From the IMG/VR virus record IMGVR_UViG_3300032236_001850, positions 116,392-180,391 of that record: a DNA stretch of 64,000 nucleotides. One strand, 5' to 3'. The position numbers were made by a program, and so were the translations under genes. This stretch comes from a virus. Shown here piece after piece: positions 1 to 64,000 of this stretch; position 1 is the first letter of the stretch, and each line of letters opens with the position of its first letter. The notes beneath the pieces are model-generated. The model had not been told where the DNA came from. It ran no database searches and was given only the letters and a program-made list of their open reading frames with translations.

Positions 1-7
1 GTATAAT

Positions 8-286
8 ATGACTATTACTTCATGGACATTATTAGCAGACGTGTCAACAACATCGGTTGTTGATATTTGGAAAGCTGGTTATGCAAGTTATCCTCCTCTT
101 GTTTCAAATTCAATAATAGGTGCAACAGGGACAAAACCAACAATAACATCAGCAATAAAAGGTCAGAGCTCAACATTAACTGCCTGGACAACTTCAATTT
201 CTTCTGGTGATATAGTAAGATTCTATGTGAACACTAACACATCAGCAACCAAATTAACAATAACAATACAAGGAACACAAGTATAA
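8..286 (+). CDS. small structural beta-domain protein
   Basis: The 92-residue product is rich in Thr, Ser and Ile and ends in a pattern (GDIVRFYVN....TKLTITIQ) typical of small beta-sandwich modules at the ends of phage tail and fibre proteins. It sits directly before the fibre genes and its stop overlaps the next start (TAATG). The bases just before it (GTATAAT) repeat the end of this gene (GTATAATG), so a paralogue may end at the window edge. The role as a virion adhesin accessory is inferred from composition and context. Confidence 0.7.
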   Translation: MTITSWTLLADVSTTSVVDIWKAGYASYPPLVSNSIIGATGTKPTITSAIKGQSSTLTAWTTSISSGDIVRFYVNTNTSATKLTITIQGTQV

Positions 287-492
287 TGACAGCTACATTT
301 ATAAACAGACAATATGATGGTAAATTTTACTATTATGATTTAGTATTTTCGGACGAAAATGGGGATTCACTACTACGTTTAGTTGGGGTTATTTTTGACA
401 GCGAACCTGAATCACAAGATTTCATAGACAGAGGAACTAAAATTGCCAATGATAATCTCCCAGATTATCCACTAACTGATATAATCTTTTAA
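286..492 (+). CDS. small hypothetical protein in the tail-fibre operon
   Basis: The 68-residue acidic product is not recognised. Start and stop overlap both neighbours as TAATG junctions, so it is translationally coupled between the beta-domain protein and the first giant fibre gene. A chaperone or small connector role is possible but rests on position only. Confidence 0.7.
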   Translation: MTATFINRQYDGKFYYYDLVFSDENGDSLLRLVGVIFDSEPESQDFIDRGTKIANDNLPDYPLTDIIF

Positions 493-3107
493 TGGCTTAC
501 TTATTATCAACATCCAATGGTAACTGGACATCCGCATCGACATGGAGTGTAGCCGATGGAACAAATTTTACTGATTCCAGAGCATTAAGTAGTGCTTTGA
601 TAGCAACTCCCGCTGCAAATACACCATTCTCCTGGTCTTCATCAGCTCCGACATTACAGGGACTTGCGGTGCAGTTGAGTTTTAGATCCATTGCAGGTAC
701 AGGTACAATGACTGCGGAGCTCTACAACTCAACAGGATCGGTATCGGTGAGATCAGTCACAGTCAATGTGTCGGACCTTTGCACAACCTTTGGTGTGGTT
801 GGTCCAATGTGGGTTTACTTTAAGTTTTCATCAGCGGTTACATTAGCAACAGGAACCAATTATACAATAAGACTTTCCTCATCGACCACTAGCCAGGTGA
901 GCTGTTATGCAACTGCTGGTACAAACTGGAGCTATGCGTTAATCACAACAACAAATCAAGCGCCAACCACCAATGATTCAATAATTGTAACGGGAACTCA
1001 TACAGGAGCTAGCTCATTCACAGGGAGCAACGTTATAATGGATAACACTTCAGCCACACAATTTGGTAATATTTACATAAGCAACTATGGAAACTTGTTT
1101 ACTAGCGTTGCCACAAGTACGAATTTCCAACTAGCAAACAACGGGGTTGCGGGTACTGCTTTTATTGTGGGATACGGTGGATCTTTTGGAGCTGGTGCGG
1201 GTTTGGCCGGATCTTTTTTGCCAGCATCGTCTTCCTTAACAATAACACTTAACTGTTCAAGCGCATTAAGCACACCCTTATTAGTGTATGGATCATTCAT
1301 AAGTGGTAGTTATTACAACAATCCCGGGGGTTCAGGTATAGGTAAACCATTTAATAAATTGGCTGGGGATGTGACGGTTGGAGCAACAGGAAGTACTCTT
1401 AATGATTCAACCACTGGGTGGAAATCCGGGGATCAAATAGTGGTACCAAGCACAACTAGAACTGCTTCTCAATACGAGGTTATTACTTTGAATGCTGACC
1501 AGTCAGGTACATCAATTTCACATAGTGCTTATGTGAATGCACATGGTGGTGATTCAGTATCATTAGTACAAGCTGATTTGGGAAACATCACAAGAAACAT
1601 CATCATAAAATCAGGAAGTACAACTTTTAGATCCAATATACAGGCAACAACCAACTCAACAGTTTGGCTATACGGAGTTAAGTTACAGGATTTGGGCACT
1701 GCTATGGCTGCTACCACTGCTGGTGTTGGTGTGGTTGGATTAAGTGTTGTTAACGGTGGGAGTTTTCAGATGTCCTGCTGTGTGATGTTAAACACAGTTA
1801 CAAATTCAACAACACTATCAGGAACTGGTCTATTTACAACCAATGACACAAACACCTCAATATTCAATAATATTTTTTATAACCTGGGATGGACTGCATT
1901 AGCCGGAGCAAATTCAATTTATGGGATGAATGACTCCAATATGTTTATTGGTAATTATTCCTCAACCTACGCGTGCACCTCAACATATTGTGGGAGTACC
2001 ACGGTTTTTGCTTCCAATACAGCCACAACTGCTGCATATTCTGGCGGATTTTATACAAATTCTTCCTATAATTCATATTATTCAAATTCAGCAAATGGAA
2101 TTTATTTTGTTGGAAACCTACTAAGTACTGGAATGTATTATTTCTCGATTTGGAGAAATGGTGCCACTGGATTGATTTTGAATAATGCAGGAACAACATT
2201 TCCTAGAACTCTCACATGGGATCTCAATGTTTTTTATATATTTGGGAATGCGACATACGGAGTGGCACCAATTGCAGCTGTGTACACAAGAATTTACTTT
2301 TATGGTGGGGCTATTTGGGGGGGTAGTACTCTTGTACAGCAATATGGATTTTTTCCAAATGCACAATATATCGACAATATTTTGTTCTATGCCACCAATT
2401 TCGGATACGACTATAATTTTAACCCATCACCACATACAACGGCAAATTTATTTACACCAACAAGGCAAGCATCCGTTCAATGGTCCAATTGTGGATTTAA
2501 CGGTGTGGAAATAGCTGGTCAAACTCCAGCTTCACAGGGATCTAATTCCCAATCCTTATGTTTCACATCAATAAGCCACAATTCATCGGGATTAAATAAA
2601 CAGTGGCTTCTAAATGGTACAATTTCCGGAGATAATGTTATTTTTAATACAACATCACCCTCCATCAGAATGACACCACTCTCTGCCTCATTCAAACTTT
2701 GCACAGCCACGATTAAGGTTCCAATTAAAAATGGATTCTCATGTACCATAAGTTTATACGTCAGAAAATCAGTGGCTGGTGACGGCGCTGCTTATAATGG
2801 AAATGCACCCAGATTAATGTGGGTTTATAATCCAGGATTGGGTAACCTTGCTGAAACTGCTGTAGCAACTTCAGTTGGTGCGGCTGGTTCATGGGAGTTG
2901 TTGACTTACACAACATCAGGATTCACATATGCTGGTGTTGCCGAATTTTATGTTGATTGTGATGGTACATTGGGTTGGGTTAATGTGGATGACATTAAAG
3001 CTTCATACACAGGAGACACCAGGGGAACAGATTTCACAGCACCCAACGGTGTTTATATAGAAGCAGATAATAGAAATCCAGGAGGAAGTTACGGTTTCAC
3101 GCTTTAA
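492..3107 (+). CDS. G8/parallel beta-helix tail fibre or adhesin (copy 1)
   Basis: The 871-residue protein starts MAYLLSTSNGNWTSASTWS and contains a G8-like segment (APTTNDSIIVTGTHTG, later WKSGDQIVVPSTTRTA around residues 310-325), followed by long Asn/Ser/Gly-rich repeats of a right-handed beta-helix. G8 domains occur in secreted polysaccharide-associated proteins such as CEMIP. This fits a receptor-binding or capsule-interacting fibre. It is a tandem paralogue of the next gene, matching along its whole length except for one module. No catalytic residues could be assigned. Confidence 0.8.
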   Translation: MAYLLSTSNGNWTSASTWSVADGTNFTDSRALSSALIATPAANTPFSWSSSAPTLQGLAVQLSFRSIAGTGTMTAELYNSTGSVSVRSVTVNVSDLCTTFGVVGPMWVYFKFSSAVTLATGTNYTIRLSSSTTSQVSCYATAGTNWSYALITTTNQAPTTNDSIIVTGTHTGASSFTGSNVIMDNTSATQFGNIYISNYGNLFTSVATSTNFQLANNGVAGTAFIVGYGGSFGAGAGLAGSFLPASSSLTITLNCSSALSTPLLVYGSFISGSYYNNPGGSGIGKPFNKLAGDVTVGATGSTLNDSTTGWKSGDQIVVPSTTRTASQYEVITLNADQSGTSISHSAYVNAHGGDSVSLVQADLGNITRNIIIKSGSTTFRSNIQATTNSTVWLYGVKLQDLGTAMAATTAGVGVVGLSVVNGGSFQMSCCVMLNTVTNSTTLSGTGLFTTNDTNTSIFNNIFYNLGWTALAGANSIYGMNDSNMFIGNYSSTYACTSTYCGSTTVFASNTATTAAYSGGFYTNSSYNSYYSNSANGIYFVGNLLSTGMYYFSIWRNGATGLILNNAGTTFPRTLTWDLNVFYIFGNATYGVAPIAAVYTRIYFYGGAIWGGSTLVQQYGFFPNAQYIDNILFYATNFGYDYNFNPSPHTTANLFTPTRQASVQWSNCGFNGVEIAGQTPASQGSNSQSLCFTSISHNSSGLNKQWLLNGTISGDNVIFNTTSPSIRMTPLSASFKLCTATIKVPIKNGFSCTISLYVRKSVAGDGAAYNGNAPRLMWVYNPGLGNLAETAVATSVGAAGSWELLTYTTSGFTYAGVAEFYVDCDGTLGWVNVDDIKASYTGDTRGTDFTAPNGVYIEADNRNPGGSYGFTL

Positions 3108-3130
3108 AAAGAACATAGATATTATAAGAT

Positions 3131-6100
3131 ATGGCATATTTACTTTCAACGGCATCAGGTAACTGGACATCTTCATCAACATGGAGCGCAGCAGATACAA
3201 CAAACTTTATTGACTCCAGAACAGCAAGTACACTTTTAACAACAACTCCTGTTGCTAATACGTCATTCACCTGGGCAACTGGTGCACCCACACTGCAGGG
3301 TATTGCAGTACAATTGAGTGTAAGAGCTGCTGCTGCCAATGGAACAATGACAGCGGAACTTTATAATGTCACCGGTGCTGCTTCAGTGAGATCTGTAACT
3401 GTTAACGTTGCTGATCTTTCCACAACATTTGGTGCTGCTGGCTCAACATGGATCTTTTTTAAATTTTCATCCAATGTTACTCTAGCAACAGGAACTAACT
3501 ATGCAATAAGACTCTCAACTTCTATAGCTTCCCAGATAAGTTGTTACGCTCTTGCCACCACAAACTGGAGCTACCAATTAATCACAGCAACCGCACAGGC
3601 ACCAACAACAAATGACTCAGTAATAGTTACTGGAACACATACAGGAGTTGGTGCATTCTCAGCTAACACAGTAACAATGGACAACACATCGGCTACTCAA
3701 TATGCAAACGTATATGTTAGCAATAGGGGAACACTACAATTTGGAGTTGCTGCTAGTACAAACTATGCACTGACGACCAATGGTGTTGCTGGTACTGTGT
3801 TTATTGTTGGTTATGGTGGATCTTTTTATATTGGTGGTACTGGTGGAAATTATTTACCCAGCACATCAACAGCAACAATAACACTAAACTGTGCATCAGC
3901 TTTAAGTACAGCAATAAATGTTTTCGGAACATTTATAACCGGAAGCACCTATGCAAATGCAGGTGGAACAGGAACAGGTAAACCTTTTAATAAATTGAAT
4001 GCTGATGTGGCTGCCGGAGCAACAGGAAGTACAGTTTCAATATCAACAACTGGATGGAAATCTGGTGATCAGATAGTTGTACCAAGCACAACAAGAACTG
4101 CTGCACAAATAGAGGTTATTACTTTAAATGCGGACCAGTCAGGTACATCACTTTCACATGGAGCATATATAAATGCACATGGTGGTAATGCCTCCACTCT
4201 AGTACAGGCGGATCTTGCTAACATTACCAGAAACATCACCATAAAATCAGGTAGTACCACATTTAGATCCAACTTTCAGACACAGCTAAACTCCTCGGTC
4301 TCCCTTTATGGTGTTAAATTTCAAGATTTAGGTACCACATTGACAGTATCCACTGCCGGTGTGTGCGTACCTGCATTAACAGCAGCAAATGGTGGAAATT
4401 TCACAATGAGTTATTGTGTCATTCTGAATACCACGGGAAACTCCACAACATTATCAGGGACTGGTTTATTCACTACGAATGACACTAACGTCACAGTATC
4501 CAACAACATCTTTTATAACTTAGGTTGGACAGCAGCAGTTACTTCTTGTGCAATATATGGTGTGAATAACAATAACATGTTTCTAGGAAATTATTCATCA
4601 GCCTTCGGTTGTGCTTCAACGTATTGTGGAAGCAACAATGTATTTTCTTCCAATACCGTGACATCAGGTGGATATTCAGGTGGATTCTATACCAATGCAT
4701 CAAATAATTCATTCTATGCCAATTCAACCAATGGTCTTTATTTTGTAGGTACAAATACATTCAGCACAGGTATGAACAATTTTTATATCTGGAGAAATAA
4801 CACCAATGGATTGGGTATTAACAGTTCAGCTACAACAAACTCCAGAACTACTTTATGGGATTTTACCAATTGTTACATATTTGGTAATACAACCAGTGGT
4901 ATTGTTGCTATTGCTGCTTGTTATACCAAAATAACATTTATTAATTCCTATATTTACGGGGGAACCACTCTTGTTCAAACCTACGGGGTAAACCCGTCAA
5001 CTCTCTACATTGACACATTATATTTTAGCGGGTGTCTTTTTGGATATGATAATACTGCTACCGCATCACCCCATGTTACAGCTAATTTATTTACCCCAAC
5101 GAGACAGGCAGCAATATTGATGTATAGCTGTCAATTCAACGGGACAGAGGTATCCGGGCAAACACCAGTAGCAGGTTACGGAACAAATTCTTATGGTCAA
5201 AGCTTTGTTTCGATAAATCATAACATTTCAGGACTGAACAAACAATGGTTACTTAATGGTACAATTTCAGGAGACAGCACAACCTATAATTCAACTTCAC
5301 CATCTTTAAGAATGACCCCTATCTCCAGTGTTTATAAATTATGTTCACCTACCATTAAGGTTCCAATGATGGCAAATACAACATCACTTCCACCAAGAGT
5401 AGGTATTTCGATTAGAAAATCGTCCACAAACCTAATGACATACACTGAGGACGTCACAAATGCTGCTTGGTTATCGGACGTTACCGCTGTTACAAGAACA
5501 GCAAATGCAACAACATCTCCAACAGGAACATTGACAGCCGATAAAATAGCAGAATCCTCCACAGCAGCCAGTGGATGGAATATCTACCAATCAATTTCTG
5601 CTGCAACAGTGATTGTTGGAACCACGTATGTTTACTCGGTTTATCTTAAAGCTGCTGAAAGACAATATGCCAGGGTATCCTTAGGAACATCCTCAGTAAC
5701 AAATGGTGGTGATATTTTTGTAGATCTTTCATCTGGTACCATTTTCACATTTAACACTTACGGAACTGCTACATTTCAAGGATATGACATTATTAATGCA
5801 GGAAATGGATGGTGGAGATGCGTGATAGCTGTTTCTTTTGCTGCATCGGCTATTATAATTCCTGGTGTCTGGATAAGAAACAACAACTCAGGTAGTACTG
5901 CCAACTACGCGGGAACTGTTGGCTACGGACTTTATATCTGGGGTGCTATGCTTTATACTGATAGTGGTTACATTTCAGCTAATTTATATCCATATGAAGC
6001 TGTGCTAACAACACCAGCAAATACGCCATACAACGGTCTCCCACCTAGGGTCATGGGTGTGTCTAATATTTTAACAAGCTTCTACCCAACGGACAATTCA

Positions 6101-6355
6101 CTATCGGCTTTAAATGTGACATCGTCCTGGTATTCAAATGGAGCTTTAATCTATACTGTATATGGTCAAGGAGTAATTGAATTTTATGTTGATTGTGACG
6201 GTACACAAGGGTGGATTAATATTGACGATATAAGTTTTTCACCAGGCGGGATTGCGCCTATTGACGCTTCTGGGACAGATTATATGGCACAGTATGGAAA
6301 TTATATTGAGGCTGATTGGAGAAGACCTGGCGGTAATTTTGCATTCTCCAATTAA
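3131..6355 (+). CDS. G8/parallel beta-helix tail fibre or adhesin (copy 2, with inserted carbohydrate-binding-like module)
   Basis: The 1074-residue paralogue of the preceding fibre begins MAYLLSTASGNWTSSSTWS. It differs mainly by about 190 extra residues (roughly 764-957) set between RKS and the shared segment that reads NGLPPRVMGV here. The insert has the pattern of a phage concanavalin-like module: TADKIAES, YVYSVYLKA, GNGWWRCVI, LYIWGAMLY. The 24-base gap before it contains no terminator, so both genes are probably co-transcribed. Function as alternative or heteromeric receptor-binding fibres is inferred. Confidence 0.8.
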   Translation: MAYLLSTASGNWTSSSTWSAADTTNFIDSRTASTLLTTTPVANTSFTWATGAPTLQGIAVQLSVRAAAANGTMTAELYNVTGAASVRSVTVNVADLSTTFGAAGSTWIFFKFSSNVTLATGTNYAIRLSTSIASQISCYALATTNWSYQLITATAQAPTTNDSVIVTGTHTGVGAFSANTVTMDNTSATQYANVYVSNRGTLQFGVAASTNYALTTNGVAGTVFIVGYGGSFYIGGTGGNYLPSTSTATITLNCASALSTAINVFGTFITGSTYANAGGTGTGKPFNKLNADVAAGATGSTVSISTTGWKSGDQIVVPSTTRTAAQIEVITLNADQSGTSLSHGAYINAHGGNASTLVQADLANITRNITIKSGSTTFRSNFQTQLNSSVSLYGVKFQDLGTTLTVSTAGVCVPALTAANGGNFTMSYCVILNTTGNSTTLSGTGLFTTNDTNVTVSNNIFYNLGWTAAVTSCAIYGVNNNNMFLGNYSSAFGCASTYCGSNNVFSSNTVTSGGYSGGFYTNASNNSFYANSTNGLYFVGTNTFSTGMNNFYIWRNNTNGLGINSSATTNSRTTLWDFTNCYIFGNTTSGIVAIAACYTKITFINSYIYGGTTLVQTYGVNPSTLYIDTLYFSGCLFGYDNTATASPHVTANLFTPTRQAAILMYSCQFNGTEVSGQTPVAGYGTNSYGQSFVSINHNISGLNKQWLLNGTISGDSTTYNSTSPSLRMTPISSVYKLCSPTIKVPMMANTTSLPPRVGISIRKSSTNLMTYTEDVTNAAWLSDVTAVTRTANATTSPTGTLTADKIAESSTAASGWNIYQSISAATVIVGTTYVYSVYLKAAERQYARVSLGTSSVTNGGDIFVDLSSGTIFTFNTYGTATFQGYDIINAGNGWWRCVIAVSFAASAIIIPGVWIRNNNSGSTANYAGTVGYGLYIWGAMLYTDSGYISANLYPYEAVLTTPANTPYNGLPPRVMGVSNILTSFYPTDNSLSALNVTSSWYSNGALIYTVYGQGVIEFYVDCDGTQGWINIDDISFSPGGIAPIDASGTDYMAQYGNYIEADWRRPGGNFAFSN

Positions 6356-6375
6356 AGGCCAAAAATACAGCAGCC

Positions 6376-6384
6376 GATATATAG
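6376..6384 (+). promoter_or_regulatory. late-type promoter box GATATATAG
   Basis: GATATATAG lies 23 bases before the collagen-like fibre start. It belongs to a box repeated throughout the window before virion-type and leader-bearing genes and resembles the T4 late box TATAAATA. Late timing is inferred. Confidence 0.6.
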
Positions 6385-6407
6385 AACAAAATCTAACCAT
6401 ATAATAG

Positions 6408-9400
6408 ATGGCAATAAATTTCCCAACCGGAGTAACCGGACAATACTACACATACAACGGAAGAATCTGGCAATATAACGGATATGCTTGGGTATTTCTA
6501 AGTGTTGTCGGGGCTACTGGTCCAACAGGAGCTACCGGAGCTACTGGTTCAGGTAGCGGTGGAACAGGATCAGGTGGGACTGGAGCAACTGGTCTTGCTG
6601 GACCAACTGGAAGCGACGGATCCAATAGTGGGAGATGGATAGCTACAAGCTTAGGATCTCCCGCTACTGGTGCATTCTATCACAACTACACAGGTCCAAA
6701 TGGAAACACTGTGCTGAATATTAGCAACTTCTCATCGAATGGAACAAATTACTTATCCTGGCATTCTGCTGCACAAGCTATAATACCAACCGGGGCTACA
6801 TTATATCTACAATTAACTGAGGTTGGTAAAAATAGCGTTATTGGACTTTATACAGTAGGATCAATAGGATATTTTGGTACATATTGTCAGTATATCATTT
6901 CATCACAATTAGCTGCTAATGGTACATTCACAGACGGAAAGGAATACACAATATCATGGTCATCTTCAGGACCACAAGGGCCAGCCGGACCTCCAGGACC
7001 TGGTACAACAACCACAGATATCACATTTAGCAACTTCTGGAATGGCATGATAGGATGGAGTTCTTTCCTAACAGATGGTTATTATAGAATAGTTGATTTC
7101 AGGACAACAGGTTATCTTCTGGATTGGTGGGATAATGAGACTTGGTATGGCGATCCTTCAATTTCAGGAGCTCCTGCGAAAAAAGGAACAGATATCGAAC
7201 CCATTATAGTTAGAGTTTATACTGACGGTAACACTGGATTTCCTAGACACGACCACAGAGTTGTTTCAGAACAGAATCCCTACGATGAAATATACTGGGA
7301 ATGGGACTATGGCGTTTTACCTACACCAGCGGGAGGTGAAGTTCCTACCCCATGGGCGGAGAATGGTTACACTACATGGCCTTATGATGTAAATACAAGA
7401 TTTGTCAATGATGCAACACTCTTTGGTGCAAGGCCTTCAGATTATCAGGATGGCTGGCCTCTTCAATCATCACCAGAAAAACACATAAACAATCCAGCAG
7501 CACAACCAACCGCATGGGCTGCGTGGAGAGGATTTATATATTATAGAGAGGACACAGAAAAAAACATCAAAGGTCCTTATGACTGGAGACAAGTTTGGCT
7601 TAGAAGATACAATTCAGTTGCAAAGAAATCCAATGTATGGGATTCTCATACTACCTACAATATGGGTGACGTTGTTATAGGCCCAGATAATTGGGTCTAT
7701 GCTTCCTTGGTTGGTGGTAATAATAATGTAAATCCAGCAGGCTATGATATGTTTAATCTTCCATACGGTACAGGTGCATTTGATAATCAAGGTGGAACAG
7801 GAGGAATATTCTCGGTACCACCGTGTAAAGATTGGGGATATCATCCGTATGCTCCTGTTGACACCAGAAGATTCTGGTTGAGATTTTGGCCGGTTATTTA
7901 CAATTGGTTTGCTCCCTGGGGAAATCTAAATTCAAAATGGAATGACTTAGATAATGCACCAGATTCGGACCCATATTCAGTGTATTTTGTGGGTAATGCA
8001 GATTTTGATTATGTGAGTTCAGGAACATTCTGCCAACCGATATCAATTAGTATGTATCCTGGAGAACCTACAGAAGTACGAACATTTGGAGGGGATAATG
8101 ATAATGTTAGTGGAGAGGGTGGTGCATTTAATCTTGACTATGTAAGTGATATTGATCTAGGAACACCATCAAACGTTTCGCAGAGTGGTTACGTTCACAC
8201 TGACGGTTTAGCGAGAGGATGGAATCCTCCATTCAACGATCATCCCGGAGGTGATACGAAATACCCAAGAGAGGATGTTCAGGGTAATTTATATGTTGGT
8301 AGTTCATACGTAAACGATAATAGAATAGTTACATTTCCCTATGTTGCGCTTGCCGTTGCACCAGGATCACCAGTATCACCAAGAGATTCAGCCCTATCGT
8401 ACCTATTGGGTGATCCTAATGGTGGATTTGTTTCAGGAATATATTTTGGAAGCAATTCAGCTTCCAATACATTCTATGTGTATCCACAAGATAATTCCTC
8501 TAGATATAAAATATGGGCAAGTGAGATAAGTGGACCTACAGATCCATATTTCGTTAATTATACCTATGGAGGTCAATATACGTTAGGAGCCTATGATGGA
8601 AGCACGCCACAAAGTGCAGGAATAGAATGGGTGGAGAATGATCTGGATTATGATGCTTATAACGACGATTGGCCTAATAAGGACAGGATAGCGGAAAGAG
8701 ATCCTTTCCCGACCAACACCTTTGGTGATTGCCATTTCGGAGATAATTTCACGGGTAATGTTGCTTTCTGTGCTATAACATGGGAAAATGTTGACGAAAA
8801 AACGGTAAGAAATAATCCAAGTTATCTCCTGGTAGATGATCCTTCACTTACATTCCCTGTTGATGGGGTTTTCCGTGGGGTAACTATGAAAACCAACAAC
8901 AGATATAATATTTTTCTACATGGAGTAAATGGACTGGATATTAAATCAAGCGATTCCACAATATTTGAAACCATAAGCAACAATAGAGGTGAATTATCGC
9001 AATTTAATATCTGTAGAAATTTAACCGATGTGGAGCTAGGTAAATCCAGATATAACTCACTTTATGGGTTAATTGGGGTTTACCAATCGGGCACAATGAT
9101 TCATAATTATATCGAGAATGTTCATAATAGTTCAATGAAGGATGGCATGTGGTACAACACTATGACATTTTTCAACCGTGGACCAAAAGGATGGACTATT
9201 GTAGCAGATAACAGAGATTGGGCTACCTTCTATATAAGCGAGGGAAACACATACTCGGAGGGATTCCAAGAAAATAGATTCAGGGGATCTTCTATAGCTT
9301 CCTCGTACGGTAATTATTTCTTTAAAAATGGGACTCTTTTTCCTTTCGGAAATGAGTCCATATTACCAATAGACGTCAGAACATCCTCATTTGGTCCACA

Positions 9401-9671
9401 TCAAATCGATAATAGTATAGGAAAATTTTATAACACCACAGTTGAAACATCAGCAATGAATGGACTCGATGTTAGCAGACCAACCTATCTACAATTGTAT
9501 TTTAACAAGAGAATATTAAGACCAACTAGATGGAACGCAGAAGGAGGTAGTTGGACCTATGGGGATTTCCCAATGATACACTTCTATGATAACTCAGGTT
9601 ACATATTTTACCAACAATACGGAAGTACATCGCAATACAATACACCGGATGGACCAAGACCAAATTTCTAA
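6408..9671 (+). CDS. collagen-like tail fibre protein
   Basis: The 1087-residue protein has an N-terminal segment MAINFPTGVTGQYYTYNGRIW followed by collagen-like G-x-T/G-x-y repeats (about residues 35-80, GATGPTGATGATG) and a second short run (GPQGPAGPPGPG, about 188-199). The rest is Trp/Tyr/Asn-rich and probably a beta-structured receptor-binding region. Collagen-like runs form trimeric stalks in phage fibres. It has its own late-type box and closes the fibre block, converging with the minus-strand cluster. The C-terminal domain family is not recognised. Confidence 0.8.
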   Translation: MAINFPTGVTGQYYTYNGRIWQYNGYAWVFLSVVGATGPTGATGATGSGSGGTGSGGTGATGLAGPTGSDGSNSGRWIATSLGSPATGAFYHNYTGPNGNTVLNISNFSSNGTNYLSWHSAAQAIIPTGATLYLQLTEVGKNSVIGLYTVGSIGYFGTYCQYIISSQLAANGTFTDGKEYTISWSSSGPQGPAGPPGPGTTTTDITFSNFWNGMIGWSSFLTDGYYRIVDFRTTGYLLDWWDNETWYGDPSISGAPAKKGTDIEPIIVRVYTDGNTGFPRHDHRVVSEQNPYDEIYWEWDYGVLPTPAGGEVPTPWAENGYTTWPYDVNTRFVNDATLFGARPSDYQDGWPLQSSPEKHINNPAAQPTAWAAWRGFIYYREDTEKNIKGPYDWRQVWLRRYNSVAKKSNVWDSHTTYNMGDVVIGPDNWVYASLVGGNNNVNPAGYDMFNLPYGTGAFDNQGGTGGIFSVPPCKDWGYHPYAPVDTRRFWLRFWPVIYNWFAPWGNLNSKWNDLDNAPDSDPYSVYFVGNADFDYVSSGTFCQPISISMYPGEPTEVRTFGGDNDNVSGEGGAFNLDYVSDIDLGTPSNVSQSGYVHTDGLARGWNPPFNDHPGGDTKYPREDVQGNLYVGSSYVNDNRIVTFPYVALAVAPGSPVSPRDSALSYLLGDPNGGFVSGIYFGSNSASNTFYVYPQDNSSRYKIWASEISGPTDPYFVNYTYGGQYTLGAYDGSTPQSAGIEWVENDLDYDAYNDDWPNKDRIAERDPFPTNTFGDCHFGDNFTGNVAFCAITWENVDEKTVRNNPSYLLVDDPSLTFPVDGVFRGVTMKTNNRYNIFLHGVNGLDIKSSDSTIFETISNNRGELSQFNICRNLTDVELGKSRYNSLYGLIGVYQSGTMIHNYIENVHNSSMKDGMWYNTMTFFNRGPKGWTIVADNRDWATFYISEGNTYSEGFQENRFRGSSIASSYGNYFFKNGTLFPFGNESILPIDVRTSSFGPHQIDNSIGKFYNTTVETSAMNGLDVSRPTYLQLYFNKRILRPTRWNAEGGSWTYGDFPMIHFYDNSGYIFYQQYGSTSQYNTPDGPRPNF

Positions 9672-9683
9672 TACGTAGGAATT

Positions 9684-10388
9684 TTAAAAACCGAGATCTC
9701 CAAGGGTTGACATATCACTTAGACCTTCGCCGCCCTCACCCTCGAATCTTTTCCAAATTTCAGGTGCATATTTCTTAAGCAGGCTTAAGATCTCGAATGA
9801 TTTCTGTGGATATTTTTGGAGTGTTGAATTAAGCATCTCCATATCTGAGAAGAGAGTGAGCACTAAGGATTTTATCTTTGGTGTGTTGATTTTTTCTATT
9901 TCGTCTATAATGCTTGGAATACTAAAATTTCCTTCATCAGTTCCGAAATAGGAGCATTCAAACTTTCCACCAACCTTAACAGGAAACCCTTCAAGAGTAA
10001 CAAGTGGGTTGTACCATATATTATAATCTCTACCAACTTCAATAGGTCCGCCTTCTAATGATTTTATGCTGTTATTATTAACTAGGAAACTACCGCCAAC
10101 TTTTGTAGGAGAGCCTTCCAAAGATTCCAATCCACAATTTGTAAATTGAAAATCCCCAGTAACTTCACCAAATTGAACTCCTTTAAAATCTCTACAAACA
10201 AGTTTTGATTTTGTGTCATTCTCTCCGAATTTAACATCACCTTTCACATTAACCAGACCTGTTGATCTATCAAAGTCCCATTTGTCACCTGCAACCTTAT
10301 TCAGGAAGAAGAATTGGTCCATTGAAGGACCATTATCATCATCCATATCAGAGGATTCGAAAATTTCGTATGCTTTTATATTTTTCAT
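9684..10388 (-). CDS. LRR-like repeat protein with capsid-targeting-like leader
   Basis: The 234-residue product begins MKNIKAYEIFESSD, matching the leader seen on many proteins here, with a possible IFE/S cleavage point. Residues about 60-150 hold short leucine-rich repeats of the type LESLEGSPTKVGGSF, LKSLEGGPIEVG and VTLEGFPVKVGG. The same arrangement (a TGLVNVKG segment then a GEVTGDF start of repeats) occurs in the much larger protein at 52287-54218. It is the last gene of a minus-strand run, 2 bases after its neighbour. Role as packaged cargo is inferred. Confidence 0.8.
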   Translation of the reverse strand: MKNIKAYEIFESSDMDDDNGPSMDQFFFLNKVAGDKWDFDRSTGLVNVKGDVKFGENDTKSKLVCRDFKGVQFGEVTGDFQFTNCGLESLEGSPTKVGGSFLVNNNSIKSLEGGPIEVGRDYNIWYNPLVTLEGFPVKVGGKFECSYFGTDEGNFSIPSIIDEIEKINTPKIKSLVLTLFSDMEMLNSTLQKYPQKSFEILSLLKKYAPEIWKRFEGEGGEGLSDMSTLGDLGF

Positions 10389-10390
10389 AA

Positions 10391-10951
10391 TTATGTAAAT
10401 TTTGTTGCTCTTTTAGCTTTTATTAATTTTGTATACAAATCCCTGTTTGGAAGTTTATTTAGAATTTCTTGTAAATCCTCCGAATCCACAAATCTCATTA
10501 TTCTGGGTGGGTTTTTTATTAGAGAATCAATAACACATTGATCAAAATCATCAGTTCCGTTATTTTTAAATATCTCATCAACATTACTAAAAACTTTTTT
10601 AAATTCCTCAATTATTTTGTACGGATTTCTTTCAATACACCAGAATGAGTACTTCTCATTATTTCTTGGTTTAAGTCCACTCCAGGCTTCATAGTCCATA
10701 TTGTCGGCATCTTGACTATTCATTAATTCACCAACCTCACTCATAAGCATATAAAGATCAGTCACTGTTGAAGCATCAGCTTCCTCAGCAAACTCTGAAA
10801 TAACAACCGCAGCTGCATCAAAGAAATCCTTAGCAACCACGATCAAGTAACCAATCGTTGATACCTCCCTGCCAGTTATTTCCATATAGAAAACAAATCC
10901 CATCATATCAGATTTGTCATTTAGTTCCTCGTATAGTTTAATGTTTCTCAT
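10391..10951 (-). CDS. hypothetical protein with capsid-targeting-like leader
   Basis: The 186-residue protein starts MRNIKLYEELNDKSDMM, a diverged form of the leader with ELND where a cleavable L-x-E would be expected. The remainder is not recognised; the C-terminal third is helical and Lys-rich. It overlaps the upstream gene by 4 bases (ATGA) and is followed 2 bases later by the LRR-like gene, so all three are one transcription unit. Confidence 0.75.
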   Translation of the reverse strand: MRNIKLYEELNDKSDMMGFVFYMEITGREVSTIGYLIVVAKDFFDAAAVVISEFAEEADASTVTDLYMLMSEVGELMNSQDADNMDYEAWSGLKPRNNEKYSFWCIERNPYKIIEEFKKVFSNVDEIFKNNGTDDFDQCVIDSLIKNPPRIMRFVDSEDLQEILNKLPNRDLYTKLIKAKRATKFT

Positions 10952-11574
10952 AAAAATCCTCTTTTTAATGCCCTTCCTATATGGGAAAAATCCTTTATTC
11001 CCGCTTTATCCATGATTTTTTTCTTTAAATCCGGACACGGATTCAGAATATAAGTTGATGTTGGTTTGTCCTTAAAGAATTTAATAACCTTCGATTCTGG
11101 GATTCTTGTTATTAAAGATTTTATAAGATCTGGATTTCCACAGTCTATTAGCGGCTCCAAATTTTCGGGATCATCCAGGTATTTTCTATTTGACATATCA
11201 TAGTCATAAAGTTCCTTAACTGCAAATTTTTCTATCCCTCTAAATATTGACTCGTAATCGGAAACACTAGACACACTAAATCCCATAATGTATTCCCAAT
11301 CAAAATCTTTAAATTCGTAAATACCAATTCTTATCTTATCGTTGGATGTTGGTGTCATCTCTCTCAATTCATACTTCAACACAGTTTCATCCTCACCATG
11401 TGGATAAATGGTTATCTTAGTTACCTTGCCGTCCTGTTTTTGTTCTGTGTTAATATCCGCCCATTCGGAAATTTTCTTATATGCATCAAGATTTCCCAAT
11501 GAACCAACATAAGGTCTATAAACATTCTCGTTGATTTTTCTTCCGAAAAGATTGAAAGATTTAATTATTCTCAT
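10948..11574 (-). CDS. leader-bearing protein with C-terminal IGRxLKxG module
   Basis: The 208-residue product begins MRIIKSFNLFGRKINENV (candidate INE/N processing point). It ends with the conserved module YILNPCPDLKKKIMDKAG then IKDFSHIGRALKRGFL, shared with the genes at 12414, 13178 and 52287. The start codon is 3 bases after a minus-strand GATATATAA box, which decides the start. Function is unknown; packaged cargo is the inference. Confidence 0.78.
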   Translation of the reverse strand: MRIIKSFNLFGRKINENVYRPYVGSLGNLDAYKKISEWADINTEQKQDGKVTKITIYPHGEDETVLKYELREMTPTSNDKIRIGIYEFKDFDWEYIMGFSVSSVSDYESIFRGIEKFAVKELYDYDMSNRKYLDDPENLEPLIDCGNPDLIKSLITRIPESKVIKFFKDKPTSTYILNPCPDLKKKIMDKAGIKDFSHIGRALKRGFL

Positions 11575-11577
11575 CCC

Positions 11578-11586
11578 TTATATATC
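11578..11586 (-). promoter_or_regulatory. late-type box GATATATAA, 3 bases from the start codon
   Basis: Read on the minus strand, GATATATAA is followed by GGG and then ATG of the 208-residue leader-bearing protein. This 3-base spacing recurs at eight other leader-bearing genes. The transcript would be leaderless or nearly so. Confidence 0.55.
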
Positions 11587-11593
11587 CCAAATA

Positions 11594-11622
11594 AAAAAGG
11601 TTGGAGTAGCGAATTCCAACCT
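11594..11622 (-). terminator. intrinsic terminator of the candidate small RNA
   Basis: The stem AAAGGTTGGA/TCCAACCTTT has a 9-base loop and is followed on the minus strand by a T run. Confidence 0.6.
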
Positions 11623-11690
11623 TTACATAGCCGTAACTATTCCGGTCCTAAAATCTGACTTCAGAGAGTCAGCCGGATGTTCTATATATT
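11594..11690 (-). ncRNA. candidate structured small RNA with intrinsic terminator
   Basis: On the minus strand a late-like box GAATATATAG (11681-11690) is followed by an outer TCCGG/CCGGA stem enclosing CTGACT/AGTCAG, a small ATAG/CTAT hairpin, and then a strong hairpin GGTTGGA/TCCAACC with a run of six T. No worthwhile open frame is present. The segment lies between the divergent genes starting at 11574 and 11747. It could instead be a leader terminator for the downstream gene. No match to a known RNA family was recognised. Confidence 0.4.
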
Positions 11691-11720
11691 CTTTGCATCC
11701 CAATTTTTAGGTCGAAATTT

Positions 11721-11729
11721 GATATATAA
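11721..11729 (+). promoter_or_regulatory. late-type promoter box GATATATAA
   Basis: GATATATAA lies 17 bases before the secreted nuclease start. Confidence 0.6.
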
Positions 11730-11746
11730 ACCAAAAACATAATAAA

Positions 11747-12382
11747 ATGAGAAAAGCATGCATCGTGTTATTTCTTTTGGTTTTTGGAGTGATTAATGCT
11801 CAAGACACCATAAGACTTAAACACACAAACTACACTGCTGTCTACAGCAAGACTTTAAATTACCCAGTACTTGTTGAATGGTGGGAAACCAAAGCAAAGG
11901 ACGGATGTCCAAGCCCATTAAAAAGAAAAGATGAATTCAAACCAGATCCGCTTCTACTTAAGGAGACAGATATAGCGAAGGATTATGTTGGATCAGGGTA
12001 TGACAGGGGACATATGTGCCCAGCAGCTTCCAATCTATGTAGTGGTGATAAAGTTCAATCTGAATGCTTCTATTTCAGCAATATGGCACCGCAGCTTCAC
12101 AGATTAAATGCTGGAGATTGGAAAGTATTAGAGATGAAAACAAGAGAGATAGCGATTGCTAATGACAGTGTACATGTTTGGTGTGGTAGCTTGGGAGAGA
12201 TTAAAAAAGTTGGTAAGATATCAATACCTAAAACCTGTTGGAAAGTGGTTTACATCAAGAAAACAAAAATCTTTACAGCATACATTTTCAATAATGATGA
12301 TTCAAAACCAGACGGAATAGAAAACAATATAGTTCCTCTGGAAGCAGTAGAAAAATTAACAGGATATAAATTTAAAAGGTAA
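11747..12382 (+). CDS. secreted DNA/RNA non-specific endonuclease (NUC1/EndA family)
   Basis: The 211-residue protein has a clear Sec signal peptide (hydrophobic IVLFLLVFGV, cleavage likely after INAQ). It carries the NUC1 active-site motif DRGH at residues 86-89 (His89 general base) within YDRGHMCPAASN, and the downstream SNMAPQ with Asn121 in NAGDWKVLE as the likely metal ligand. The family cleaves DNA and RNA using one Mg ion. It is the only plus-strand gene in this minus-strand cluster, with its own late-type box and its own terminator. Export to the periplasm or medium is predicted, which is unusual for a phage nuclease. Confidence 0.88.
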   Translation: MRKACIVLFLLVFGVINAQDTIRLKHTNYTAVYSKTLNYPVLVEWWETKAKDGCPSPLKRKDEFKPDPLLLKETDIAKDYVGSGYDRGHMCPAASNLCSGDKVQSECFYFSNMAPQLHRLNAGDWKVLEMKTREIAIANDSVHVWCGSLGEIKKVGKISIPKTCWKVVYIKKTKIFTAYIFNNDDSKPDGIENNIVPLEAVEKLTGYKFKR

Positions 12383-12413
12383 AAAAAAGGCTGATATCAA
12401 TATCAGCCTTTTT
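12383..12413. terminator. bidirectional intrinsic terminator
   Basis: The stem AAAAGGCTGATAT/ATATCAGCCTTTT has A and T runs on both sides and lies between converging genes, so it can serve both strands. Confidence 0.8.
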
Positions 12414-13178
12414 TTATATCATTCCAGATTTTAGTTTTCTACCTATTTTTCCGTAATCTTTTAACCCTGTCCTTTCCAATACTCCAGCCTTAAATTTCTC
12501 AAGATTGTCGATCTTATAGAGTTCCAATGGATTTTTCTTGAAAAAATTATCAATATCCTCAAGAACATCATAATTTATAGGATCGCCGATTTTTAATTTA
12601 AGTATGTACTCTAGATATTTTCTAATGAAATTGGAATATTCCGGAAGATGTAATTTTTTACTCTCCAAACCAGCATAAGTCATATAAAATCTACCCCCAT
12701 ATTCTCTAAAAGCTAATAAAATTTGGGATATAATAAGATGAAAAATATAGTTATTATCTCCGCTAACCTCTATTTGTCTCTCCCCAGCTTCATCAGTTCC
12801 TATATAATCAAATTTATTCTCGTCAGATTCGCCAATTACAAATCTTATTTTATAAACATTTGAACCTGATCCAAGACCAGGAGAGCAACTCATTATTTTT
12901 TCATTGGGTTCTGGGTTTAGAGCCTGGGTAAAAGCATAACTTATTGTTCCCCAAAGGAAATATGTATTTAATATAACATCAAGTGTCTTGAGCCCATTTG
13001 ATTTATAATCATAGATATCACCAGCATCATAATTAGGAAAAACATGTAGACCAACAGCTTGAGAGTGATTATTTTTATCCACTCTAAAAGTTATACATTT
13101 TTCCAAATAATGGTATATTGGAATACGATCAATTGATTCTGATTCAAAAAGTTGATCAAAGGATTTTATTATTTTCAT
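12414..13178 (-). CDS. leader-bearing protein with C-terminal IGRxLKxG module
   Basis: The 254-residue product starts MKIIKSFDQLFESESID (candidate LFE/S cleavage). It ends with the shared module: NPLELYKIDNLEKFKAGVL, then ERTGLKDYGKIGRKLKSGMI. The middle is not recognised. It overlaps the upstream gene at one base (TAATG). The identical architecture in the neighbour indicates duplication and divergence. Role as packaged cargo is inferred. Confidence 0.78.
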   Translation of the reverse strand: MKIIKSFDQLFESESIDRIPIYHYLEKCITFRVDKNNHSQAVGLHVFPNYDAGDIYDYKSNGLKTLDVILNTYFLWGTISYAFTQALNPEPNEKIMSCSPGLGSGSNVYKIRFVIGESDENKFDYIGTDEAGERQIEVSGDNNYIFHLIISQILLAFREYGGRFYMTYAGLESKKLHLPEYSNFIRKYLEYILKLKIGDPINYDVLEDIDNFFKKNPLELYKIDNLEKFKAGVLERTGLKDYGKIGRKLKSGMI

Positions 13179-14293
13179 TATATGAGCCCTCCTCTTAATT
13201 TTCTACCGATAGCACTAAAATCTTTAATCCCAGTTCTTCTTAAAACACCAGCTTTATATTCTGGATAATCATCAAGTAAATAAAGATCCGTTGGATTTTT
13301 TTTCATATGGTCATCTAGGATTTTTTCAACTTCGGAACTCAAAGATGAACCAAGAAGATAACTTCTAGCAAAATCGGTGAGCAAATTGGATTTTTCATTC
13401 ATATCTATATAGTTTTCACCTATATAAATATTCAAATGTTCGATTTCCGTAGTGATTATCTTCTCTATTTCTTTAACCACCTCATCAATAGTTTTATAAC
13501 CAAGATAAATTTTAATATCTCTCATCTTTTTACTACGACCATGAAGATCAAGGTTTCGATCGACATTTTTGCTTGTTACCTTTTTACCTTCCCCTTTCGG
13601 TATAATTCGGATTTCATTTGCATTGGTACCAATCATGTATTGATTATTGTTTCTTTTTACAGCACCGCTTATTTCCAATATAAAATCAGGGAAAATACGT
13701 ATGCCAGCTAAGGCCAAATAACGAAAATTTATCACAATCCCAGCATTTTTACCTTGCATATAAATACCACTAATCGAATTAATATGATCTATCAATTTGG
13801 ATTTACCCTTGATTAAAGAGAAATCTGTTATGATGTCGCTTCTTCTTTCTTTTCTGTATACAACATATAAATCGATTGGGAGTTCCCATATCTTGGAAAA
13901 GATGAAAGCATCATCGTCAACAAGCTCTTTTGCTTCCTTCCTATTGAAATCATTAGGTGCAAACTTATAAACAATATCTCTGATGAAAGTTTGAAGCAGA
14001 TCCACAAGATTCGAAGAGTATTTCATACCGTAATGGCTCCCACTTGAAACAAAGGTAAAGTGCCAATCGCTTCCAGATTTATAAAAGTATGGGCTGCCCG
14101 GATTGTTAACATAGTCACTGGTGTTTTTGTTTATCAACACATTTATTCTACCGGTTCTTGTTGGGTAAAGTCTATACCATTTTTGAATTTGCTCGAGTTC
14201 TCTAGTTCCTTCGGCTAGTCTGAAGAACTCCTCACAGTCCTCATTCATTTTGGCTGCTTCAAAAAGTTCATTAAAAGTTTTAATTATTCTCAT
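13178..14293 (-). CDS. leader-bearing protein with C-terminal IGRxLKxG module
   Basis: The 371-residue product starts MRIIKTFNELFEAAKMNED (candidate LFE/A cleavage). It ends NPTDLYLLDDYPEYKAGVL followed by RRTGIKDFSAIGRKLRGGLI, the best example of the shared C-terminal module. The start is 3 bases from a GATATATAC box. The body is not recognised. Confidence 0.78.
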   Translation of the reverse strand: MRIIKTFNELFEAAKMNEDCEEFFRLAEGTRELEQIQKWYRLYPTRTGRINVLINKNTSDYVNNPGSPYFYKSGSDWHFTFVSSGSHYGMKYSSNLVDLLQTFIRDIVYKFAPNDFNRKEAKELVDDDAFIFSKIWELPIDLYVVYRKERRSDIITDFSLIKGKSKLIDHINSISGIYMQGKNAGIVINFRYLALAGIRIFPDFILEISGAVKRNNNQYMIGTNANEIRIIPKGEGKKVTSKNVDRNLDLHGRSKKMRDIKIYLGYKTIDEVVKEIEKIITTEIEHLNIYIGENYIDMNEKSNLLTDFARSYLLGSSLSSEVEKILDDHMKKNPTDLYLLDDYPEYKAGVLRRTGIKDFSAIGRKLRGGLI

Positions 14294-14296
14294 GAA

Positions 14297-14305
14297 GTAT
14301 ATATC
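14297..14305 (-). promoter_or_regulatory. late-type box GATATATAC, 3 bases from the start codon
   Basis: On the minus strand GATATATAC, then TTC, then the ATG of the 371-residue gene. The box overlaps the end of the upstream gene. Confidence 0.55.
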
Positions 14306-14594
14306 ACTTCACAGAAATCCAACCCTTACCCAGACAAACCAGATTTATAATGTCACAGTGTTCATCTGGAATATTAACCATTGTGAAGTATGAATGATCA
14401 TAATCCTTATTTGATTCAGCAAAGACACCATATAGATTTCTTCCACTGTAATATCCTGCAAGTTTTCTTCTAATATCCATATCCTCGGAGTTGCCAAAGG
14501 AGTATTTCTGACCACCAATAAATTTGAAGGAGCCCATTATGGAATCATTTAGACAATATTCTTCTCTGTAGATAAAGGATTCACCGGAGCACAT
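14304..14594 (-). CDS. small hypothetical protein ending GWISVK
   Basis: The 96-residue product has six Cys residues spread through it and ends KGWISVK, a variant of the C-terminal W-x-x-I-[RK] tail common in this window. It overlaps the upstream gene by one base and shares its early-type promoter. Function is unknown. Confidence 0.7.
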   Translation of the reverse strand: MCSGESFIYREEYCLNDSIMGSFKFIGGQKYSFGNSEDMDIRRKLAGYYSGRNLYGVFAESNKDYDHSYFTMVNIPDEHCDIINLVCLGKGWISVK

Positions 14595-14854
14595 TATCTG
14601 ATCTTTATAAATTCAGGTGCGTTAGCATAAGCCTCCAGAAGTTCATAGATTCTTTGTGACACAATAAGCGAACTCGTTCTCCAAGCATCATCACCGTTGA
14701 ATCCACCTCTTATTTTATAAACATGATCCCGACCGTTGCGAACGCGCAACTTCTCAATCTCATAAGTCTCACCATGTTTCATTTCAATTTCACCATCACT
14801 GGTTCTGATTGGCTTTATATCAAACCAACTCTTATATACAAAACTTTCCATCAT
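14594..14854 (-). CDS. small hypothetical beta protein ending EFIKIR
   Basis: The 86-residue product begins MMESFVYKSWFDIKPIR and ends PEFIKIR, matching the recurrent C-terminal tail. Its layout (short strands, HGETYEIEKL, KIRGGF) resembles the small proteins of the 35-37 kb array. The second Met at 14851 could be the start. It is the first gene behind a minus-strand early-type promoter. Confidence 0.7.
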   Translation of the reverse strand: MMESFVYKSWFDIKPIRTSDGEIEMKHGETYEIEKLRVRNGRDHVYKIRGGFNGDDAWRTSSLIVSQRIYELLEAYANAPEFIKIR

Positions 14855-14858
14855 GCGA

Positions 14859-14895
14859 CAAAATTAAAAAATGTTTGCGGATAAAAAAAATAATG
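14859..14895 (-). promoter_or_regulatory. early-type promoter, minus strand
   Basis: Read on the minus strand: a TTATTTTTTTTAT tract, then TAATTTTG at 14860-14867, fitting TAnnTTTG. It is the only clear minus-strand copy in the window and drives the two small genes at 14304-14854. Confidence 0.55.
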
Positions 14896-14907
14896 CACAA
14901 TAAAAAA

Positions 14908-14932
14908 CATACTATGTTACTAACATACTATC
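14908..14932. repeat. 25-base palindromic element, copy 1
   Basis: CATAC then TATGTTACTAACATA then CTATC. The 15-base core (14913-14927) is a perfect inverted repeat around one C. Three further copies lie at 59975, 60224 and 62524, always between genes. An operator-like site is the simplest guess. Confidence 0.7.
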
Positions 14933-14954
14933 TACGCAGATCCCACCCAGGGCG

Positions 14955-14974
14955 CATATACGTTCGCGTATATG
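14955..14974. other. perfect hairpin CATATACG-TTCG-CGTATATG
   Basis: An 8-bp perfect stem closes a TTCG loop, with partial extension by GCG and CGC outside. There is no T run, so this is not a standard terminator. It lies between the palindromic repeat and the first plus-strand genes and may be an RNA structure in their leader. Confidence 0.5.
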
Positions 14975-15009
14975 AACGCGCTATTAAAAACATATGTAGA
15001 TCCGGTAAA

Positions 15010-15147
15010 ATGGTTTTACTTCAGCAGCAAACAAATAAACAAGCAAAAAACAAACTATCGGAACATTTCATAAAAAAATCGATAGAATCTTTGAAAATCC
15101 CGCAAAATGGCAAAATTTATATCTCCTCAGAAAAAGTTGGAGAATGA
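15010..15147 (+). CDS. possible small Lys-rich protein
   Basis: A 45-residue frame starts MVLLQQQTNKQAKNKLSEHF and overlaps the next gene by 41 bases. The frame can be extended upstream through the palindrome, but codons there are forced by the repeat. Support is weak: an A-rich leader and a plausible amphipathic composition. Confidence 0.3.
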   Translation: MVLLQQQTNKQAKNKLSEHFIKKSIESLKIPQNGKIYISSEKVGE

Positions 15148-15289
15148 TGAATCACTAAGAAGAATCAAGATTCGTCTGGATATTAGATTTGGTAGATATA
15201 GAGATGAAATGAAGAACGAGATACCAATCGGGATTAACGGTTCCAAGTACTACAGGGTTAAAAAACTAGAAAACAAAACGGATGAGTAG
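15107..15289 (+). CDS. small basic hypothetical protein
   Basis: The 60-residue product is Lys/Arg-rich (SLRRIKIRLDIRFGRYRDEM) and could bind nucleic acid. It overlaps the next gene by 8 bases. Not recognised. Confidence 0.6.
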   Translation: MAKFISPQKKLENDESLRRIKIRLDIRFGRYRDEMKNEIPIGINGSKYYRVKKLENKTDE

Positions 15290-15485
15290 AAAAGTTACAT
15301 TAGCGGAGGGATTACGAGAAGCTGCAGGAAATCTCACAATAGTTTATATCTGTTACGCATTAATACAGTGGGAACCAAATCCACTGAAATGGAATCCAAT
15401 AGTACAGTACTTTGCCATTTTTATGTCGTGTATTTATTTTCCATATAGGGACAATCAAAGATGGGAGAGGGATAAGGACAAATAA
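15282..15485 (+). CDS. small membrane protein
   Basis: The 67-residue product has a hydrophobic segment at about residues 17-29 (LTIVYICYALIQW) and a second at 40-53 (VQYFAIFMSCIYF), with a charged C-terminus. Two membrane passes are likely. Function is unknown; inner-membrane exclusion proteins of phages have a similar shape. Confidence 0.65.
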   Translation: MSRKVTLAEGLREAAGNLTIVYICYALIQWEPNPLKWNPIVQYFAIFMSCIYFPYRDNQRWERDKDK

Positions 15486-15518
15486 TCCCACGGTGTCCGC
15501 ACATACACGACCGCATTC

Positions 15519-15527
15519 GATATATAA
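15519..15527 (+). promoter_or_regulatory. late-type box GATATATAA, 3 bases from the start codon
   Basis: GATATATAA, TGT, then ATG of the gene at 15531. Confidence 0.55.
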
Positions 15528-15530
15528 TGT

Positions 15531-16163
15531 ATGAAAATAATAAAGACATTCGAGAGTTTCGAGGAGAAGGAATACACCTTTGATGAACTATCACAAGATG
15601 CAAAGAATCATGCAATAGAGAACGAGAGAGGTTCATTGTATGACAGTATGGGTGATTGGTGGTACGAAGGAACAATAGAGGATGAAGCACAAAAACTAAG
15701 GGATGAGGGATTTGAAGATGTTGATATACAATTTTCAGGATTCCACAGTCAAGGTGATGGAGCTTCATTTACTGGCAGAGTATCAGACATTAAACTTTTT
15801 GTTAAAGGCACTCTCGATATGAAAACCATGAGCGACCAGGTTTTAGATAACATTTACATCTCAGTGGTTAGAACAGACACCAGACACGTTCATGAAAACT
15901 CGGTTAGGTTTGATTGTGAAGTTGACGGTGAGGAAGAAATAGTTTTATTCAGAGCACCAGGTTCAAATCTAGATATAAAAATATCAATTCAGTCTCAGTG
16001 TGATAAAATAGAAGAAGTCGGAGCACCTTGGGTCAAGAGTAGATGTAAGGAGATATATGAAAAACTCGGTAAGGAGTACGACAGCTACTTTGAAGAGGAA
16101 CACATAATAGCAGACATTAAAGCAAACGACTGTAAGTTTGACGAAGACGGAGATTTAATTTAA
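15531..16163 (+). CDS. leader-bearing protein with FDELSxxAKxxA domain
   Basis: The 210-residue product starts MKIIKTFESFEEKEYTFDEL. The leader is followed directly by a YTFDELSQDAKNHAIEN motif, found at the start of many phage hypothetical proteins and also at 17414. Both proteins end in a similar segment (KFDEDGDLI here, EFLENGRLY there). It is a single-gene unit with a late-type box and a terminator. Biochemical role is unknown. Confidence 0.75.
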   Translation: MKIIKTFESFEEKEYTFDELSQDAKNHAIENERGSLYDSMGDWWYEGTIEDEAQKLRDEGFEDVDIQFSGFHSQGDGASFTGRVSDIKLFVKGTLDMKTMSDQVLDNIYISVVRTDTRHVHENSVRFDCEVDGEEEIVLFRAPGSNLDIKISIQSQCDKIEEVGAPWVKSRCKEIYEKLGKEYDSYFEEEHIIADIKANDCKFDEDGDLI

Positions 16164-16187
16164 AGCACATCAAAAAGATGTGCTTTT
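16162..16187 (+). terminator. intrinsic terminator fused to the next promoter
   Basis: Stem AAAGCACATC/GATGTGCTTT. Its T-rich tail is also the T-tract of the promoter that follows, so one element ends one unit and starts the next. Confidence 0.75.
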
Positions 16188-16222
16188 ATTTTTTTATTCC
16201 GAAATGATTTCATATATTTGCA
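16187..16222 (+). promoter_or_regulatory. early-type promoter
   Basis: TTTATTTTTTTATTCCGAAA, then ATTTCA and TATATTTG (16213-16220). The TAnnTTTG box is the Bacteroidota -7 element. The ATG overlapping the box at 16223 is too close to be the start, so 16244 is preferred. Confidence 0.75.
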
Positions 16223-16243
16223 ATGATAATTATAATTGTAACT

Positions 16244-16768
16244 ATGAAACACTTTCTGGATAACCTAAACATCTTCCAAGATAGAAACGACGGAAAATTA
16301 AAATTGCTACCAAAATTAGACGGACTATCTGCTTCTTACACACCATATTCTGAATCATATAAAAGCAGATTACCAGAAATGCTTGCTTCAAGAACGGACA
16401 GTCAAATTAAAAGATTCGAAACGGAAGCAAGAGGTAACCTCGGCAAGGGTCTAAGACCGTACACTCTAGGAAAATACGATGAATTAAACGAGATCGCGGA
16501 ACCAGATGCGGAAAAACTAATTGCAAAATATGTTGCTTTAAAACTTAGAAACCCAACTCCGGTTATACTTTGGCATTATCCAAGTATGGTTAAATTAGCT
16601 ACACCACATATGATTTCAAGGATTGAGAAAATTCTTGAGTATGAAAAAACTAAAGCAGATTTATACCAAGCTATAGAGGATCTTGAGCATAGTCACAAAA
16701 GATACCTAGAAGGAAACGAAAAAACTATAGAATCAGTTCTTAAAAAAGGACACAATCTCATGATATAA
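16244..16768 (+). CDS. hypothetical protein, paralogue of the next gene
   Basis: The 174-residue product starts MKHFLDNLNIFQDRNDGKL. It shares a central GLRPYTLGKYDEL and C-terminal KKGHNLMI with the next protein (GLKPYYQERLDYY, TKGHDLMI), so the two are tandem paralogues. The C-terminal half is predicted helical and coiled. It overlaps the next gene by one base. Function is unknown. Confidence 0.75.
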   Translation: MKHFLDNLNIFQDRNDGKLKLLPKLDGLSASYTPYSESYKSRLPEMLASRTDSQIKRFETEARGNLGKGLRPYTLGKYDELNEIAEPDAEKLIAKYVALKLRNPTPVILWHYPSMVKLATPHMISRIEKILEYEKTKADLYQAIEDLEHSHKRYLEGNEKTIESVLKKGHNLMI

Positions 16769-17343
16769 TGGAAAACGAAAACGATTACTATTCCTTTGCA
16801 GACCAATATGGTAGTGTTAGAAATGACGGAATAAGAAGATATGTTACTTATGACGGCGAAACATCAAATGTGATTAGGGATAGAGGAATAGATGCTCTGC
16901 AAGCTATGCGAGAGGAAATTGAAAGATCATCAAGAATAAGTTTAGTCGATGCAGCTGCTTTAGCACAAATACAGGCATATGGAAACGAGCACAGAATGAG
17001 GATGGAAGCGAAAAAACCGGACTGTGTTCTTGACGATGTTTTGATGAATCTAAAAAGAGGACTAAAACCTTATTATCAAGAAAGACTCGATTACTACATA
17101 GGTGAAGTTGATTCCAATAAAGGGTGCTATATAGAATATGAACCAGGAATGGAATTGTTACCGTCACAAAAGGTGGAATGGTTACTGACAAAAACTGTTG
17201 AAAAGATAAATGCTCTATACGAATCTAAGAAAAAAGCATATCACGATAAAATAAATGCTGAAAAGATATACAAGGATAAAATAGAAAGTTTAGAAAAATC
17301 GATAAAAAATTATAAAACGAAGGGACACGACCTTATGATATAA
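16768..17343 (+). CDS. hypothetical protein, paralogue of the previous gene
   Basis: The 191-residue product starts MENENDYYSFADQYGSV and has the same GLKPYY and GHDLMI landmarks as its neighbour, with a long Lys-rich helical C-terminus. Expressed from the promoter at 16187. Function is unknown. Confidence 0.75.
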   Translation: MENENDYYSFADQYGSVRNDGIRRYVTYDGETSNVIRDRGIDALQAMREEIERSSRISLVDAAALAQIQAYGNEHRMRMEAKKPDCVLDDVLMNLKRGLKPYYQERLDYYIGEVDSNKGCYIEYEPGMELLPSQKVEWLLTKTVEKINALYESKKKAYHDKINAEKIYKDKIESLEKSIKNYKTKGHDLMI

Positions 17344-17360
17344 AAAAAATATCAAAATAA

Positions 17361-17395
17361 ATTTTTTTAATAAAAAAGAATTTCCTACATTTGCA
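17361..17395 (+). promoter_or_regulatory. early-type promoter
   Basis: T-tract then TACATTTG (17386-17393), a TAnnTTTG box, 18 bases before the start at 17414. Confidence 0.65.
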
Positions 17396-17413
17396 TAACA
17401 AATAAAAAAAATC

Positions 17414-18019
17414 ATGAGAACCCTAAATATTTACACATTTTCAGAATTGTCGGAGGAAGCCAAAAAAAGAGCAATTCAGGACGTTAGAGAGGAGCTAAAA
17501 GAGAATACTCCTCATGAACTTGTGTTCGACTGGGCTATCGATGATTGCTGGTTATTCGAACCAAGCGAGCAAGTTATGAAGGAAACTTTTGGCGATCAAT
17601 ACTTGGAAGATCTTGGTGACGATTTCCTTATGAAGAATTTGAGAAAGGGTATTTCTCACAAAAATGGTAATCTTAACGTCACACAGGCACTAAAGATAAA
17701 CAATCACGATATGTTTAAAACGTGGTTGGGTATTCCCAAGATCATTCAGAGATATGTTAACTTTTCAGTGATAGGTTCTGACGAAGATCCATCAACTTTG
17801 GATTTTGAAATTCTTTTACCTAATTACGATCCCAGATCGTTAGCAATAAAAGGTTGCTCTGAAAATGCAGTTAAGTTATTTGACACCCACATGATTTATG
17901 TGGAGGGAAAAATCATAAACGGTATAAGAGAGTATTTCAATGACGATAATTTAGAGCAAGCCATACTCTCCAGCGATCGTTATGAGTTTTTAGAAAATGG
18001 CAGATTATACAACAGCTAA
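17414..18019 (+). CDS. FSELSxxAKxxA-domain hypothetical protein
   Basis: The 201-residue product starts MRTLNIYTFSELSEEAKKRA. The same short helical motif follows the leader in the 15531 protein, and both share the end pattern EFLENGRLY/KFDEDGDLI. Here no capsid-targeting-like leader is present, which suggests an intracellular version of the same family. Function is unknown. Confidence 0.75.
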   Translation: MRTLNIYTFSELSEEAKKRAIQDVREELKENTPHELVFDWAIDDCWLFEPSEQVMKETFGDQYLEDLGDDFLMKNLRKGISHKNGNLNVTQALKINNHDMFKTWLGIPKIIQRYVNFSVIGSDEDPSTLDFEILLPNYDPRSLAIKGCSENAVKLFDTHMIYVEGKIINGIREYFNDDNLEQAILSSDRYEFLENGRLYNS

Positions 18020-18038
18020 CCAATTAAAATTAATAAAC

Positions 18039-18281
18039 ATGGAAAGACTAAGAGGTAAAGTAAAAGCGGATGTTCCTACTATCGCAGAGGCTCCTGCTAG
18101 AAAAAAGTACGAAAAAGCTCCAAAATGCGAGACTAACACGGAAACAAGACCGTTGGATGTTTTGATTAGAGAATTCGAAGCTTCGGCTGGCAATTTTGAT
18201 GAATTTCACACAACCATGAACGGAAGAGAAAAAATCCTATTCAAAGGGTATATCCATTCAATGAGAGAGGTTAAAGCTTAA
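18039..18281 (+). CDS. small hypothetical protein
   Basis: An 80-residue protein MERLRGKVKADVPTIAEAPA. The start at 18039 has an A-rich leader; an upstream ATG at 17997 would add 14 residues and overlap the previous gene by 23 bases. The C-terminal part reads FHTTMNGREKILFKGYIHSM. Not recognised. Confidence 0.65.
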   Translation: MERLRGKVKADVPTIAEAPARKKYEKAPKCETNTETRPLDVLIREFEASAGNFDEFHTTMNGREKILFKGYIHSMREVKA

Positions 18282-18350
18282 TTTTTTATTGCTAAACGAA
18301 ATTTTTGTGATTTTTTATACTAGAATAAATATATAAAAAAACCAATCAAT

Positions 18351-18572
18351 ATGGCAGCAATAAGATTTGTATGTAGAACCGATAACAAAGCAAAACACGA
18401 GGAGGTTAAGAATAGAACATACCTTGCTGGTGGTGCTATTGTAAGAGAAAAAATATACAGAGACACAAGTTCTGTATTTGAAGCAGAGATGGAAATAGTT
18501 TCCGAGGGAGGTACGCTTTATAGAGAAGCTAAAGAGTTAGACTTAGTAAATAAAATCAATATCATAGAGTAA
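18351..18572 (+). CDS. small hypothetical protein
   Basis: The 73-residue product starts MAAIRFVCRTDNKAKHEEV. The 69-base gap before it lacks the usual early promoter but has an AT-rich TTTTTTATACTAGAATA stretch that may start transcription. Function is unknown. Confidence 0.65.
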   Translation: MAAIRFVCRTDNKAKHEEVKNRTYLAGGAIVREKIYRDTSSVFEAEMEIVSEGGTLYREAKELDLVNKINIIE

Positions 18573-18574
18573 TT

Positions 18575-18931
18575 ATGTACGAGGATGAAGATGATGACCT
18601 AGGAGATGACATCAACGGGTATTTAAGAGAACAAGCTAGAGAGGTAGCTGAAAGACAGAGAAAAGAAACTCTTAAGAATTTTATAGACGGTTGTTATGTT
18701 GCATACGATATGCTTACTCGAGAGGGTGCAAAGGCAATGGAGGGTAGCAACGAGGAATCCATAGGAAGTGCAATCAACAGAATGACTGCTCTATTTCTAG
18801 AAAGAGAAGAGTATGAAAGATGTGGATTTCTAAAAAGATTTGTTAGTGAACACATGCCGGGAAGAGAAGTTGTCCCGGATCCACAGGTTATTAAAGAACT
18901 TAAAGAACTTGAAGCAGATGGCTACTACTAA
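18575..18931 (+). CDS. acidic helical hypothetical protein
   Basis: A 118-residue, largely helical protein with an acidic N-terminus (MYEDEDDDLGDD). It overlaps the following zinc-ribbon gene by 14 bases. Not recognised. Confidence 0.7.
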   Translation: MYEDEDDDLGDDINGYLREQAREVAERQRKETLKNFIDGCYVAYDMLTREGAKAMEGSNEESIGSAINRMTALFLEREEYERCGFLKRFVSEHMPGREVVPDPQVIKELKELEADGYY

Positions 18932-19088
18932 AAATTCAGGAGGTTATACTTCCAGTAAAACGAGAATACCAAAAAGCATGCCGTGTAAATTATGCGGAGA
19001 AAAAGTCAAAAACGTTGACGAAAAGGCTACAGCAGTAACTTGTTACAAATGTGTAATCAAGTTATGCAATAAACCAAATTTAAAATAA
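18918..19088 (+). CDS. small zinc-ribbon protein
   Basis: The 56-residue product starts MATTKNSGGYTSSKTR and has two Cys pairs: CKLC and, 18-20 residues later, CYKC, plus a further Cys near the C-terminus. One zinc is probably bound. The basic N-terminus suggests nucleic-acid binding. The start is set by the overlap with the preceding gene. Confidence 0.65.
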   Translation: MATTKNSGGYTSSKTRIPKSMPCKLCGEKVKNVDEKATAVTCYKCVIKLCNKPNLK

Positions 19089-19098
19089 CCCATAAAGA

Positions 19099-19284
19099 AT
19101 GGACCCAAAAACGGAAGCTCTGTTATCAGAATATGACAGCGTGGTTAAGAAAACAGCTAGAAGCGTGTATTTAAAAGCTGAAGCTCTTAAATTAGAATTA
19201 GATTCAAGTATTATTAATCCGGAGGATAAAAATACCATTATGCTACATTGTATAGCAATGTTAGTAAATAAAGCATCTAAGTAA
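19099..19284 (+). CDS. small helical hypothetical protein
   Basis: A 61-residue protein, mostly helical (SEYDSVVKKTARSVYLKAEA), overlapping the next gene by one base (TAATG). Function is unknown. Confidence 0.65.
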   Translation: MDPKTEALLSEYDSVVKKTARSVYLKAEALKLELDSSIINPEDKNTIMLHCIAMLVNKASK

Positions 19285-19487
19285 TGGAAAGAGAAACTAG
19301 AAAAGATATTATTTTTAATATTATAGAAAAATACTATCAAGCTAACAAAAAGCTCGACAAATCAGGTTTACGTGAGCATCTTATGAGCAATCAAATTGAT
19401 CTTAGTGAAGAAGTACTCGATGAAAGAATAAAACATTTTAACAATGAAACTTCTAAAGCTAATAAAGAAAAAATTAAGAACTCTTAG
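19284..19487 (+). CDS. small helical hypothetical protein
   Basis: A 67-residue charged helical protein starting MERETRKDIIFNIIEKYY. It overlaps the next gene by 44 bases. Not recognised. Confidence 0.65.
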   Translation: MERETRKDIIFNIIEKYYQANKKLDKSGLREHLMSNQIDLSEEVLDERIKHFNNETSKANKEKIKNS

Positions 19488-19737
19488 AAAAAGATACATC
19501 TTAAAAAAGTGTATAGAGAAGGCTGGAGGTAAGGATTTAAGGGACACCTTAAGAAACGAAAGGCTCCAGAAAATAAGGACTCTCAAAAGAGCAGAAATAA
19601 ATTCTCTGGTTAATAGTTGGAAGCTAAAGGAAATAAGTCCACCAACAGAGGAAGAGTATTACAAATTCTTTTTTGAGACCTCACTAACAATTGATTATAT
19701 TAATTCTGTTATCAAAAAATACTGGAGAAATCCCTGA
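19444..19737 (+). CDS. basic hypothetical protein
   Basis: A 97-residue protein with a strongly basic N-terminal half (KLIKKKLRTLRKRYILKK). Last gene before a terminator. Nucleic-acid binding is possible from charge alone. Confidence 0.6.
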   Translation: MKLLKLIKKKLRTLRKRYILKKCIEKAGGKDLRDTLRNERLQKIRTLKRAEINSLVNSWKLKEISPPTEEEYYKFFFETSLTIDYINSVIKKYWRNP

Positions 19738-19757
19738 TATATAGGAGAGCCCAATAC

Positions 19758-19800
19758 CTTAAGAGAGGTTATCGGTAAATAAGATGCCTCTCTTTTTTTA
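19758..19800 (+). terminator. intrinsic terminator
   Basis: AAGAGAGG pairs with CCTCTCTT across an 18-base loop and is followed by TTTTTT. Confidence 0.6.
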
Positions 19801-19818
19801 TAAAAAAATAATAAAAAT

Positions 19819-19853
19819 ATTTTTTTTATTCGATTTTTATATTTATATTTGCC
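19819..19853 (+). promoter_or_regulatory. early-type promoter
   Basis: TTTTTTTTATTCG tract then TATATTTG at 19844-19851, 24 bases before the next start. Confidence 0.75.
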
Positions 19854-19876
19854 TAACAATTAAAAAAACATAAAAA

Positions 19877-20218
19877 ATGAAATACTACGGAATAGCAAGC
19901 GCAAACGGAATCGAATCATTCCTACCAGTTCCATTCAGTGCAAAGACTGATACATTTGCAGCTGATCCAAGAGAGTTATCTCTTATGGCATTAACGGTTA
20001 ATGCTAATAGACAAAGACATTCTGTTCTTTTCATGGTTGATGTTGCAACAGACGTAGCAAAAGAAATCAGAGCTCTTGTAGCAGACGGAGACGTTGTAGA
20101 AGCATTAATCATACTGAAAGAGAAAGCAAAGTCAATAAGCATCATGCAATCTCCAGGAGCGGAAAAAAGTTGGAACCTTATACCTAACAAGGACCTAGAT
20201 CCTTTTAACGGAAAATAA
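19877..20218 (+). CDS. hypothetical protein
   Basis: The 113-residue product starts MKYYGIASANGIESFLP and has a helical segment DVAKEIRALVADGDVVEALI. First gene of a short unit. Not recognised. Confidence 0.75.
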   Translation: MKYYGIASANGIESFLPVPFSAKTDTFAADPRELSLMALTVNANRQRHSVLFMVDVATDVAKEIRALVADGDVVEALIILKEKAKSISIMQSPGAEKSWNLIPNKDLDPFNGK

Positions 20219-20220
20219 AA

Positions 20221-20478
20221 ATGGCGCAAAACATTCACGTTGGTGATGATTTCAGAACAAATCCTCTAAGTTTAAAACCTGGAGGGTATGATGTTACTGT
20301 TATCTACCAAAACGGTAAGTCCTTCACTTACGACAAAATCAAAAACCCAGCAAACTACATTACTAGGATCTCATCAAATTCTAAATACGGTCAGATAGTA
20401 GAAATCCTTATAGACGGAAATTCAACCTGGTCTATAGAGAGAAGAGGAGAGACTAACGAATTTGGTATAAATCTATAA
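20221..20478 (+). CDS. small beta-rich hypothetical protein
   Basis: The 85-residue product has short strands with GYDVTVIYQNGKSFTYDKI and a WSIERRGE end, a small beta-barrel-like pattern. Two bases follow the previous stop. Function is unknown. Confidence 0.7.
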   Translation: MAQNIHVGDDFRTNPLSLKPGGYDVTVIYQNGKSFTYDKIKNPANYITRISSNSKYGQIVEILIDGNSTWSIERRGETNEFGINL

Positions 20479-20481
20479 TCT

Positions 20482-20727
20482 ATGAAAGATATAATTGGAC
20501 CCATTTTAAAAAATGGTAAGGATAAAAAGAACATAGGTTTAATCCTACTTGGATTAATTGCAGTATTAGCAGTAGCTATTTGCTTACCTTTATCATTAGT
20601 TCTTGGATTACAATGTATAGGATTTCCAGTACAACTAAGCTTAAAAAGCTGGTTTGGAGCAGTTCTTATAATTGTATTTCTTAAAGCAGTTTCGGTCAAT
20701 AATAAGGAAACACTAGAAAACAAATAA
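20482..20727 (+). CDS. small two-pass membrane protein
   Basis: The 81-residue product has hydrophobic segments at about residues 18-43 (GLILLGLIAVLAVAICLPLS and on) and 54-70 (LKSWFGAVLIIVFLKAV). Cytoplasmic-membrane location is likely. Function is unknown. Confidence 0.7.
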   Translation: MKDIIGPILKNGKDKKNIGLILLGLIAVLAVAICLPLSLVLGLQCIGFPVQLSLKSWFGAVLIIVFLKAVSVNNKETLENK

Positions 20728-20775
20728 AAACGAAATTGTGTTGTTGAGTAGTTGGTTTGTAACCAATGATCAGCC

Positions 20776-20806
20776 TGGGGATTGGGTTTATTCTTGAATC
20801 CCCTAA
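20776..20806 (+). terminator. hairpin GGGGATT/AATCCCC with T run
   Basis: A 7-bp stem with a 13-base loop is followed by TAATTTTTTT. It lies only a few bases before the next start at 20817, so it could attenuate that gene. Confidence 0.55.
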
Positions 20807-20816
20807 TTTTTTTACT

Positions 20817-21026
20817 ATGGGAAAGAAGAAAAAAGAATCTATTATTATGTGCGGAGGTTGCTATAACGATCTAATCGAGGATCAAATCAAAATAGCCACC
20901 ATGAACGTTAATCCAGAAAGTTCAAAAAATGGAGTCTATGCCAGAAATCTTTGTCCAAAATGTTTAGAGTCCGATTACTACAAATCTAGAGTTCTCTCAG
21001 TGGAACCATATAGAAAATTTAATTAA
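20817..21026 (+). CDS. small zinc-binding protein
   Basis: The 69-residue product starts MGKKKKESIIMCGGCYNDL; CGGC and, about 30 residues later, CPKC form a four-Cys zinc site. The start follows the terminator-like hairpin by 10 bases. An upstream ATG at 20766 would place codons across the hairpin and is rejected. Confidence 0.65.
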   Translation: MGKKKKESIIMCGGCYNDLIEDQIKIATMNVNPESSKNGVYARNLCPKCLESDYYKSRVLSVEPYRKFN

Positions 21027-21030
21027 TAAA

Positions 21031-21067
21031 TTATTTTTTTATTTGAAAAGGATTTCATATATTTGCA
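21031..21067 (+). promoter_or_regulatory. early-type promoter
   Basis: TTATTTTTTTATTTGAAAAG, ATTTCA and TATATTTGC, 23 bases before the next start. Confidence 0.78.
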
Positions 21068-21089
21068 ATGTAATTAAAAAACAAATAGA

Positions 21090-21647
21090 ATGGGACTAGA
21101 TATAATGGCAATCAGTAATCTTGAAAAGAAAATCAAGATGGACCCAAGGGTAAAAGTTCTTTCCTGGCAAATAAGACCTAAGGTAAAAGAAACTAGGATC
21201 AAGATAGATGTCACACCCTACGGATCAGAACATGGTGGATTTAACAAGTGCGAGGATATGGAAGGTGGTAAATACGCAGAAACTGATGCAACGGTGGAAC
21301 ATCACTTCAGAGCAGGTAGCTACGGAGGTTATAACACATTCAGAAAATATCTTTCCAGAGCTTTATGTGGTGTTGAACCAGAAGCTATATGGGCTACACC
21401 AGAGGATTTTAAAGCTGCACCAATGTTTGAGATGATAAATTTCAGCGACTGTGAAGGCATTTTAGGAACGGGGATTTGTAAAAAAATTCACCCACAATTT
21501 GTTGAAAATAGAGAGAAATTTGAAAACTATCTTAAGGAGCAATTTGGTTATGACGAAAATGAAGTAAGATGGCAAATGTCAACCTATGACGATTTCACAG
21601 AGGCATTTAGATTGGGAGCAGAAAATGGAATAGTAGTTTACACGTAA
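21090..21647 (+). CDS. conserved phage MGLDI-type hypothetical protein
   Basis: The 185-residue product begins MGLDIMAISNL. It has SYGGYNTFRKYLSRAL and FSDCEGILGTGICKKI, landmarks of a widespread phage/bacterial protein family of unknown function that starts MG[LI]D and contains a YxxFR then SDCEG(x)(I/L)G pattern. It overlaps the next gene by one base. Confidence 0.78.
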   Translation: MGLDIMAISNLEKKIKMDPRVKVLSWQIRPKVKETRIKIDVTPYGSEHGGFNKCEDMEGGKYAETDATVEHHFRAGSYGGYNTFRKYLSRALCGVEPEAIWATPEDFKAAPMFEMINFSDCEGILGTGICKKIHPQFVENREKFENYLKEQFGYDENEVRWQMSTYDDFTEAFRLGAENGIVVYT

Positions 21648-21889
21648 TGAAACTAATAACAATAAAAATACAAACAGTACTAGGGGAAAATGAAGAGTTT
21701 GATGATTTATTTTTCCAATATTTGGATGAGTACTCGATAGATCGTAATGTGCTACCAATAGAGGAGGGTGAGGCATACCCAATGGTTGAATACACATCAG
21801 GACCAATTGCTTTAGGTAACATGCTTAGAGAAAGATTTGGCTATGACAGATACGAAATAGAGGAGAAATTTCCAGAACTAATCGAATAA
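21647..21889 (+). CDS. small acidic hypothetical protein
   Basis: An 80-residue acidic protein. Its RERFGYDRYEIEEKFPE end resembles KEQFGYDENEVRWQM in the preceding gene, suggesting a shared segment or internal duplication. Function is unknown. Confidence 0.7.
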   Translation: MKLITIKIQTVLGENEEFDDLFFQYLDEYSIDRNVLPIEEGEAYPMVEYTSGPIALGNMLRERFGYDRYEIEEKFPELIE

Positions 21890-21934
21890 TACAATTCCGC
21901 CAGAATTGCTATTTGTTTTGATTGATTACAAAGA

Positions 21935-21962
21935 AAAAGGTCTGATTACTCAGACCTTTTTT
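21935..21962. terminator. bidirectional intrinsic terminator
   Basis: AAAAGGTCTGA/TCAGACCTTTT with a TTAC loop between converging genes. Confidence 0.8.
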
Positions 21963-21966
21963 GATT

Positions 21967-22788
21967 TTATTTTGTTCCAGTTGAAAGTCCAAATGCTGCC
22001 TGAGCGTCCTTTGCATTAACGTCTCCTCCATCCTCGCCGAAAAATTTTCTAGCCCCACTTACTATTTTACCCAGTAATCCTCCAGGATTTTCCTTTGCAT
22101 CTTTCTCATCATTATTAGAAGTTGCAGAGTCACCTCCGATAATATCATCTCCAGGTAAACGTCTTTCTGCATTATCCTTACTAACATCAATCATATCTTT
22201 CTTAACAGCTTCAGTGAAGCTATTATCAAAATCGCTACTTCTGTCCGGGAAGTAATCTATAAATCCAAGAAGACCGTCAACTAGGACAGATCTATTATAT
22301 GCACCTACACCCTGTCCGTCTTTTAGTCTAACATTACCCTCAATTGTTGTGAATTTCTTACCGTTATAATCAACACTAGTAACTATTCCAGCATGACCAC
22401 CACCCTCTCTTTTTGCAATCATTATTTGACCAGGTTTAACTAGAGAAAAATTAGATCTTGCCTGATCTGCAGTTATCTTTTTACCCCCGGTTTTTTCCCA
22501 TTCCTCCAATGCAGAACCAGTTTTATATACTGGATTGGTGATTCCACTTTTTTTACTGAACTCGTCAAAAATATAGTAAATGAAAGCCATACACCAAGGC
22601 TGACCGTCACTTATTCCTACTGATCTCTGAAATTTATTAACATCGGAACCACTATTGTTACCGACCTCCTTCGCTTTTATATTATTTGATATAACCTTAG
22701 CTAGCTCAGATCCAGCTCCTGATGGATTATCTAATTTGAATCCGGAGTCTTCATTTATAAATTCATTGAAACTCTTTAATCTTTCCAT
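21967..22788 (-). CDS. CHAP-type peptidoglycan amidase/endopeptidase with capsid-targeting-like leader
   Basis: The 273-residue protein begins MERLKSFNEFINEDSG (candidate INE/D cleavage). A CHAP-like cysteine hydrolase domain follows: catalytic Cys66 in GQPWCMAFI, His132 in GGGHAGIVTSV, and the acidic TTIEGN at about 147-152. CHAP enzymes cut peptide or amide bonds in cell-wall peptidoglycan. There is no signal peptide. A leader resembling T4 head-targeting sequences suggests the enzyme is carried in the virion rather than acting only as an endolysin. A late-type box lies 20 bases upstream of the start. Confidence 0.85.
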   Translation of the reverse strand: MERLKSFNEFINEDSGFKLDNPSGAGSELAKVISNNIKAKEVGNNSGSDVNKFQRSVGISDGQPWCMAFIYYIFDEFSKKSGITNPVYKTGSALEEWEKTGGKKITADQARSNFSLVKPGQIMIAKREGGGHAGIVTSVDYNGKKFTTIEGNVRLKDGQGVGAYNRSVLVDGLLGFIDYFPDRSSDFDNSFTEAVKKDMIDVSKDNAERRLPGDDIIGGDSATSNNDEKDAKENPGGLLGKIVSGARKFFGEDGGDVNAKDAQAAFGLSTGTK

Positions 22789-22808
22789 ATTTATTTGTAT
22801 TTTGTCTT

Positions 22809-22817
22809 CTATATATC
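22809..22817 (-). promoter_or_regulatory. late-type promoter box GATATATAG
   Basis: Minus-strand GATATATAG, 20 bases before the CHAP gene start. The following leader is almost identical to that of the glucosaminidase gene at 24023. Confidence 0.6.
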
Positions 22818-22834
22818 AAAAAAATATTCCTTAT

Positions 22835-22870
22835 AATTTTTTTATTTAAAAAGAATTTCATATATTTGCA
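22835..22870 (+). promoter_or_regulatory. early-type promoter
   Basis: ATTTTTTTATTTAAAAAG, ATTTCA, TATATTTGC before the gene at 22897. Confidence 0.78.
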
Positions 22871-22896
22871 ATGTAAATCAATAAAACAAAATAAAA

Positions 22897-23295
22897 ATGG
22901 CAAAAATACAAGAAGAGGAGCACATCCTCATAGCAGTAAGAGGTTCACTTAACGAGGAAGTTAGAGTTGAAACAATTAAAATCTCAGAGAAGGATGAGGA
23001 ATTTGAGGCCGATGGTTTTGAAGACTTTGGAGAATATGCAGACTATGTTCTAGAGAACTCTGCAGGAGAATACGAACAAGGATTTTGTGCAGTTCTAACA
23101 ATCAATGCAAGCCAGAAAGATGAACTTATCAGAAAACTTGGTGGATTTACTAGAGAAGACATGGAGTTCTCATTCAACGCTGGAGGTAACCACAGAGAGG
23201 AATCAATAGAATTTGACATGGATGAAATCGAAGAAATCACTGAACCAAATTTTGTGGATTGGATGGCTCAGGAGTTTTCAGAGGAAACAGAATAA
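22897..23295 (+). CDS. acidic hypothetical protein
   Basis: A strongly acidic 132-residue protein (many Glu/Asp, EFDMDEIEEITEP). Single-gene unit with its own promoter and terminator, so probably made in quantity. A DNA-mimic-like charge pattern is possible but speculative. Confidence 0.75.
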   Translation: MAKIQEEEHILIAVRGSLNEEVRVETIKISEKDEEFEADGFEDFGEYADYVLENSAGEYEQGFCAVLTINASQKDELIRKLGGFTREDMEFSFNAGGNHREESIEFDMDEIEEITEPNFVDWMAQEFSEETE

Positions 23296-23313
23296 TAAAG
23301 ACTATATAAAATT

Positions 23314-23345
23314 AAAAAGTCCGATATTGCTATCGGACTTTTTTA
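23314..23345. terminator. bidirectional intrinsic terminator
   Basis: AAAAAGTCCGATA/TATCGGACTTTTT with a TTGC loop between converging genes. Confidence 0.8.
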
Positions 23346-24023
23346 TGCGGTTAGTGTTTTGTTTATATTGTTTATTGTTGATGTTAATTTTCTTTCGTAA
23401 TCTGGAGCTGAAGCATATCTCTGATTGTTTACATTAACAAACTTTTTTAATAACTCAGGAGCAGTTTTATTCTGGGAAGGAACCACATAACTCTTAGCCA
23501 TTGTTCTATAGTAAGCATCGATACCAGATTGCCAATCATTATGGTTAACAACTGCACCGCTATCAACATTACCAACATTGAATGGATTTTTAGTTCTGAT
23601 TGGTTTATTTGATGTGTCTCTACTTAAACCACCCTCCAACGTTAACTGAGCTAAAGCAAGTTGTGGAGGAATATAAGCACCGTGATCCATCACGGCCTTT
23701 TTCGCACCGAGGGCTAGCATTTCACCTTTTATTGGGGATGATGGATTAGTTTTATCAATCCATTTTTGAGCAATATCAGCATAAGCTTTAAATCCTTCAG
23801 AAGTTTTAAGATCCAACGGTGTAAAAATGCTTCCGTCATTAACATTATTTAGACCCAAACTCTTAAGAGCTATTTGATCCGCGGTGTCAGGAATGTCAAG
23901 ATTCAAAGAACCTGTTCCGGTGGTATCGCTATCTGATTTAGCATTAAGTGCATTACTAATTAATAAGGCAGGGTTAAAATCCATCTCATTAATAAAGTCA
24001 CCAAAAGATTTTATGTTGTTCAT
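23343..24023 (-). CDS. glucosaminidase-type peptidoglycan hydrolase with capsid-targeting-like leader
   Basis: The start at 24023 (MNNIKSFGDFINEMD) is preferred over an upstream ATG because the leader then aligns with the CHAP protein and a late-type box lies 20 bases before it. The 226-residue product has the glucosaminidase/lysozyme-like pattern AQLTLEGGLSRD with Glu130 as likely catalytic acid, then TKNPFNVGNVDSG. It would cleave the glycan backbone. With the CHAP enzyme it forms a complementary pair of leader-bearing hydrolases. Confidence 0.82.
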   Translation of the reverse strand: MNNIKSFGDFINEMDFNPALLISNALNAKSDSDTTGTGSLNLDIPDTADQIALKSLGLNNVNDGSIFTPLDLKTSEGFKAYADIAQKWIDKTNPSSPIKGEMLALGAKKAVMDHGAYIPPQLALAQLTLEGGLSRDTSNKPIRTKNPFNVGNVDSGAVVNHNDWQSGIDAYYRTMAKSYVVPSQNKTAPELLKKFVNVNNQRYASAPDYERKLTSTINNINKTLTA

Positions 24024-24043
24024 ATCTATTTGTATTTTATCAT

Positions 24044-24052
24044 CTATATATC
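24044..24052 (-). promoter_or_regulatory. late-type promoter box GATATATAG
   Basis: Minus-strand GATATATAG, 20 bases before the glucosaminidase start. Confidence 0.6.
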
Positions 24053-24069
24053 CAAAAAATATATTCAAT

Positions 24070-24105
24070 AATTTTTTTATTTGGAAATGATTTCATATAT
24101 TTGCA
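24070..24105 (+). promoter_or_regulatory. early-type promoter
   Basis: AATTTTTTTATTTGGAAATG, ATTTCA, TATATTTGC before the 567-residue gene. Confidence 0.78.
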
Positions 24106-24126
24106 ACGTAATCAATAAACAAAATA

Positions 24127-25830
24127 ATGGAATCAGGTACACTACAATTTTGGACAACTGGCGAGGCCTATATGGGCTTAATGAACGACTTTTTTAGATC
24201 TGGAGAATTTGAAAAATATCATCAGCTGCTTGGGGATGGCAACTTAGACAGAGCACAAAAGATGATGGCATTCAGATATAGAATGGTCCTAAGTGGGGAC
24301 ACTAGAACGGAGGAGGGTTTAAGCTGTTCTTTTCTACCAGAAGAGCCAAAAGACTTCAATAAAACACTATATTATGCTATTAGAACAGCTATCGTTGCAG
24401 CTAATAGAAAACATGATAGATGGAACGATAAAACTCTGGAAATAAGAGAGATTGCTAAATCCGGCTACCGAGATATTGTTACTCTACTAGAATATTTTCC
24501 AGTTGAGGAAATCTATAAGAGATGCTACAAATACATCATAGAGGAGGAAGGTTATACGTTAACCACTCTCTACGATGCAATAACTAAAAATGACCATACA
24601 ATCTCGGGTCTTCTAATGAGAAACGGTGAGTTTGCTCAATGTGGTTACCAGGATCACATCTCACTGTATCCATTTCTTGTTCAACTTGGACTTGTAGAGG
24701 GTGAGGACAGATTGGATTGCGATGCAGTATCAATATCATCTAATATGTTATGTGGTGCTGCTGCTTTTGGGTTGGAATCTCTACATTTTGACCTTAATAA
24801 AAGGTATCATCTCAGTGATGAGCAGATGACAGAGTTATGGCGACTTAGAGAATATCATCTACAGCACTACACTAGCAATGAGAAAAGATCAGTATCGGAA
24901 GGAATTCGTGAATTTTTCTGCTACAAAGAAGCAATGGGTGCTAAGTATGGCAACATTATGTTTCTAAAAAGATTTTTTCCACATATCAAAACATGCGAGG
25001 TTTCCAAAGATTTCAGACCAGATTGGAAAGCCAACTTTGTTAGAACCTCACCAAAATATTCAATTCCTGGTCTTCTACATAGTATTAAAGCTAACGACGA
25101 GCAAGAAGCACATAATGCTGTGCTACAAATCCAGAAAGACTTCGAAAAACATAAGGAAGTTCGGGGAAGAAACAATATACATTGGTTCTATCAGGAGTAC
25201 TTGGAAGGGGAGAACGGTGTACTCAATTGCATAAAAACAACGGAGGTTAGCCGTGGATATGCAAGAGAATATGCTAATCTGATGGAATATGACATAAAGA
25301 TAGCATGTAGCTCGGTTCAAGGTGACATTGTGGGTGGTAAGAAATCAAGCTTTGAAATAAGTTTAGACGATCAATCAGCACTAAGAAAGATTGCTAGAGA
25401 ACTTGCAACCACTTTCGAGGAAGACATCCAGCTAGAATTTGTAAGAGTTGCTGAGGGTGACATCAGAATAGTTCAATTCAGAACCCTGAAGGGAAGTCCA
25501 CAGGTAAACTTCGAACCACAGAAGGAAGAGTTGGAAAAAGCTATAGTGATTGGTAAAACTTTCTGCAAACCGTACTACACAAATAATGGCGACGAAATAA
25601 ACACCAACGATATTCTGGTTGTTGAAGAGGATTGCGAATCAGAAGCTCTATTGGGTAAGAAAGCACTTATAGTTGAGAATGACACAAACTTCTCGCACAT
25701 TCTCGCACTATCCAAAGCCCTAAATATTCCATCTATATACGGCACAGGTAAGGTTGATCTACCTAAGGACAAACAGGTTTGGTTTAATACAGGATATGGT
25801 ACGGGGTATGTAAAAATAATCACCAAATAA
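24127..25830 (+). CDS. PEP-utilising enzyme-like protein (ATP-grasp remnant plus swivelling His domain)
   Basis: The 567-residue protein has a C-terminal PEP-utilising mobile domain: TNDILVVEEDCESEALLGKK, then DTNFSHILALSKALNIPSIY with His524 at the position of the phosphohistidine in PEP synthase, PPDK and rifampin phosphotransferase. Before it, DIQLEFVRVAEGDIRIVQFR (about 433-452) matches the end of the PPDK/PEPS ATP-binding domain (consensus iEfa...g.lyilQaRp). The N-terminal 330 residues are not recognised; no PEP-binding TIM barrel is present. Phosphotransfer to an unknown substrate is inferred. Confidence 0.72.
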   Translation: MESGTLQFWTTGEAYMGLMNDFFRSGEFEKYHQLLGDGNLDRAQKMMAFRYRMVLSGDTRTEEGLSCSFLPEEPKDFNKTLYYAIRTAIVAANRKHDRWNDKTLEIREIAKSGYRDIVTLLEYFPVEEIYKRCYKYIIEEEGYTLTTLYDAITKNDHTISGLLMRNGEFAQCGYQDHISLYPFLVQLGLVEGEDRLDCDAVSISSNMLCGAAAFGLESLHFDLNKRYHLSDEQMTELWRLREYHLQHYTSNEKRSVSEGIREFFCYKEAMGAKYGNIMFLKRFFPHIKTCEVSKDFRPDWKANFVRTSPKYSIPGLLHSIKANDEQEAHNAVLQIQKDFEKHKEVRGRNNIHWFYQEYLEGENGVLNCIKTTEVSRGYAREYANLMEYDIKIACSSVQGDIVGGKKSSFEISLDDQSALRKIARELATTFEEDIQLEFVRVAEGDIRIVQFRTLKGSPQVNFEPQKEELEKAIVIGKTFCKPYYTNNGDEINTNDILVVEEDCESEALLGKKALIVENDTNFSHILALSKALNIPSIYGTGKVDLPKDKQVWFNTGYGTGYVKIITK

Positions 25831-25864
25831 TTTTTTTATTCGAAAAGGATTTCTTATATTTGCA
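25829..25864 (+). promoter_or_regulatory. early-type promoter
   Basis: AATTTTTTTATTCGAAAAGG, ATTTCT, TATATTTGC. A TTG inside the box opens the frame, but the true start is the ATG at 25881. Confidence 0.75.
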
Positions 25865-25880
25865 TATCGATTTAAAACAA

Positions 25881-26087
25881 ATGGACATGAAAAATTTTGT
25901 ATATCTAGTAAAGAGTAAAAACAAGTTAATAGTAACTTCCATGGCTGTTAACAATCCGGACTATATCGTTTTACTCGCATCGGAAGGACCACAATCATTT
26001 GAATACTGTAAAATGTATTGCTTAGGTTCCATGACTGGGAATCAAGTTGGAACTAAATTCAATAATTCAATCTCTGATTTTCAATAG
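25881..26087 (+). CDS. small hypothetical protein
   Basis: A 68-residue protein MDMKNFVYLVKSKNKLIVTS. First gene of a four-gene unit. Not recognised. Confidence 0.65.
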   Translation: MDMKNFVYLVKSKNKLIVTSMAVNNPDYIVLLASEGPQSFEYCKMYCLGSMTGNQVGTKFNNSISDFQ

Positions 26088-26091
26088 TCAT

Positions 26092-26481
26092 ATGGAGCTA
26101 AATGAAGGCATTTTAAAGGCTATTGACTCTTCGGTAATAGTATTGGATCAATACCAACCTAGAGACACGTATGGAGTGTTCTATAAAGGTAAAAGAGTAC
26201 AAGTTGATGGAGCTAAGAAAGTATACTACACAAAAAATGCTGCCAAGAAAGCAGTTTACAATTTAGTCTTCATGACTTTCTGGCAAGGTGAGTACTGGCA
26301 GTCCTGTAGTAGACAGATAAAAGAAAGATCCGGGGTTGATGTTGACTTTAGCGCAACCATTGCTATTCTACCACAGTACGGAAAAACTGACAGATTCAAA
26401 GATCCGGAGACAATCAGAATGTTTAAAGCTCTCAGAGACGAGCTACTGAAAAAAGAAATATTCACAATAGTAAAATTCTAA
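26092..26481 (+). CDS. hypothetical protein
   Basis: A 129-residue basic protein starting MELNEGILKAIDSSVIVLDQ. The start at 26092 sits 5 bases after the previous stop. Not recognised. Confidence 0.68.
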   Translation: MELNEGILKAIDSSVIVLDQYQPRDTYGVFYKGKRVQVDGAKKVYYTKNAAKKAVYNLVFMTFWQGEYWQSCSRQIKERSGVDVDFSATIAILPQYGKTDRFKDPETIRMFKALRDELLKKEIFTIVKF

Positions 26482-26483
26482 TT

Positions 26484-26837
26484 ATGAGAATTACATCTAA
26501 AGACCTAGTAGGTAAAACAAGAGGAAAAGTAAGGGACTGGATTTGTGAGGAGGTATTATCTTCTTTGACAGATGAAACCATCTATTCACCAACCCAAAAT
26601 GATGAGGATGGTCACGTCTACGAAATCAAACTTGTCATTAACGGGATTGAGGTTGAACCTAAACTTCTACAAAGGTTATACGATGGAATAGAAAAAATAG
26701 TTGATGACGAAGCTGCAATTATTGCTGACAATAAATTGAAGGATGCACTAAGCAGCATAGATACACTTCACGAAGTCATCAAAGAAGCAGAGTATAAAAT
26801 TAGAGACAAATTTAACATCGAAGATAAAGAATACTAA
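26484..26837 (+). CDS. hypothetical protein
   Basis: A 117-residue protein whose second half is helical and acidic (DDEAAIIADNKLKDALSSID). Two-base gaps on both sides indicate one operon. Function is unknown. Confidence 0.7.
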   Translation: MRITSKDLVGKTRGKVRDWICEEVLSSLTDETIYSPTQNDEDGHVYEIKLVINGIEVEPKLLQRLYDGIEKIVDDEAAIIADNKLKDALSSIDTLHEVIKEAEYKIRDKFNIEDKEY

Positions 26838-26839
26838 TT

Positions 26840-27565
26840 ATGAAGCTATACGTACCTGAAATCGGAGATCGTCTAAGACTAACAAAGGATTGGACATTCA
26901 CTTTACATTACGAGCACAGAAACTCAAGTCTATTGGAGCATTTTGGTAAAAGTTTCCAATACAGAAGCGGGACTACAAATCAGGATATTGTGGTTACCCT
27001 GCCAAAAGATACAGTACTGAAAGTTGATAGAATCTACATCAGAAAGGGATTGGAGGAATGGTCATCGATAAGCTTCTATGCTGAGGGTATAGGAACGGGA
27101 AGTGGTGCTTTCGGTAGACCTAAGAGTGCTAGATTTTGGGCTAAACTTTCGGATTGCAATAACATAGAGTTTGAAATCGAAGAAACGAAGGATGTTACTA
27201 AACCTTCATTGAGCTTCTCCAGCGTCCAAGATATAAGAAAAAACACTTCAACCACTTCATTAACTAGAAAAGAACCAGAACCAAAAAGAATTTCATTCAA
27301 CTCTGTCGTCTACGCTGGTAAGAATTGGAGAAATCATGTGGAGAAATATAATGTGGTTACTAGCTACACAGAAAGCTACGTTTATAAATCAGAAGGAGTT
27401 AACGGAGGTCTCTTTGGGATGGGTAGAAATACCATCTATTACTTCGACGTCAGAAGACCAGATCTTAAATATAGTTTATCAACCATCGAAGGGGATTTTA
27501 TCGGAGAGTACGGAACTCTTGCTGCACTTAAGAAAGCAGCAAACGAGCACTATAAAAATAATTGA
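26840..27565 (+). CDS. hypothetical protein with duplicated beta region
   Basis: A 241-residue protein. The first 125 residues (DRLRLTKDWTFTLHYEHRN) are beta-rich; a low-complexity Ser/Thr linker (about 130-155) is followed by a second domain (YNVVTSYTESYVYKSEGVNG). Not recognised. Confidence 0.7.
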   Translation: MKLYVPEIGDRLRLTKDWTFTLHYEHRNSSLLEHFGKSFQYRSGTTNQDIVVTLPKDTVLKVDRIYIRKGLEEWSSISFYAEGIGTGSGAFGRPKSARFWAKLSDCNNIEFEIEETKDVTKPSLSFSSVQDIRKNTSTTSLTRKEPEPKRISFNSVVYAGKNWRNHVEKYNVVTSYTESYVYKSEGVNGGLFGMGRNTIYYFDVRRPDLKYSLSTIEGDFIGEYGTLAALKKAANEHYKNN

Positions 27566-27570
27566 TAAAT

Positions 27571-27606
27571 AATTTTTTTATTTGGAAATGATTTCATATA
27601 TTTGCC
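27571..27606 (+). promoter_or_regulatory. early-type promoter
   Basis: AATTTTTTTATTTGGAAATG, ATTTCA, TATATTTGC. The start is placed at 27632, beyond the box. Confidence 0.78.
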
Positions 27607-27631
27607 ATATAAATCATTAAAAATCAAATAT

Positions 27632-28060
27632 ATGATAACCATTATCAAGGACATTCCAGTACATAAATTAACAGAGCACAAAGACTATGTTAACCATCTT
27701 TTCAGAAATTCTAGCGGAGTTTATAACATCTGCAGAAATGAAGAGGACGTTATTAAATCAAACCAATGGTTTAGTAATTTACCAAAGAGAGCAATATTGG
27801 TTGACGAGGATCTAACAATAGAGGCTGGAGACAAATTTGTTGCAAGGGCTACTAATAGATCATTGGATGGTAAGATCTTCAAATTTATAGGACCAACAGA
27901 GGGTGGAGAGGACATCATAGACGTTGAGGACGAGGACGGAAACATTCTCGTTTCAACCATCTACTTATTGGAAAATTCATTAAAGATAGTTAGAGAAGCC
28001 ACGATGGAGGATCTTGAAAATGTTGCTAATGCTAAGTGTGCAATCCTTGAGATTGAATAA
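27632..28060 (+). CDS. hypothetical protein
   Basis: A 142-residue protein MITIIKDIPVHKLTEHKDYV with a beta region (GDKFVARATNRSLDGKIFKF). Not recognised. Confidence 0.7.
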   Translation: MITIIKDIPVHKLTEHKDYVNHLFRNSSGVYNICRNEEDVIKSNQWFSNLPKRAILVDEDLTIEAGDKFVARATNRSLDGKIFKFIGPTEGGEDIIDVEDEDGNILVSTIYLLENSLKIVREATMEDLENVANAKCAILEIE

Positions 28061-28091
28061 TTATTAGATTTTAAAAACAAAATATTACAAA

Positions 28092-28355
28092 ATGAAAAAA
28101 GTATTTAGTTTAATGCTATTAGTATTAATGATTGCTGTAACGGGATGTTCCAGCAATAACGATTTCAACAAGGGTAAAAAACTTCTTGAGGATCAAGGTT
28201 ACACGGACGTGGTAAACACAGGACACACGTTCTTCTGCTGTGACGAGAAAGACACATACTCAACCGGTTTCAAATGCAAAGACAAGCAAGGGAATGAAGT
28301 TAAAGGGTGTTTTTGTTCAAGTCTAACTAAAGGGGTAACTATCAGATACGAATAG
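28092..28355 (+). CDS. small cysteine-rich lipoprotein
   Basis: An 87-residue protein with a lipoprotein signal MKKVFSLMLLVLMIAVTGC (lipobox VTGC, Cys19). The mature part has paired Cys residues (FFCCDEKD, GFKC, GCFC). Membrane-anchored periplasmic or surface location is predicted. Phage lipoproteins of this size often block receptors or superinfection, which is only an inference here. Confidence 0.78.
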   Translation: MKKVFSLMLLVLMIAVTGCSSNNDFNKGKKLLEDQGYTDVVNTGHTFFCCDEKDTYSTGFKCKDKQGNEVKGCFCSSLTKGVTIRYE

Positions 28356-28357
28356 TT

Positions 28358-28630
28358 ATGAAAGTTAAGGCATCCATAGATGCAGGCTTAGAAACCACAA
28401 AATCCATAATGGAGCACGTCATACCAAATCACAAGTTTGACGGTGATCCTAAGCAACTTCAGATCAGCATCCATCCACAGATTGCAAATGCTATGTTTGC
28501 AAGGGATAAAGAAGTTCTTGAGCTGGAAAGGTTGACAACTCTAATAACTCTAGCGAGAACATTGGATGACGAGAATCTACACAAGGCATACGATGCACTA
28601 AATTATCAAATAATTAAAAGAGTAGAATAG
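28358..28630 (+). CDS. small hypothetical protein
   Basis: A 90-residue helical protein starting MKVKASIDAGLETTKSIME. Two bases follow the lipoprotein stop. Not recognised. Confidence 0.68.
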   Translation: MKVKASIDAGLETTKSIMEHVIPNHKFDGDPKQLQISIHPQIANAMFARDKEVLELERLTTLITLARTLDDENLHKAYDALNYQIIKRVE

Positions 28631-28633
28631 CAC

Positions 28634-29455
28634 ATGGACGATCAATTAAGAGAGCTACTCAATGAGCTTAACAAGCACAAGAAAGAACAGGATGAGCTAT
28701 CATCCAAAGTTCTAGAAATACTCAAAGGAGCTGACAGAGTTAGCGTTATGCCCGAGGTGCTGTGCTCCATATTCGAATCACTGGAACATGAAGGTGACAT
28801 GAATTTTCAGAATCTAATAATGTATTGGGGATTGGAAAGATACGTTTCCAAGAAAGTTACTGCTCAGATTGAAAATATAGGAAAGCTTTATGACCACTGT
28901 GTGAAAGAAAACTACACACAGGATAACACCTGGCATTGGGGATCTGGAGACAGAACAGTCTGCTTCATACCATCAGAAACTAAGAAAATACTTCTCTTCG
29001 AGAACCAGAACATCCAGTTTGTTTGTGTGGTTGATCTAGGAAGACTTGGAGATCTACATATTAGAAAGGTTTATCCCGATTTATTCAACGAGTACTCGGG
29101 ATATGGTTTCTATAGCCTCGGAAGCTTTGGTGATGTTGATCATCTAAGAGAAGGTTTAAAGGGAGAAAATGGTTTAGAAATAGCTGTTGCAAATCTAACT
29201 GGGAAATATAAGGAATGGTCAAATTCAATTTCTGGTGTTAAATATCCATGCAGAATAAGTCTCAAAAGTATGATTGAAGACGACTTCTCCGCACCAAATA
29301 GAGCATTTGACTATGGCGATAACAGGGACGAGGGCTACATTCTTTCAGTAAAGTTTATGGATAGATGCGAAGTTAGTGACTATTACCAAGCAGCATATGT
29401 TTTCTATGATGTTATTGGAGCTATAAAAGAAATGGAAGAAAATAATCATGAGTAA
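28634..29455 (+). CDS. hypothetical protein
   Basis: A 273-residue protein with an N-terminal coiled segment (RELLNELNKHKKEQDELSSK) and a mixed alpha/beta body. Overlaps the next gene by 8 bases. Not recognised. Confidence 0.72.
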   Translation: MDDQLRELLNELNKHKKEQDELSSKVLEILKGADRVSVMPEVLCSIFESLEHEGDMNFQNLIMYWGLERYVSKKVTAQIENIGKLYDHCVKENYTQDNTWHWGSGDRTVCFIPSETKKILLFENQNIQFVCVVDLGRLGDLHIRKVYPDLFNEYSGYGFYSLGSFGDVDHLREGLKGENGLEIAVANLTGKYKEWSNSISGVKYPCRISLKSMIEDDFSAPNRAFDYGDNRDEGYILSVKFMDRCEVSDYYQAAYVFYDVIGAIKEMEENNHE

Positions 29456-29759
29456 AATAACATTTGACGAGTTCTGTAATATGATATGCGATGGAATGTA
29501 CGATCCAAAATTTCCATTGGAAGTTCAGTGTTCAGGATACAAGAACCTCAGAAAAATGGTAATTGAAAATATTAGACCAGCATCACTGGAGGAGATGAAG
29601 AGATGGGAAACCAATCCAACACCAGAGGAACTCTGGGCAGTTCCTGATATTAAATATCTAAGATTTCTACATTTTAAGCTAAGAGAATACATCGTGGAAA
29701 ATTGGGACGATATAATGAAGCTACACTTTTGTAGATTTGAATTTACTAAAATTAAATAG
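29448..29759 (+). CDS. small hypothetical protein ending FEFTKIK
   Basis: A 103-residue protein starting MSKITFDEFCNMICDGMYD and ending RFEFTKIK, a variant of the recurrent C-terminal tail. Function is unknown. Confidence 0.7.
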   Translation: MSKITFDEFCNMICDGMYDPKFPLEVQCSGYKNLRKMVIENIRPASLEEMKRWETNPTPEELWAVPDIKYLRFLHFKLREYIVENWDDIMKLHFCRFEFTKIK

Positions 29760-29761
29760 GT

Positions 29762-30184
29762 ATGAGAAAGTATATAAATCTGGAGAACGTTAATAAGCCA
29801 AAATACTTTGTTGCTGGTGAAGTACCTATAGATGATTTTGTTTCCATTATGGACACACTATTTGCTGCAGAACCTAAGGACATAAGAAGATCCAAGGTGA
29901 TGAAAGGGAGAAAGGCTCACTGGTATAAACTAGTAATAGATGGAAATCTTACTTGTCCGGTTACTGGTCTTAAAGCAGAGTATTGCAGACTAGATATTCA
30001 AAAACATCCAAATCCAAAGGTCGAGGACACATATCACTTTAACTTCTATAGTGCGGACGGAGACCTATTTACCATAGATCATAAAACTCCACTTTCACAA
30101 GGAGGTAGAGACATTTACGAAAACGTTCAGCCCATGATTGCAGAATTCAATTGGGAGAAAGGAAGCGAACTAATATACACATAG
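29762..30184 (+). CDS. HNH-type endonuclease-like protein
   Basis: The 140-residue protein has an HNH-like core: Cys65 in LTCPVTGL and Cys75, then FTIDHKTPLSQGG (Asp106-His107) and NVQPMIAEFNWEKGSEL (Asn121, Asn130). This matches the DH...N...N/H beta-beta-alpha-metal layout of HNH nucleases. A homing or host-DNA nicking role is possible; the expected second zinc Cys pair is absent. Confidence 0.72.
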   Translation: MRKYINLENVNKPKYFVAGEVPIDDFVSIMDTLFAAEPKDIRRSKVMKGRKAHWYKLVIDGNLTCPVTGLKAEYCRLDIQKHPNPKVEDTYHFNFYSADGDLFTIDHKTPLSQGGRDIYENVQPMIAEFNWEKGSELIYT

Positions 30185-30186
30185 TC

Positions 30187-30486
30187 ATGATACTATCTCA
30201 AAGAGAAGCTAAGCATTTCATAGACATTAGGGTTCTCAAGAACTCACATCGTCCAGACTACATCATAGGAAAACTGGAGAACAAGATTGAGGAATGGAAG
30301 GCTGAAAAGTTTATTCTTGGGATGACTAACATCTTCGATATGACCTCAGAGGAAACCGCAAAGCACAGGGAACTTACCTGGCTTATAGAGCACGGTGAAA
30401 GCGTTGTTACCAGACATCAGATTTCCAAATGGACTCGTAAAAGACCCACACCTAAACCTAAGGTTTGTGGGTGTTGCGGAAAATAA
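30187..30486 (+). CDS. small hypothetical protein with C-terminal Cys cluster
   Basis: A 99-residue protein MILSQREAKHFIDIRVLKNS ending KVCGCCGK. The start at 30187 follows the HNH gene stop; the longer TTG-initiated frame is rejected. Function is unknown. Confidence 0.65.
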   Translation: MILSQREAKHFIDIRVLKNSHRPDYIIGKLENKIEEWKAEKFILGMTNIFDMTSEETAKHRELTWLIEHGESVVTRHQISKWTRKRPTPKPKVCGCCGK

Positions 30487-30494
30487 TCCTCCAA

Positions 30495-30531
30495 ATATTT
30501 TTTTATTTAAAAAGGATTTCATATATTTGCC
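30495..30531 (+). promoter_or_regulatory. early-type promoter
   Basis: ATATTTTTTTATTTAAAAAGG, ATTTCA, TATATTTGC; the real start is 30555. Confidence 0.78.
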
Positions 30532-30554
30532 TTGTAATTAAAAATCAAAACACA

Positions 30555-30740
30555 ATGGCAACAAACAGAACCCACGCTTACGATCTACTTCAGAAGCTAA
30601 CTAACGACATGGACTACTCACACGAGGAGATCCTTGATTACCTTATCAGCAATCATCTTAGCGGAGACCAAGCTCTTGATGCAATGAGAGGATTCTTAGA
30701 AGACAAATCACTGGATGAAAATTTAATGCCGACGGACTAA
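30555..30740 (+). CDS. small helical hypothetical protein
   Basis: A 61-residue protein MATNRTHAYDLLQKLTNDMD with a helical body and acidic end. It overlaps the next small gene by one base. Confidence 0.7.
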   Translation: MATNRTHAYDLLQKLTNDMDYSHEEILDYLISNHLSGDQALDAMRGFLEDKSLDENLMPTD

Positions 30741-30850
30741 TGAGAAAGTTAACACCCTTCGGAGCTATGGTTATATCGATGATATTTACCATAATATGTG
30801 TGATAGTTGTTCTAATACACATTCATCAAAATTTTCCAACTTGTAAATAA
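30740..30850 (+). CDS. 36-residue single-pass membrane peptide
   Basis: ATG at 30740 overlaps the previous stop (TAATG). The product has a strongly hydrophobic stretch at about residues 9-27 (GAMVISMIFTIICVIVVLI) and a short tail. Function is unknown. Confidence 0.6.
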   Translation: MRKLTPFGAMVISMIFTIICVIVVLIHIHQNFPTCK

Positions 30851-30856
30851 TTAGTC

Positions 30857-31180
30857 ATGAAAAAGATACTATTAGGAATCAAAACAAACTCAGCTTCTTA
30901 TTCATCAACCTCAAGTGAGGGATACAGCTGCGGCACAATGGAAGCTAGTCAAGTTGACATCGTCATGAGTGGAACTGAAGAGGAAATAAGAGAAGCAGTT
31001 TCTAAAAAGAGAGAAGCACGTAAGCAATTAGAAAAACTATCAGACAGAATAGAATTTCTAGAAGACTCTGAACGCTGGGAGGAAATAGACGAGGTTCGTG
31101 AGGAATTTGATAGAATTTCGCTAGAAACAAGAGAGGTCAACTACCCAAAATTAATCATGGTTGACGGAATAGAATTATAA
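30857..31180 (+). CDS. coiled-coil hypothetical protein
   Basis: A 107-residue protein with a Ser-rich N-terminus and a charged coiled coil at about 35-90 (REARKQLEKLSDRIEFLEDS). Not recognised. Confidence 0.68.
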   Translation: MKKILLGIKTNSASYSSTSSEGYSCGTMEASQVDIVMSGTEEEIREAVSKKREARKQLEKLSDRIEFLEDSERWEEIDEVREEFDRISLETREVNYPKLIMVDGIEL

Positions 31181-31182
31181 AA

Positions 31183-31323
31183 ATGAAAACAATAGTAGTT
31201 TCCTTACAGGAAAGATGGGCAGCCACGAGAGGGGTTGCTCATAAGAACAAAAAGAAGTACAGCAGAAAGGGAAGGGATCATTCCAGAACCCTATCTGCGA
31301 GAAAACTTCAACTTGAAGATTAG
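31183..31323 (+). CDS. 46-residue basic peptide
   Basis: A short frame coding MKTIVVSLQERWAATRGVAH followed by a Lys/Arg-rich stretch (NKKKYSRKGRDHSR). Spacing and A-rich leader fit the operon. Nucleic-acid binding is plausible from charge only. Confidence 0.5.
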   Translation: MKTIVVSLQERWAATRGVAHKNKKKYSRKGRDHSRTLSARKLQLED

Positions 31324-31352
31324 AAAATGATTACTAACCAAATCAGAAGCTT

Positions 31353-31913
31353 ATGTATTACAAGTATAACAAAGAGATACTCGACTTCGAGAAATCTACA
31401 GCCCACAGAAAGCTAATCCTAGCATTAGTGTTTAGTGTTACATTATCCTTAATATTAGGATTTTTTGCATCGAAAAGAACAGACATCAGAAATCTAACCC
31501 CCGAAGAGAAGCTTATAGTTTTACGAGATAATAACAACTTTTCGGAGGACAGATTACTAGAGAAAATAAAGGCACTAAACTTTAAATTTCCAGACATAGT
31601 ATTTGCACAAGCAAAACTGGAATCTGGAAACTTCAACTCAGCAATATTTCTAGAAAACCATAACATGTTTGGGATGCGGGAGGCCAAATTAAGGGCAAAC
31701 CTTGCAAAGGGAACAAACAGAGGTCATGCCTTCTATGATTCGTGGGAAGACTCCGTTTTAGATTATGCACTGTACTATTCAACCTATCTCTGCAGAATTG
31801 ACACAAAGGAGGAATATTTTGATTACTTACAGCAGAGCTATGCTGAGGACCCAACCTATGTCAAAAGACTAAAAACAATTTTATCAAAAGAAAAAAATAA
31901 AATTTCAAAATAA
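31353..31913 (+). CDS. membrane-anchored glucosaminidase-like hydrolase
   Basis: The 186-residue protein has one membrane helix (residues 21-39) and a periplasmic glucosaminidase-like domain: AQAKLESGNFNSAIF with Glu90 as likely catalytic acid, NMFGMR (105-109) and SWEDSVLDYALYYS. This matches Bax/FlgJ-type lysozyme-like folds. Unlike the hydrolase at 23343 it lacks the leader and lies in an early-type unit, so it may remodel the host wall during infection. Confidence 0.78.
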   Translation: MYYKYNKEILDFEKSTAHRKLILALVFSVTLSLILGFFASKRTDIRNLTPEEKLIVLRDNNNFSEDRLLEKIKALNFKFPDIVFAQAKLESGNFNSAIFLENHNMFGMREAKLRANLAKGTNRGHAFYDSWEDSVLDYALYYSTYLCRIDTKEEYFDYLQQSYAEDPTYVKRLKTILSKEKNKISK

Positions 31914-31947
31914 TTTTTTTATTCAAAATCAATTTCATATATTTGCA
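31912..31947 (+). promoter_or_regulatory. early-type promoter
   Basis: AATTTTTTTATTCAAAATCA, ATTTCA, TATATTTGC before the RadA-like gene. Confidence 0.78.
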
Positions 31948-31973
31948 AAGTAAATCAATAAAACAAAATAATT

Positions 31974-32987
31974 ATGGCGCACACACCACCATCAGGGCTT
32001 AAGAAACCCATGAGCGAAGAAGCAAGACAAAGAATAGCAGATGCTGTAAGAGCAACAGCAGCCCGTAAAAGAGCAGAGGCTGGATTACCACCAATCGGTG
32101 AACCTAATGCTCCAGCTCCAGACTACATCGAAAGACCTCTGGAGTTGGTAAAGATGAGAGATCAGAATTTCTCTCCAGATCTATTCATTCCAATGAAAAC
32201 CAGCAAGCCTGTCGATTTTCTATTTACCGACGACGGGGGATTACCAAAGGCATGTAATTTCATGGTTGTTGGGGATCCAGGTGTAGGTAAGACCACAGTC
32301 ACCTTAGATATCCTGGCGGATCTAAATCTGGCTGGTTATAAAACACTATTCATCTCTGCGGAAATGTCACGTATCGACTTATATGGATACGTACAGAGAT
32401 TTCCTAAATTCGGAGAGGTTGATATTCTTTTCACTGGGGAATACTGCGACAGCAACCCAAGAACCATTTTGGAACAAGCACTCAAGCCAGGTTATGATGT
32501 TGTACTTATCGACTCACTAGTGGAGCTACAGGAAGACATCAAAGAGGTTCTTCGTATGACAACTATAGGTTCAGAAAAATTAGTTATTGACATGATGCTG
32601 TCACACAACATGGCGGAGAATGATTCAAAGACACACACAACTTTTCTTGCCATTCAACAAGTAGGAAAAAATGGAATTTTCGTGGGGTCAAACAAGATAA
32701 AACACGCTGTTACGGGTATGCTTGAAATTAGAAGAGACCAGAAAGGTGGGGGTTCTTATCTTATGTTTGATAAAAATCGTAGAGGTTCAGTAAACAAGAG
32801 AATGTTTTATAATCTATCAGTCGATGGGGATGTTGAATATGATCTTAGACGTTTTAATAATGACGAAGATGCAAGGGATGCATTGGCACAGGAGAGAGCC
32901 ATATTGGAGGGTGAGGATAAAAGTTTTGATGATATGTTCGGTACCAATAGACATCCTACCGATGACGATACAGATAACGCAATCTAA
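31974..32987 (+). CDS. RecA-superfamily ATPase, RadA/Sms-like
   Basis: The 337-residue protein has Walker A GDPGVGKTT (residues 100-108), a Walker B-like VVLIDSLVE (about 176-184) and KNRRG at 267-271, comparable to the KNRFG motif that distinguishes RadA/Sms from RecA. An N-terminal basic segment precedes the ATPase core; no zinc finger or Lon-like domain is present. RadA proteins drive branch migration during recombination. DnaB-type helicase relatives are an alternative. Confidence 0.75.
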   Translation: MAHTPPSGLKKPMSEEARQRIADAVRATAARKRAEAGLPPIGEPNAPAPDYIERPLELVKMRDQNFSPDLFIPMKTSKPVDFLFTDDGGLPKACNFMVVGDPGVGKTTVTLDILADLNLAGYKTLFISAEMSRIDLYGYVQRFPKFGEVDILFTGEYCDSNPRTILEQALKPGYDVVLIDSLVELQEDIKEVLRMTTIGSEKLVIDMMLSHNMAENDSKTHTTFLAIQQVGKNGIFVGSNKIKHAVTGMLEIRRDQKGGGSYLMFDKNRRGSVNKRMFYNLSVDGDVEYDLRRFNNDEDARDALAQERAILEGEDKSFDDMFGTNRHPTDDDTDNAI

Positions 32988-33021
32988 AGAAACAAAGGGA
33001 TCGGGATAAAGTATAATTCAT

Positions 33022-33786
33022 ATGAATATCATATACGAAATATACGATCCAATAACTGGTAAAAAATACATAGGATCAAAGACCAACTGGAAAGGTCCAG
33101 GTACATATTACGGTTCGTCAAAAAATCAGGAAATGTTAGATATTATAAAGGAACGCAAATCGACTCTAATATTTAAAATATTAGAGGAGGTTGATTCCAT
33201 AAGTAATATACTTGAAAGAGAGGAATATTGGCAGAGACTGTATGGAGTTGCAGAATCGGAAATGTATTGGAATCAAAGATACGCATATGCTTGGGGATTT
33301 TACATGACAGGAAAAACCCACACGCAGGAGTCAATAGATAAAATAAAAAAGAGCCACAATGATCCAAAGATGGTCAATCACCTTAGAGAAAAAGCAAAAG
33401 AAAAATGGGACGAAAAGAGGGAGAATGGCGAAGATTATTTTAGTCAGGAAGGAATGGATAATTTAAGAAAAGAGGGTGCTAAGGTTGGAAAATTTCCAAG
33501 AAATGAGGAATGGTCAAGAAAACATAGAGAGAGAAAATTAGGTTCCTCCAATACACCAGAAAGTAAAATTAAAGCATCTAAGTCACTAAAGTTAAAATAT
33601 CTAAATGGTGAAATAGAAAATGCTTATGCTAAAAAAGTTATAGCAACATCAGAAACCGATGGAACAGAAACGGAACACAAGTCTATAACACAAGGAGCTA
33701 TCTCAATAGGTTATAAAGCACACAACATAAGACAAGCCATTAAAACAGGAAAGCCATTAGGTGGGTTTTACTGGAAATTAAAGTAG
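33022..33786 (+). CDS. GIY-YIG homing endonuclease with NUMOD motifs
   Basis: The 254-residue protein starts with a GIY-YIG-type motif (IYEIYDPITGKKYIGSKTN; YEIY and KYIG replace GIY and YIG). NUMOD3-like DNA-binding repeats follow (KTHTQESIDKIKKSHNDP) and a NUMOD1-like C-terminus (ISIGYKAHNIRQAIKTGKPL). This is the arrangement of free-standing Seg-type homing nucleases. It sits directly behind the RadA-like gene and is probably a selfish insertion. No intron was seen. Confidence 0.85.
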   Translation: MNIIYEIYDPITGKKYIGSKTNWKGPGTYYGSSKNQEMLDIIKERKSTLIFKILEEVDSISNILEREEYWQRLYGVAESEMYWNQRYAYAWGFYMTGKTHTQESIDKIKKSHNDPKMVNHLREKAKEKWDEKRENGEDYFSQEGMDNLRKEGAKVGKFPRNEEWSRKHRERKLGSSNTPESKIKASKSLKLKYLNGEIENAYAKKVIATSETDGTETEHKSITQGAISIGYKAHNIRQAIKTGKPLGGFYWKLK

Positions 33787-33798
33787 CAACACCAAAAA

Positions 33799-33807
33799 GA
33801 TATATAA
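33799..33807 (+). promoter_or_regulatory. possible late-type box GATATATAA
   Basis: A GATATATAA match 21 bases before the early-type promoter; it would add a second start for the DUF932-like gene or be a chance match. Confidence 0.3.
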
Positions 33808-33819
33808 AACATCCTAAAT

Positions 33820-33855
33820 TATTTTTTTTATTCGAGGGAATTTGATATATTTGTA
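33820..33855 (+). promoter_or_regulatory. early-type promoter
   Basis: TTATTTTTTTTATTCGAGGG, then TATATTTG and TAGGG; 33 bases before the start at 33888. Confidence 0.72.
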
Positions 33856-33887
33856 GGGTAATTAAAAAAACAAATTAAAAGAAAATT

Positions 33888-35027
33888 ATGAGTAGATTTG
33901 AGACATTATCGCAATCTGTATTTGATTCAAAAGTTAAGGAAGCAATTGCAGTATCTCCTCTTCGTAAAGAGGTAAGTTTAAAAGAAGTTGAAATCGTAAA
34001 GAGCAACGTTCTTAGATACCAAGACAGAAACATTCCAATGGAGGAGGCTGCTTTCAAAGGTATCTGTAAAATCATAGGACTTCCTACTGGTTTTGACAAA
34101 ACATTCTCTGAGGCTTTCGGGGACAAGGCAAGACAATCTCTAGTTAACAGACTAAAGGTTGCAGTTCAAGCCAAAGGTAAAACTACGGTTTCTTTGGTTA
34201 TCAATCCTGAAACAAAAAGAGTTGTTAGTGTTCAACCAGATCCTAAGAACTTGGTGAGCAACCAAACATTCATCGATACCACATCTCGTATTATTGATAA
34301 ATATGGTTTGGAAGTAAACAACTTCTCAATCGGAAACAACGGCGGAGTTATTGTTAACGCTTCTTCACCTAAGAATGCTTGGGGATTAGCTGGTTTAACC
34401 AATGAGGATCACTACGGTGGTGTATCATTTACAAATAGTCCAGACGCTGGATTTAAGGTTTCTCCATTCATGTACAGATTAATTTGTGCAAATGGTATGA
34501 TTGGGACAGCTTTCAACGAGAGTATTTCTCTTGGTCAAATGGATGCTAAGACAATGGAAAGCTTTTGGGCACTGTTGAATGATATGGCAACCAGATCTTT
34601 CAGACCAACTCTCTTCGACGAAAAAGCTAGATTGGCTATGAACACTAATGCTTCACTTTGGGAGCTTCAAAATGCACATGATGTACTTAAAAGATACTCA
34701 AATGCAGAATACAAAGAATTGGAAGCTTGGGTTCCTCTAGTAACAACTAAAGAGGCATTCCACAATGCAAGAATTGACACATTCACTATGGGCAAAGATC
34801 AAATGAAAAATGCTAGAACTGGAGTTTCAGTTTGGGACGTTATCAATGGCTTAACTCATTTTGGATCATCCGATAATGGATTTAAGATTTCTGATTACGA
34901 TTCTAGAAAAATCCAATACGAAGCTGGTGCATTACTTGCTAAGAAAAGCTTTGATATGGCTAATCAAGTTAGATCGCCATTCAATGAAATTGAAACTAAA
35001 TTCGGAGCCACCTGGCAAAAGAATTAA
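33888..35027 (+). CDS. DUF932-like phage protein
   Basis: The 379-residue protein contains FKVSPFMYRLICANGMIGTA, close to the RlvCtNGm signature of DUF932 proteins that phages and plasmids often encode. The N-terminal region and the helical C-terminus also fit that family's length. The function of DUF932 is unknown. Single-gene unit with its own promoter and terminator. Confidence 0.7.
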   Translation: MSRFETLSQSVFDSKVKEAIAVSPLRKEVSLKEVEIVKSNVLRYQDRNIPMEEAAFKGICKIIGLPTGFDKTFSEAFGDKARQSLVNRLKVAVQAKGKTTVSLVINPETKRVVSVQPDPKNLVSNQTFIDTTSRIIDKYGLEVNNFSIGNNGGVIVNASSPKNAWGLAGLTNEDHYGGVSFTNSPDAGFKVSPFMYRLICANGMIGTAFNESISLGQMDAKTMESFWALLNDMATRSFRPTLFDEKARLAMNTNASLWELQNAHDVLKRYSNAEYKELEAWVPLVTTKEAFHNARIDTFTMGKDQMKNARTGVSVWDVINGLTHFGSSDNGFKISDYDSRKIQYEAGALLAKKSFDMANQVRSPFNEIETKFGATWQKN

Positions 35028-35054
35028 TATTTGGTCAACATAACGTTAAGTTTA

Positions 35055-35085
35055 AACCTGCTGTTCTCACCAGCAGGTTTTTTTG
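35055..35085 (+). terminator. intrinsic terminator
   Basis: AAACCTGCTG/CAGCAGGTTT with a TTCTCAC loop, followed by TTTTTG. Confidence 0.85.
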
Positions 35086-35109
35086 TGGGTTTTTGCTTCC
35101 TTGATTCCT

Positions 35110-35130
35110 CACACCGTTGCCGACGGTGTT
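35110..35130. repeat. dispersed hairpin CACACCGTTGCCGACGGTGTT, copy 1
   Basis: ACACCGT/ACGGTGT stem without a T run, located shortly after a terminator. The same 21-base element with one change lies at 63874, also after a terminator. Function is unknown. Confidence 0.55.
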
Positions 35131-35155
35131 CAGGATGTGGAAAATATATCGGGAA

Positions 35156-35192
35156 ATATTTTTTTATTCGGAAAGAATTTCTTATATTTGTA
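35156..35192 (+). promoter_or_regulatory. early-type promoter
   Basis: AATATTTTTTTATTCGGAAA, ATTTCT, TATATTTGT; it starts the tandem array of small overlapping genes. Confidence 0.77.
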
Positions 35193-35206
35193 AAAAGATT
35201 TATTGA

Positions 35207-35647
35207 ATGTTAAAAGAATCAAAACTATACAAAACCTACATCAGATTTAATAAGGACGAGAAGGTCTTTGAGGAGATAGTTCTAGACAGAACACATCAGG
35301 AAAGATTCGAACGTTTTAAATCTCGACTCGAATTTTGTGTCTCTGTTGGGGATTTAGTTAGGGTTAGAGATGGTAGTGGAAATTTAGATTTTGATGATGG
35401 AAAGAAACGATTCGGCATTGACGAGCTATTCAAACAGAATCCAGCATTAGTCATCGAGACTGGTCTTTCTTTTATAACAGAACCCATGGTGGGAATAGGT
35501 GAGAGCTCCAGATACGTCCTGGATCTACTTCTTCTTTTTCCAGAAGGGGAAAGAGTTTACACGTCGACCACCTTTGTGGAACCGACTAATGATGATGAAT
35601 GGAGATATTACGGAACAACATGGCCAAAATGGGACAGAATCAGATAG
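35207..35647 (+). CDS. array protein ending WDRIR
   Basis: A 146-residue protein starting MLKESKLYKTYIRFNKDEKV and ending WPKWDRIR. First and longest member of the tandem array. The last codons overlap the next gene's start: the Trp codon TGG supplies the ATGG. Function is unknown. Confidence 0.72.
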   Translation: MLKESKLYKTYIRFNKDEKVFEEIVLDRTHQERFERFKSRLEFCVSVGDLVRVRDGSGNLDFDDGKKRFGIDELFKQNPALVIETGLSFITEPMVGIGESSRYVLDLLLLFPEGERVYTSTTFVEPTNDDEWRYYGTTWPKWDRIR

Positions 35648-35883
35648 GGGTCATCAAAAATGATATTGAGTTCGATTACAGACTCGATGATCCCTATGCT
35701 GGGATTATATTTGCTACCCTACGCAAGGGTGAATTTGTTAAACTCAGTAATCCAAGAATTGGTAACTTTGATACTGTTTACTATGATGGTCTAATAACGG
35801 AAGGAGAGCACAGTGGGGTGGTTTTAAATATAGCAGATTATGATGTTGACATAATAGACACAACATGGAAAAAGATCAGATAG
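35629..35883 (+). CDS. array protein ending WKKIR
   Basis: An 84-residue beta-rich protein MGQNQIGVIKNDIEFDYRLD ending TTWKKIR. The start is taken at 35629, overlapping the previous gene's tail codons. Shares the x-I-[AG]-[VI]-[IL]-K opening with the next members. Confidence 0.72.
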   Translation: MGQNQIGVIKNDIEFDYRLDDPYAGIIFATLRKGEFVKLSNPRIGNFDTVYYDGLITEGEHSGVVLNIADYDVDIIDTTWKKIR

Positions 35884-36086
35884 CAATATTAAAAAACTCT
35901 AGACTTATTAGATCAAGTAATGGATATGTGCTATGGAAATCAGGAACTGGATTGATAGCAACCAAGACAAATTTTGAGGATTTGTACATCGTAAACACAC
36001 TAGAGAATAACGTTTTACATTGTTCAATATCATCAGCGGAGATAATAATATTAGAATGGGTAAATAAATGGAAAAGACTAAGATAG
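35865..36086 (+). CDS. array protein ending WKRLR
   Basis: A 73-residue protein MEKDQIAILKNSRLIRSSNG with GYVLWKSGTGLIA and end NKWKRLR. Diverged paralogue of the neighbours, probably a small beta barrel. Overlaps both neighbours by 19 bases. Confidence 0.7.
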   Translation: MEKDQIAILKNSRLIRSSNGYVLWKSGTGLIATKTNFEDLYIVNTLENNVLHCSISSAEIIILEWVNKWKRLR

Positions 36087-36349
36087 GTGTTTTAACACAG
36101 AAACTGGTCTTCCAAGAAAAATGTGGGGAAACTTTCAAAGAGATCACGTGGCATAAAGGAACCATAGTGGAGATATACGAATGTGGAGAAAATATTTACC
36201 ATAAGACCAAAAGACTTCAGTATCAAGAAAGTGATAAGGTAAAAGTTTACTACTGTAACGAATGGAAGTTTACCATGATAGCTAAACACCGGATAGATGT
36301 TATGGAGGTGGATGATATTAGATGGGAAAAAATATTAAGCAAAGATTAA
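36068..36349 (+). CDS. array protein ending WEKILSKD
   Basis: A 93-residue protein MEKTKIGVLTQKLVFQEKCG; WHKGTIVEIYE corresponds to the WKxGExVxI core of the family. The tail RWEKIL is followed by four extra residues and, unlike the others, does not overlap the next start. Confidence 0.7.
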   Translation: MEKTKIGVLTQKLVFQEKCGETFKEITWHKGTIVEIYECGENIYHKTKRLQYQESDKVKVYYCNEWKFTMIAKHRIDVMEVDDIRWEKILSKD

Positions 36350-36359
36350 AGATTTTAAA

Positions 36360-36635
36360 GTGATACAAGCAAATGACGTGCATATAGCGGTTCTTAAGGA
36401 GACATTTAGGACAACCAATTATCAATCAGGTGGATTTATAACATGGAACGAAAATGAAGCAGTACAGGTCAAGCATAATGGAGTTGACGGATCACCGCTA
36501 TGGTACTGTTTAAAATTGGATGAGTCTACGGATGTTGACATTGATGAATTCATATATAATGGTCTTGTAGCTGCTTCGAGCCAGTTGGATTTTATAGAAG
36601 TTAATTGGGTAAATGTAAATGGGATCAACAGATAA
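36360..36635 (+). CDS. array protein, GTG start
   Basis: A 91-residue protein starting at GTG 36360; an in-frame stop just upstream excludes an earlier start. It reads VHIAVLKETFRTTNYQSGGF, nearly identical to the gene at 36774, showing a recent duplication. Ends WVNVNGINR. Confidence 0.7.
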   Translation: MIQANDVHIAVLKETFRTTNYQSGGFITWNENEAVQVKHNGVDGSPLWYCLKLDESTDVDIDEFIYNGLVAASSQLDFIEVNWVNVNGINR

Positions 36636-36768
36636 ATTAGGAGTAGTTAAAAAAATTCGATGCATCCATATACAGAAAAGATCTTATATGGGAGGAAGGA
36701 GAGATTGTTTGGATTGGTGGCGAAGATTAATAGATGGAATCCAAATAGAATTTAAACGAATAAGGTGA
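36619..36768 (+). pseudogene. frame-scrambled array paralogue
   Basis: The frame starts MGSTDKLGVVKK, overlapping the previous gene in the usual manner, and ends IEFKRIR. The middle matches the 37051 gene (ASIY..DLIW..GEIVWIGGED) only in another frame that stops at GGCGAAGATTAA. A deletion plus a shift in the A run has therefore destroyed the core while the 49-codon outer frame stays open. Probably non-functional. Confidence 0.65.
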
Positions 36769-36773
36769 TTGAT

Positions 36774-37064
36774 ATGGATGAAATACAGGCAAATGACGTG
36801 CGTATAGCGGTCCTTAATAAGGCATTTAAGACAACCAATTATCAATCAGGTGGATTTATATCATGGAACGAAAATGAAGCAGTACAGGTCATAAAACACG
36901 GTGGAAGGATGAGTATGCACCTATGGTGCTGTATAAAAATGGAAGATCCAGTAATTGGACTACATAGAAATAATCTACCAAAAAATCTTATTGTTTCTAG
37001 GAGTCATTTGGAGTTTATAAATATGGAGTTTATAAATATAAAAAACGAAGGTGGAACCAACTGA
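36774..37064 (+). CDS. array protein, close paralogue of 36360
   Basis: A 96-residue protein MDEIQANDVRIAVLNKAFKT sharing TTNYQSGGFISWNENEAVQV with the gene at 36360. The C-terminal half has diverged and the tail has been lost (ends NEGGTN). An upstream GTG at 36765 would add three residues. Confidence 0.7.
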   Translation: MDEIQANDVRIAVLNKAFKTTNYQSGGFISWNENEAVQVIKHGGRMSMHLWCCIKMEDPVIGLHRNNLPKNLIVSRSHLEFINMEFINIKNEGGTN

Positions 37065-37269
37065 TAGATTAGCAATTATAAAGACAGAATTCGAGACATC
37101 CATATATGGGAATGAACTTATATGGAAAGGTGGAGAGATTGTTTGGATTGGCGGGGAAGATGCTATAACTGGTATGGTAACTATTTGCAAATTTGACAAG
37201 CCATTTGCAACATACGTTCCGAAAGATTCGGTTGATGAATTCATAATAGAATGGCAAAATATTGGATGA
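37051..37269 (+). CDS. array protein ending WQNIG, GTG start
   Basis: A 72-residue protein starting at GTG 37051 (M-E-P-T-D-R-L-A-I-I-K) with LIWKGGEIVWIGGEDAITG, the clearest form of the family core. Ends IEWQNIG. Overlaps both neighbours. Confidence 0.7.
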   Translation: MEPTDRLAIIKTEFETSIYGNELIWKGGEIVWIGGEDAITGMVTICKFDKPFATYVPKDSVDEFIIEWQNIG

Positions 37270-37493
37270 TGGAAACTACCAAATATTTAGGTACATTAAC
37301 AAGATCACTGGTATCGCAGGATTTAGGAAAGGATAAGATTCTATGGGGTGAGGGTGAAACAGTTATAGTAAAAGAAATTGACGGTAATCCAGAATATTTC
37401 AGGATAATCAAACTACAAAACACATTAGGAAATATGGTAGTGCCACACTCAGCATTCATATACTACAGACCAGACTGGGTCAAATTAAGGTAA
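37251..37493 (+). CDS. array protein ending WVKLR
   Basis: An 80-residue protein MAKYWMMETTKYLGTLTRSL with ILWGEGETVIVKEI and end PDWVKLR. The start follows the family rule (ATG inside the Trp codon region of the gene before); ATGs at 37266 and 37269 are alternatives. Confidence 0.68.
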   Translation: MAKYWMMETTKYLGTLTRSLVSQDLGKDKILWGEGETVIVKEIDGNPEYFRIIKLQNTLGNMVVPHSAFIYYRPDWVKLR

Positions 37494-37495
37494 AA

Positions 37496-37532
37496 ATATT
37501 TTTTTATTCAAAAAGAATTTCTTATATTTGCA
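37496..37532 (+). promoter_or_regulatory. early-type promoter
   Basis: AATATTTTTTTATTCAAAAAG, ATTTCT, TATATTTGC; the real start is 37549. Confidence 0.77.
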
Positions 37533-37548
37533 TATCAAATCAATCAAA

Positions 37549-37749
37549 ATGCAAACAGCAACACTTAGAAGATCGGTTTATACAAAATTTGGAGGTTATT
37601 ACCCTAAGGGAGCAAAGGTGGAGGTTGATACAATTGATATGGCTAATGACAGGGTATCAATAAAAAAACTAAACTATGAAGGTCCGATAAGGGTTTCACT
37701 TAAACCTAAGGATTTAATTTTCAATATAAAATGGAAACAACTGACATGA
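37549..37749 (+). CDS. array protein ending WKQLT
   Basis: A 66-residue protein MQTATLRRSVYTKFGGYYPK with YPKGAKVEVDTI, the smallest version of the family core, ending IKWKQLT. The following start overlaps this tail. Confidence 0.68.
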   Translation: MQTATLRRSVYTKFGGYYPKGAKVEVDTIDMANDRVSIKKLNYEGPIRVSLKPKDLIFNIKWKQLT

Positions 37750-38192
37750 TATTTAGCAATTCCTTTTATGGAGCATTTCCTGACATGAAAGGGGAATTGA
37801 TGCGCAGAAAAGAGCTTGAAGAAAAATTAGACAGAAAAAGAGGAGAAAATTTTATTAATAAGGGTGATTCGATTTCACATTTTCTAATGAAGGATTTCAT
37901 TATAAACGATGATGGAACGGAAAGACCTATAAAACTCAAAGATATATGCTTCGGAAAACCATTTCAGGGTTTAATTCCATCAAGACCCAGCATTTATGCT
38001 GTAACTTCAGTTCATTATGTAGCTGGTTACAAAATAGTTATAAAAAGATTTCAGGACACTTCAGACGACATCATTTGGTATGAAACACCAATAGACCATT
38101 ACTACTGCAAAATATCAGAACTGGAGGGAGTAATACACGAACATCTACTCGAAGCAATACAAAGGGATTCAACATGGAACAGAGTAAAATAG
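37731..38192 (+). CDS. array protein ending WNRVK
   Basis: A 153-residue protein METTDMIFSNSFYGAFPDMK with an inserted charged helical region (RRKELEEKLDRKRGENFINK). Ends STWNRVK. Overlaps the next start. Confidence 0.7.
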   Translation: METTDMIFSNSFYGAFPDMKGELMRRKELEEKLDRKRGENFINKGDSISHFLMKDFIINDDGTERPIKLKDICFGKPFQGLIPSRPSIYAVTSVHYVAGYKIVIKRFQDTSDDIIWYETPIDHYYCKISELEGVIHEHLLEAIQRDSTWNRVK

Positions 38193-38521
38193 GATTCTTT
38201 ATAATCAGAACGTTCGACGATCTTGTGTTTACTAGAGACGATTTTAGTGGATATCCTGATCAGTACACTGTGGAGATGCTAGAAAGAATAACCCCATTCA
38301 GAGCAAGAATGAAATTCGAAAAGGAGTTTGGAGGAGATGACACGGAAGCTAGTGTGATCTATGGGGCATCAACATACTCAACCAAAGGAAGGGATGGGGA
38401 ATATGACACATTTGAGGTTTGGTATTCGGATGAGGATGAACCTAGAGGTTACGAAACCAAGGAACAAATAAATGCAGAATTTCTAAGAAGGAGTTTAAAT
38501 AAAACATCACTGGAGTTATGA
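38174..38521 (+). CDS. array protein
   Basis: A 115-residue protein MEQSKIGFFIIRTFDDLVFT. Opens like the array members (S-K-I-G-F-F) but lacks the tail. Overlaps the next gene by 4 bases. Confidence 0.68.
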   Translation: MEQSKIGFFIIRTFDDLVFTRDDFSGYPDQYTVEMLERITPFRARMKFEKEFGGDDTEASVIYGASTYSTKGRDGEYDTFEVWYSDEDEPRGYETKEQINAEFLRRSLNKTSLEL

Positions 38522-38706
38522 AAGTAAAAATATTTAAAAGTTGGATGATTGAGGAACAGCAGAACGAGATCAATCAATGGTTTTCTGAAAATAATGTTAT
38601 AGTACATAACATCACGCAGTCAACCGGGGGAGAGACCACACAATGGACAATCATATCTATATTCTACACAGAAGTTAAACAATTGGAATTTGAAAAAGTT
38701 AAGTAA
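38518..38706 (+). CDS. small protein ending FEKVK
   Basis: A 62-residue protein MKVKIFKSWMIEEQQNEINQ ending LEFEKVK, matching the tail with Phe for Trp. One-base overlap with the next gene. Confidence 0.65.
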   Translation: MKVKIFKSWMIEEQQNEINQWFSENNVIVHNITQSTGGETTQWTIISIFYTEVKQLEFEKVK

Positions 38707-38990
38707 TGGAGGATTCTACATATCATGCTACACTACTGGGGAAGATAAATGCGATGAAATTTTATGAATTTGTATATGACGACAAGTTTCCTAATCCGTT
38801 AGTCAATAGAAATCTATTAAATGGCCAAAGATATACGATATTCATCAATTCACACACAACCGGAACACATAACAGATTTCTGATGAATGGTAAATTTAAC
38901 ACCGGGTACGGCAGCATAAGCTTCGGTGGGGAAATACTTGGAAATATACTAACAATAGGAAATCCTCCACAATTTCAAAAAATTCTTTAA
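38706..38990 (+). CDS. small protein ending FQKIL
   Basis: A 94-residue beta-rich protein MEDSTYHATLLGKINAMKFY ending PQFQKIL. Last gene before the next promoter. Not recognised. Confidence 0.65.
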   Translation: MEDSTYHATLLGKINAMKFYEFVYDDKFPNPLVNRNLLNGQRYTIFINSHTTGTHNRFLMNGKFNTGYGSISFGGEILGNILTIGNPPQFQKIL

Positions 38991-39028
38991 ATAATTTTTT
39001 TATTCAAAAAGGATTTTATATATTTGCC
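38991..39028 (+). promoter_or_regulatory. early-type promoter
   Basis: AATTTTTTTATTCAAAAAGG, ATTTTA, TATATTTGC; the real start is 39051. Confidence 0.77.
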
Positions 39029-39050
39029 ATGTAATCAAAATGAAAACACA

Positions 39051-39428
39051 ATGGCATACAACGTAACTACATGGAAAATGAAGAGCATGGATAATCTAGT
39101 TATCCCACTTGCAGCTCTTTACGAATCACCAAGAAAAGACTGGCATCCTAAGGAGCCAAAAATCAAAGACGCAGTCACTATGGAGGTTTCTCTACAATGC
39201 GGATGTGAGCAGGAAATTGTTGGGATTCTGAAAGAAGGAAACCTACACGTCACCAAACTCTCAATGTCGGGTGAAGGATCAGGGGGATTTATTGGCGGAG
39301 TGCTTAGACCAGCATTAGAAAAAAGCACAGGATCATTCTCAGCTTTAGCTGTTTGGGAGGGAGGAGATTCCATAACTAATATTGGATTCCAAGATGGATT
39401 CTACAAAGAGGAGGACGTAGAGCTATGA
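39051..39428 (+). CDS. hypothetical protein
   Basis: A 125-residue protein MAYNVTTWKMKSMDNLVIPL with a QCGCEQEI motif and a Gly-rich SGEGSGGFIGG stretch. Overlaps the next gene by 4 bases. Not recognised. Confidence 0.7.
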   Translation: MAYNVTTWKMKSMDNLVIPLAALYESPRKDWHPKEPKIKDAVTMEVSLQCGCEQEIVGILKEGNLHVTKLSMSGEGSGGFIGGVLRPALEKSTGSFSALAVWEGGDSITNIGFQDGFYKEEDVEL

Positions 39429-39859
39429 AATATCCAAACCCAATAGACACACTGTTTAGTGAGCACCTTCATGGCAAAGAAGCCTATATCAGGGCAGCAG
39501 GTTTAGTATCAGAAGGAAACATAGACTCCAAATGTATAATGGAATACCGTAAGTACAGCGGTGTGGTATGCAAATCAGAGCTCAAGTGGAACGCAGTTGA
39601 AATCAAGGATGAATTTCTAAAGAAGTTAAACTCAATTAGGGAGGAAGCTGGACTGACTTATGATATGCGTGATGCTGTACACAAGGGAGCAAACGAATTG
39701 TTTGACACACTCCACGTTAAAGTTGGTATGATTTACTATCACTCGGTAGTTAAACACGAGGTACTAACAGATAAGGATGGCGTGATAACAAGAGTTGATT
39801 TAACTTACGAAAACGGTACAACCGTAGAGATTAGAAACATAACTAACATAAGAAAATAA
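39425..39859 (+). CDS. hypothetical protein
   Basis: A 144-residue mixed alpha/beta protein starting MKYPNPIDTLFSEHLHGKEA. Not recognised. Confidence 0.7.
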   Translation: MKYPNPIDTLFSEHLHGKEAYIRAAGLVSEGNIDSKCIMEYRKYSGVVCKSELKWNAVEIKDEFLKKLNSIREEAGLTYDMRDAVHKGANELFDTLHVKVGMIYYHSVVKHEVLTDKDGVITRVDLTYENGTTVEIRNITNIRK

Positions 39860-39863
39860 AACC

Positions 39864-40253
39864 ATGGACACAAAAATATATTTTGACGTTGAGAAAATAA
39901 GCGTCATAGAAGTTAGACCAGAAACCCTATCAGACTATGTTTTCTATCCAGAAAAACCGGCCTACCAGAGGCACATCTTTGGTTTCATCCCATCAGGTAA
40001 GAACCCATATCTTCCGCCAAGATGGAGTTCCGACGAAGGATGGTTTTATAAAACCGACGAGGATCTAAGATCTTATAACCACTATCGAATAGACGACGTT
40101 GAGAAAAAGATATATCACAGAGCACGTGTGGTGATTCATCTTGGCTACAAGGAGAGTGTTAATAGAGTATTTGACTCAACGGATGAAGCAATGGAATGGG
40201 CGGATCATATAATTAGAACATCAGGAAAAAACTTAGAATTATTAATCAAATAA
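39864..40253 (+). CDS. hypothetical protein
   Basis: A 129-residue protein MDTKIYFDVEKISVIEVRPE, aromatic-rich in the middle (YLPPRWSSDEGWFYKTDEDL). Not recognised. Confidence 0.7.
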   Translation: MDTKIYFDVEKISVIEVRPETLSDYVFYPEKPAYQRHIFGFIPSGKNPYLPPRWSSDEGWFYKTDEDLRSYNHYRIDDVEKKIYHRARVVIHLGYKESVNRVFDSTDEAMEWADHIIRTSGKNLELLIK

Positions 40254-40261
40254 AATTAGAA

Positions 40262-40669
40262 ATGGCAACAAGATCAAGAATTGGAATTGAGAGAGAAAAC
40301 GGACATATAGAATCCATCTATTGTCACTGGGATGGCTATCCTAGCCACAATGGTAAAATCTTAGCGGAACATTACACGGACCCGGAAAAAATTAAAGCAT
40401 TAATAGCACTGGGTGACATCAGCTCATTAAACGAAAACGTTAGTCCTGCCGACGGTGTTGAACATTCATTCGATAAACCAGCAGAGAATGTAACAGTAGC
40501 ATATCACAGAGACAGAGGTGAGGATTTAACCAAAGCAAGAGTAAGCTACTCAATGAAAGGTTTCGAACAAAGCGACTACGAGGAATATGGATACATATTT
40601 ACAAAAGACAACCAATGGAAAGTGGTTGGAGTTAAAAAATGCTTCGTTCCGCTAGCTGACGTTATATAA
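40262..40669 (+). CDS. conserved phage MATRSRIGIE protein
   Basis: The 135-residue product begins MATRSRIGIERENGHIESIY then CHWDGYPSHNGKIL and ALIALGDISSL. This is a widespread phage family recognisable by ATRSxI and YCHWDGYP(x)xxG. The function is unknown; it usually lies in early accessory regions, as here. Confidence 0.82.
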   Translation: MATRSRIGIERENGHIESIYCHWDGYPSHNGKILAEHYTDPEKIKALIALGDISSLNENVSPADGVEHSFDKPAENVTVAYHRDRGEDLTKARVSYSMKGFEQSDYEEYGYIFTKDNQWKVVGVKKCFVPLADVI

Positions 40670-40692
40670 TAGAAACCAATACAAGTTAATAA

Positions 40693-40728
40693 AATCCGAA
40701 TAAATATTTTTTTATTCGGATTTTTTTA
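40693..40728 (+). terminator. terminator overlapping the next promoter
   Basis: AATCCGAATAAA pairs with TTTATTCGGATT and is followed by TTTTT. The loop and 3' arm are the T-tract of the following promoter. Confidence 0.65.
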
Positions 40729-40739
40729 TTATATTTGCT
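40703..40739 (+). promoter_or_regulatory. early-type promoter
   Basis: AATATTTTTTTATTCGGATT, then TATATTTGC, 17 bases before the start at 40756. Confidence 0.7.
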
Positions 40740-40755
40740 TATTAAATCCAATTAA

Positions 40756-41061
40756 ATGAGGGTAATAGAAATAAAGAAACACGTTACTAATGGATTCAGA
40801 CTTGGACATCTGATACTTGACGATTACTACAGCAACGACGATGTTGAATACGAGGTTGAGGATTGGTGTCACAAAGACGGAAGTGGACATAGTAGAGGAT
40901 GGAGGAGTGAATGGAGAGAGATTACCGACGTCACGGAGAGAGGAGTAATCATGATGGAGGAACATAGAAAACTAGGAAAATCCATAGAGAGAATTGAAAA
41001 AAGAAGAAAAGACATTCTTGATAATCTAATAGTACCATTCGTAGAAATACATAGAAAATGA
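40756..41061 (+). CDS. hypothetical protein
   Basis: A 101-residue protein MRVIEIKKHVTNGFRLGHLI with an acidic middle and a basic helical end (LGKSIERIEKRRKDILDNL). Overlaps the next gene by 4 bases. Confidence 0.68.
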   Translation: MRVIEIKKHVTNGFRLGHLILDDYYSNDDVEYEVEDWCHKDGSGHSRGWRSEWREITDVTERGVIMMEEHRKLGKSIERIEKRRKDILDNLIVPFVEIHRK

Positions 41062-41261
41062 TAATAGACACAATATACATACCAGCATTGAGCTTTTTAG
41101 TTCTATGTTTTCTCACTTTAATAGCCAATGGTTTTAAAGCAGACGTACCTGAAAATCGTCTGGCCTTGGTTTTTATGGTTTTAGCAGTAATCAATCTTTA
41201 CTATGATGTTATATTCTACTTTGTTAAACTCGTAGAATGGATGCTATCATCAGTTGTTTAG
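41058..41261 (+). CDS. small two-pass membrane protein
   Basis: A 67-residue protein with hydrophobic segments at about residues 6-25 and 36-62 (LALVFMVLAVINLYYDVIFY). Function is unknown. Confidence 0.68.
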   Translation: MIIDTIYIPALSFLVLCFLTLIANGFKADVPENRLALVFMVLAVINLYYDVIFYFVKLVEWMLSSVV

Positions 41262-41366
41262 TTACTTTTTAATAACATCCACAAGAACTGCAAAGAAGCA
41301 AATTCCTAGGAAAACGCCAATCACATAAAGTGGGCATGTAGGGTCAGGGTTCATTATAGGGTACAT
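41262..41366 (-). CDS. 34-residue membrane peptide on the minus strand
   Basis: An ATG at 41366 on the minus strand opens a frame coding MYPIMNPDPTCPLYVIGVFL then GICFFAVLVDVIKK, one membrane helix. A late-type box lies 7 bases upstream. It fills an otherwise empty gap within a plus-strand region. Confidence 0.5.
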   Translation of the reverse strand: MYPIMNPDPTCPLYVIGVFLGICFFAVLVDVIKK

Positions 41367-41373
41367 ATTTCTG

Positions 41374-41382
41374 CTATATATC
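41374..41382 (-). promoter_or_regulatory. late-type box GATATATAG
   Basis: Minus-strand box, 7 bases before the start of the 34-residue membrane peptide. Confidence 0.5.
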
Positions 41383-41419
41383 GGTTTATGGTATCAAATT
41401 GTAACATTTTTATCCCAAA

Positions 41420-41456
41420 ATATTTTTTTATTTCATTATTTTTTCATATATTTGCA
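41420..41456 (+). promoter_or_regulatory. early-type promoter
   Basis: ATATTTTTTTATTTCATTA, TTTTCA, TATATTTGC before 41471. Confidence 0.76.
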
Positions 41457-41470
41457 TAAAGTAATATCAT

Positions 41471-41824
41471 ATGTTGGTTTCTGAACTGTGTCCTAGCAAA
41501 TATCTGATAACAGATGCCCATTTTGAAGAGATCCAGTGGGTAATTTCAAAGGAGGTTCCATTAACACACTTTGCAAGTATAGCAGGTGGTCTTGTATTGG
41601 TAACAAACGAAAGACAAATGTGGTATGAAGATACAGATGGCCATGATACTTCCCTATGGATGACCAGGTTTTATGTAAGAGGAGACGAAAATCCTTTCTT
41701 CTGGTTTAGTAAAGGAAACAACAGAATTGGCAATCTGGAAATACAACATCTCAACGAAAATCTCATCAAGAGAATCGGAGAGATAAAATGGAAAAAGATA
41801 GAATGGACCACATTAGAAAAGTAA
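41471..41824 (+). CDS. array-type protein ending in WKKIEW
   Basis: A 117-residue protein MLVSELCPSKYLITDAHFEE; near its end IKWKKIEW gives the tail motif, extended by TTLEK. The next gene starts within this region. Function is unknown. Confidence 0.68.
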   Translation: MLVSELCPSKYLITDAHFEEIQWVISKEVPLTHFASIAGGLVLVTNERQMWYEDTDGHDTSLWMTRFYVRGDENPFFWFSKGNNRIGNLEIQHLNENLIKRIGEIKWKKIEWTTLEK

Positions 41825-42090
41825 TACTTAGCACTATTCCGGATGGCGTTCTAAGAGTACTGGCTGAGTCTAGTCTTGTCTTGGTACCGCCAAACTTTGA
41901 AGATAATGTCTTCAATAGGGCAGGTATTGATATAGAACTACCAAATTTATCAATGAATATAGAAAGGTTTGTTGATACCGATCATTGGTGGATAGAAGAC
42001 GAATATTACAGCTACTATACACCAGAAGAGATGGATAGGAAGCTAGCGGAAGAAATATCAAAATCGGTTACATGGATAAAAATTCAATAG
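41788..42090 (+). CDS. array-type protein ending WIKIQ
   Basis: A 100-residue protein MEKDRMDHIRKVILSTIPDG ending VTWIKIQ. Start inside the previous gene's Trp-codon region and end overlapping the next start, as in the 35-37 kb array. Confidence 0.7.
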   Translation: MEKDRMDHIRKVILSTIPDGVLRVLAESSLVLVPPNFEDNVFNRAGIDIELPNLSMNIERFVDTDHWWIEDEYYSYYTPEEMDRKLAEEISKSVTWIKIQ

Positions 42091-42353
42091 TTTATATAAA
42101 GGAAATATTCACTGACGCTATGTTCGAATCCGGATATCGGAGGGATAACGACGAGTGCGACGTGTTTCCAATAGTAAGACCTGACGAGAGAATAAATCCA
42201 ATAGTTATAGAAAGATTAAAATTAGCTACAAGAGGTAATAAACGTCTATATTGGATAACGGGATTCAATCTACCCAGCATGGATGCAGAAGAGGTGGAAA
42301 GAGAAGTAATAAAAGATATAATGGAATGTTTAGTATGGGAAAATATAAAATAG
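42072..42353 (+). CDS. array-type protein ending WENIK
   Basis: A 93-residue protein MDKNSIVYIKEIFTDAMFES ending LVWENIK. Overlaps both neighbours by 19 bases. Confidence 0.7.
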   Translation: MDKNSIVYIKEIFTDAMFESGYRRDNDECDVFPIVRPDERINPIVIERLKLATRGNKRLYWITGFNLPSMDAEEVEREVIKDIMECLVWENIK

Positions 42354-42724
42354 AAAATAGTAAATTTACATTCGATGTCGACGATCTGTTTACAGATTAC
42401 TCACAAATTAAAAAATTTCCAATAAGACCTAGTAAGATTGCAGGATTACAGGAAATACTATTTCAGATAACAGAGACCAGAGACGAGTTACCGGAACTAT
42501 GTGCATTGGTTGTATACGAAACACAAGGTTATCAATATGTAGTAGAGAATAGGAAAAGAAGTTATTCTAATGATGTCTATCTGAAGATATACAAAATCCA
42601 CAGCAACGATTTTAGAGAAGTTGTTAGTGACTCTACCATTAATCCAGATTACATCGAGGAGTTTATAATTCAACACATATCAAGTCACCTTGAATGGGCA
42701 AAAATACCGTGGGTTGGGGTATAA
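42335..42724 (+). CDS. array-type protein ending WAKIPWVGV
   Basis: A 129-residue protein MGKYKIENSKFTFDVDDLFT. The start is placed at 42335 by the overlap rule; the frame extends further upstream. The tail LEWAKI is followed by PWVGV, as if a stop was lost. Confidence 0.68.
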   Translation: MGKYKIENSKFTFDVDDLFTDYSQIKKFPIRPSKIAGLQEILFQITETRDELPELCALVVYETQGYQYVVENRKRSYSNDVYLKIYKIHSNDFREVVSDSTINPDYIEEFIIQHISSHLEWAKIPWVGV

Positions 42725-42734
42725 AAAGATTGAA

Positions 42735-42772
42735 TATTATTTTTATATTAAAAGATAATTTCATATATTTGC
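42735..42772 (+). promoter_or_regulatory. early-type promoter
   Basis: ATTATTTTTATATTAAAAGA, ATTTCA, TATATTTGC; the T-tract is less uniform than usual. Confidence 0.7.
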
Positions 42773-42788
42773 ATATTAAACAGAGAAA

Positions 42789-43103
42789 ATGAAAAAAATA
42801 AAGCTACCAAAAATCAATCTTAAGTCAATCTGGGAAACCGTAGAGTTTCCTTTTGTTTGTTTGTTTTTACTCATCCTATTTTTTGGCTGTATTGTTATAG
42901 CTGCAAATGGTTATAAGGAGGAGAAGGGGGAATATCCAAAACCAATTAAGCTTGGACTTGGTGACAATATAAAAGCTAGCTTGGTTGTAACCGGATCACA
43001 TGAGTACATAGTAACAACATACACAACCAAAACTGGAGCAGGAATTTCAACTATACATAATCAAAGTTGCAAATTTTGTGCAGCTAAAAAATCAAAAAAA
43101 TGA
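42789..43103 (+). CDS. single-pass membrane protein
   Basis: A 104-residue protein with a basic N-terminus, one membrane helix at about 21-40 (FPFVCLFLLILFFGCIVIAA) and a C-terminal domain ending QSCKFCAAKKSKK. Overlaps the next gene by 4 bases. Confidence 0.7.
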   Translation: MKKIKLPKINLKSIWETVEFPFVCLFLLILFFGCIVIAANGYKEEKGEYPKPIKLGLGDNIKASLVVTGSHEYIVTTYTTKTGAGISTIHNQSCKFCAAKKSKK

Positions 43104-43351
43104 GATTAATAGCATTCCTGTATCGATTACCAATACTTCCTATATTAATAGGGTATGAGCTCTATGTTATCAATAGAATAGTAAAGGAGTCCGATATGAA
43201 CGACCTAATGGAGATACAATCCAGTGGAGACCTTCAAAAGATTACTCATCCCTACTTGGAAACATTTAGAAAAAAATACTCAGGACCTTTACATCTATTT
43301 TCGATCCTATCATGGATAACCTTCATAAGAATAGCTATAATGCATCACTAA
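43100..43351 (+). CDS. small membrane-associated protein
   Basis: An 83-residue protein with hydrophobic stretches at both ends (LYRLPILPILIGYELYVI; LFSILSWITFIRIAIM). Function is unknown. Confidence 0.66.
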   Translation: MRLIAFLYRLPILPILIGYELYVINRIVKESDMNDLMEIQSSGDLQKITHPYLETFRKKYSGPLHLFSILSWITFIRIAIMHH

Positions 43352-43352
43352 T

Positions 43353-43757
43353 ATGAAATTCAAATTTATAAATTTCCAGTACCCCTTTACTAAGGATGAA
43401 CTCTTGGAAGACTTCAAGGAGGTTGAGTGCCCGCTACCGTACAATAACCTTCCCGATGGTGAATATCTTATTAGAGGGAATAAGGCACAGCACAGAAAGA
43501 AGTATTGGAAGTCTGGAGATTCTTGGTTTTTTGTTGATGAAAGCACTAGGGATAATGGACACTTCATGTGTGAAGCAACAACTTATAAATTATATCCACA
43601 GTTATCAGAAAAGGAATGGGCAGCTCTATCAGCAGTACCGTTTAAGTGTCTCAATCGTTATTGGCAAAGAGCTCTTTGCGGATATAGGTTCGATATGGAA
43701 CTGAGAGAGATGAGTAGAAATATTGCAAAGGATTTTTTAAGTTTAGATAAAGAATGA
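43353..43757 (+). CDS. hypothetical protein
   Basis: A 134-residue protein MKFKFINFQYPFTKDELLED. Contains LPDGEYLIRGNKAQHRKKYW, a possible beta core. Overlaps the next gene by 4 bases. Not recognised. Confidence 0.7.
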   Translation: MKFKFINFQYPFTKDELLEDFKEVECPLPYNNLPDGEYLIRGNKAQHRKKYWKSGDSWFFVDESTRDNGHFMCEATTYKLYPQLSEKEWAALSAVPFKCLNRYWQRALCGYRFDMELREMSRNIAKDFLSLDKE

Positions 43758-44380
43758 AAAGTACCAAATTACTTAGAGTTGTAAGAACTGGTGAAATAGT
43801 AAAGATCTTATGGAAAAATGATCTTATGACAGCATATAATAAAGCTGCTTGTGATAGTAATGGCTATTCATATTACAATATACTATCGGCAACACAGATT
43901 CCTGGTGTTTTCATACCCAGAGAAACACCAATAAAGGTTAAATACCTAGGACCACATCCAAATGGACAGGGCTCTTTGCATGAATGGATTCCAGTAAGGA
44001 CAGACGAATACGAAAACATAGAATTATCAGAAGAAGAGGAAAAGAGAGAGCTGGAAAGATTTGAATGGGAAAAATTTAGATTCTCTATGACTGACGATCT
44101 AATATCAATAACGAAATCCATAGTTAATGAATTTCCAATGCTCCGAGGTCATACATGTATGGTTCACGACGAGGACATAGATAGAACAAACAAGTATGAT
44201 GGAATATACATTTACCCAGACGGTAACAAATATGAGATTCTCAGAGTATATCGGAATGTAAGGGTTACTATACCAAGAGGTGGGGGACTAGCAATATGTA
44301 ATTTCAACATGGAGGAAGAGTTTGATAGAAAAATATTAACAGGTAACAAAAAAATAGAATGGCAGAAGATAGAAGACTAG
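43754..44380 (+). CDS. hypothetical protein ending WQKIED
   Basis: A 208-residue protein MKSTKLLRVVRTGEIVKILW with a charged helical centre (SEEEEKRELERFEWEKFRF). It ends IEWQKIED, close to the FKKIED end of the ART-like protein at 47648. The next gene starts within the Trp-codon region. Confidence 0.7.
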   Translation: MKSTKLLRVVRTGEIVKILWKNDLMTAYNKAACDSNGYSYYNILSATQIPGVFIPRETPIKVKYLGPHPNGQGSLHEWIPVRTDEYENIELSEEEEKRELERFEWEKFRFSMTDDLISITKSIVNEFPMLRGHTCMVHDEDIDRTNKYDGIYIYPDGNKYEILRVYRNVRVTIPRGGGLAICNFNMEEEFDRKILTGNKKIEWQKIED

Positions 44381-45084
44381 ACAGCATCCTAGACAAGATC
44401 AGTAAAAGTGGAATTGATTCACTATCCAAGGATGAGAGATCGTATCTCAGAAAGATCTCGGGAGAACCAGAACCGAAATTAGATACAAAATTAGTATCCA
44501 ATCCAAATGGTTTTAGAATGGCTAACATCAGTTCCGATGTGGAATCGACTGCTGATTGTGTTGCAGCTCTTAATGAATATAAGAACTCAAAATGGAAAAG
44601 AAAAACCAAGTTCAATATCAAGATAACCCCAGAGGAAAGCAGCACGGTTAGAGTATTTACCGACGGTGTGGAAACATTGTCAATTCTGCAATCGCCTAAT
44701 GATGGAGCATTCCTTATCAATTATGATCTTGATACTCTAAGACCACTTATAGAAAAATTACAAAAAACAGCAAAGAAATGCTACACTCATGATTATGGCC
44801 AGGTTTATCTAAATCCGTGGAGCATGAGCGTATGGGTTGTTGGTGGTGATGGTGGAATTGTTCAAACTGATGATAAACCGTCCGATGTAGTAAAAAGATT
44901 AGATGAGGGTGATTGGGGTGACTGTGAATTTGATATTGATTTCAGTGTGGATGCACACGAAATAAAAGACACCATATTGGAAGCTGAATATTTCCCTGCA
45001 ATGGACGAGGATTCAGAATACGACGACAACAAAATGGAGTGGATAGAGGTTGCTAGAACAATAGATATATGTAACTTTGAATAA
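44359..45084 (+). CDS. hypothetical protein
   Basis: A 241-residue protein MAEDRRLDSILDKISKSGID, mixed alpha/beta, with a tail-like MEWIEV followed by ten more residues. Not recognised. Confidence 0.7.
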   Translation: MAEDRRLDSILDKISKSGIDSLSKDERSYLRKISGEPEPKLDTKLVSNPNGFRMANISSDVESTADCVAALNEYKNSKWKRKTKFNIKITPEESSTVRVFTDGVETLSILQSPNDGAFLINYDLDTLRPLIEKLQKTAKKCYTHDYGQVYLNPWSMSVWVVGGDGGIVQTDDKPSDVVKRLDEGDWGDCEFDIDFSVDAHEIKDTILEAEYFPAMDEDSEYDDNKMEWIEVARTIDICNFE

Positions 45085-45477
45085 ATGAAATATCTAGTTC
45101 CATTTATTATTTTCTCCTCGCTCTGTTACCCGCAAAAAACAGAATATTACAGATATGGGTATGAAGGAATAGAGATGTTTGCTAAATTCAAGGATAGCAC
45201 AATCATATACACCCAACACCTTGCAAAGGCAACAATAAGGAAAGATGTGGCACTCGTAGTTTTAAATTTATATCCAAAAAGAAAACTAAATAATGGACAT
45301 CTTGTGGTTGAGTTACCAAATGCCATAGTTACAGGTGAGATAAAAATAGAAAGAGCGGAGAAACTTGTGGTTATTAACTATTACTACGAAAAAGTGGAGT
45401 GGTGTGATAAGAATCTAATAGAAATACCAGAGGAACTTAAAAAATCAAAAATCGATGTACACACCAATAAAAGATGA
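45085..45477 (+). CDS. exported hypothetical protein
   Basis: A 130-residue protein with a short signal peptide (MKYLVPFIIFSSLCYPQ) and a beta-rich body. Start is immediately after the previous stop. Periplasmic location is predicted; function is unknown. Confidence 0.66.
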   Translation: MKYLVPFIIFSSLCYPQKTEYYRYGYEGIEMFAKFKDSTIIYTQHLAKATIRKDVALVVLNLYPKRKLNNGHLVVELPNAIVTGEIKIERAEKLVVINYYYEKVEWCDKNLIEIPEELKKSKIDVHTNKR

Positions 45478-45817
45478 TGATGTTGCTTTAGTCAAATGGA
45501 AAGAGACATCATATAAGGGCACACCTGTCTATATAGGTTTGATTAACGATTTTGTAGCTGCTGTGTGTACAAATAACTCCGGTATAGAATATGATGTTGT
45601 AGCAATCAGGTTCAGATTGAAATATTACGGAACTAAAATTGTTAATGAGGTTTATAAAACAGAATCAATAGGTGTGATAGCTGTCTATAGACACGGATGG
45701 ACTCTATGTGATCTGAAGGAGGGTTTATGGTTATCATCAGCTGAGTTGGATAGAATTAACACAGCTATAGAAAAAGCATTGGATGAGAAAAAATTAGATT
45801 TTGTTGCAGTAAAATAG
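45455..45817 (+). CDS. hypothetical protein
   Basis: A 120-residue protein MYTPIKDDDVALVKWKETSY with a beta N-terminus resembling the array proteins (DDVALVKWK) and a helical end. Overlaps the previous gene by 23 bases. Confidence 0.68.
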   Translation: MYTPIKDDDVALVKWKETSYKGTPVYIGLINDFVAAVCTNNSGIEYDVVAIRFRLKYYGTKIVNEVYKTESIGVIAVYRHGWTLCDLKEGLWLSSAELDRINTAIEKALDEKKLDFVAVK

Positions 45818-45825
45818 AATATGTT

Positions 45826-46170
45826 ATGGATAAAACAACTACAGAAAATATTCTAATAGACTATATCAGCCATGATGTATTCAAAAAAAATATGAGACTG
45901 GATCACAGTTCGGGTATAGCCACAACCGTGGAATATATGATTTTAGATATCAGAAACATCCATTGTCATATAGAGGAAATAAAGATAGGTAAATCAAATT
46001 TACCAACATTGGATAACCGATTTTTTGCTTACATAAAAATTAGAGGTGTGGAAAAAGCTATAATGTCACACTTTTATCCAATGTTCAATGTTTCTAATTT
46101 TGTAGCTGAACATATAGGCAGGAACTTAATTTGGGTTGATATATACACTACAAATAAACAAATCAAATGA
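45826..46170 (+). CDS. hypothetical protein
   Basis: A 114-residue protein MDKTTTENILIDYISHDVFK; LIWVDIYTTNKQIK at the end is a weak form of the tail. Overlaps the next gene by 4 bases. Confidence 0.66.
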   Translation: MDKTTTENILIDYISHDVFKKNMRLDHSSGIATTVEYMILDIRNIHCHIEEIKIGKSNLPTLDNRFFAYIKIRGVEKAIMSHFYPMFNVSNFVAEHIGRNLIWVDIYTTNKQIK

Positions 46171-46487
46171 ACATAATCAAAACCTTCGAAAGCTTCCATG
46201 CATTCGATATGAACAACGAAAAGCTAGGGGTGGAAGGTCTAAGCAAATTCATAGGTAAACCACTTCTTGGTGGATATATCACAAACCCATTTGTTAATAA
46301 TGCAGCTTCAGTTGGAGTGATGATTAGCGACACTCCAGACTCAGAACCAAATGATACGGATAACAAAATTCTATTTTGGATTAACGATTACTTTTGGCAA
46401 TTGGATGGTCTTAGAGATAAGAAAACACCAAAGGATGAACAACTTCTTTCAGAGATGGCCAAAGTAATAGATGCAAGTGTACAGTAA
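46167..46487 (+). CDS. leader-bearing hypothetical protein
   Basis: A 106-residue protein starting MNIIKTFESFHAFDMNNEKL, a leader of the capsid-targeting-like type without an obvious L-x-E site. One-base overlap with the next small gene. Confidence 0.68.
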   Translation: MNIIKTFESFHAFDMNNEKLGVEGLSKFIGKPLLGGYITNPFVNNAASVGVMISDTPDSEPNDTDNKILFWINDYFWQLDGLRDKKTPKDEQLLSEMAKVIDASVQ

Positions 46488-46618
46488 TGTGGTTATTAGA
46501 TTTAATATTTGGCAGAAGAATAGATCCTAAGGCTGAGGTCGAAAAGGAACTAACATCAAAATACGGAAAGGATTGGCACAGATACGACGGAATCATTCAC
46601 TGGGTCAGACTAAGATGA
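46487..46618 (+). CDS. 43-residue protein ending WVRLR
   Basis: A short frame starting MWLLDLIFGRRIDPKAEVEK and ending IHWVRLR. The TAATG overlap and the tail both support it as a real gene. Confidence 0.6.
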   Translation: MWLLDLIFGRRIDPKAEVEKELTSKYGKDWHRYDGIIHWVRLR

Positions 46619-46623
46619 GCCAA

Positions 46624-46632
46624 GATATATAG
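46624..46632 (+). promoter_or_regulatory. late-type box GATATATAG, 3 bases from the start codon
   Basis: GATATATAG, TTT, then ATG at 46636. Confidence 0.58.
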
Positions 46633-46635
46633 TTT

Positions 46636-47121
46636 ATGAAACACATACTCTCCATAGACGAGGCATATAGACACGTACCAAAACAGATAACAAAATTTTA
46701 TTTTACTTTCGAAAGTACAAATCCAATAAACAGAAGGGACGCAAGCTCCAATGTTCCTTTGTATGGTTCCACACTTATAGGTGATGCCTTATCACTATAC
46801 AAGGAAGAAAAAGATCAATCAGAACAGCCAGAAAATGTACGTTTTTACGAGGGTATTTGTAAGCTTTCCATAGCTTATATGAAAGACCTAGAAGAACTAG
46901 CAAATCAGAGATCAGTCAGCATACAATCAATATTAGATGCATTGGAACAAAATCCACCAGTTAGAGAGTTGCATAATATTCTAAGGGATAACACAGAATG
47001 GGATTTTTACTATATGTACGATGCTATTTCATTTCAGGATGAGGAAGAAAGGGAGAGATTAGTAGTTATCAGACCTTATCTCGATATACTCACTGAACTT
47101 AATCCAAATAAACTAAGATAA
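46636..47121 (+). CDS. leader-bearing hypothetical protein
   Basis: A 161-residue protein MKHILSIDEAYRHVPKQITK. The leader is diverged; the body is largely helical. Not recognised. Confidence 0.72.
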   Translation: MKHILSIDEAYRHVPKQITKFYFTFESTNPINRRDASSNVPLYGSTLIGDALSLYKEEKDQSEQPENVRFYEGICKLSIAYMKDLEELANQRSVSIQSILDALEQNPPVRELHNILRDNTEWDFYYMYDAISFQDEEERERLVVIRPYLDILTELNPNKLR

Positions 47122-47125
47122 AGAA

Positions 47126-47494
47126 ATGATTAAGAAATACGACGATTTTATTAATGAATCAATAGGTTCCACATTCACACCTGAACAGCAGGAAATCATA
47201 AAAAATTTTGCTAAGGATCTGGAAAAGGTTTCATTGTATAAAATAAGTACAGAAACAGATAGTTCAAAATTTGAAATAAAGATGAATAAGTATTCTAATT
47301 TGTATGAATATGTCTATTCATGCTACATCAGCAATCGTATTTTATATCTAAGAAATTATAAAAGAAGAACATCGGGTTCATTAAGAGGTGTTATCTCTAA
47401 TTTTCATGAGGAGTCACCAGAATCTCTAGAGGATGCATTGGGTATTATTGCAAAGAATACAGTTAAACAATACGAATTTAAAAGAATAAAATAA
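47126..47494 (+). CDS. leader-bearing protein ending FKRIK
   Basis: A 122-residue protein MIKKYDDFINESIGSTFTPE with a textbook INE/S leader and the end YEFKRIK. It therefore carries both the N-terminal and the C-terminal signal. Body not recognised. Confidence 0.74.
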   Translation: MIKKYDDFINESIGSTFTPEQQEIIKNFAKDLEKVSLYKISTETDSSKFEIKMNKYSNLYEYVYSCYISNRILYLRNYKRRTSGSLRGVISNFHEESPESLEDALGIIAKNTVKQYEFKRIK

Positions 47495-47501
47495 TAGAAT
47501 C

Positions 47502-47648
47502 TTATTTTTTCTTTCTTTTTTTCTTACGTTTAATTCTAACACAATTAGGAACTATCCTACCATCCAGTTCTTTAGTGCCTATCTGCTTAAATCCTACCCA
47601 GCATGGATCATTCTTTTCGGCTAAAAATTCATCAAATTTTAGTATCAT
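47502..47648 (-). CDS. 48-residue leader-bearing protein
   Basis: On the minus strand, MILKFDEFLAEKNDPCWVGF then KQIGTKELDGRIVPNCVRIK and a Lys/Arg-rich end. FDEFLAE/K is very close to the T4 capsid-targeting consensus. DPCW.GF(K)Q.GTK...VPNCV is a short motif I associate with phage head/scaffold-related proteins. Its start overlaps the stop of the upstream gene (TAATG). Confidence 0.62.
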   Translation of the reverse strand: MILKFDEFLAEKNDPCWVGFKQIGTKELDGRIVPNCVRIKRKKKRKKK

Positions 47649-48229
47649 TAGTCTTCTATTTTTTTAAATTCTCTAATCGAATTTTCATCAAAAATTGCAA
47701 CATTCTTGCTTCCTCTTTCAACCAAACAGAATCCATCATAGCCCGATTTTTTAATTGCTTCTAATATAGGAGCACATTCTATGATTCTCCATGCTCCGTG
47801 TTTGATTCTCCAAAGGTAGTGATAAACACTATCACCTGGGTCATCAACATCAAATTCTCTGTCAGTGTCGTAATCATATCCCTTCATACCAGAAGCACTA
47901 ACAGGTTTAAATTTGGTACCGTTAGTTTCATCCTCATATCCGCTAACAATCATCTTCTCTATCACACCCTTCAGGTCAAGCTTCTTGGCAATCTTAGGGT
48001 CCATAGGGTCACAAAGGTTAACTCCAGGTTTTAGCCACACTTCCCAAACTGCTCCATCCGGAAATTTTGATCTCTCATCAGCACCAGAAAAATCCTTAGC
48101 AAATGCAAGATTACTAGTCAGAAATATACAACCACCAAATCTTTTCATTTTAGGTGGGAAATCTCCTTTTCTATTTCCGTGGTACAATCTCTCACCAACG
48201 AAAGATTCAAATAAAGCTATGTGTCTCAT
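47648..48229 (-). CDS. ADP-ribosyltransferase-like protein with capsid-targeting-like leader
   Basis: The 193-residue product starts MRHIALFESFVGERLYHGNR. The ART-fold landmarks are LYHGN after the leader, GCIFLTSNLAFAKDFSG, and SGYDGFCLVERGSKNVAIFD near the end, comparable to YHGT...iflt...A..ya...GyDGv...n.vvf. It ends FKKIED. T4 Alt is a precedent for an ART packaged in the head. The assignment rests on motif pattern only; the catalytic Glu cannot be placed with certainty. Confidence 0.5.
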   Translation of the reverse strand: MRHIALFESFVGERLYHGNRKGDFPPKMKRFGGCIFLTSNLAFAKDFSGADERSKFPDGAVWEVWLKPGVNLCDPMDPKIAKKLDLKGVIEKMIVSGYEDETNGTKFKPVSASGMKGYDYDTDREFDVDDPGDSVYHYLWRIKHGAWRIIECAPILEAIKKSGYDGFCLVERGSKNVAIFDENSIREFKKIED

Positions 48230-48244
48230 TAATGTATGTTAAGA

Positions 48245-48817
48245 TTAGTATCTATCATCATCATATTTTTCCTCAATCATGAAATCAAAAATATCTTCGT
48301 ATCCTGAGGTGTAATCAAGTTTTTTGGCTATATCCTTAATCTCACTATCAGTTTTTCGGTGATTATCGAAAGCTTCAGCAAATTCTTCATTAAATTCTAA
48401 TTTTGGCTTCCAATCCATTTTTCTTGCTAAATTGATTGCCTCTATCTCTTTTTGATTAACCGGAGGTGCATCAAAAATTCCAACCTCAACATCCACCGTA
48501 TCTCTATCGTAAAGGTACCATCCACACGAATCCAGCCAATCATGTAGTAATTCTTCAAGTTTTTCAGATGTTGCATTTTCTGGAACCTGAAAGTTCCATG
48601 GTTCTAAAGGATTTTCGTCATCAACACCAATCCAATTCGAAAGAACAACAAGAAGCTCGTTGAAATCCTTTTGTAGATTCATACCCTTAGAAACCCCAAT
48701 TGTTGTAGTTTCTTCCTCCTCCGGACAATAAAAAAATATTTTTGCCACTATAATTTTACCTCCACCTGAACCCGAGGATTCAGATTCGAATAGTTCATAT
48801 TTTCTAATGTGTTTCAT
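48245..48817 (-). CDS. leader-bearing hypothetical protein
   Basis: A 190-residue protein starting MKHIRKYELFESESSGSGGG (candidate LFE/S), followed by an acidic body with DWLDSCGWYLYDRDTVDVEV. First gene of a three-gene minus-strand unit with a late-type box 16 bases upstream. Not recognised. Confidence 0.74.
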   Translation of the reverse strand: MKHIRKYELFESESSGSGGGKIIVAKIFFYCPEEEETTTIGVSKGMNLQKDFNELLVVLSNWIGVDDENPLEPWNFQVPENATSEKLEELLHDWLDSCGWYLYDRDTVDVEVGIFDAPPVNQKEIEAINLARKMDWKPKLEFNEEFAEAFDNHRKTDSEIKDIAKKLDYTSGYEDIFDFMIEEKYDDDRY

Positions 48818-48833
48818 CGATTAACTTTTTTGT

Positions 48834-48842
48834 ATATATATC
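48834..48842 (-). promoter_or_regulatory. late-type box GATATATAT
   Basis: Minus-strand box upstream of the 48245-48817 gene. Confidence 0.55.
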
Positions 48843-48860
48843 GGTTAAACAAATCCTCAT

Positions 48861-48899
48861 TTTTATTTTTTTATTTGGAAAGGATTTCTTATATTTGCA
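48861..48899 (+). promoter_or_regulatory. early-type promoter
   Basis: TTTTATTTTTTTATTTGGAA, ATTTCT, TATATTTGC; the real start is 48910. It diverges from the late-type box just upstream. Confidence 0.77.
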
Positions 48900-48909
48900 T
48901 ATCAAATCA

Positions 48910-49125
48910 ATGGAAATGGACAGATACCCAAAGGACGAGCAACTAACAGGAATTTACGTTAAGAGATGTAAGTGTGGTGCCAGACCTTATATGGACAGAG
49001 TTATGTCAGGTGGCACACCCAAGTGGATCAAGTGCGACAACTGTGGGAGAACTGGTGAGAGTGATCGAGATAAGCAGACAGCAATAGATAATTGGAATCA
49101 AAATAAAATAGTTTACGAATCATGA
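48910..49125 (+). CDS. Lar-like restriction-alleviation zinc-ribbon protein
   Basis: A 71-residue protein with CKC (Cys20, Cys22), CDNC (Cys42, Cys45) and the C-terminal AIDNWN (Trp62-Asn63). This is the C-x-C-G...C-x-x-C-G...eAi..WN arrangement of Lar/restriction-alleviation family proteins. Lar of Rac prophage reduces type I restriction; whether this protein does so is not shown. Confidence 0.7.
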   Translation: MEMDRYPKDEQLTGIYVKRCKCGARPYMDRVMSGGTPKWIKCDNCGRTGESDRDKQTAIDNWNQNKIVYES

Positions 49126-49358
49126 GCGACACTAAAACAAAATCGGAACAAATAGTAGAAATAGAGGAAAGAATTAAGCACTTATTTGCAGAAAGTTCAT
49201 TAACTAAGGAACAGTTAAAGACGTCCAATTCCCTGATAGAGGAATGGAAAGTATTAACAGGATGGAAAACTGATGAGACGCCATTCCTGAAAGGATCTCA
49301 CGACCGGATTCTTGATGACAAGCCTGTGTGGTACTATAAATTAAGTCAAAAATACTAA
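49122..49358 (+). CDS. small hypothetical protein
   Basis: A 78-residue charged helical protein MSDTKTKSEQIVEIEERIKH with a Trp-rich C-terminal part. Overlaps the previous gene by 4 bases. Confidence 0.66.
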   Translation: MSDTKTKSEQIVEIEERIKHLFAESSLTKEQLKTSNSLIEEWKVLTGWKTDETPFLKGSHDRILDDKPVWYYKLSQKY

Positions 49359-49383
49359 GATGATAAATTTAAAATAAACCACG

Positions 49384-49734
49384 ATGAAAACAATTAAATT
49401 TACATTTATTCTTTTAATAACAGCATTTGTTGCAGTATCTTGTGAGAAGCAAAGCAAACCAGTGCAGGAAATATTAAAAACTGACGATCGTAGCGATCTC
49501 ATTGTTTATGGAGATTATGATGACTACGGAGTACATCATGACGACGGTACTGCATTCTATATGCTAAGAACGTGTTATAGAGATTGCAGAATCACTGACT
49601 GTGGCACATCAGAGTATATTGATAAACTAATCAAGCAAAGAAGAAATGATGTGGTTGCTCTCCAAAAAGAGTATGACTCGCTGGTTCATAAAACTGAAAC
49701 AGATTACGATAAACTAAAAGAAAAAACCGAATAA
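49384..49734 (+). CDS. lipoprotein with coiled-coil end
   Basis: A 116-residue protein with a lipoprotein signal ending AVSC (Cys20), a short Asp/Tyr-rich region and a helical C-terminus (QRRNDVVALQKEYDSLVHKT). Location: membrane-anchored. The function is unknown. Confidence 0.72.
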   Translation: MKTIKFTFILLITAFVAVSCEKQSKPVQEILKTDDRSDLIVYGDYDDYGVHHDDGTAFYMLRTCYRDCRITDCGTSEYIDKLIKQRRNDVVALQKEYDSLVHKTETDYDKLKEKTE

Positions 49735-49743
49735 AAATATAAT

Positions 49744-49833
49744 ATGGGATATTATCACGCTTTTATGATGCTCTGCGCATTTGTTATCATCATAATACTA
49801 GGTGGAATCTACGAGAACACAAAAAGAAAGTAA
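49744..49833 (+). CDS. 29-residue membrane peptide
   Basis: Codes MGYYHAFMMLCAFVIIIILG then GIYENTKRK. One membrane helix; TAATG overlap with the next. Confidence 0.5.
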   Translation: MGYYHAFMMLCAFVIIIILGGIYENTKRK

Positions 49834-49907
49834 TGAAACAACGGATCATCACCTGGATATTAACACGAACCACGTGTATCTGGCTTAGATGGATAAAAAG
49901 AAAATAG
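49833..49907 (+). CDS. 24-residue basic peptide ending WIKRK
   Basis: Codes MKQRIITWILTRTTCIWLRW then IKRK, an amphipathic basic peptide. Its end resembles the WIKIR tail. Support is from tight packing only. Confidence 0.4.
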   Translation: MKQRIITWILTRTTCIWLRWIKRK

Positions 49908-49908
49908 C

Positions 49909-50103
49909 ATGGCAACAACCTGGAAATCAGAAAAACAGTCACTGGCAGAGTTAAATGACAAGGTGAAAGAACAAGCTAAGCTAATCAAAACCCTTAAGAG
50001 CGAGGAGGAGATTAGAAAGATGTTCGATAGGTATAATGAGTTCATAGCACACCACGACATCGAGGAGTGGCAACCGTGGATAGACAAACAATTTAAAAAA
50101 TAA
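49909..50103 (+). CDS. small helical protein
   Basis: A 64-residue helical protein MATTWKSEKQSLAELNDKVK. Not recognised. Confidence 0.65.
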   Translation: MATTWKSEKQSLAELNDKVKEQAKLIKTLKSEEEIRKMFDRYNEFIAHHDIEEWQPWIDKQFKK

Positions 50104-50108
50104 AAATC

Positions 50109-50441
50109 ATGTCAGTAAGAGTAGAACAGTATTTAATTTATGGCTATAAGTTCGGGGAAGAATTTACAGAGGAGTATTGGGAAAAGGATTTTAGAGATGA
50201 TATGGAATGGGATAAGAGAAAACCTAAGGACCAACCATTCTTTATCACTGATGGAATGAGCGGAGATTACACGTTCTTTGGTTTGATCTGTCAACTATCA
50301 AATGGCTGGGACGAAGATTACGATGCAAAGGAAATCGATTTCCCGTACAACAAAGGGATTATTATTGAAAAATTCTCGGAGTTATATCCAGATATGGAAA
50401 TTCCAGGAATTAAATTATATTATTTACCACACTATGTTTAA
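50109..50441 (+). CDS. hypothetical protein
   Basis: A 110-residue acidic, aromatic-rich protein MSVRVEQYLIYGYKFGEEFT. The pattern YGYKFG then GLICQLSNGWDEDYDAKEID resembles a phage family of unknown function. Confidence 0.7.
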   Translation: MSVRVEQYLIYGYKFGEEFTEEYWEKDFRDDMEWDKRKPKDQPFFITDGMSGDYTFFGLICQLSNGWDEDYDAKEIDFPYNKGIIIEKFSELYPDMEIPGIKLYYLPHYV

Positions 50442-50452
50442 AAGATAAACAA

Positions 50453-50743
50453 ATGAAAAAGATAATCTTATTCTTAGCAATCATCACCCTAGTATCATGC
50501 GATGATGGTACAAAACCAAAATTTATAGGTCAGGACATCATAGACGGTAAGGTTTCTGCAATAAAACCAGGAACAGCGGGAGGATATGGACATCCAGCGG
50601 ATCTTCCAGTCATCTGGGTACAGACACCCACTGAAACAAGAAAGGTTGAAATTCCATTTGAGTATGAAGGAAAATGGAAAGTTGGCGATACCTGTTTACT
50701 AATCATAGAGAGATACGTGGAACCAACAGAGACAACCAAATAA
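50453..50743 (+). CDS. small lipoprotein
   Basis: A 96-residue protein with signal MKKIILFLAIITLVSC (lipobox LVSC, Cys16) followed by Asp-Asp, which resembles Bacteroidota surface-export signals. The body (GKVSAIKPGTAGGYG, VGDTCLLIIER) is a small beta domain. Surface location is inferred. Confidence 0.72.
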   Translation: MKKIILFLAIITLVSCDDGTKPKFIGQDIIDGKVSAIKPGTAGGYGHPADLPVIWVQTPTETRKVEIPFEYEGKWKVGDTCLLIIERYVEPTETTK

Positions 50744-51195
50744 TGAACAAAGTATTCCAGCGTAACGTGAACAAAGGGAATGGTGATTGCGTCAGAGCTG
50801 CACTGTCAACTCTATTTGGTATTCAGTACGAGGATTGTGAACCGCTTGCTCCGGATGAACACCAAGCATACAACATGCTGCTCTTCTATAGAAAAATGGG
50901 ATACGATGAATTCTCATTCTATAGAACCAATATACAGTCAGAAGAGAGAGGATTTCCATCACTTGCAGAGGTATTGGAATTCGACGGAGGAATCAATGGG
51001 CTCTTCTATGCATCGGTTAAGTCTAGAACATTCGACGATGGTACTCATGCAGTTCTTATAGACAAGAGCGGAACTGTTGTACATGATCCGAATCCAAACC
51101 AAAAATGTTTGGGTCTAGGTATAGAAGAGGTCATAGATGTCGTGGTGACGGGGAATTGGCACATTTCAACGGAAGGTAAACTAATAAGAGAATAA
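50743..51195 (+). CDS. papain-fold (C39-like) protein
   Basis: The start at 50743 overlaps the previous stop (TAATG). The 150-residue product has a Cys-His-Asp set typical of C39-like peptidases: Cys16 in GNGDCVRAALSTLFGI, His102 in GTHAVLIDKSG and Asp115 in VVHDPNPN. The family includes peptidases and amidases with short N-terminal substrates. Catalysis is likely; the target is unknown. Confidence 0.7.
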   Translation: MNKVFQRNVNKGNGDCVRAALSTLFGIQYEDCEPLAPDEHQAYNMLLFYRKMGYDEFSFYRTNIQSEERGFPSLAEVLEFDGGINGLFYASVKSRTFDDGTHAVLIDKSGTVVHDPNPNQKCLGLGIEEVIDVVVTGNWHISTEGKLIRE

Positions 51196-51196
51196 A

Positions 51197-51412
51197 ATGA
51201 AAGTAAAAATAGAATACATGCTCATCACTGATCTACTAGGAGATAGACCCAACGGTAGATGTCCAGAGATCTTCAAGAGCGTAGAGGAGGCAACCCAGCA
51301 TTGGAGAATCCATTATCAAAATAGAAGCAAGGGTGATGGTTACGATGAGTACTGGAGAAAAACCCCTCTAAGAATACAGCAGATCATCACAACCAATCTT
51401 TGGGAAATTTAA
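51197..51412 (+). CDS. small hypothetical protein
   Basis: A 71-residue protein MKVKIEYMLITDLLGDRPNG. Not recognised. Confidence 0.66.
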   Translation: MKVKIEYMLITDLLGDRPNGRCPEIFKSVEEATQHWRIHYQNRSKGDGYDEYWRKTPLRIQQIITTNLWEI

Positions 51413-51424
51413 AACACAAACGCC

Positions 51425-51625
51425 ATGCCTGAACAATTTAAAGACTACATCAAAGGGAAATACCCAAACCTTGACACAGATAGAATCCTGTCTCTGATAG
51501 ATCAGAACGTCAAACAGATACAACCAAATCTAAACAATCCAACCAGAGGATGTGTGGTGCCAATCGGCTGTGATCTGAACAAGAACCTCATCATTAAAAT
51601 CATTTCAGAGTATCTAAATCCATAA
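51425..51625 (+). CDS. small hypothetical protein
   Basis: A 66-residue protein MPEQFKDYIKGKYPNLDTDR. Not recognised. Confidence 0.64.
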   Translation: MPEQFKDYIKGKYPNLDTDRILSLIDQNVKQIQPNLNNPTRGCVVPIGCDLNKNLIIKIISEYLNP

Positions 51626-51627
51626 AC

Positions 51628-51834
51628 ATGAGACTAGTTAAGTGGAAGACGTTGATCCAGAATCAGCATGCCTTCGAATACGACGAATTCACTATGAAGG
51701 GCACAGTCATGATAGAGGATGACTCGCTGTCAGACGAAGGGATCAGTAAGAGGATAGAGGAGAGGCTGCTCACTCAAGAACAGAGAGACAACAGGGTTTC
51801 AAAAATCTCCATCACCCACATTCCCATCATCTAA
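51628..51834 (+). CDS. small hypothetical protein
   Basis: A 68-residue protein MRLVKWKTLIQNQHAFEYDE. Last gene of the early-type unit. Not recognised. Confidence 0.64.
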   Translation: MRLVKWKTLIQNQHAFEYDEFTMKGTVMIEDDSLSDEGISKRIEERLLTQEQRDNRVSKISITHIPII

Positions 51835-51851
51835 GAACCCGATTTTGCTAA

Positions 51852-51860
51852 GATATATAG
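51852..51860 (+). promoter_or_regulatory. late-type box GATATATAG
   Basis: 17 bases before the start at 51878. Confidence 0.58.
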
Positions 51861-51877
51861 AGAAAATAAGCAACAAA

Positions 51878-52177
51878 ATGGAAAATATTAAACCTTACGA
51901 GTCATTCAATTTGGAACCAGAAGAAGTAAACGAAAACTTCTGGACTAAAATGTTTGGCAGACCCACAGTCGATGATGCTGCACATGACTCACTAAGAGGA
52001 AAAGGCTTCAGTCACAGAGGCAAGGACAGCGAGAGATCGGAAGACAACTACATCATGTTTGATGGTAACAAATTCTATCCAGATCAGATTGAGTATGATG
52101 ATTATCATTCAACCAAGGAACTTCCAAGAGTAGAGAATGGCAAACTCATCATAGCCAACCCAGCCTGGAGTATGTAA
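51878..52177 (+). CDS. leader-bearing hypothetical protein
   Basis: A 99-residue protein MENIKPYESFNLEPEEVNEN. The start is set by the late-type box; an upstream ATG at 51845 overlaps the box and is rejected. Single-gene unit with terminator. Not recognised. Confidence 0.7.
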   Translation: MENIKPYESFNLEPEEVNENFWTKMFGRPTVDDAAHDSLRGKGFSHRGKDSERSEDNYIMFDGNKFYPDQIEYDDYHSTKELPRVENGKLIIANPAWSM

Positions 52178-52189
52178 TCATATCACACA

Positions 52190-52220
52190 TAAAAAATCCA
52201 CCTTCACGGTGGATTTTTTA
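52190..52220. terminator. intrinsic terminator
   Basis: AAAAAATCCACC/GGTGGATTTTTT with a TTCAC loop between converging units. Confidence 0.85.
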
Positions 52221-52294
52221 TGACATTATCTCTAGGAACTCGGCCAATCCGAGCATATTACTAGGTGATATACGGATGGATTAAAATTAGATAA
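52220..52294 (+). pseudogene. possible relic of a WIKIR-tailed gene
   Basis: A short frame from ATG 52220 has an internal TAG and ends GWIKIR then TAA, overlapping the end of the minus-strand giant gene. The tail is identical to that of the intact genes downstream. It may be a decayed gene end or a coincidence. Confidence 0.3.
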
Positions 52295-54218
52295 ATCCTC
52301 TTTTTAATAATTTACCAATCTTTCCGGCGTCCGTTATTCCAGTTCTTTTTATAACACCAGCTTTTACATCAGGATGCGAGTCTAGCATATAAATATCCAA
52401 TGGCATCTTTTTAAAATAATCATCCAAAGCAGAGTCACCTATAATCGAATCAAGAAGCGTAAATGTTTCCGGATGTTCCTTAAAAAACTCTATAAATCTA
52501 CCCACATCCCATCGACCCTCATTCTGCATAATATATTTTTTACCATTTATATCAAATGAAAAATACTCACCAATCTCATCAGGTAACCCCTTAAGTGATT
52601 TCAAATTGTTACCTGTACAAATAAAATATCCTCCGACCTCCCCCGGTGCTCCTTCTAAGGATTCAAGATTGTTATCATAACATTGGAAGCTTCTACCAAC
52701 GATTTCAGGTGCTCCCTCCAGAGTCTTTAATTTGTTTTTTGCACACACAAATGAATTCTGGATTTCCCTAGGTGCTCCCTTCAATGACACAAGTTTGTTA
52801 TCATTACAAAAGAAGCCAAAGGAAAATTGAGGTGCTCCCTCCAATGAGGTTAACTCGTTACTGGTACAACTGTATTCACCCTCAACTATCTCCGGACCTC
52901 CTTTTAATGACTTCAGCTTGTTTTCTTGACACTCAAACCTACCGGCCACCGTTCTAGGTCCTCCCTCCAGTGATTCTAGTTTATTCTTATTGCAAGTGAA
53001 ATTACCATTAACAATTTGAGGTGCACCTTCAAGGGTTTTCAAATTGTTGTCTGAACAATCGAAACCATCCACCGTTTGTGGTGAACCTATTAACGATTCT
53101 AGATTACTATTATTACAAGCTAAACTTTTCACTTTCTCTGGTGCTCCCATCAGGTTTTTTAAATTGTTGTATGAACAATTGAAACCACCATCCACCGTTT
53201 GTGGTGCTCCTTTTAGTGATGTTATATTATTTCTAGAACAGTTGAAATCTCCAGTAACGTGACCAAATTCAATGCCTTGGAAATTTCTTATTCCCCAGTC
53301 ATTACATCTAAAAGTTCCTTTTATGTCCACAAGTCCAGTCTCCTCATTTATTTTCCATTCCCCACTAGTGCACTCGTTCAACCATTTAACTTTATTCGAT
53401 TCCCTTCCAGTTCCACTAAGATCTTTAATTCCGGTTCTTTTTAGCACACCACTCTTTAAATCGGGAAGGTCGTCTAGTAGATATAAGTCCTCAGGATTCT
53501 CAGTGAAATGATTGTCAAGTATATTCTCAATTTTTTTACCGTTTACTATTCCAAGATCGGAAAGACATGTCATCACATCCATATCATCTAATTTAATAGC
53601 GATACGAACAAGGTCAGCAGCAAGATCAGATTTTATCTTAGAATTAAGAACAACCCCAGCTTTAATACCAGGAATTGACAGCAGAAATTCAAGTTGTTTG
53701 AATTGTCTATAAATTTTGTAAATACCAGAATTTCCAGTAGGAAATCCTCTACTGTCACTGTTTGATGATGTTCTTAATTCTTCCTTAGATAGCTTATCTA
53801 GGATTCTTTTGATCGAAAGATTTAGTCCATAGAATTGTCCATTAAAAACAGCTTCCTTCAATGTAGAATATGAGATCTTTGAAACATATGTCATTTGTGC
53901 AATACTATACAATATCAACTTTGTCATTGCATCGTTCATCTCCTCTTGTGTGGAGAAAGGCATATCTTTCTCAATTGTAAAACTTCCATAAATCAGGTTG
54001 ACCTTTCCATCACCGGAAGGCTTTAATGAACATGAGTAGGAGGTTCCAAAATTATATTCTCTCACCCCCAGGGAACTACTCTTGGCACCATCTCCCAAAA
54101 ATTTCCTAGCCTTCTTATAAATAGGAAGTTTACTCAATGTTTCAAAAGACGGAAACTCCTCCTTGTCCTTTTTGGTTGCGCCTTCAAACAACTCATTAAA
54201 TGTTTTTATTCTTCTCAT
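52287..54218 (-). CDS. large LRR-like fusion protein with capsid-targeting-like leader
   Basis: The 643-residue protein starts MRRIKTFNELFEGATKKDKE (candidate LFE/G). Residues about 1-235 match the 56305 protein (DGKVNLIYGSFTIEKDMPFS and QEEM). At about 235-275 an internal copy of the IGR-type module appears (NPEDLYLLDDLPDLKSGVL, KRTGIKD). Eleven LRR-like repeats of about 20 residues (consensus GxFxCxxNxLxSLEGAPxxV) follow, resembling the 9684 protein. A second module closes the protein (AGVIKRTGITDAGKIGKLLK). It looks like a fusion of two family members. Cargo role is inferred. Confidence 0.82.
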   Translation of the reverse strand: MRRIKTFNELFEGATKKDKEEFPSFETLSKLPIYKKARKFLGDGAKSSSLGVREYNFGTSYSCSLKPSGDGKVNLIYGSFTIEKDMPFSTQEEMNDAMTKLILYSIAQMTYVSKISYSTLKEAVFNGQFYGLNLSIKRILDKLSKEELRTSSNSDSRGFPTGNSGIYKIYRQFKQLEFLLSIPGIKAGVVLNSKIKSDLAADLVRIAIKLDDMDVMTCLSDLGIVNGKKIENILDNHFTENPEDLYLLDDLPDLKSGVLKRTGIKDLSGTGRESNKVKWLNECTSGEWKINEETGLVDIKGTFRCNDWGIRNFQGIEFGHVTGDFNCSRNNITSLKGAPQTVDGGFNCSYNNLKNLMGAPEKVKSLACNNSNLESLIGSPQTVDGFDCSDNNLKTLEGAPQIVNGNFTCNKNKLESLEGGPRTVAGRFECQENKLKSLKGGPEIVEGEYSCTSNELTSLEGAPQFSFGFFCNDNKLVSLKGAPREIQNSFVCAKNKLKTLEGAPEIVGRSFQCYDNNLESLEGAPGEVGGYFICTGNNLKSLKGLPDEIGEYFSFDINGKKYIMQNEGRWDVGRFIEFFKEHPETFTLLDSIIGDSALDDYFKKMPLDIYMLDSHPDVKAGVIKRTGITDAGKIGKLLKRGFI

Positions 54219-54221
54219 CCG

Positions 54222-54230
54222 TTATATATC
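54222..54230 (-). promoter_or_regulatory. late-type box GATATATAA, 3 bases from the start codon
   Basis: Minus-strand GATATATAA, CGG, then ATG of the giant LRR-like gene. Confidence 0.58.
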
Positions 54231-54341
54231 CAAATTAAATGAAACTACATATACCCATGTGGCAATCACAGACTGAAATACATAGATAAAATAGAATCAA
54301 AAGAACCTCATTCGAAGTGAACCTGTCTAAAATCCGATACC

Positions 54342-54350
54342 GATATATAC
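54342..54350 (+). promoter_or_regulatory. late-type box GATATATAC, 3 bases from the start codon
   Basis: GATATATAC, AAA, then ATG at 54354. The region 54231-54341 between the two divergent boxes shows nothing else. Confidence 0.58.
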
Positions 54351-54353
54351 AAA

Positions 54354-54761
54354 ATGAAACACATCAACACATTCTACCAACACATTAACGAATCAAAATC
54401 TCAAATAGCGGAAGCCATAGAGGTTAACGCAGATGAATTTGAATCAGCCGGTTCAAAAGAAGGAAATTTCATGGTTAATTTTCCAAAGGAAGATGTTGAA
54501 ATTTTGAAGGATTTGAGTGAATTGATTGGATTTGAATGCGTTTCACAAGTTGGCATATTTCTAATGGTTACTAGAGATCCAAGCACTAGAGAAAAACCAT
54601 TGGCATATTTTTCTAAAACCGCTAAATTATACAGAATGGAAATATACCCGAAGGAGCTTACCTGAGATAAATTATACTACTTGGGTGATTCACCAGAATC
54701 ATTGATGGCTGTTTTCCTCAGCTATGTTGGATGGAGACCAGAGTGGATTAAAATAAGATAA
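54354..54761 (+). pseudogene. leader-bearing protein interrupted by an in-frame TGA
   Basis: The frame MKHINTFYQHINESKSQIAE runs 103 codons to TGA at 54663-54665. The same frame then continues for 31 codons (YYLGDSPESLMAVFLSYVGW then RPEWIKIR) to TAA at 54761. The downstream part carries the WIKIR tail of the intact family members, so TGA replaced a sense codon (one change from TGG) or is read through. The first 103 residues are likely still made. Confidence 0.65.
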
Positions 54762-54765
54762 TCAA

Positions 54766-55193
54766 ATGAAACACATACATACATTCTACCAACACATCAA
54801 CGAATCTCAACTCGAAATAGAATCGACCAATCTACCGGATGGGGTAAAAGAGATTGATGAAGAGGAACTTAAAAAATGGGGAAAAAAGCCACACAAATTC
54901 TTACCATCGGGGATGATGAAGCATTTAAACAGTTTAAAAATTGGACTGGAGTGACCAAATCTGAGGATCCCCGGGATTTGCTAGTCCTTAAATCATCATC
55001 CACCTCAGAGGAATATCAATGGTGCTTTGTTCTTTGGACCAAGGAAGAAGATGAGGAGAAAGCAAGACGATTTCTTTCAAGAACACTAGAGGGTGTTTTT
55101 GTAACATACATTATCACCTCACCGTCACAAAAAGTTAGAGAGCAGCTAATGCACTACATCAACGATTATGTTAAATGGATCAAAATCAGATAG
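54766..55193 (+). pseudogene. leader-bearing WIKIR protein split by a -1 shift at A-AAA-AAG
   Basis: The frame MKHIHTFYQHINESQLEIES reaches GGA AAA AAG at 54880-54888 and soon stops (54954). Moving back one base there joins it to the frame that runs to 55193 and ends VKWIKIR, giving ELKKWGKKATQILTIGDDEA across the junction. A-AAA-AAG is the classical bacterial -1 slippery heptamer. Programmed frameshifting, an indel in the A run, or a sequencing error are the options. Intact length would be about 142 residues. Confidence 0.65.
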
Positions 55194-55214
55194 ACAAATA
55201 AAACATAGACAATA

Positions 55215-55655
55215 ATGAAAAACTTAATGATTTTTACTGATTTTTTAAAAGAATCAATTAATTCAGGTGGAATGCCACATCGAAGATATGAAGAAATAAC
55301 TAAAGATCAATGGCGAGAGAAAAAAGAAACACTCCAATGTGTTAGCTTGACAAATGATGAGATAGAGTCAATAGATGAAATATATGAATTTATAAGGGAT
55401 GTTATATACCCAAAAGCAGAAAGAATAAAGTTTTGGGAGTTTTCTCAGAAAGACACTCAATATCTCATCGAAATACGTGATTTAAACATTATGATTACTA
55501 AATATTCACCATCAATGTGGTTAATTTTTACTAATAGGAATGAGGATGTAGAAGATGAACATTTTTATATTGCAACTTCATTAAAGGAAACAATCGATCT
55601 TACAGCATATCTTGCGGGTGAATTATTTCATATCGAATGGATCAAAATAAGATAG
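55215..55655 (+). CDS. leader-bearing protein ending WIKIR
   Basis: A 146-residue protein MKNLMIFTDFLKESINSGGM (candidate LKE/S) ending IEWIKIR. Intact relative of the two damaged genes before it (shares a T-x-x-T/AYLAGEL-type end before the tail). Not recognised otherwise. Confidence 0.75.
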   Translation: MKNLMIFTDFLKESINSGGMPHRRYEEITKDQWREKKETLQCVSLTNDEIESIDEIYEFIRDVIYPKAERIKFWEFSQKDTQYLIEIRDLNIMITKYSPSMWLIFTNRNEDVEDEHFYIATSLKETIDLTAYLAGELFHIEWIKIR

Positions 55656-55659
55656 AAGA

Positions 55660-56292
55660 ATGAAACACATCCATACATTCTCACAACACATCAACGAGAG
55701 CTCCTCTCAGGAGATCATGGACTTCTGCAAGAAGTACAAGATTTCAATTGAACAGTTTAGAGGACAGGAGGAAATCCCAGGTGATTTTAGAAAACTTTCA
55801 AATCTAAAATCCATTCCTTCAGGTTTCAACCCAAAGGTTGAAGGGAATCTGACTCTTTCCTCGATTTACAGCTTACCTGATGGGTTTTCACCCGTTGTTG
55901 GTGGAGATCTGGAACTGCATGAACTGAATCATTTGCCAGAGGGATTCTCACCCACTGTGGGAAGAGATCTACATCTGAACTATCTAAATCGTATTCCATA
56001 TGAATTCACTGTTAATGTGGGAGACAATCTGATTTTAGATAATGTGTATGAGGTTGGGAAGGGATTCTCACCCACTGTGGGCGGCAATCTGGATCTAGGA
56101 TCACTCAGAATTTATGCGGAAGGATTCTCACCCATCGTGGGCGGGAATCTAATCTTAAATAAAATGGAAAGCATTCCGCTAAAAGGTGTTTCGCTAAAAG
56201 GAGTTAAAGGAAAGATAGAACTTTTTCACAATTACAATCGTGTAAATCTAGAAACCATAGCGGGTGATATAAAATGGATCAAAATAAGATAG
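55660..56292 (+). CDS. leader-bearing repeat protein ending WIKIR
   Basis: A 210-residue protein MKHIHTFSQHINESSSQEIM (candidate INE/S). Five to six LRR-like repeats of about 20-22 residues (GFSPTVGGDLxLxxLxxLP; about 55-175) precede the end IKWIKIR. Carries both signals. The repeats differ from the LEGAP type at 52287. Confidence 0.78.
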   Translation: MKHIHTFSQHINESSSQEIMDFCKKYKISIEQFRGQEEIPGDFRKLSNLKSIPSGFNPKVEGNLTLSSIYSLPDGFSPVVGGDLELHELNHLPEGFSPTVGRDLHLNYLNRIPYEFTVNVGDNLILDNVYEVGKGFSPTVGGNLDLGSLRIYAEGFSPIVGGNLILNKMESIPLKGVSLKGVKGKIELFHNYNRVNLETIAGDIKWIKIR

Positions 56293-56301
56293 GGTATATA
56301 G
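56293..56301 (+). promoter_or_regulatory. variant late-type box GGTATATAG, 3 bases from the start codon
   Basis: GGTATATAG, CAC, then ATG at 56305. Same spacing as the canonical boxes. Confidence 0.45.
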
Positions 56302-56304
56302 CAC

Positions 56305-57126
56305 ATGAAAAGAATACTAACATTCCACCAGCTATTTGAAGCAGCCAAACCAAAGGACACATCTTGGATGCCAACCCCCGCGGAGATAAGTCAATTGGAA
56401 ATTTTTCAAAATCTGAGAGATGATCATCTTATACGTTTATCCGAACCATACCTCTTAACACAGGGTCAGATAGAAAGGAATGTGAGATCAATAAGTTTTT
56501 CAACAGACACCAATAACCTTTATAGACTGGAGCCAAATTCAGATGGCACAATCAACATCAAATTTGGAAGAAGCTACATAGCCAAAAATAAGCCTTTCAA
56601 AAACCAGGAGGAAATGACGGATGTTATTATTTACTTAATGATCGTAACAATAGCAATTTATGATCCTGTATGGAGTCGTAAGCCACACAATCCACCCAAA
56701 AGAACTCCTTTCAATGACGATCACGTGAAACTAAATGGGGAATTGGAGAGAGGTGATCTCGAAGGCTTGCTAAACGGCATCACAGAGCTTATGAAATCCA
56801 AATTTGGATTCTGTGAGGAAAGACTGGTCCAGATTGCGATCATTCTGATGTGGTACATGAAGTCAGCCACACAGGAGGCAAAAAACAACTTCATAAAGCA
56901 ACTGATCGTCAATGTGACAGCAGAGAGAATGTTCTTGCATTGGTGCCATCTGCCTAAAATTTTATCTCATCGCCAACCCTTCGTGTCGATGCCTGCAGTT
57001 ACGGAAGGTCTCTCCATGGCATTCTCAGATTTTCTTAATAACAATGGGGATGCTCCAATGCCACCAGCTCTGGGGGAGTTCCTTTCCAAGATAACCGATG
57101 GGTTCAGATGGATTAAAATCAGATAA
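56305..57126 (+). CDS. leader-bearing protein ending WIKIR, related to the LRR giant
   Basis: A 273-residue protein MKRILTFHQLFEAAKPKDTS (candidate LFE/A). Residues about 70-115 (LEPNSDGTINIKFGRSYIAK and PFKNQEEM) match the N-terminal half of the 52287 protein. Ends FRWIKIR. Function is unknown. Confidence 0.77.
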   Translation: MKRILTFHQLFEAAKPKDTSWMPTPAEISQLEIFQNLRDDHLIRLSEPYLLTQGQIERNVRSISFSTDTNNLYRLEPNSDGTINIKFGRSYIAKNKPFKNQEEMTDVIIYLMIVTIAIYDPVWSRKPHNPPKRTPFNDDHVKLNGELERGDLEGLLNGITELMKSKFGFCEERLVQIAIILMWYMKSATQEAKNNFIKQLIVNVTAERMFLHWCHLPKILSHRQPFVSMPAVTEGLSMAFSDFLNNNGDAPMPPALGEFLSKITDGFRWIKIR

Positions 57127-57158
57127 CCAGATAAATAAATCATCACTGATTAAAGTGG

Positions 57159-57167
57159 GATATATAA
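57159..57167 (+). promoter_or_regulatory. late-type box GATATATAA
   Basis: 18 bases before the start at 57186. Confidence 0.58.
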
Positions 57168-57185
57168 ATAAAATAAAACCAAAAA

Positions 57186-57671
57186 ATGAAACACCTAATC
57201 GCCTTTGAGATTTTTGAAAATGAGAATATGGAATCTCTAATTCCTAAAATTGCTATTTTTAGCGAGGGTGACTACTATAAACTAAAGGAATATATAAAAT
57301 CCAATAACATAAAGACTGATCTCATTCCCCACCATTTCCCATACGAGGAATATTACAGAGATAATATTAAACGTGGTCAGAGGGGCAATAATTTTTTCTA
57401 TATCATCAACGATAAGGTTATGTTGTACCCAAGTCCAGGATACGATAAAAAATTGAAAAAACTAACAGATAGGGATCTAAATTTTCCTAAATCCCACAGA
57501 GCTGCATACATTAAAGATTTCAGAAACATCCCACTAGAGGAACTTTACAACAACTCGGAAGAAATACTTGGGTACTCAATATTCCTACTGGACAAACTTA
57601 TAACAAAGGCGAAGCAAATGACAAGAAGCAAATTAACACCATTTGAGGTGACTCTATTCGATAGAGATTAG
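57186..57671 (+). CDS. leader-bearing hypothetical protein
   Basis: A 161-residue protein MKHLIAFEIFENENMESLIP (candidate IFE/N). Basic C-terminal half. No WIKIR tail. Not recognised. Confidence 0.73.
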   Translation: MKHLIAFEIFENENMESLIPKIAIFSEGDYYKLKEYIKSNNIKTDLIPHHFPYEEYYRDNIKRGQRGNNFFYIINDKVMLYPSPGYDKKLKKLTDRDLNFPKSHRAAYIKDFRNIPLEELYNNSEEILGYSIFLLDKLITKAKQMTRSKLTPFEVTLFDRD

Positions 57672-57674
57672 CAC

Positions 57675-58130
57675 ATGAAACACATACACACATTTCACCA
57701 ACACGTCAACGAATCCCAATCTCTACCTTCAGGGGTAAGCAAGGTGACAGCCGATGAGTATACAAAACAAAAATGTGTTCCTCTATCCCAGGAGGAAACT
57801 GAAAACATCTTATTCTTAACTAATATAGTGGAACTTGCTTCTTCGACAGATCCACAGAGGAAAAACGCGGATAGCGAGGACAATCAGATCTATCTTTGCG
57901 CTGGTTTTTATCCTTATGGAGCTATTCCGCCATGGGCATTCTTCGGAAAGTCAAAGTCAGGAATTTACTATCTATCAGCTAATCCCACACGATTAACGGA
58001 CACAGAAGGCCAGGAAAGCAACTATTACGCTGCAAACTCATTGCAACCTCTAATTTCAATTGCTCTTGATATGTTCATTAAACTTGGAATGGTTGATACC
58101 TCCGGAATCAGCTGGATCGAAATCAAGTAA
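57675..58130 (+). CDS. leader-bearing protein ending WIEIK
   Basis: A 151-residue protein MKHIHTFHQHVNESQSLPSG (candidate VNE/S) ending ISWIEIK. Aromatic-rich middle (YPYGAIPPWAFFGKSKSGIY). Belongs with the 54354/54766/55215 group by both ends. Confidence 0.75.
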   Translation: MKHIHTFHQHVNESQSLPSGVSKVTADEYTKQKCVPLSQEETENILFLTNIVELASSTDPQRKNADSEDNQIYLCAGFYPYGAIPPWAFFGKSKSGIYYLSANPTRLTDTEGQESNYYAANSLQPLISIALDMFIKLGMVDTSGISWIEIK

Positions 58131-58262
58131 ACCTCTAAGGGGCCGGCCACCGGAGATCTAACATCCAACATCATTATAGCACGTTTAAGGGACAATAATC
58201 TACAAACCCATATCTACATCTTATTAGAGAGATATAAACAAGCTACACTCAAATAAACAACC

Positions 58263-58271
58263 GCATATAAG
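58263..58271 (+). promoter_or_regulatory. variant late-type box GCATATAAG, 3 bases from the start codon
   Basis: GCATATAAG, CAT, then ATG at 58275. The preceding 130 bases hold a GC-rich GGGGCCGGCC patch and nothing else evident. Confidence 0.4.
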
Positions 58272-58274
58272 CAT

Positions 58275-58637
58275 ATGAAACACATCCTACATATAGACAC
58301 GTATCAACACATGAACGAGTCAATAACAAACCCATCATGGGAGAGAGAAGGCACAAGAGTCACACTGGCAGATATAGAGCCACACCTAGAAGAGGAGTTG
58401 CTAATCCAACCGGACTCCATAGCACATCTACTCATACCCACAGAGAGGGATCCTAGAAGAGTGGCACAAGCCAATCTGGATCACCCAATCATACTCACAA
58501 GAGACAAGGGCCAGCTCACAAGCATACTAGATGGACAACACAGAGTCACAAAAGCCATAGAGCAAGGCAAGTGGGTAAAGGCAAGACAACTCGATCTAGA
58601 CACAGTCCCAGAACACATAGCCAAGGTGCTCAGATAA
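58275..58637 (+). CDS. leader-bearing ParB-like domain protein
   Basis: A 120-residue protein MKHILHIDTYQHMNESITNP (candidate MNE/S). The rest has the ParB/Srx-like pattern PIILTRDKGQLTSILDGQHR (DGQHR at 86-90) followed by VTKAIEQGKWVKARQLD. ParB-like domains bind nucleotide (CTP) or act as nucleases and kinases. A packaged ParB-like effector would be unusual. Confidence 0.72.
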   Translation: MKHILHIDTYQHMNESITNPSWEREGTRVTLADIEPHLEEELLIQPDSIAHLLIPTERDPRRVAQANLDHPIILTRDKGQLTSILDGQHRVTKAIEQGKWVKARQLDLDTVPEHIAKVLR

Positions 58638-59140
58638 CCCAACTCTCATAGAGGCATTCTAAAGGGACTTAGGAAGCAAACCATATAGAGAGATAGTCAG
58701 AATAATATAACACAGACACGGCCAGGTAATCGCGTTTAACGACCCCCTTCGGAAGCCCCTCTGCATGTGTGAGTTACCACCCAGGGCTGTCCCAACAAGA
58801 TTTCCTCGTCGCCCCGATTTCCCATTTCATTCCACTTCTCTCCACTTTGTTCCACTGGGCAAGAGTTTCCACACAGAAACCCACGTTTTCTTTAGGAAAA
58901 ACCAAATCTTTTATATATCCGTGATTTTGGGACGAGGTTCCCTGAACACCCATCACTATCTCGCCCCGAACCATGCCTCTTCCCTACATCTCTCTATGTG
59001 GAATGGATCTCCTGCCTCTCTATTAGAGACGGAACATTCTATGTGGCATTATCTCTCTATGCTCTCTCTATAGGAATGACTACCGGGTTGGCCGGCCCTC
59101 ACCCCTATCTTGGCCCCAAATTCCCCCATTGCCGGCAGAG
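58638..59140. other. 500-base stretch without a convincing gene, composition outlier
   Basis: The plus strand is unusually pyrimidine- and GC-rich (for example TTCCACTTCTCTCCACTTTG), unlike flanking genes. It contains repeated CTCTCTAT units around 58990-59070, a GGCCGGCC patch near 59092 that also occurs near 58142, and a minus-strand GATATATAA at 58911-58919 with only a doubtful reading frame beyond. Could hold an RNA, an origin or packaging signal. Confidence 0.5.
58911..58919 (-). promoter_or_regulatory. orphan late-type box GATATATAA
   Basis: A minus-strand box without a clear gene behind it; a non-coding transcript is possible. Confidence 0.35.
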
Positions 59141-59149
59141 GATATATAG
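59141..59149 (+). promoter_or_regulatory. late-type box GATATATAG, 3 bases from the start codon
   Basis: GATATATAG, TGT, then ATG at 59153. Confidence 0.58.
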
Positions 59150-59152
59150 TGT

Positions 59153-59794
59153 ATGAGACACCTTAAGATTTTTGAAATGAACCCAGCCTTCTACGAGGAT
59201 CCACCGGAACCAAAACGTGAGGGAGCGGATGTGGAGTACCCAGAGCATGAGCAGCTCTTCTCCCCTGTGTTCTGCCATGAGGGGTATCCAGAAGAAGATA
59301 AAGTCAGAGGAGAGAAAGGTTACCCTGACTTTGCCATAGTGATGGACAAGACACCTCAGAAAGCCATATGGGTTGTGAGAGATATTGACGATGTCATTCC
59401 CGAGAGCTACCTGACCTATTGGGAAACGTCCGAAGGAGGCGAGCATGTCCAAGACACCAACTCCATCCTGAACTTTGCCACTGACGAATTCAAAGCCGGT
59501 AGATGGGTGGATGGCTTTGATGCTTGGGACGAGGATGAATGGGCAGTGGATCTTGTGAAGATCACCACTGTGGAAGATGTGGATTCCCTTATCCAAGATC
59601 TCTCCAACTTCATTAACCCGAGCCACGCCTCCTACTATGGCAAGGTGAGAAATCCCAAGATCAAAGATCACTACAGAATTAGTCACGTTCCAGGTGAGGG
59701 CGAGATCTCTTTGGCGAAGAGAGCAATCAGAGCGCTAGAGATATACAAGAGAAGGATTGAATCAAACACCGTCGGCGGGTCCACACCGGCTTAA
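59153..59794 (+). CDS. leader-bearing hypothetical protein
   Basis: A 213-residue protein MRHLKIFEMNPAFYEDPPEP, acidic, with a region VMDKTPQKAIWVVRDIDDVI. A long reading frame on the opposite strand is a shadow: only this strand has the box and the leader. Codon choice is more GC-rich than in neighbours, as in the preceding stretch. Not recognised. Confidence 0.72.
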   Translation: MRHLKIFEMNPAFYEDPPEPKREGADVEYPEHEQLFSPVFCHEGYPEEDKVRGEKGYPDFAIVMDKTPQKAIWVVRDIDDVIPESYLTYWETSEGGEHVQDTNSILNFATDEFKAGRWVDGFDAWDEDEWAVDLVKITTVEDVDSLIQDLSNFINPSHASYYGKVRNPKIKDHYRISHVPGEGEISLAKRAIRALEIYKRRIESNTVGGSTPA

Positions 59795-59884
59795 TCCCAG
59801 CCCACTATGGAGTCCACTCTCCCAAGTCCAGTCCGGAACCCGGCCTCATGAATGGCCTTTCATTTTTCAAAAACAAAAGTAATA

Positions 59885-59924
59885 AAAATCCTCGAGATAA
59901 AAAAATATTTCGAGGATTTTTTTT
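59885..59924 (+). terminator. terminator fused to the next promoter
   Basis: AAATCCTCGA pairs with TCGAGGATTT; the following T run is also the promoter T-tract. Confidence 0.7.
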
Positions 59925-59950
59925 ATTCGAAAGGATTTTGTATATTTGCA
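59917..59950 (+). promoter_or_regulatory. early-type promoter
   Basis: TTTTTTTTATTCGAAAGGAT, then TATATTTGC; the transcript would begin just before the palindromic repeat at 59975. Confidence 0.75.
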
Positions 59951-59974
59951 ATGTAAACAATAAGGCCCCAGGTA

Positions 59975-59999
59975 CATACTATGTTACTAACATACTATG
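59975..59999. repeat. 25-base palindromic element, copy 2
   Basis: CATAC, TATGTTACTAACATA, CTATG. It lies in the leader between the promoter and the membrane-protein start. The following bases (TCTGAGACCACGGCAAACAC) are partly repeated after copy 3. Confidence 0.75.
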
Positions 60000-60024
60000 T
60001 CTGAGACCACGGCAAACACGAACT

Positions 60025-64000: not shown

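Follow-up and report, generated by a model that had tools for sequence, protein, structure and literature searches.

The 567-residue product of a gene carried by a phage of the myovirus type appears to be a self-contained, phage-specific phosphotransferase of the dikinase type. It would transfer phosphate from ATP first to a histidine and then to an acceptor held by its N-terminal domain, a reading to which we assign, from the sequence, a probability of about 0.55. In terms of descent, the protein is probably a distant member of the wider ATP-grasp/phosphohistidine superfamily. The gene lies in a record of 434,509 bp, of which positions 116392-180391 were analysed; this 64-kb stretch is called the window here, and the features discussed are collected in Table 1. 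The order of domains is an N-terminal domain, a putative, divergent ATP-grasp domain of the PPDK type and a putative swivel domain with the histidine. The gene is under strong purifying selection: relative to a homolog with 89% identity, dN/dS is about 0.04, alike in each of the three segments, a value that is approximate since dS is about 1.5 and thus near saturation.

Table 1. Features of the gene and its surroundings. Positions are those of the window, except in the last five rows, where they follow the name of the locus.
Feature	Position	Strand	Basis
Complete ORF, 567 aa, ATG start	24127..25830	+	Full-length homologs, 5 records in all
N-terminal domain, residues 1-265	24127..24921	+	Alignment; without profile or PDB match
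Putative short ATP-grasp domain, PPDK/PEPS type, residues 266-469	24922..25533	+	Segment profile score
Putative swivel/phosphohistidine domain, residues 470-567	25534..25827	+	Segment profile score
GxK-x-G-N/S-L/I loop, residues 269-281	24931..24969	+	Best GGK-profile position, z 4.3; G271, K273, G275 invariant
VR306TSPxxSxPGxLxS, residues 305-321	25039..25089	+	Best profile position, z 6.4; next best 3.3, overlapping
Q435-x-E437-F438...Q450-x-R452, residues 435-452	25429..25482	+	E437, F438, Q450, R452 identical in five members
His524 codon, within F-S-H-I-L-A-L-S	25696..25698	+	Invariant
Promoter-like repeat TTTCATATATTTGCAA before the gene, containing TAnnTTTG	24091..24106	+	Repeat count in window
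Next TTTCATATATTTGCAA copy, directly past the stop of the gene	25850..25865	+	Repeat count in window
Phage 'PPDK' gene with unmatched tail	L017:4401-6464		
Phage 'PPDK' gene with unmatched tail	L018:4551-6704		
Phage 'PPDK' gene with unmatched tail	L019:4303-6507		
Phage 'PPDK' gene with unmatched tail	L020:4392-6467		
Phage 'PPDK' gene with unmatched tail	L021:4569-6506		

Similarity to the Dikinase Core

Searched on its own, the protein gives faint matches. The best one in Pfam is to PEP-utilizers (PF00391; residues 493-544, E 0.015) and the second to PPDK_N (PF01326; residues 400-467, E 0.074). Both are below the curated cut-offs, but the two families are functionally linked and are matched in the right order. 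In a one-genome search, the Pfam model of the His domain reached an E value of 3.4e-4. A match to JetD_C (E 0.12), confined to the His-domain stretch, was taken as chance. A profile search of the PDB with the 567-residue protein produced nothing meaningful, and PHROGs, NCBIfam and PADLOC contained no match to it.

Comparison between profiles is more informative. Against the joined ATP-grasp and His core of a reference set made up of PPDK, PEPS, RPH, two-component dikinases and phage PPDKs, the profile of the five known family members scores 53.4, with a P value of 5.6e-6 that is valid for one comparison and not for a database search, because the references were picked by hand; it is the controls that carry the argument. 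The best of 299 shuffled profiles (by column or by six-column block) attained 28.9 and the reversed profile 22.5. Moreover, the two halves of the core are recognised separately: residues 266-469 match the ATP-grasp references only (36.1, against 14.9 +/- 2.4 and a maximum of 22.1 for shuffles), and residues 470-567 the His-domain references only (29.3, against 13.0 +/- 2.6 and a maximum of 20.6). Independent profiles of short motifs peak in the correct order: that of the GGK loop at residue 269 (z 4.3, the weakest of the three), followed by the profile of the PPDK Arg loop at 305 (z 6.4) and finally, with z 5.7, that of the His motif at 517. A sequence-only reading of this DNA had called the tail of a PPDK-type ATP-binding domain and the His domain clear. 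Both are placed as claimed and the family profile is far above its shuffles; the word clear is too strong for single-sequence Pfam matches below cut-off, which carry conviction only in combination with that profile.

Conserved Residues of the Putative Active Site

Eighteen of the residues in the core are identical in all five members: G271, K273, G275, R306, S308, S312, G315, Q356, E360, G361, D400, V402, G404, E437, F438, Q450, R452 and H524. The last of these is located where the sequence-only reading had put it. To judge from the profiles, residues 269-281 are the predicted counterpart of the GGK loop that holds Lys22 in PPDK/RPH, and residues 305-321, which hhalign in global mode aligned independently, that of the PPDK stretch VRSGAxxSMPGMMDT. 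The PPDK element D-x-E-[FW]...Q-x-R has its predicted counterpart in residues 435-452, with Gln435 in place of the Asp of the metal/ATP site. In RPH, replacement of Lys22 by Ala abolishes activity and replacement of Arg117 by Ala abolishes resistance and the formation of phospho-rifampin, while the Mg ligand Glu297 can be changed without loss (PMC4844700). The family counterparts of the Lys, the Arg and the catalytic His of RPH are invariant at about 30% identity.

Other elements have been rebuilt. In the known enzymes, a conserved T/S-x-x-G-G-x-x-x-H loop precedes the catalytic His (PMC12167813). This Gly-Gly-x-x-x-His loop is absent from all five members, in which His524 is preceded by (E/N)(D/N)(T/V)xFSH, as in ENDTNFSH, LEDTDFSH and RENVVFSH. 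Furthermore, the Lys loop and the Arg loop are merely 33 residues apart, indicating a shortened N-lobe. The lost Gly-Gly, the change of Asp to Gln435 and the short spacing could mean altered chemistry or a partial loss of function; loss is counted against because dN/dS is as low in each of the three segments.

The N-Terminal Domain and Structure Prediction

The N-terminal part had been left without assignment over some 330 residues. It is indeed without a match, but the ATP-binding part starts at about residue 266-271, so that the stretch concerned comprises about 265 residues. Invariant within it are G57-x-x-R60-x-E62, G161, G167-x-F169-x-x-C172-G173-x-x-x-H177, P182, G188-L189 and I203-S204-S205. 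Residues 1-265 gave no match in PDB or family searches, and none above shuffles with profiles of ATP-grasp, His-domain, RPH/HpeH acceptor and PEP-barrel domains. An acceptor domain of the RPH type and a PEP barrel were therefore both ruled out for this stretch, for want of profile similarity. The absence of a PEP barrel, already proposed from the sequence, is borne out at the other end as well, since the protein ends 43 residues past His524. Acceptor domains are exchangeable in the dikinase superfamily, as in RPH and HpeHI (PMC4844700, PMC12167813), and because of such swapping the likeliest role of residues 1-265, by analogy, would be that of an acceptor- or partner-binding part.

Structure prediction, which had been proposed as a check, neither supports nor refutes the assignment. 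AlphaFold2 models were built on three of the five family sequences, and their poor quality is due to too few relatives. The model of the whole protein is unusable (pLDDT 36). In that of the His domain alone (pLDDT 56) the secondary structure is compatible with a swivel domain and the His is situated at the start of a helix; a Foldseek search of this low-confidence model against PDB and BFVD found nothing significant.

Distribution among Phages

The nearest homolog, full-length with 89% identity, is found on a 430-kb IMG/VR contig. Chryseobacterium phages MA9V-1 and MA9V-2 and Tenacibaculum phage pT24 have full-length homologs with 29-33% identity, which are annotated as 'hypothetical protein'. 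Beyond these five members, none was detected in 50,697 phage records, 72,556 plasmids, IMG/VR and one genome per bacterial or archaeal species (GTDB), where the IMG/VR and genome scans were keyed on short conserved stretches that distant relatives can escape. Within the collections searched, the family is thus restricted to phages. It is absent, by profile search with a positive control, from PAU, PTm1, Lak-C1, LR756502, LR756500 and MaF61, which makes its occurrence patchy across the wider group to which these six related jumbo phages belong.

The terminase of the window phage clusters with its equivalents from large uncultured phages and from Bacteroidota jumbo myoviruses (PAU, PTm1, Lak), and the families of its portal, head and DNA polymerase proteins are consistent with a T4-like myovirus. 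About 45-50 recognisable proteins are common to this phage and pT24, and likewise to this phage and MA9V-2. Among those shared with MA9V-2, the 567-residue protein has the best E value (1e-83), followed by the terminase (8e-82); it is conserved as well as the terminase of its phages. None of its gene neighbours is common to the window phage and pT24 or the MA9V phages, and synteny therefore indicates no pathway.

Two other observations concern the record as a whole. The B-family-like DNA polymerase is encoded by two genes about 14 kb apart (379129-380535 and 394862-396007; PHROG matches to the N- and C-terminal parts), and, judged by similarity, pT24 and MA9V-2 have it divided likewise. A 327-residue protein (381119-382102), which by eye we take to be the small subunit of ribonucleotide reductase, is 72% identical to its pT24 counterpart, against about 30% for other shared proteins, which suggests a recent transfer.

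Promoter-Like Repeats and Neighbouring Genes

The window contains 17 copies of the sequence TTTCATATATTTGCAA (with at most two mismatches), against 0.23 expected. The sites precede many genes, nearly all on the + strand (for example at 16208, 21053, 22856, 24091 and 31933). TAnnTTTG is the -7 box of Bacteroidota promoters. The repeat maps the transcription units and points to a Bacteroidota host. With copies both before and after it, the gene looks like a unit of its own, and early expression, as the sequence-only reading had it, would be plausible.

On the other strand upstream are two genes (21967-22788 and 23343-24068) whose products look, by eye, like peptidoglycan hydrolases, CHAP-like and glucosaminidase-like. 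Their N-terminal tags, LKSFNEFINE and IKSFGDFINE, are similar to the capsid-targeting propeptide of T4 internal proteins, and in MA9V-2 a small protein adjoining the portal gene has MKTFTYFINE. Both hydrolase-like proteins may be packaged and injected. A GIY-YIG homing endonuclease is encoded at 33022-33786 (PHROG match, E 6e-14).

Proposed Function and Alternatives

A cycle of three steps can be envisaged. To judge from the conserved site residues, the ATP-grasp domain (266-469) would bind ATP through K273, R306, E437, Q450 and R452; the mobile C-terminal domain would then swing in, so that His524 takes up a phosphate in the manner of PPDK, PEP synthase and RPH; and finally, in what is the weakest step, the swivel domain would move to the N-terminal domain, which would hold the acceptor and thereby replace the rifampin-binding domain or PEP barrel. 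We did not file the protein as PPDK, PEPS or RPH, because barrel, rifampin domain and GG loop were each tested and not found.

The same data can be read differently. That the similarity is a matter of chance and the protein belongs to an unrelated phage family is very improbable: every single-sequence match is weak and the structure models give no confirmation, but the shuffle, reversal and cross-domain controls speak against it, and on the strength of the profile-profile controls we regard chance as excluded. The PPDK type of the core, and genes annotated as PPDK in other phages (PMC12038007), might recall a PEP synthase or PPDK that changes host carbon flow as an auxiliary metabolic gene. 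This is hardly credible for a protein that has no PEP/pyruvate barrel, stops so soon after its His and has an N-terminus unlike a barrel. A non-catalytic descendant, in which the core would have been kept for nucleotide sensing or as a scaffold while the N-terminal domain does the work, appears unlikely. It would account for the loss of Gly-Gly before the His, the Asp-to-Gln change in the ATP site, the short N-lobe and the failure to reach any family cut-off, but not for the invariance of K273, R306, E437, Q450, R452 and H524 at about 30% identity under purifying selection, and it would leave H524 without an obvious role.

A less likely variant retains phosphotransfer and assumes that the acceptor is a macromolecule. 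A protein of host or phage, or a nucleic acid (RNA or DNA), would dock at the N-terminal domain, and the reaction would serve host take-over or counter-defence. In keeping with this variant, that domain does not resemble the acceptor domains known for small molecules, a promoter-like element precedes the gene as a unit of its own and the family is phage-restricted in the collections searched, but known defence proteins offer no match and there is no conserved partner gene. Modification of an antibiotic or a defence molecule, which the sequence-only reading had suggested, is likewise speculative. The preferred reading, a dikinase-type phosphotransferase, may be extended, tentatively and with more doubt than confidence, to a class found only in phages, whose acceptor domain would be new and whose phosphohistidine loop would have been rebuilt without Gly. 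Some Bacteroidota jumbo phages would keep it among their shared genes, and its substrate would be a molecule of host or phage for which phosphorylation of this kind is not known. If true, a protein with a new acceptor-side domain, retained at full length across distant jumbo phages, would point to a phosphotransfer of importance in infection. Since isolated phages that can be cultivated (pT24, MA9V-1 and MA9V-2) carry it as one self-contained gene, it is directly testable.

Comparison with Known Systems

The resemblance to PPDK lies in the Arg loop (VRSGAxxSMPG in PPDK, VRTSPxxSxPG in the phage family), in the E...Q-x-R strand and in the position of the putative His domain C-terminal to ATP-grasp. 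PPDK, however, has a C-terminal PEP/pyruvate TIM barrel, which the phage protein lacks, and an ATP-grasp domain of about 330 residues, against about 200. PpsA has the same core, and the A2 profile aligns with residues 303-462 of the E. coli enzyme (Prob 55, P 1.2e-4). In contrast to both PPDK and PpsA, the phage family has an extra N-terminal domain and a shorter ATP-grasp domain, lacks the barrel and the GG before the His and remains below the Pfam cut-off.

Other phage genes have also dispensed with the barrel. In the 'PPDK' proteins of V-YDF132, LV6, KarBoss, RcZahn and DLP5 (Vibrio, Rhodobacter and Stenotrophomonas phages), and in that of J26 (PMC12038007), an ATP-grasp and a His domain are present, but no PEP barrel can be recognised. 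For J26, the overlap with PPDK covers residues 1-527, yet the protein was read as a PEP-pyruvate enzyme (PMC12038007). Unlike the present family, the proteins of the Vibrio, Rhodobacter and Stenotrophomonas phages start with ATP-grasp, easily pass the Pfam cut-offs and carry an unrelated C-terminal tail. Their similarity to solved PPDK is limited to about residues 3-550 of 874, and their tails of 170-210 residues matched neither the barrel nor the RPH acceptor domain. Three of the five genes have a tyrosine phosphatase gene close behind them. These genes and the family described here apparently represent separate acquisitions, and barrel-less dikinase cores seem to have arisen at least twice in phages, with different added domains.

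The sequence-only reading had been reminded of rifampin phosphotransferase. This holds for the general logic: RPH and the two-component dikinases HpeHI, CreHI and PpsAB combine ATP-grasp and a swivel His domain with a non-PEP acceptor domain, and the Lys and Arg site counterparts of RPH are conserved. It does not hold for the layout, since the order in RPH is ATP-grasp, acceptor, His, whereas here it is N-terminal domain, ATP-grasp, His; the family has a PPDK-type Arg loop, and its N-terminus is unlike the RPH/HpeH acceptor domain, no RIF-binding/HpeH domain being detected in the protein by profile comparison. The dikinase superfamily is known to exchange the acceptor domain and to keep the ATP/His engine, whether for PEP, rifampin or phenols.
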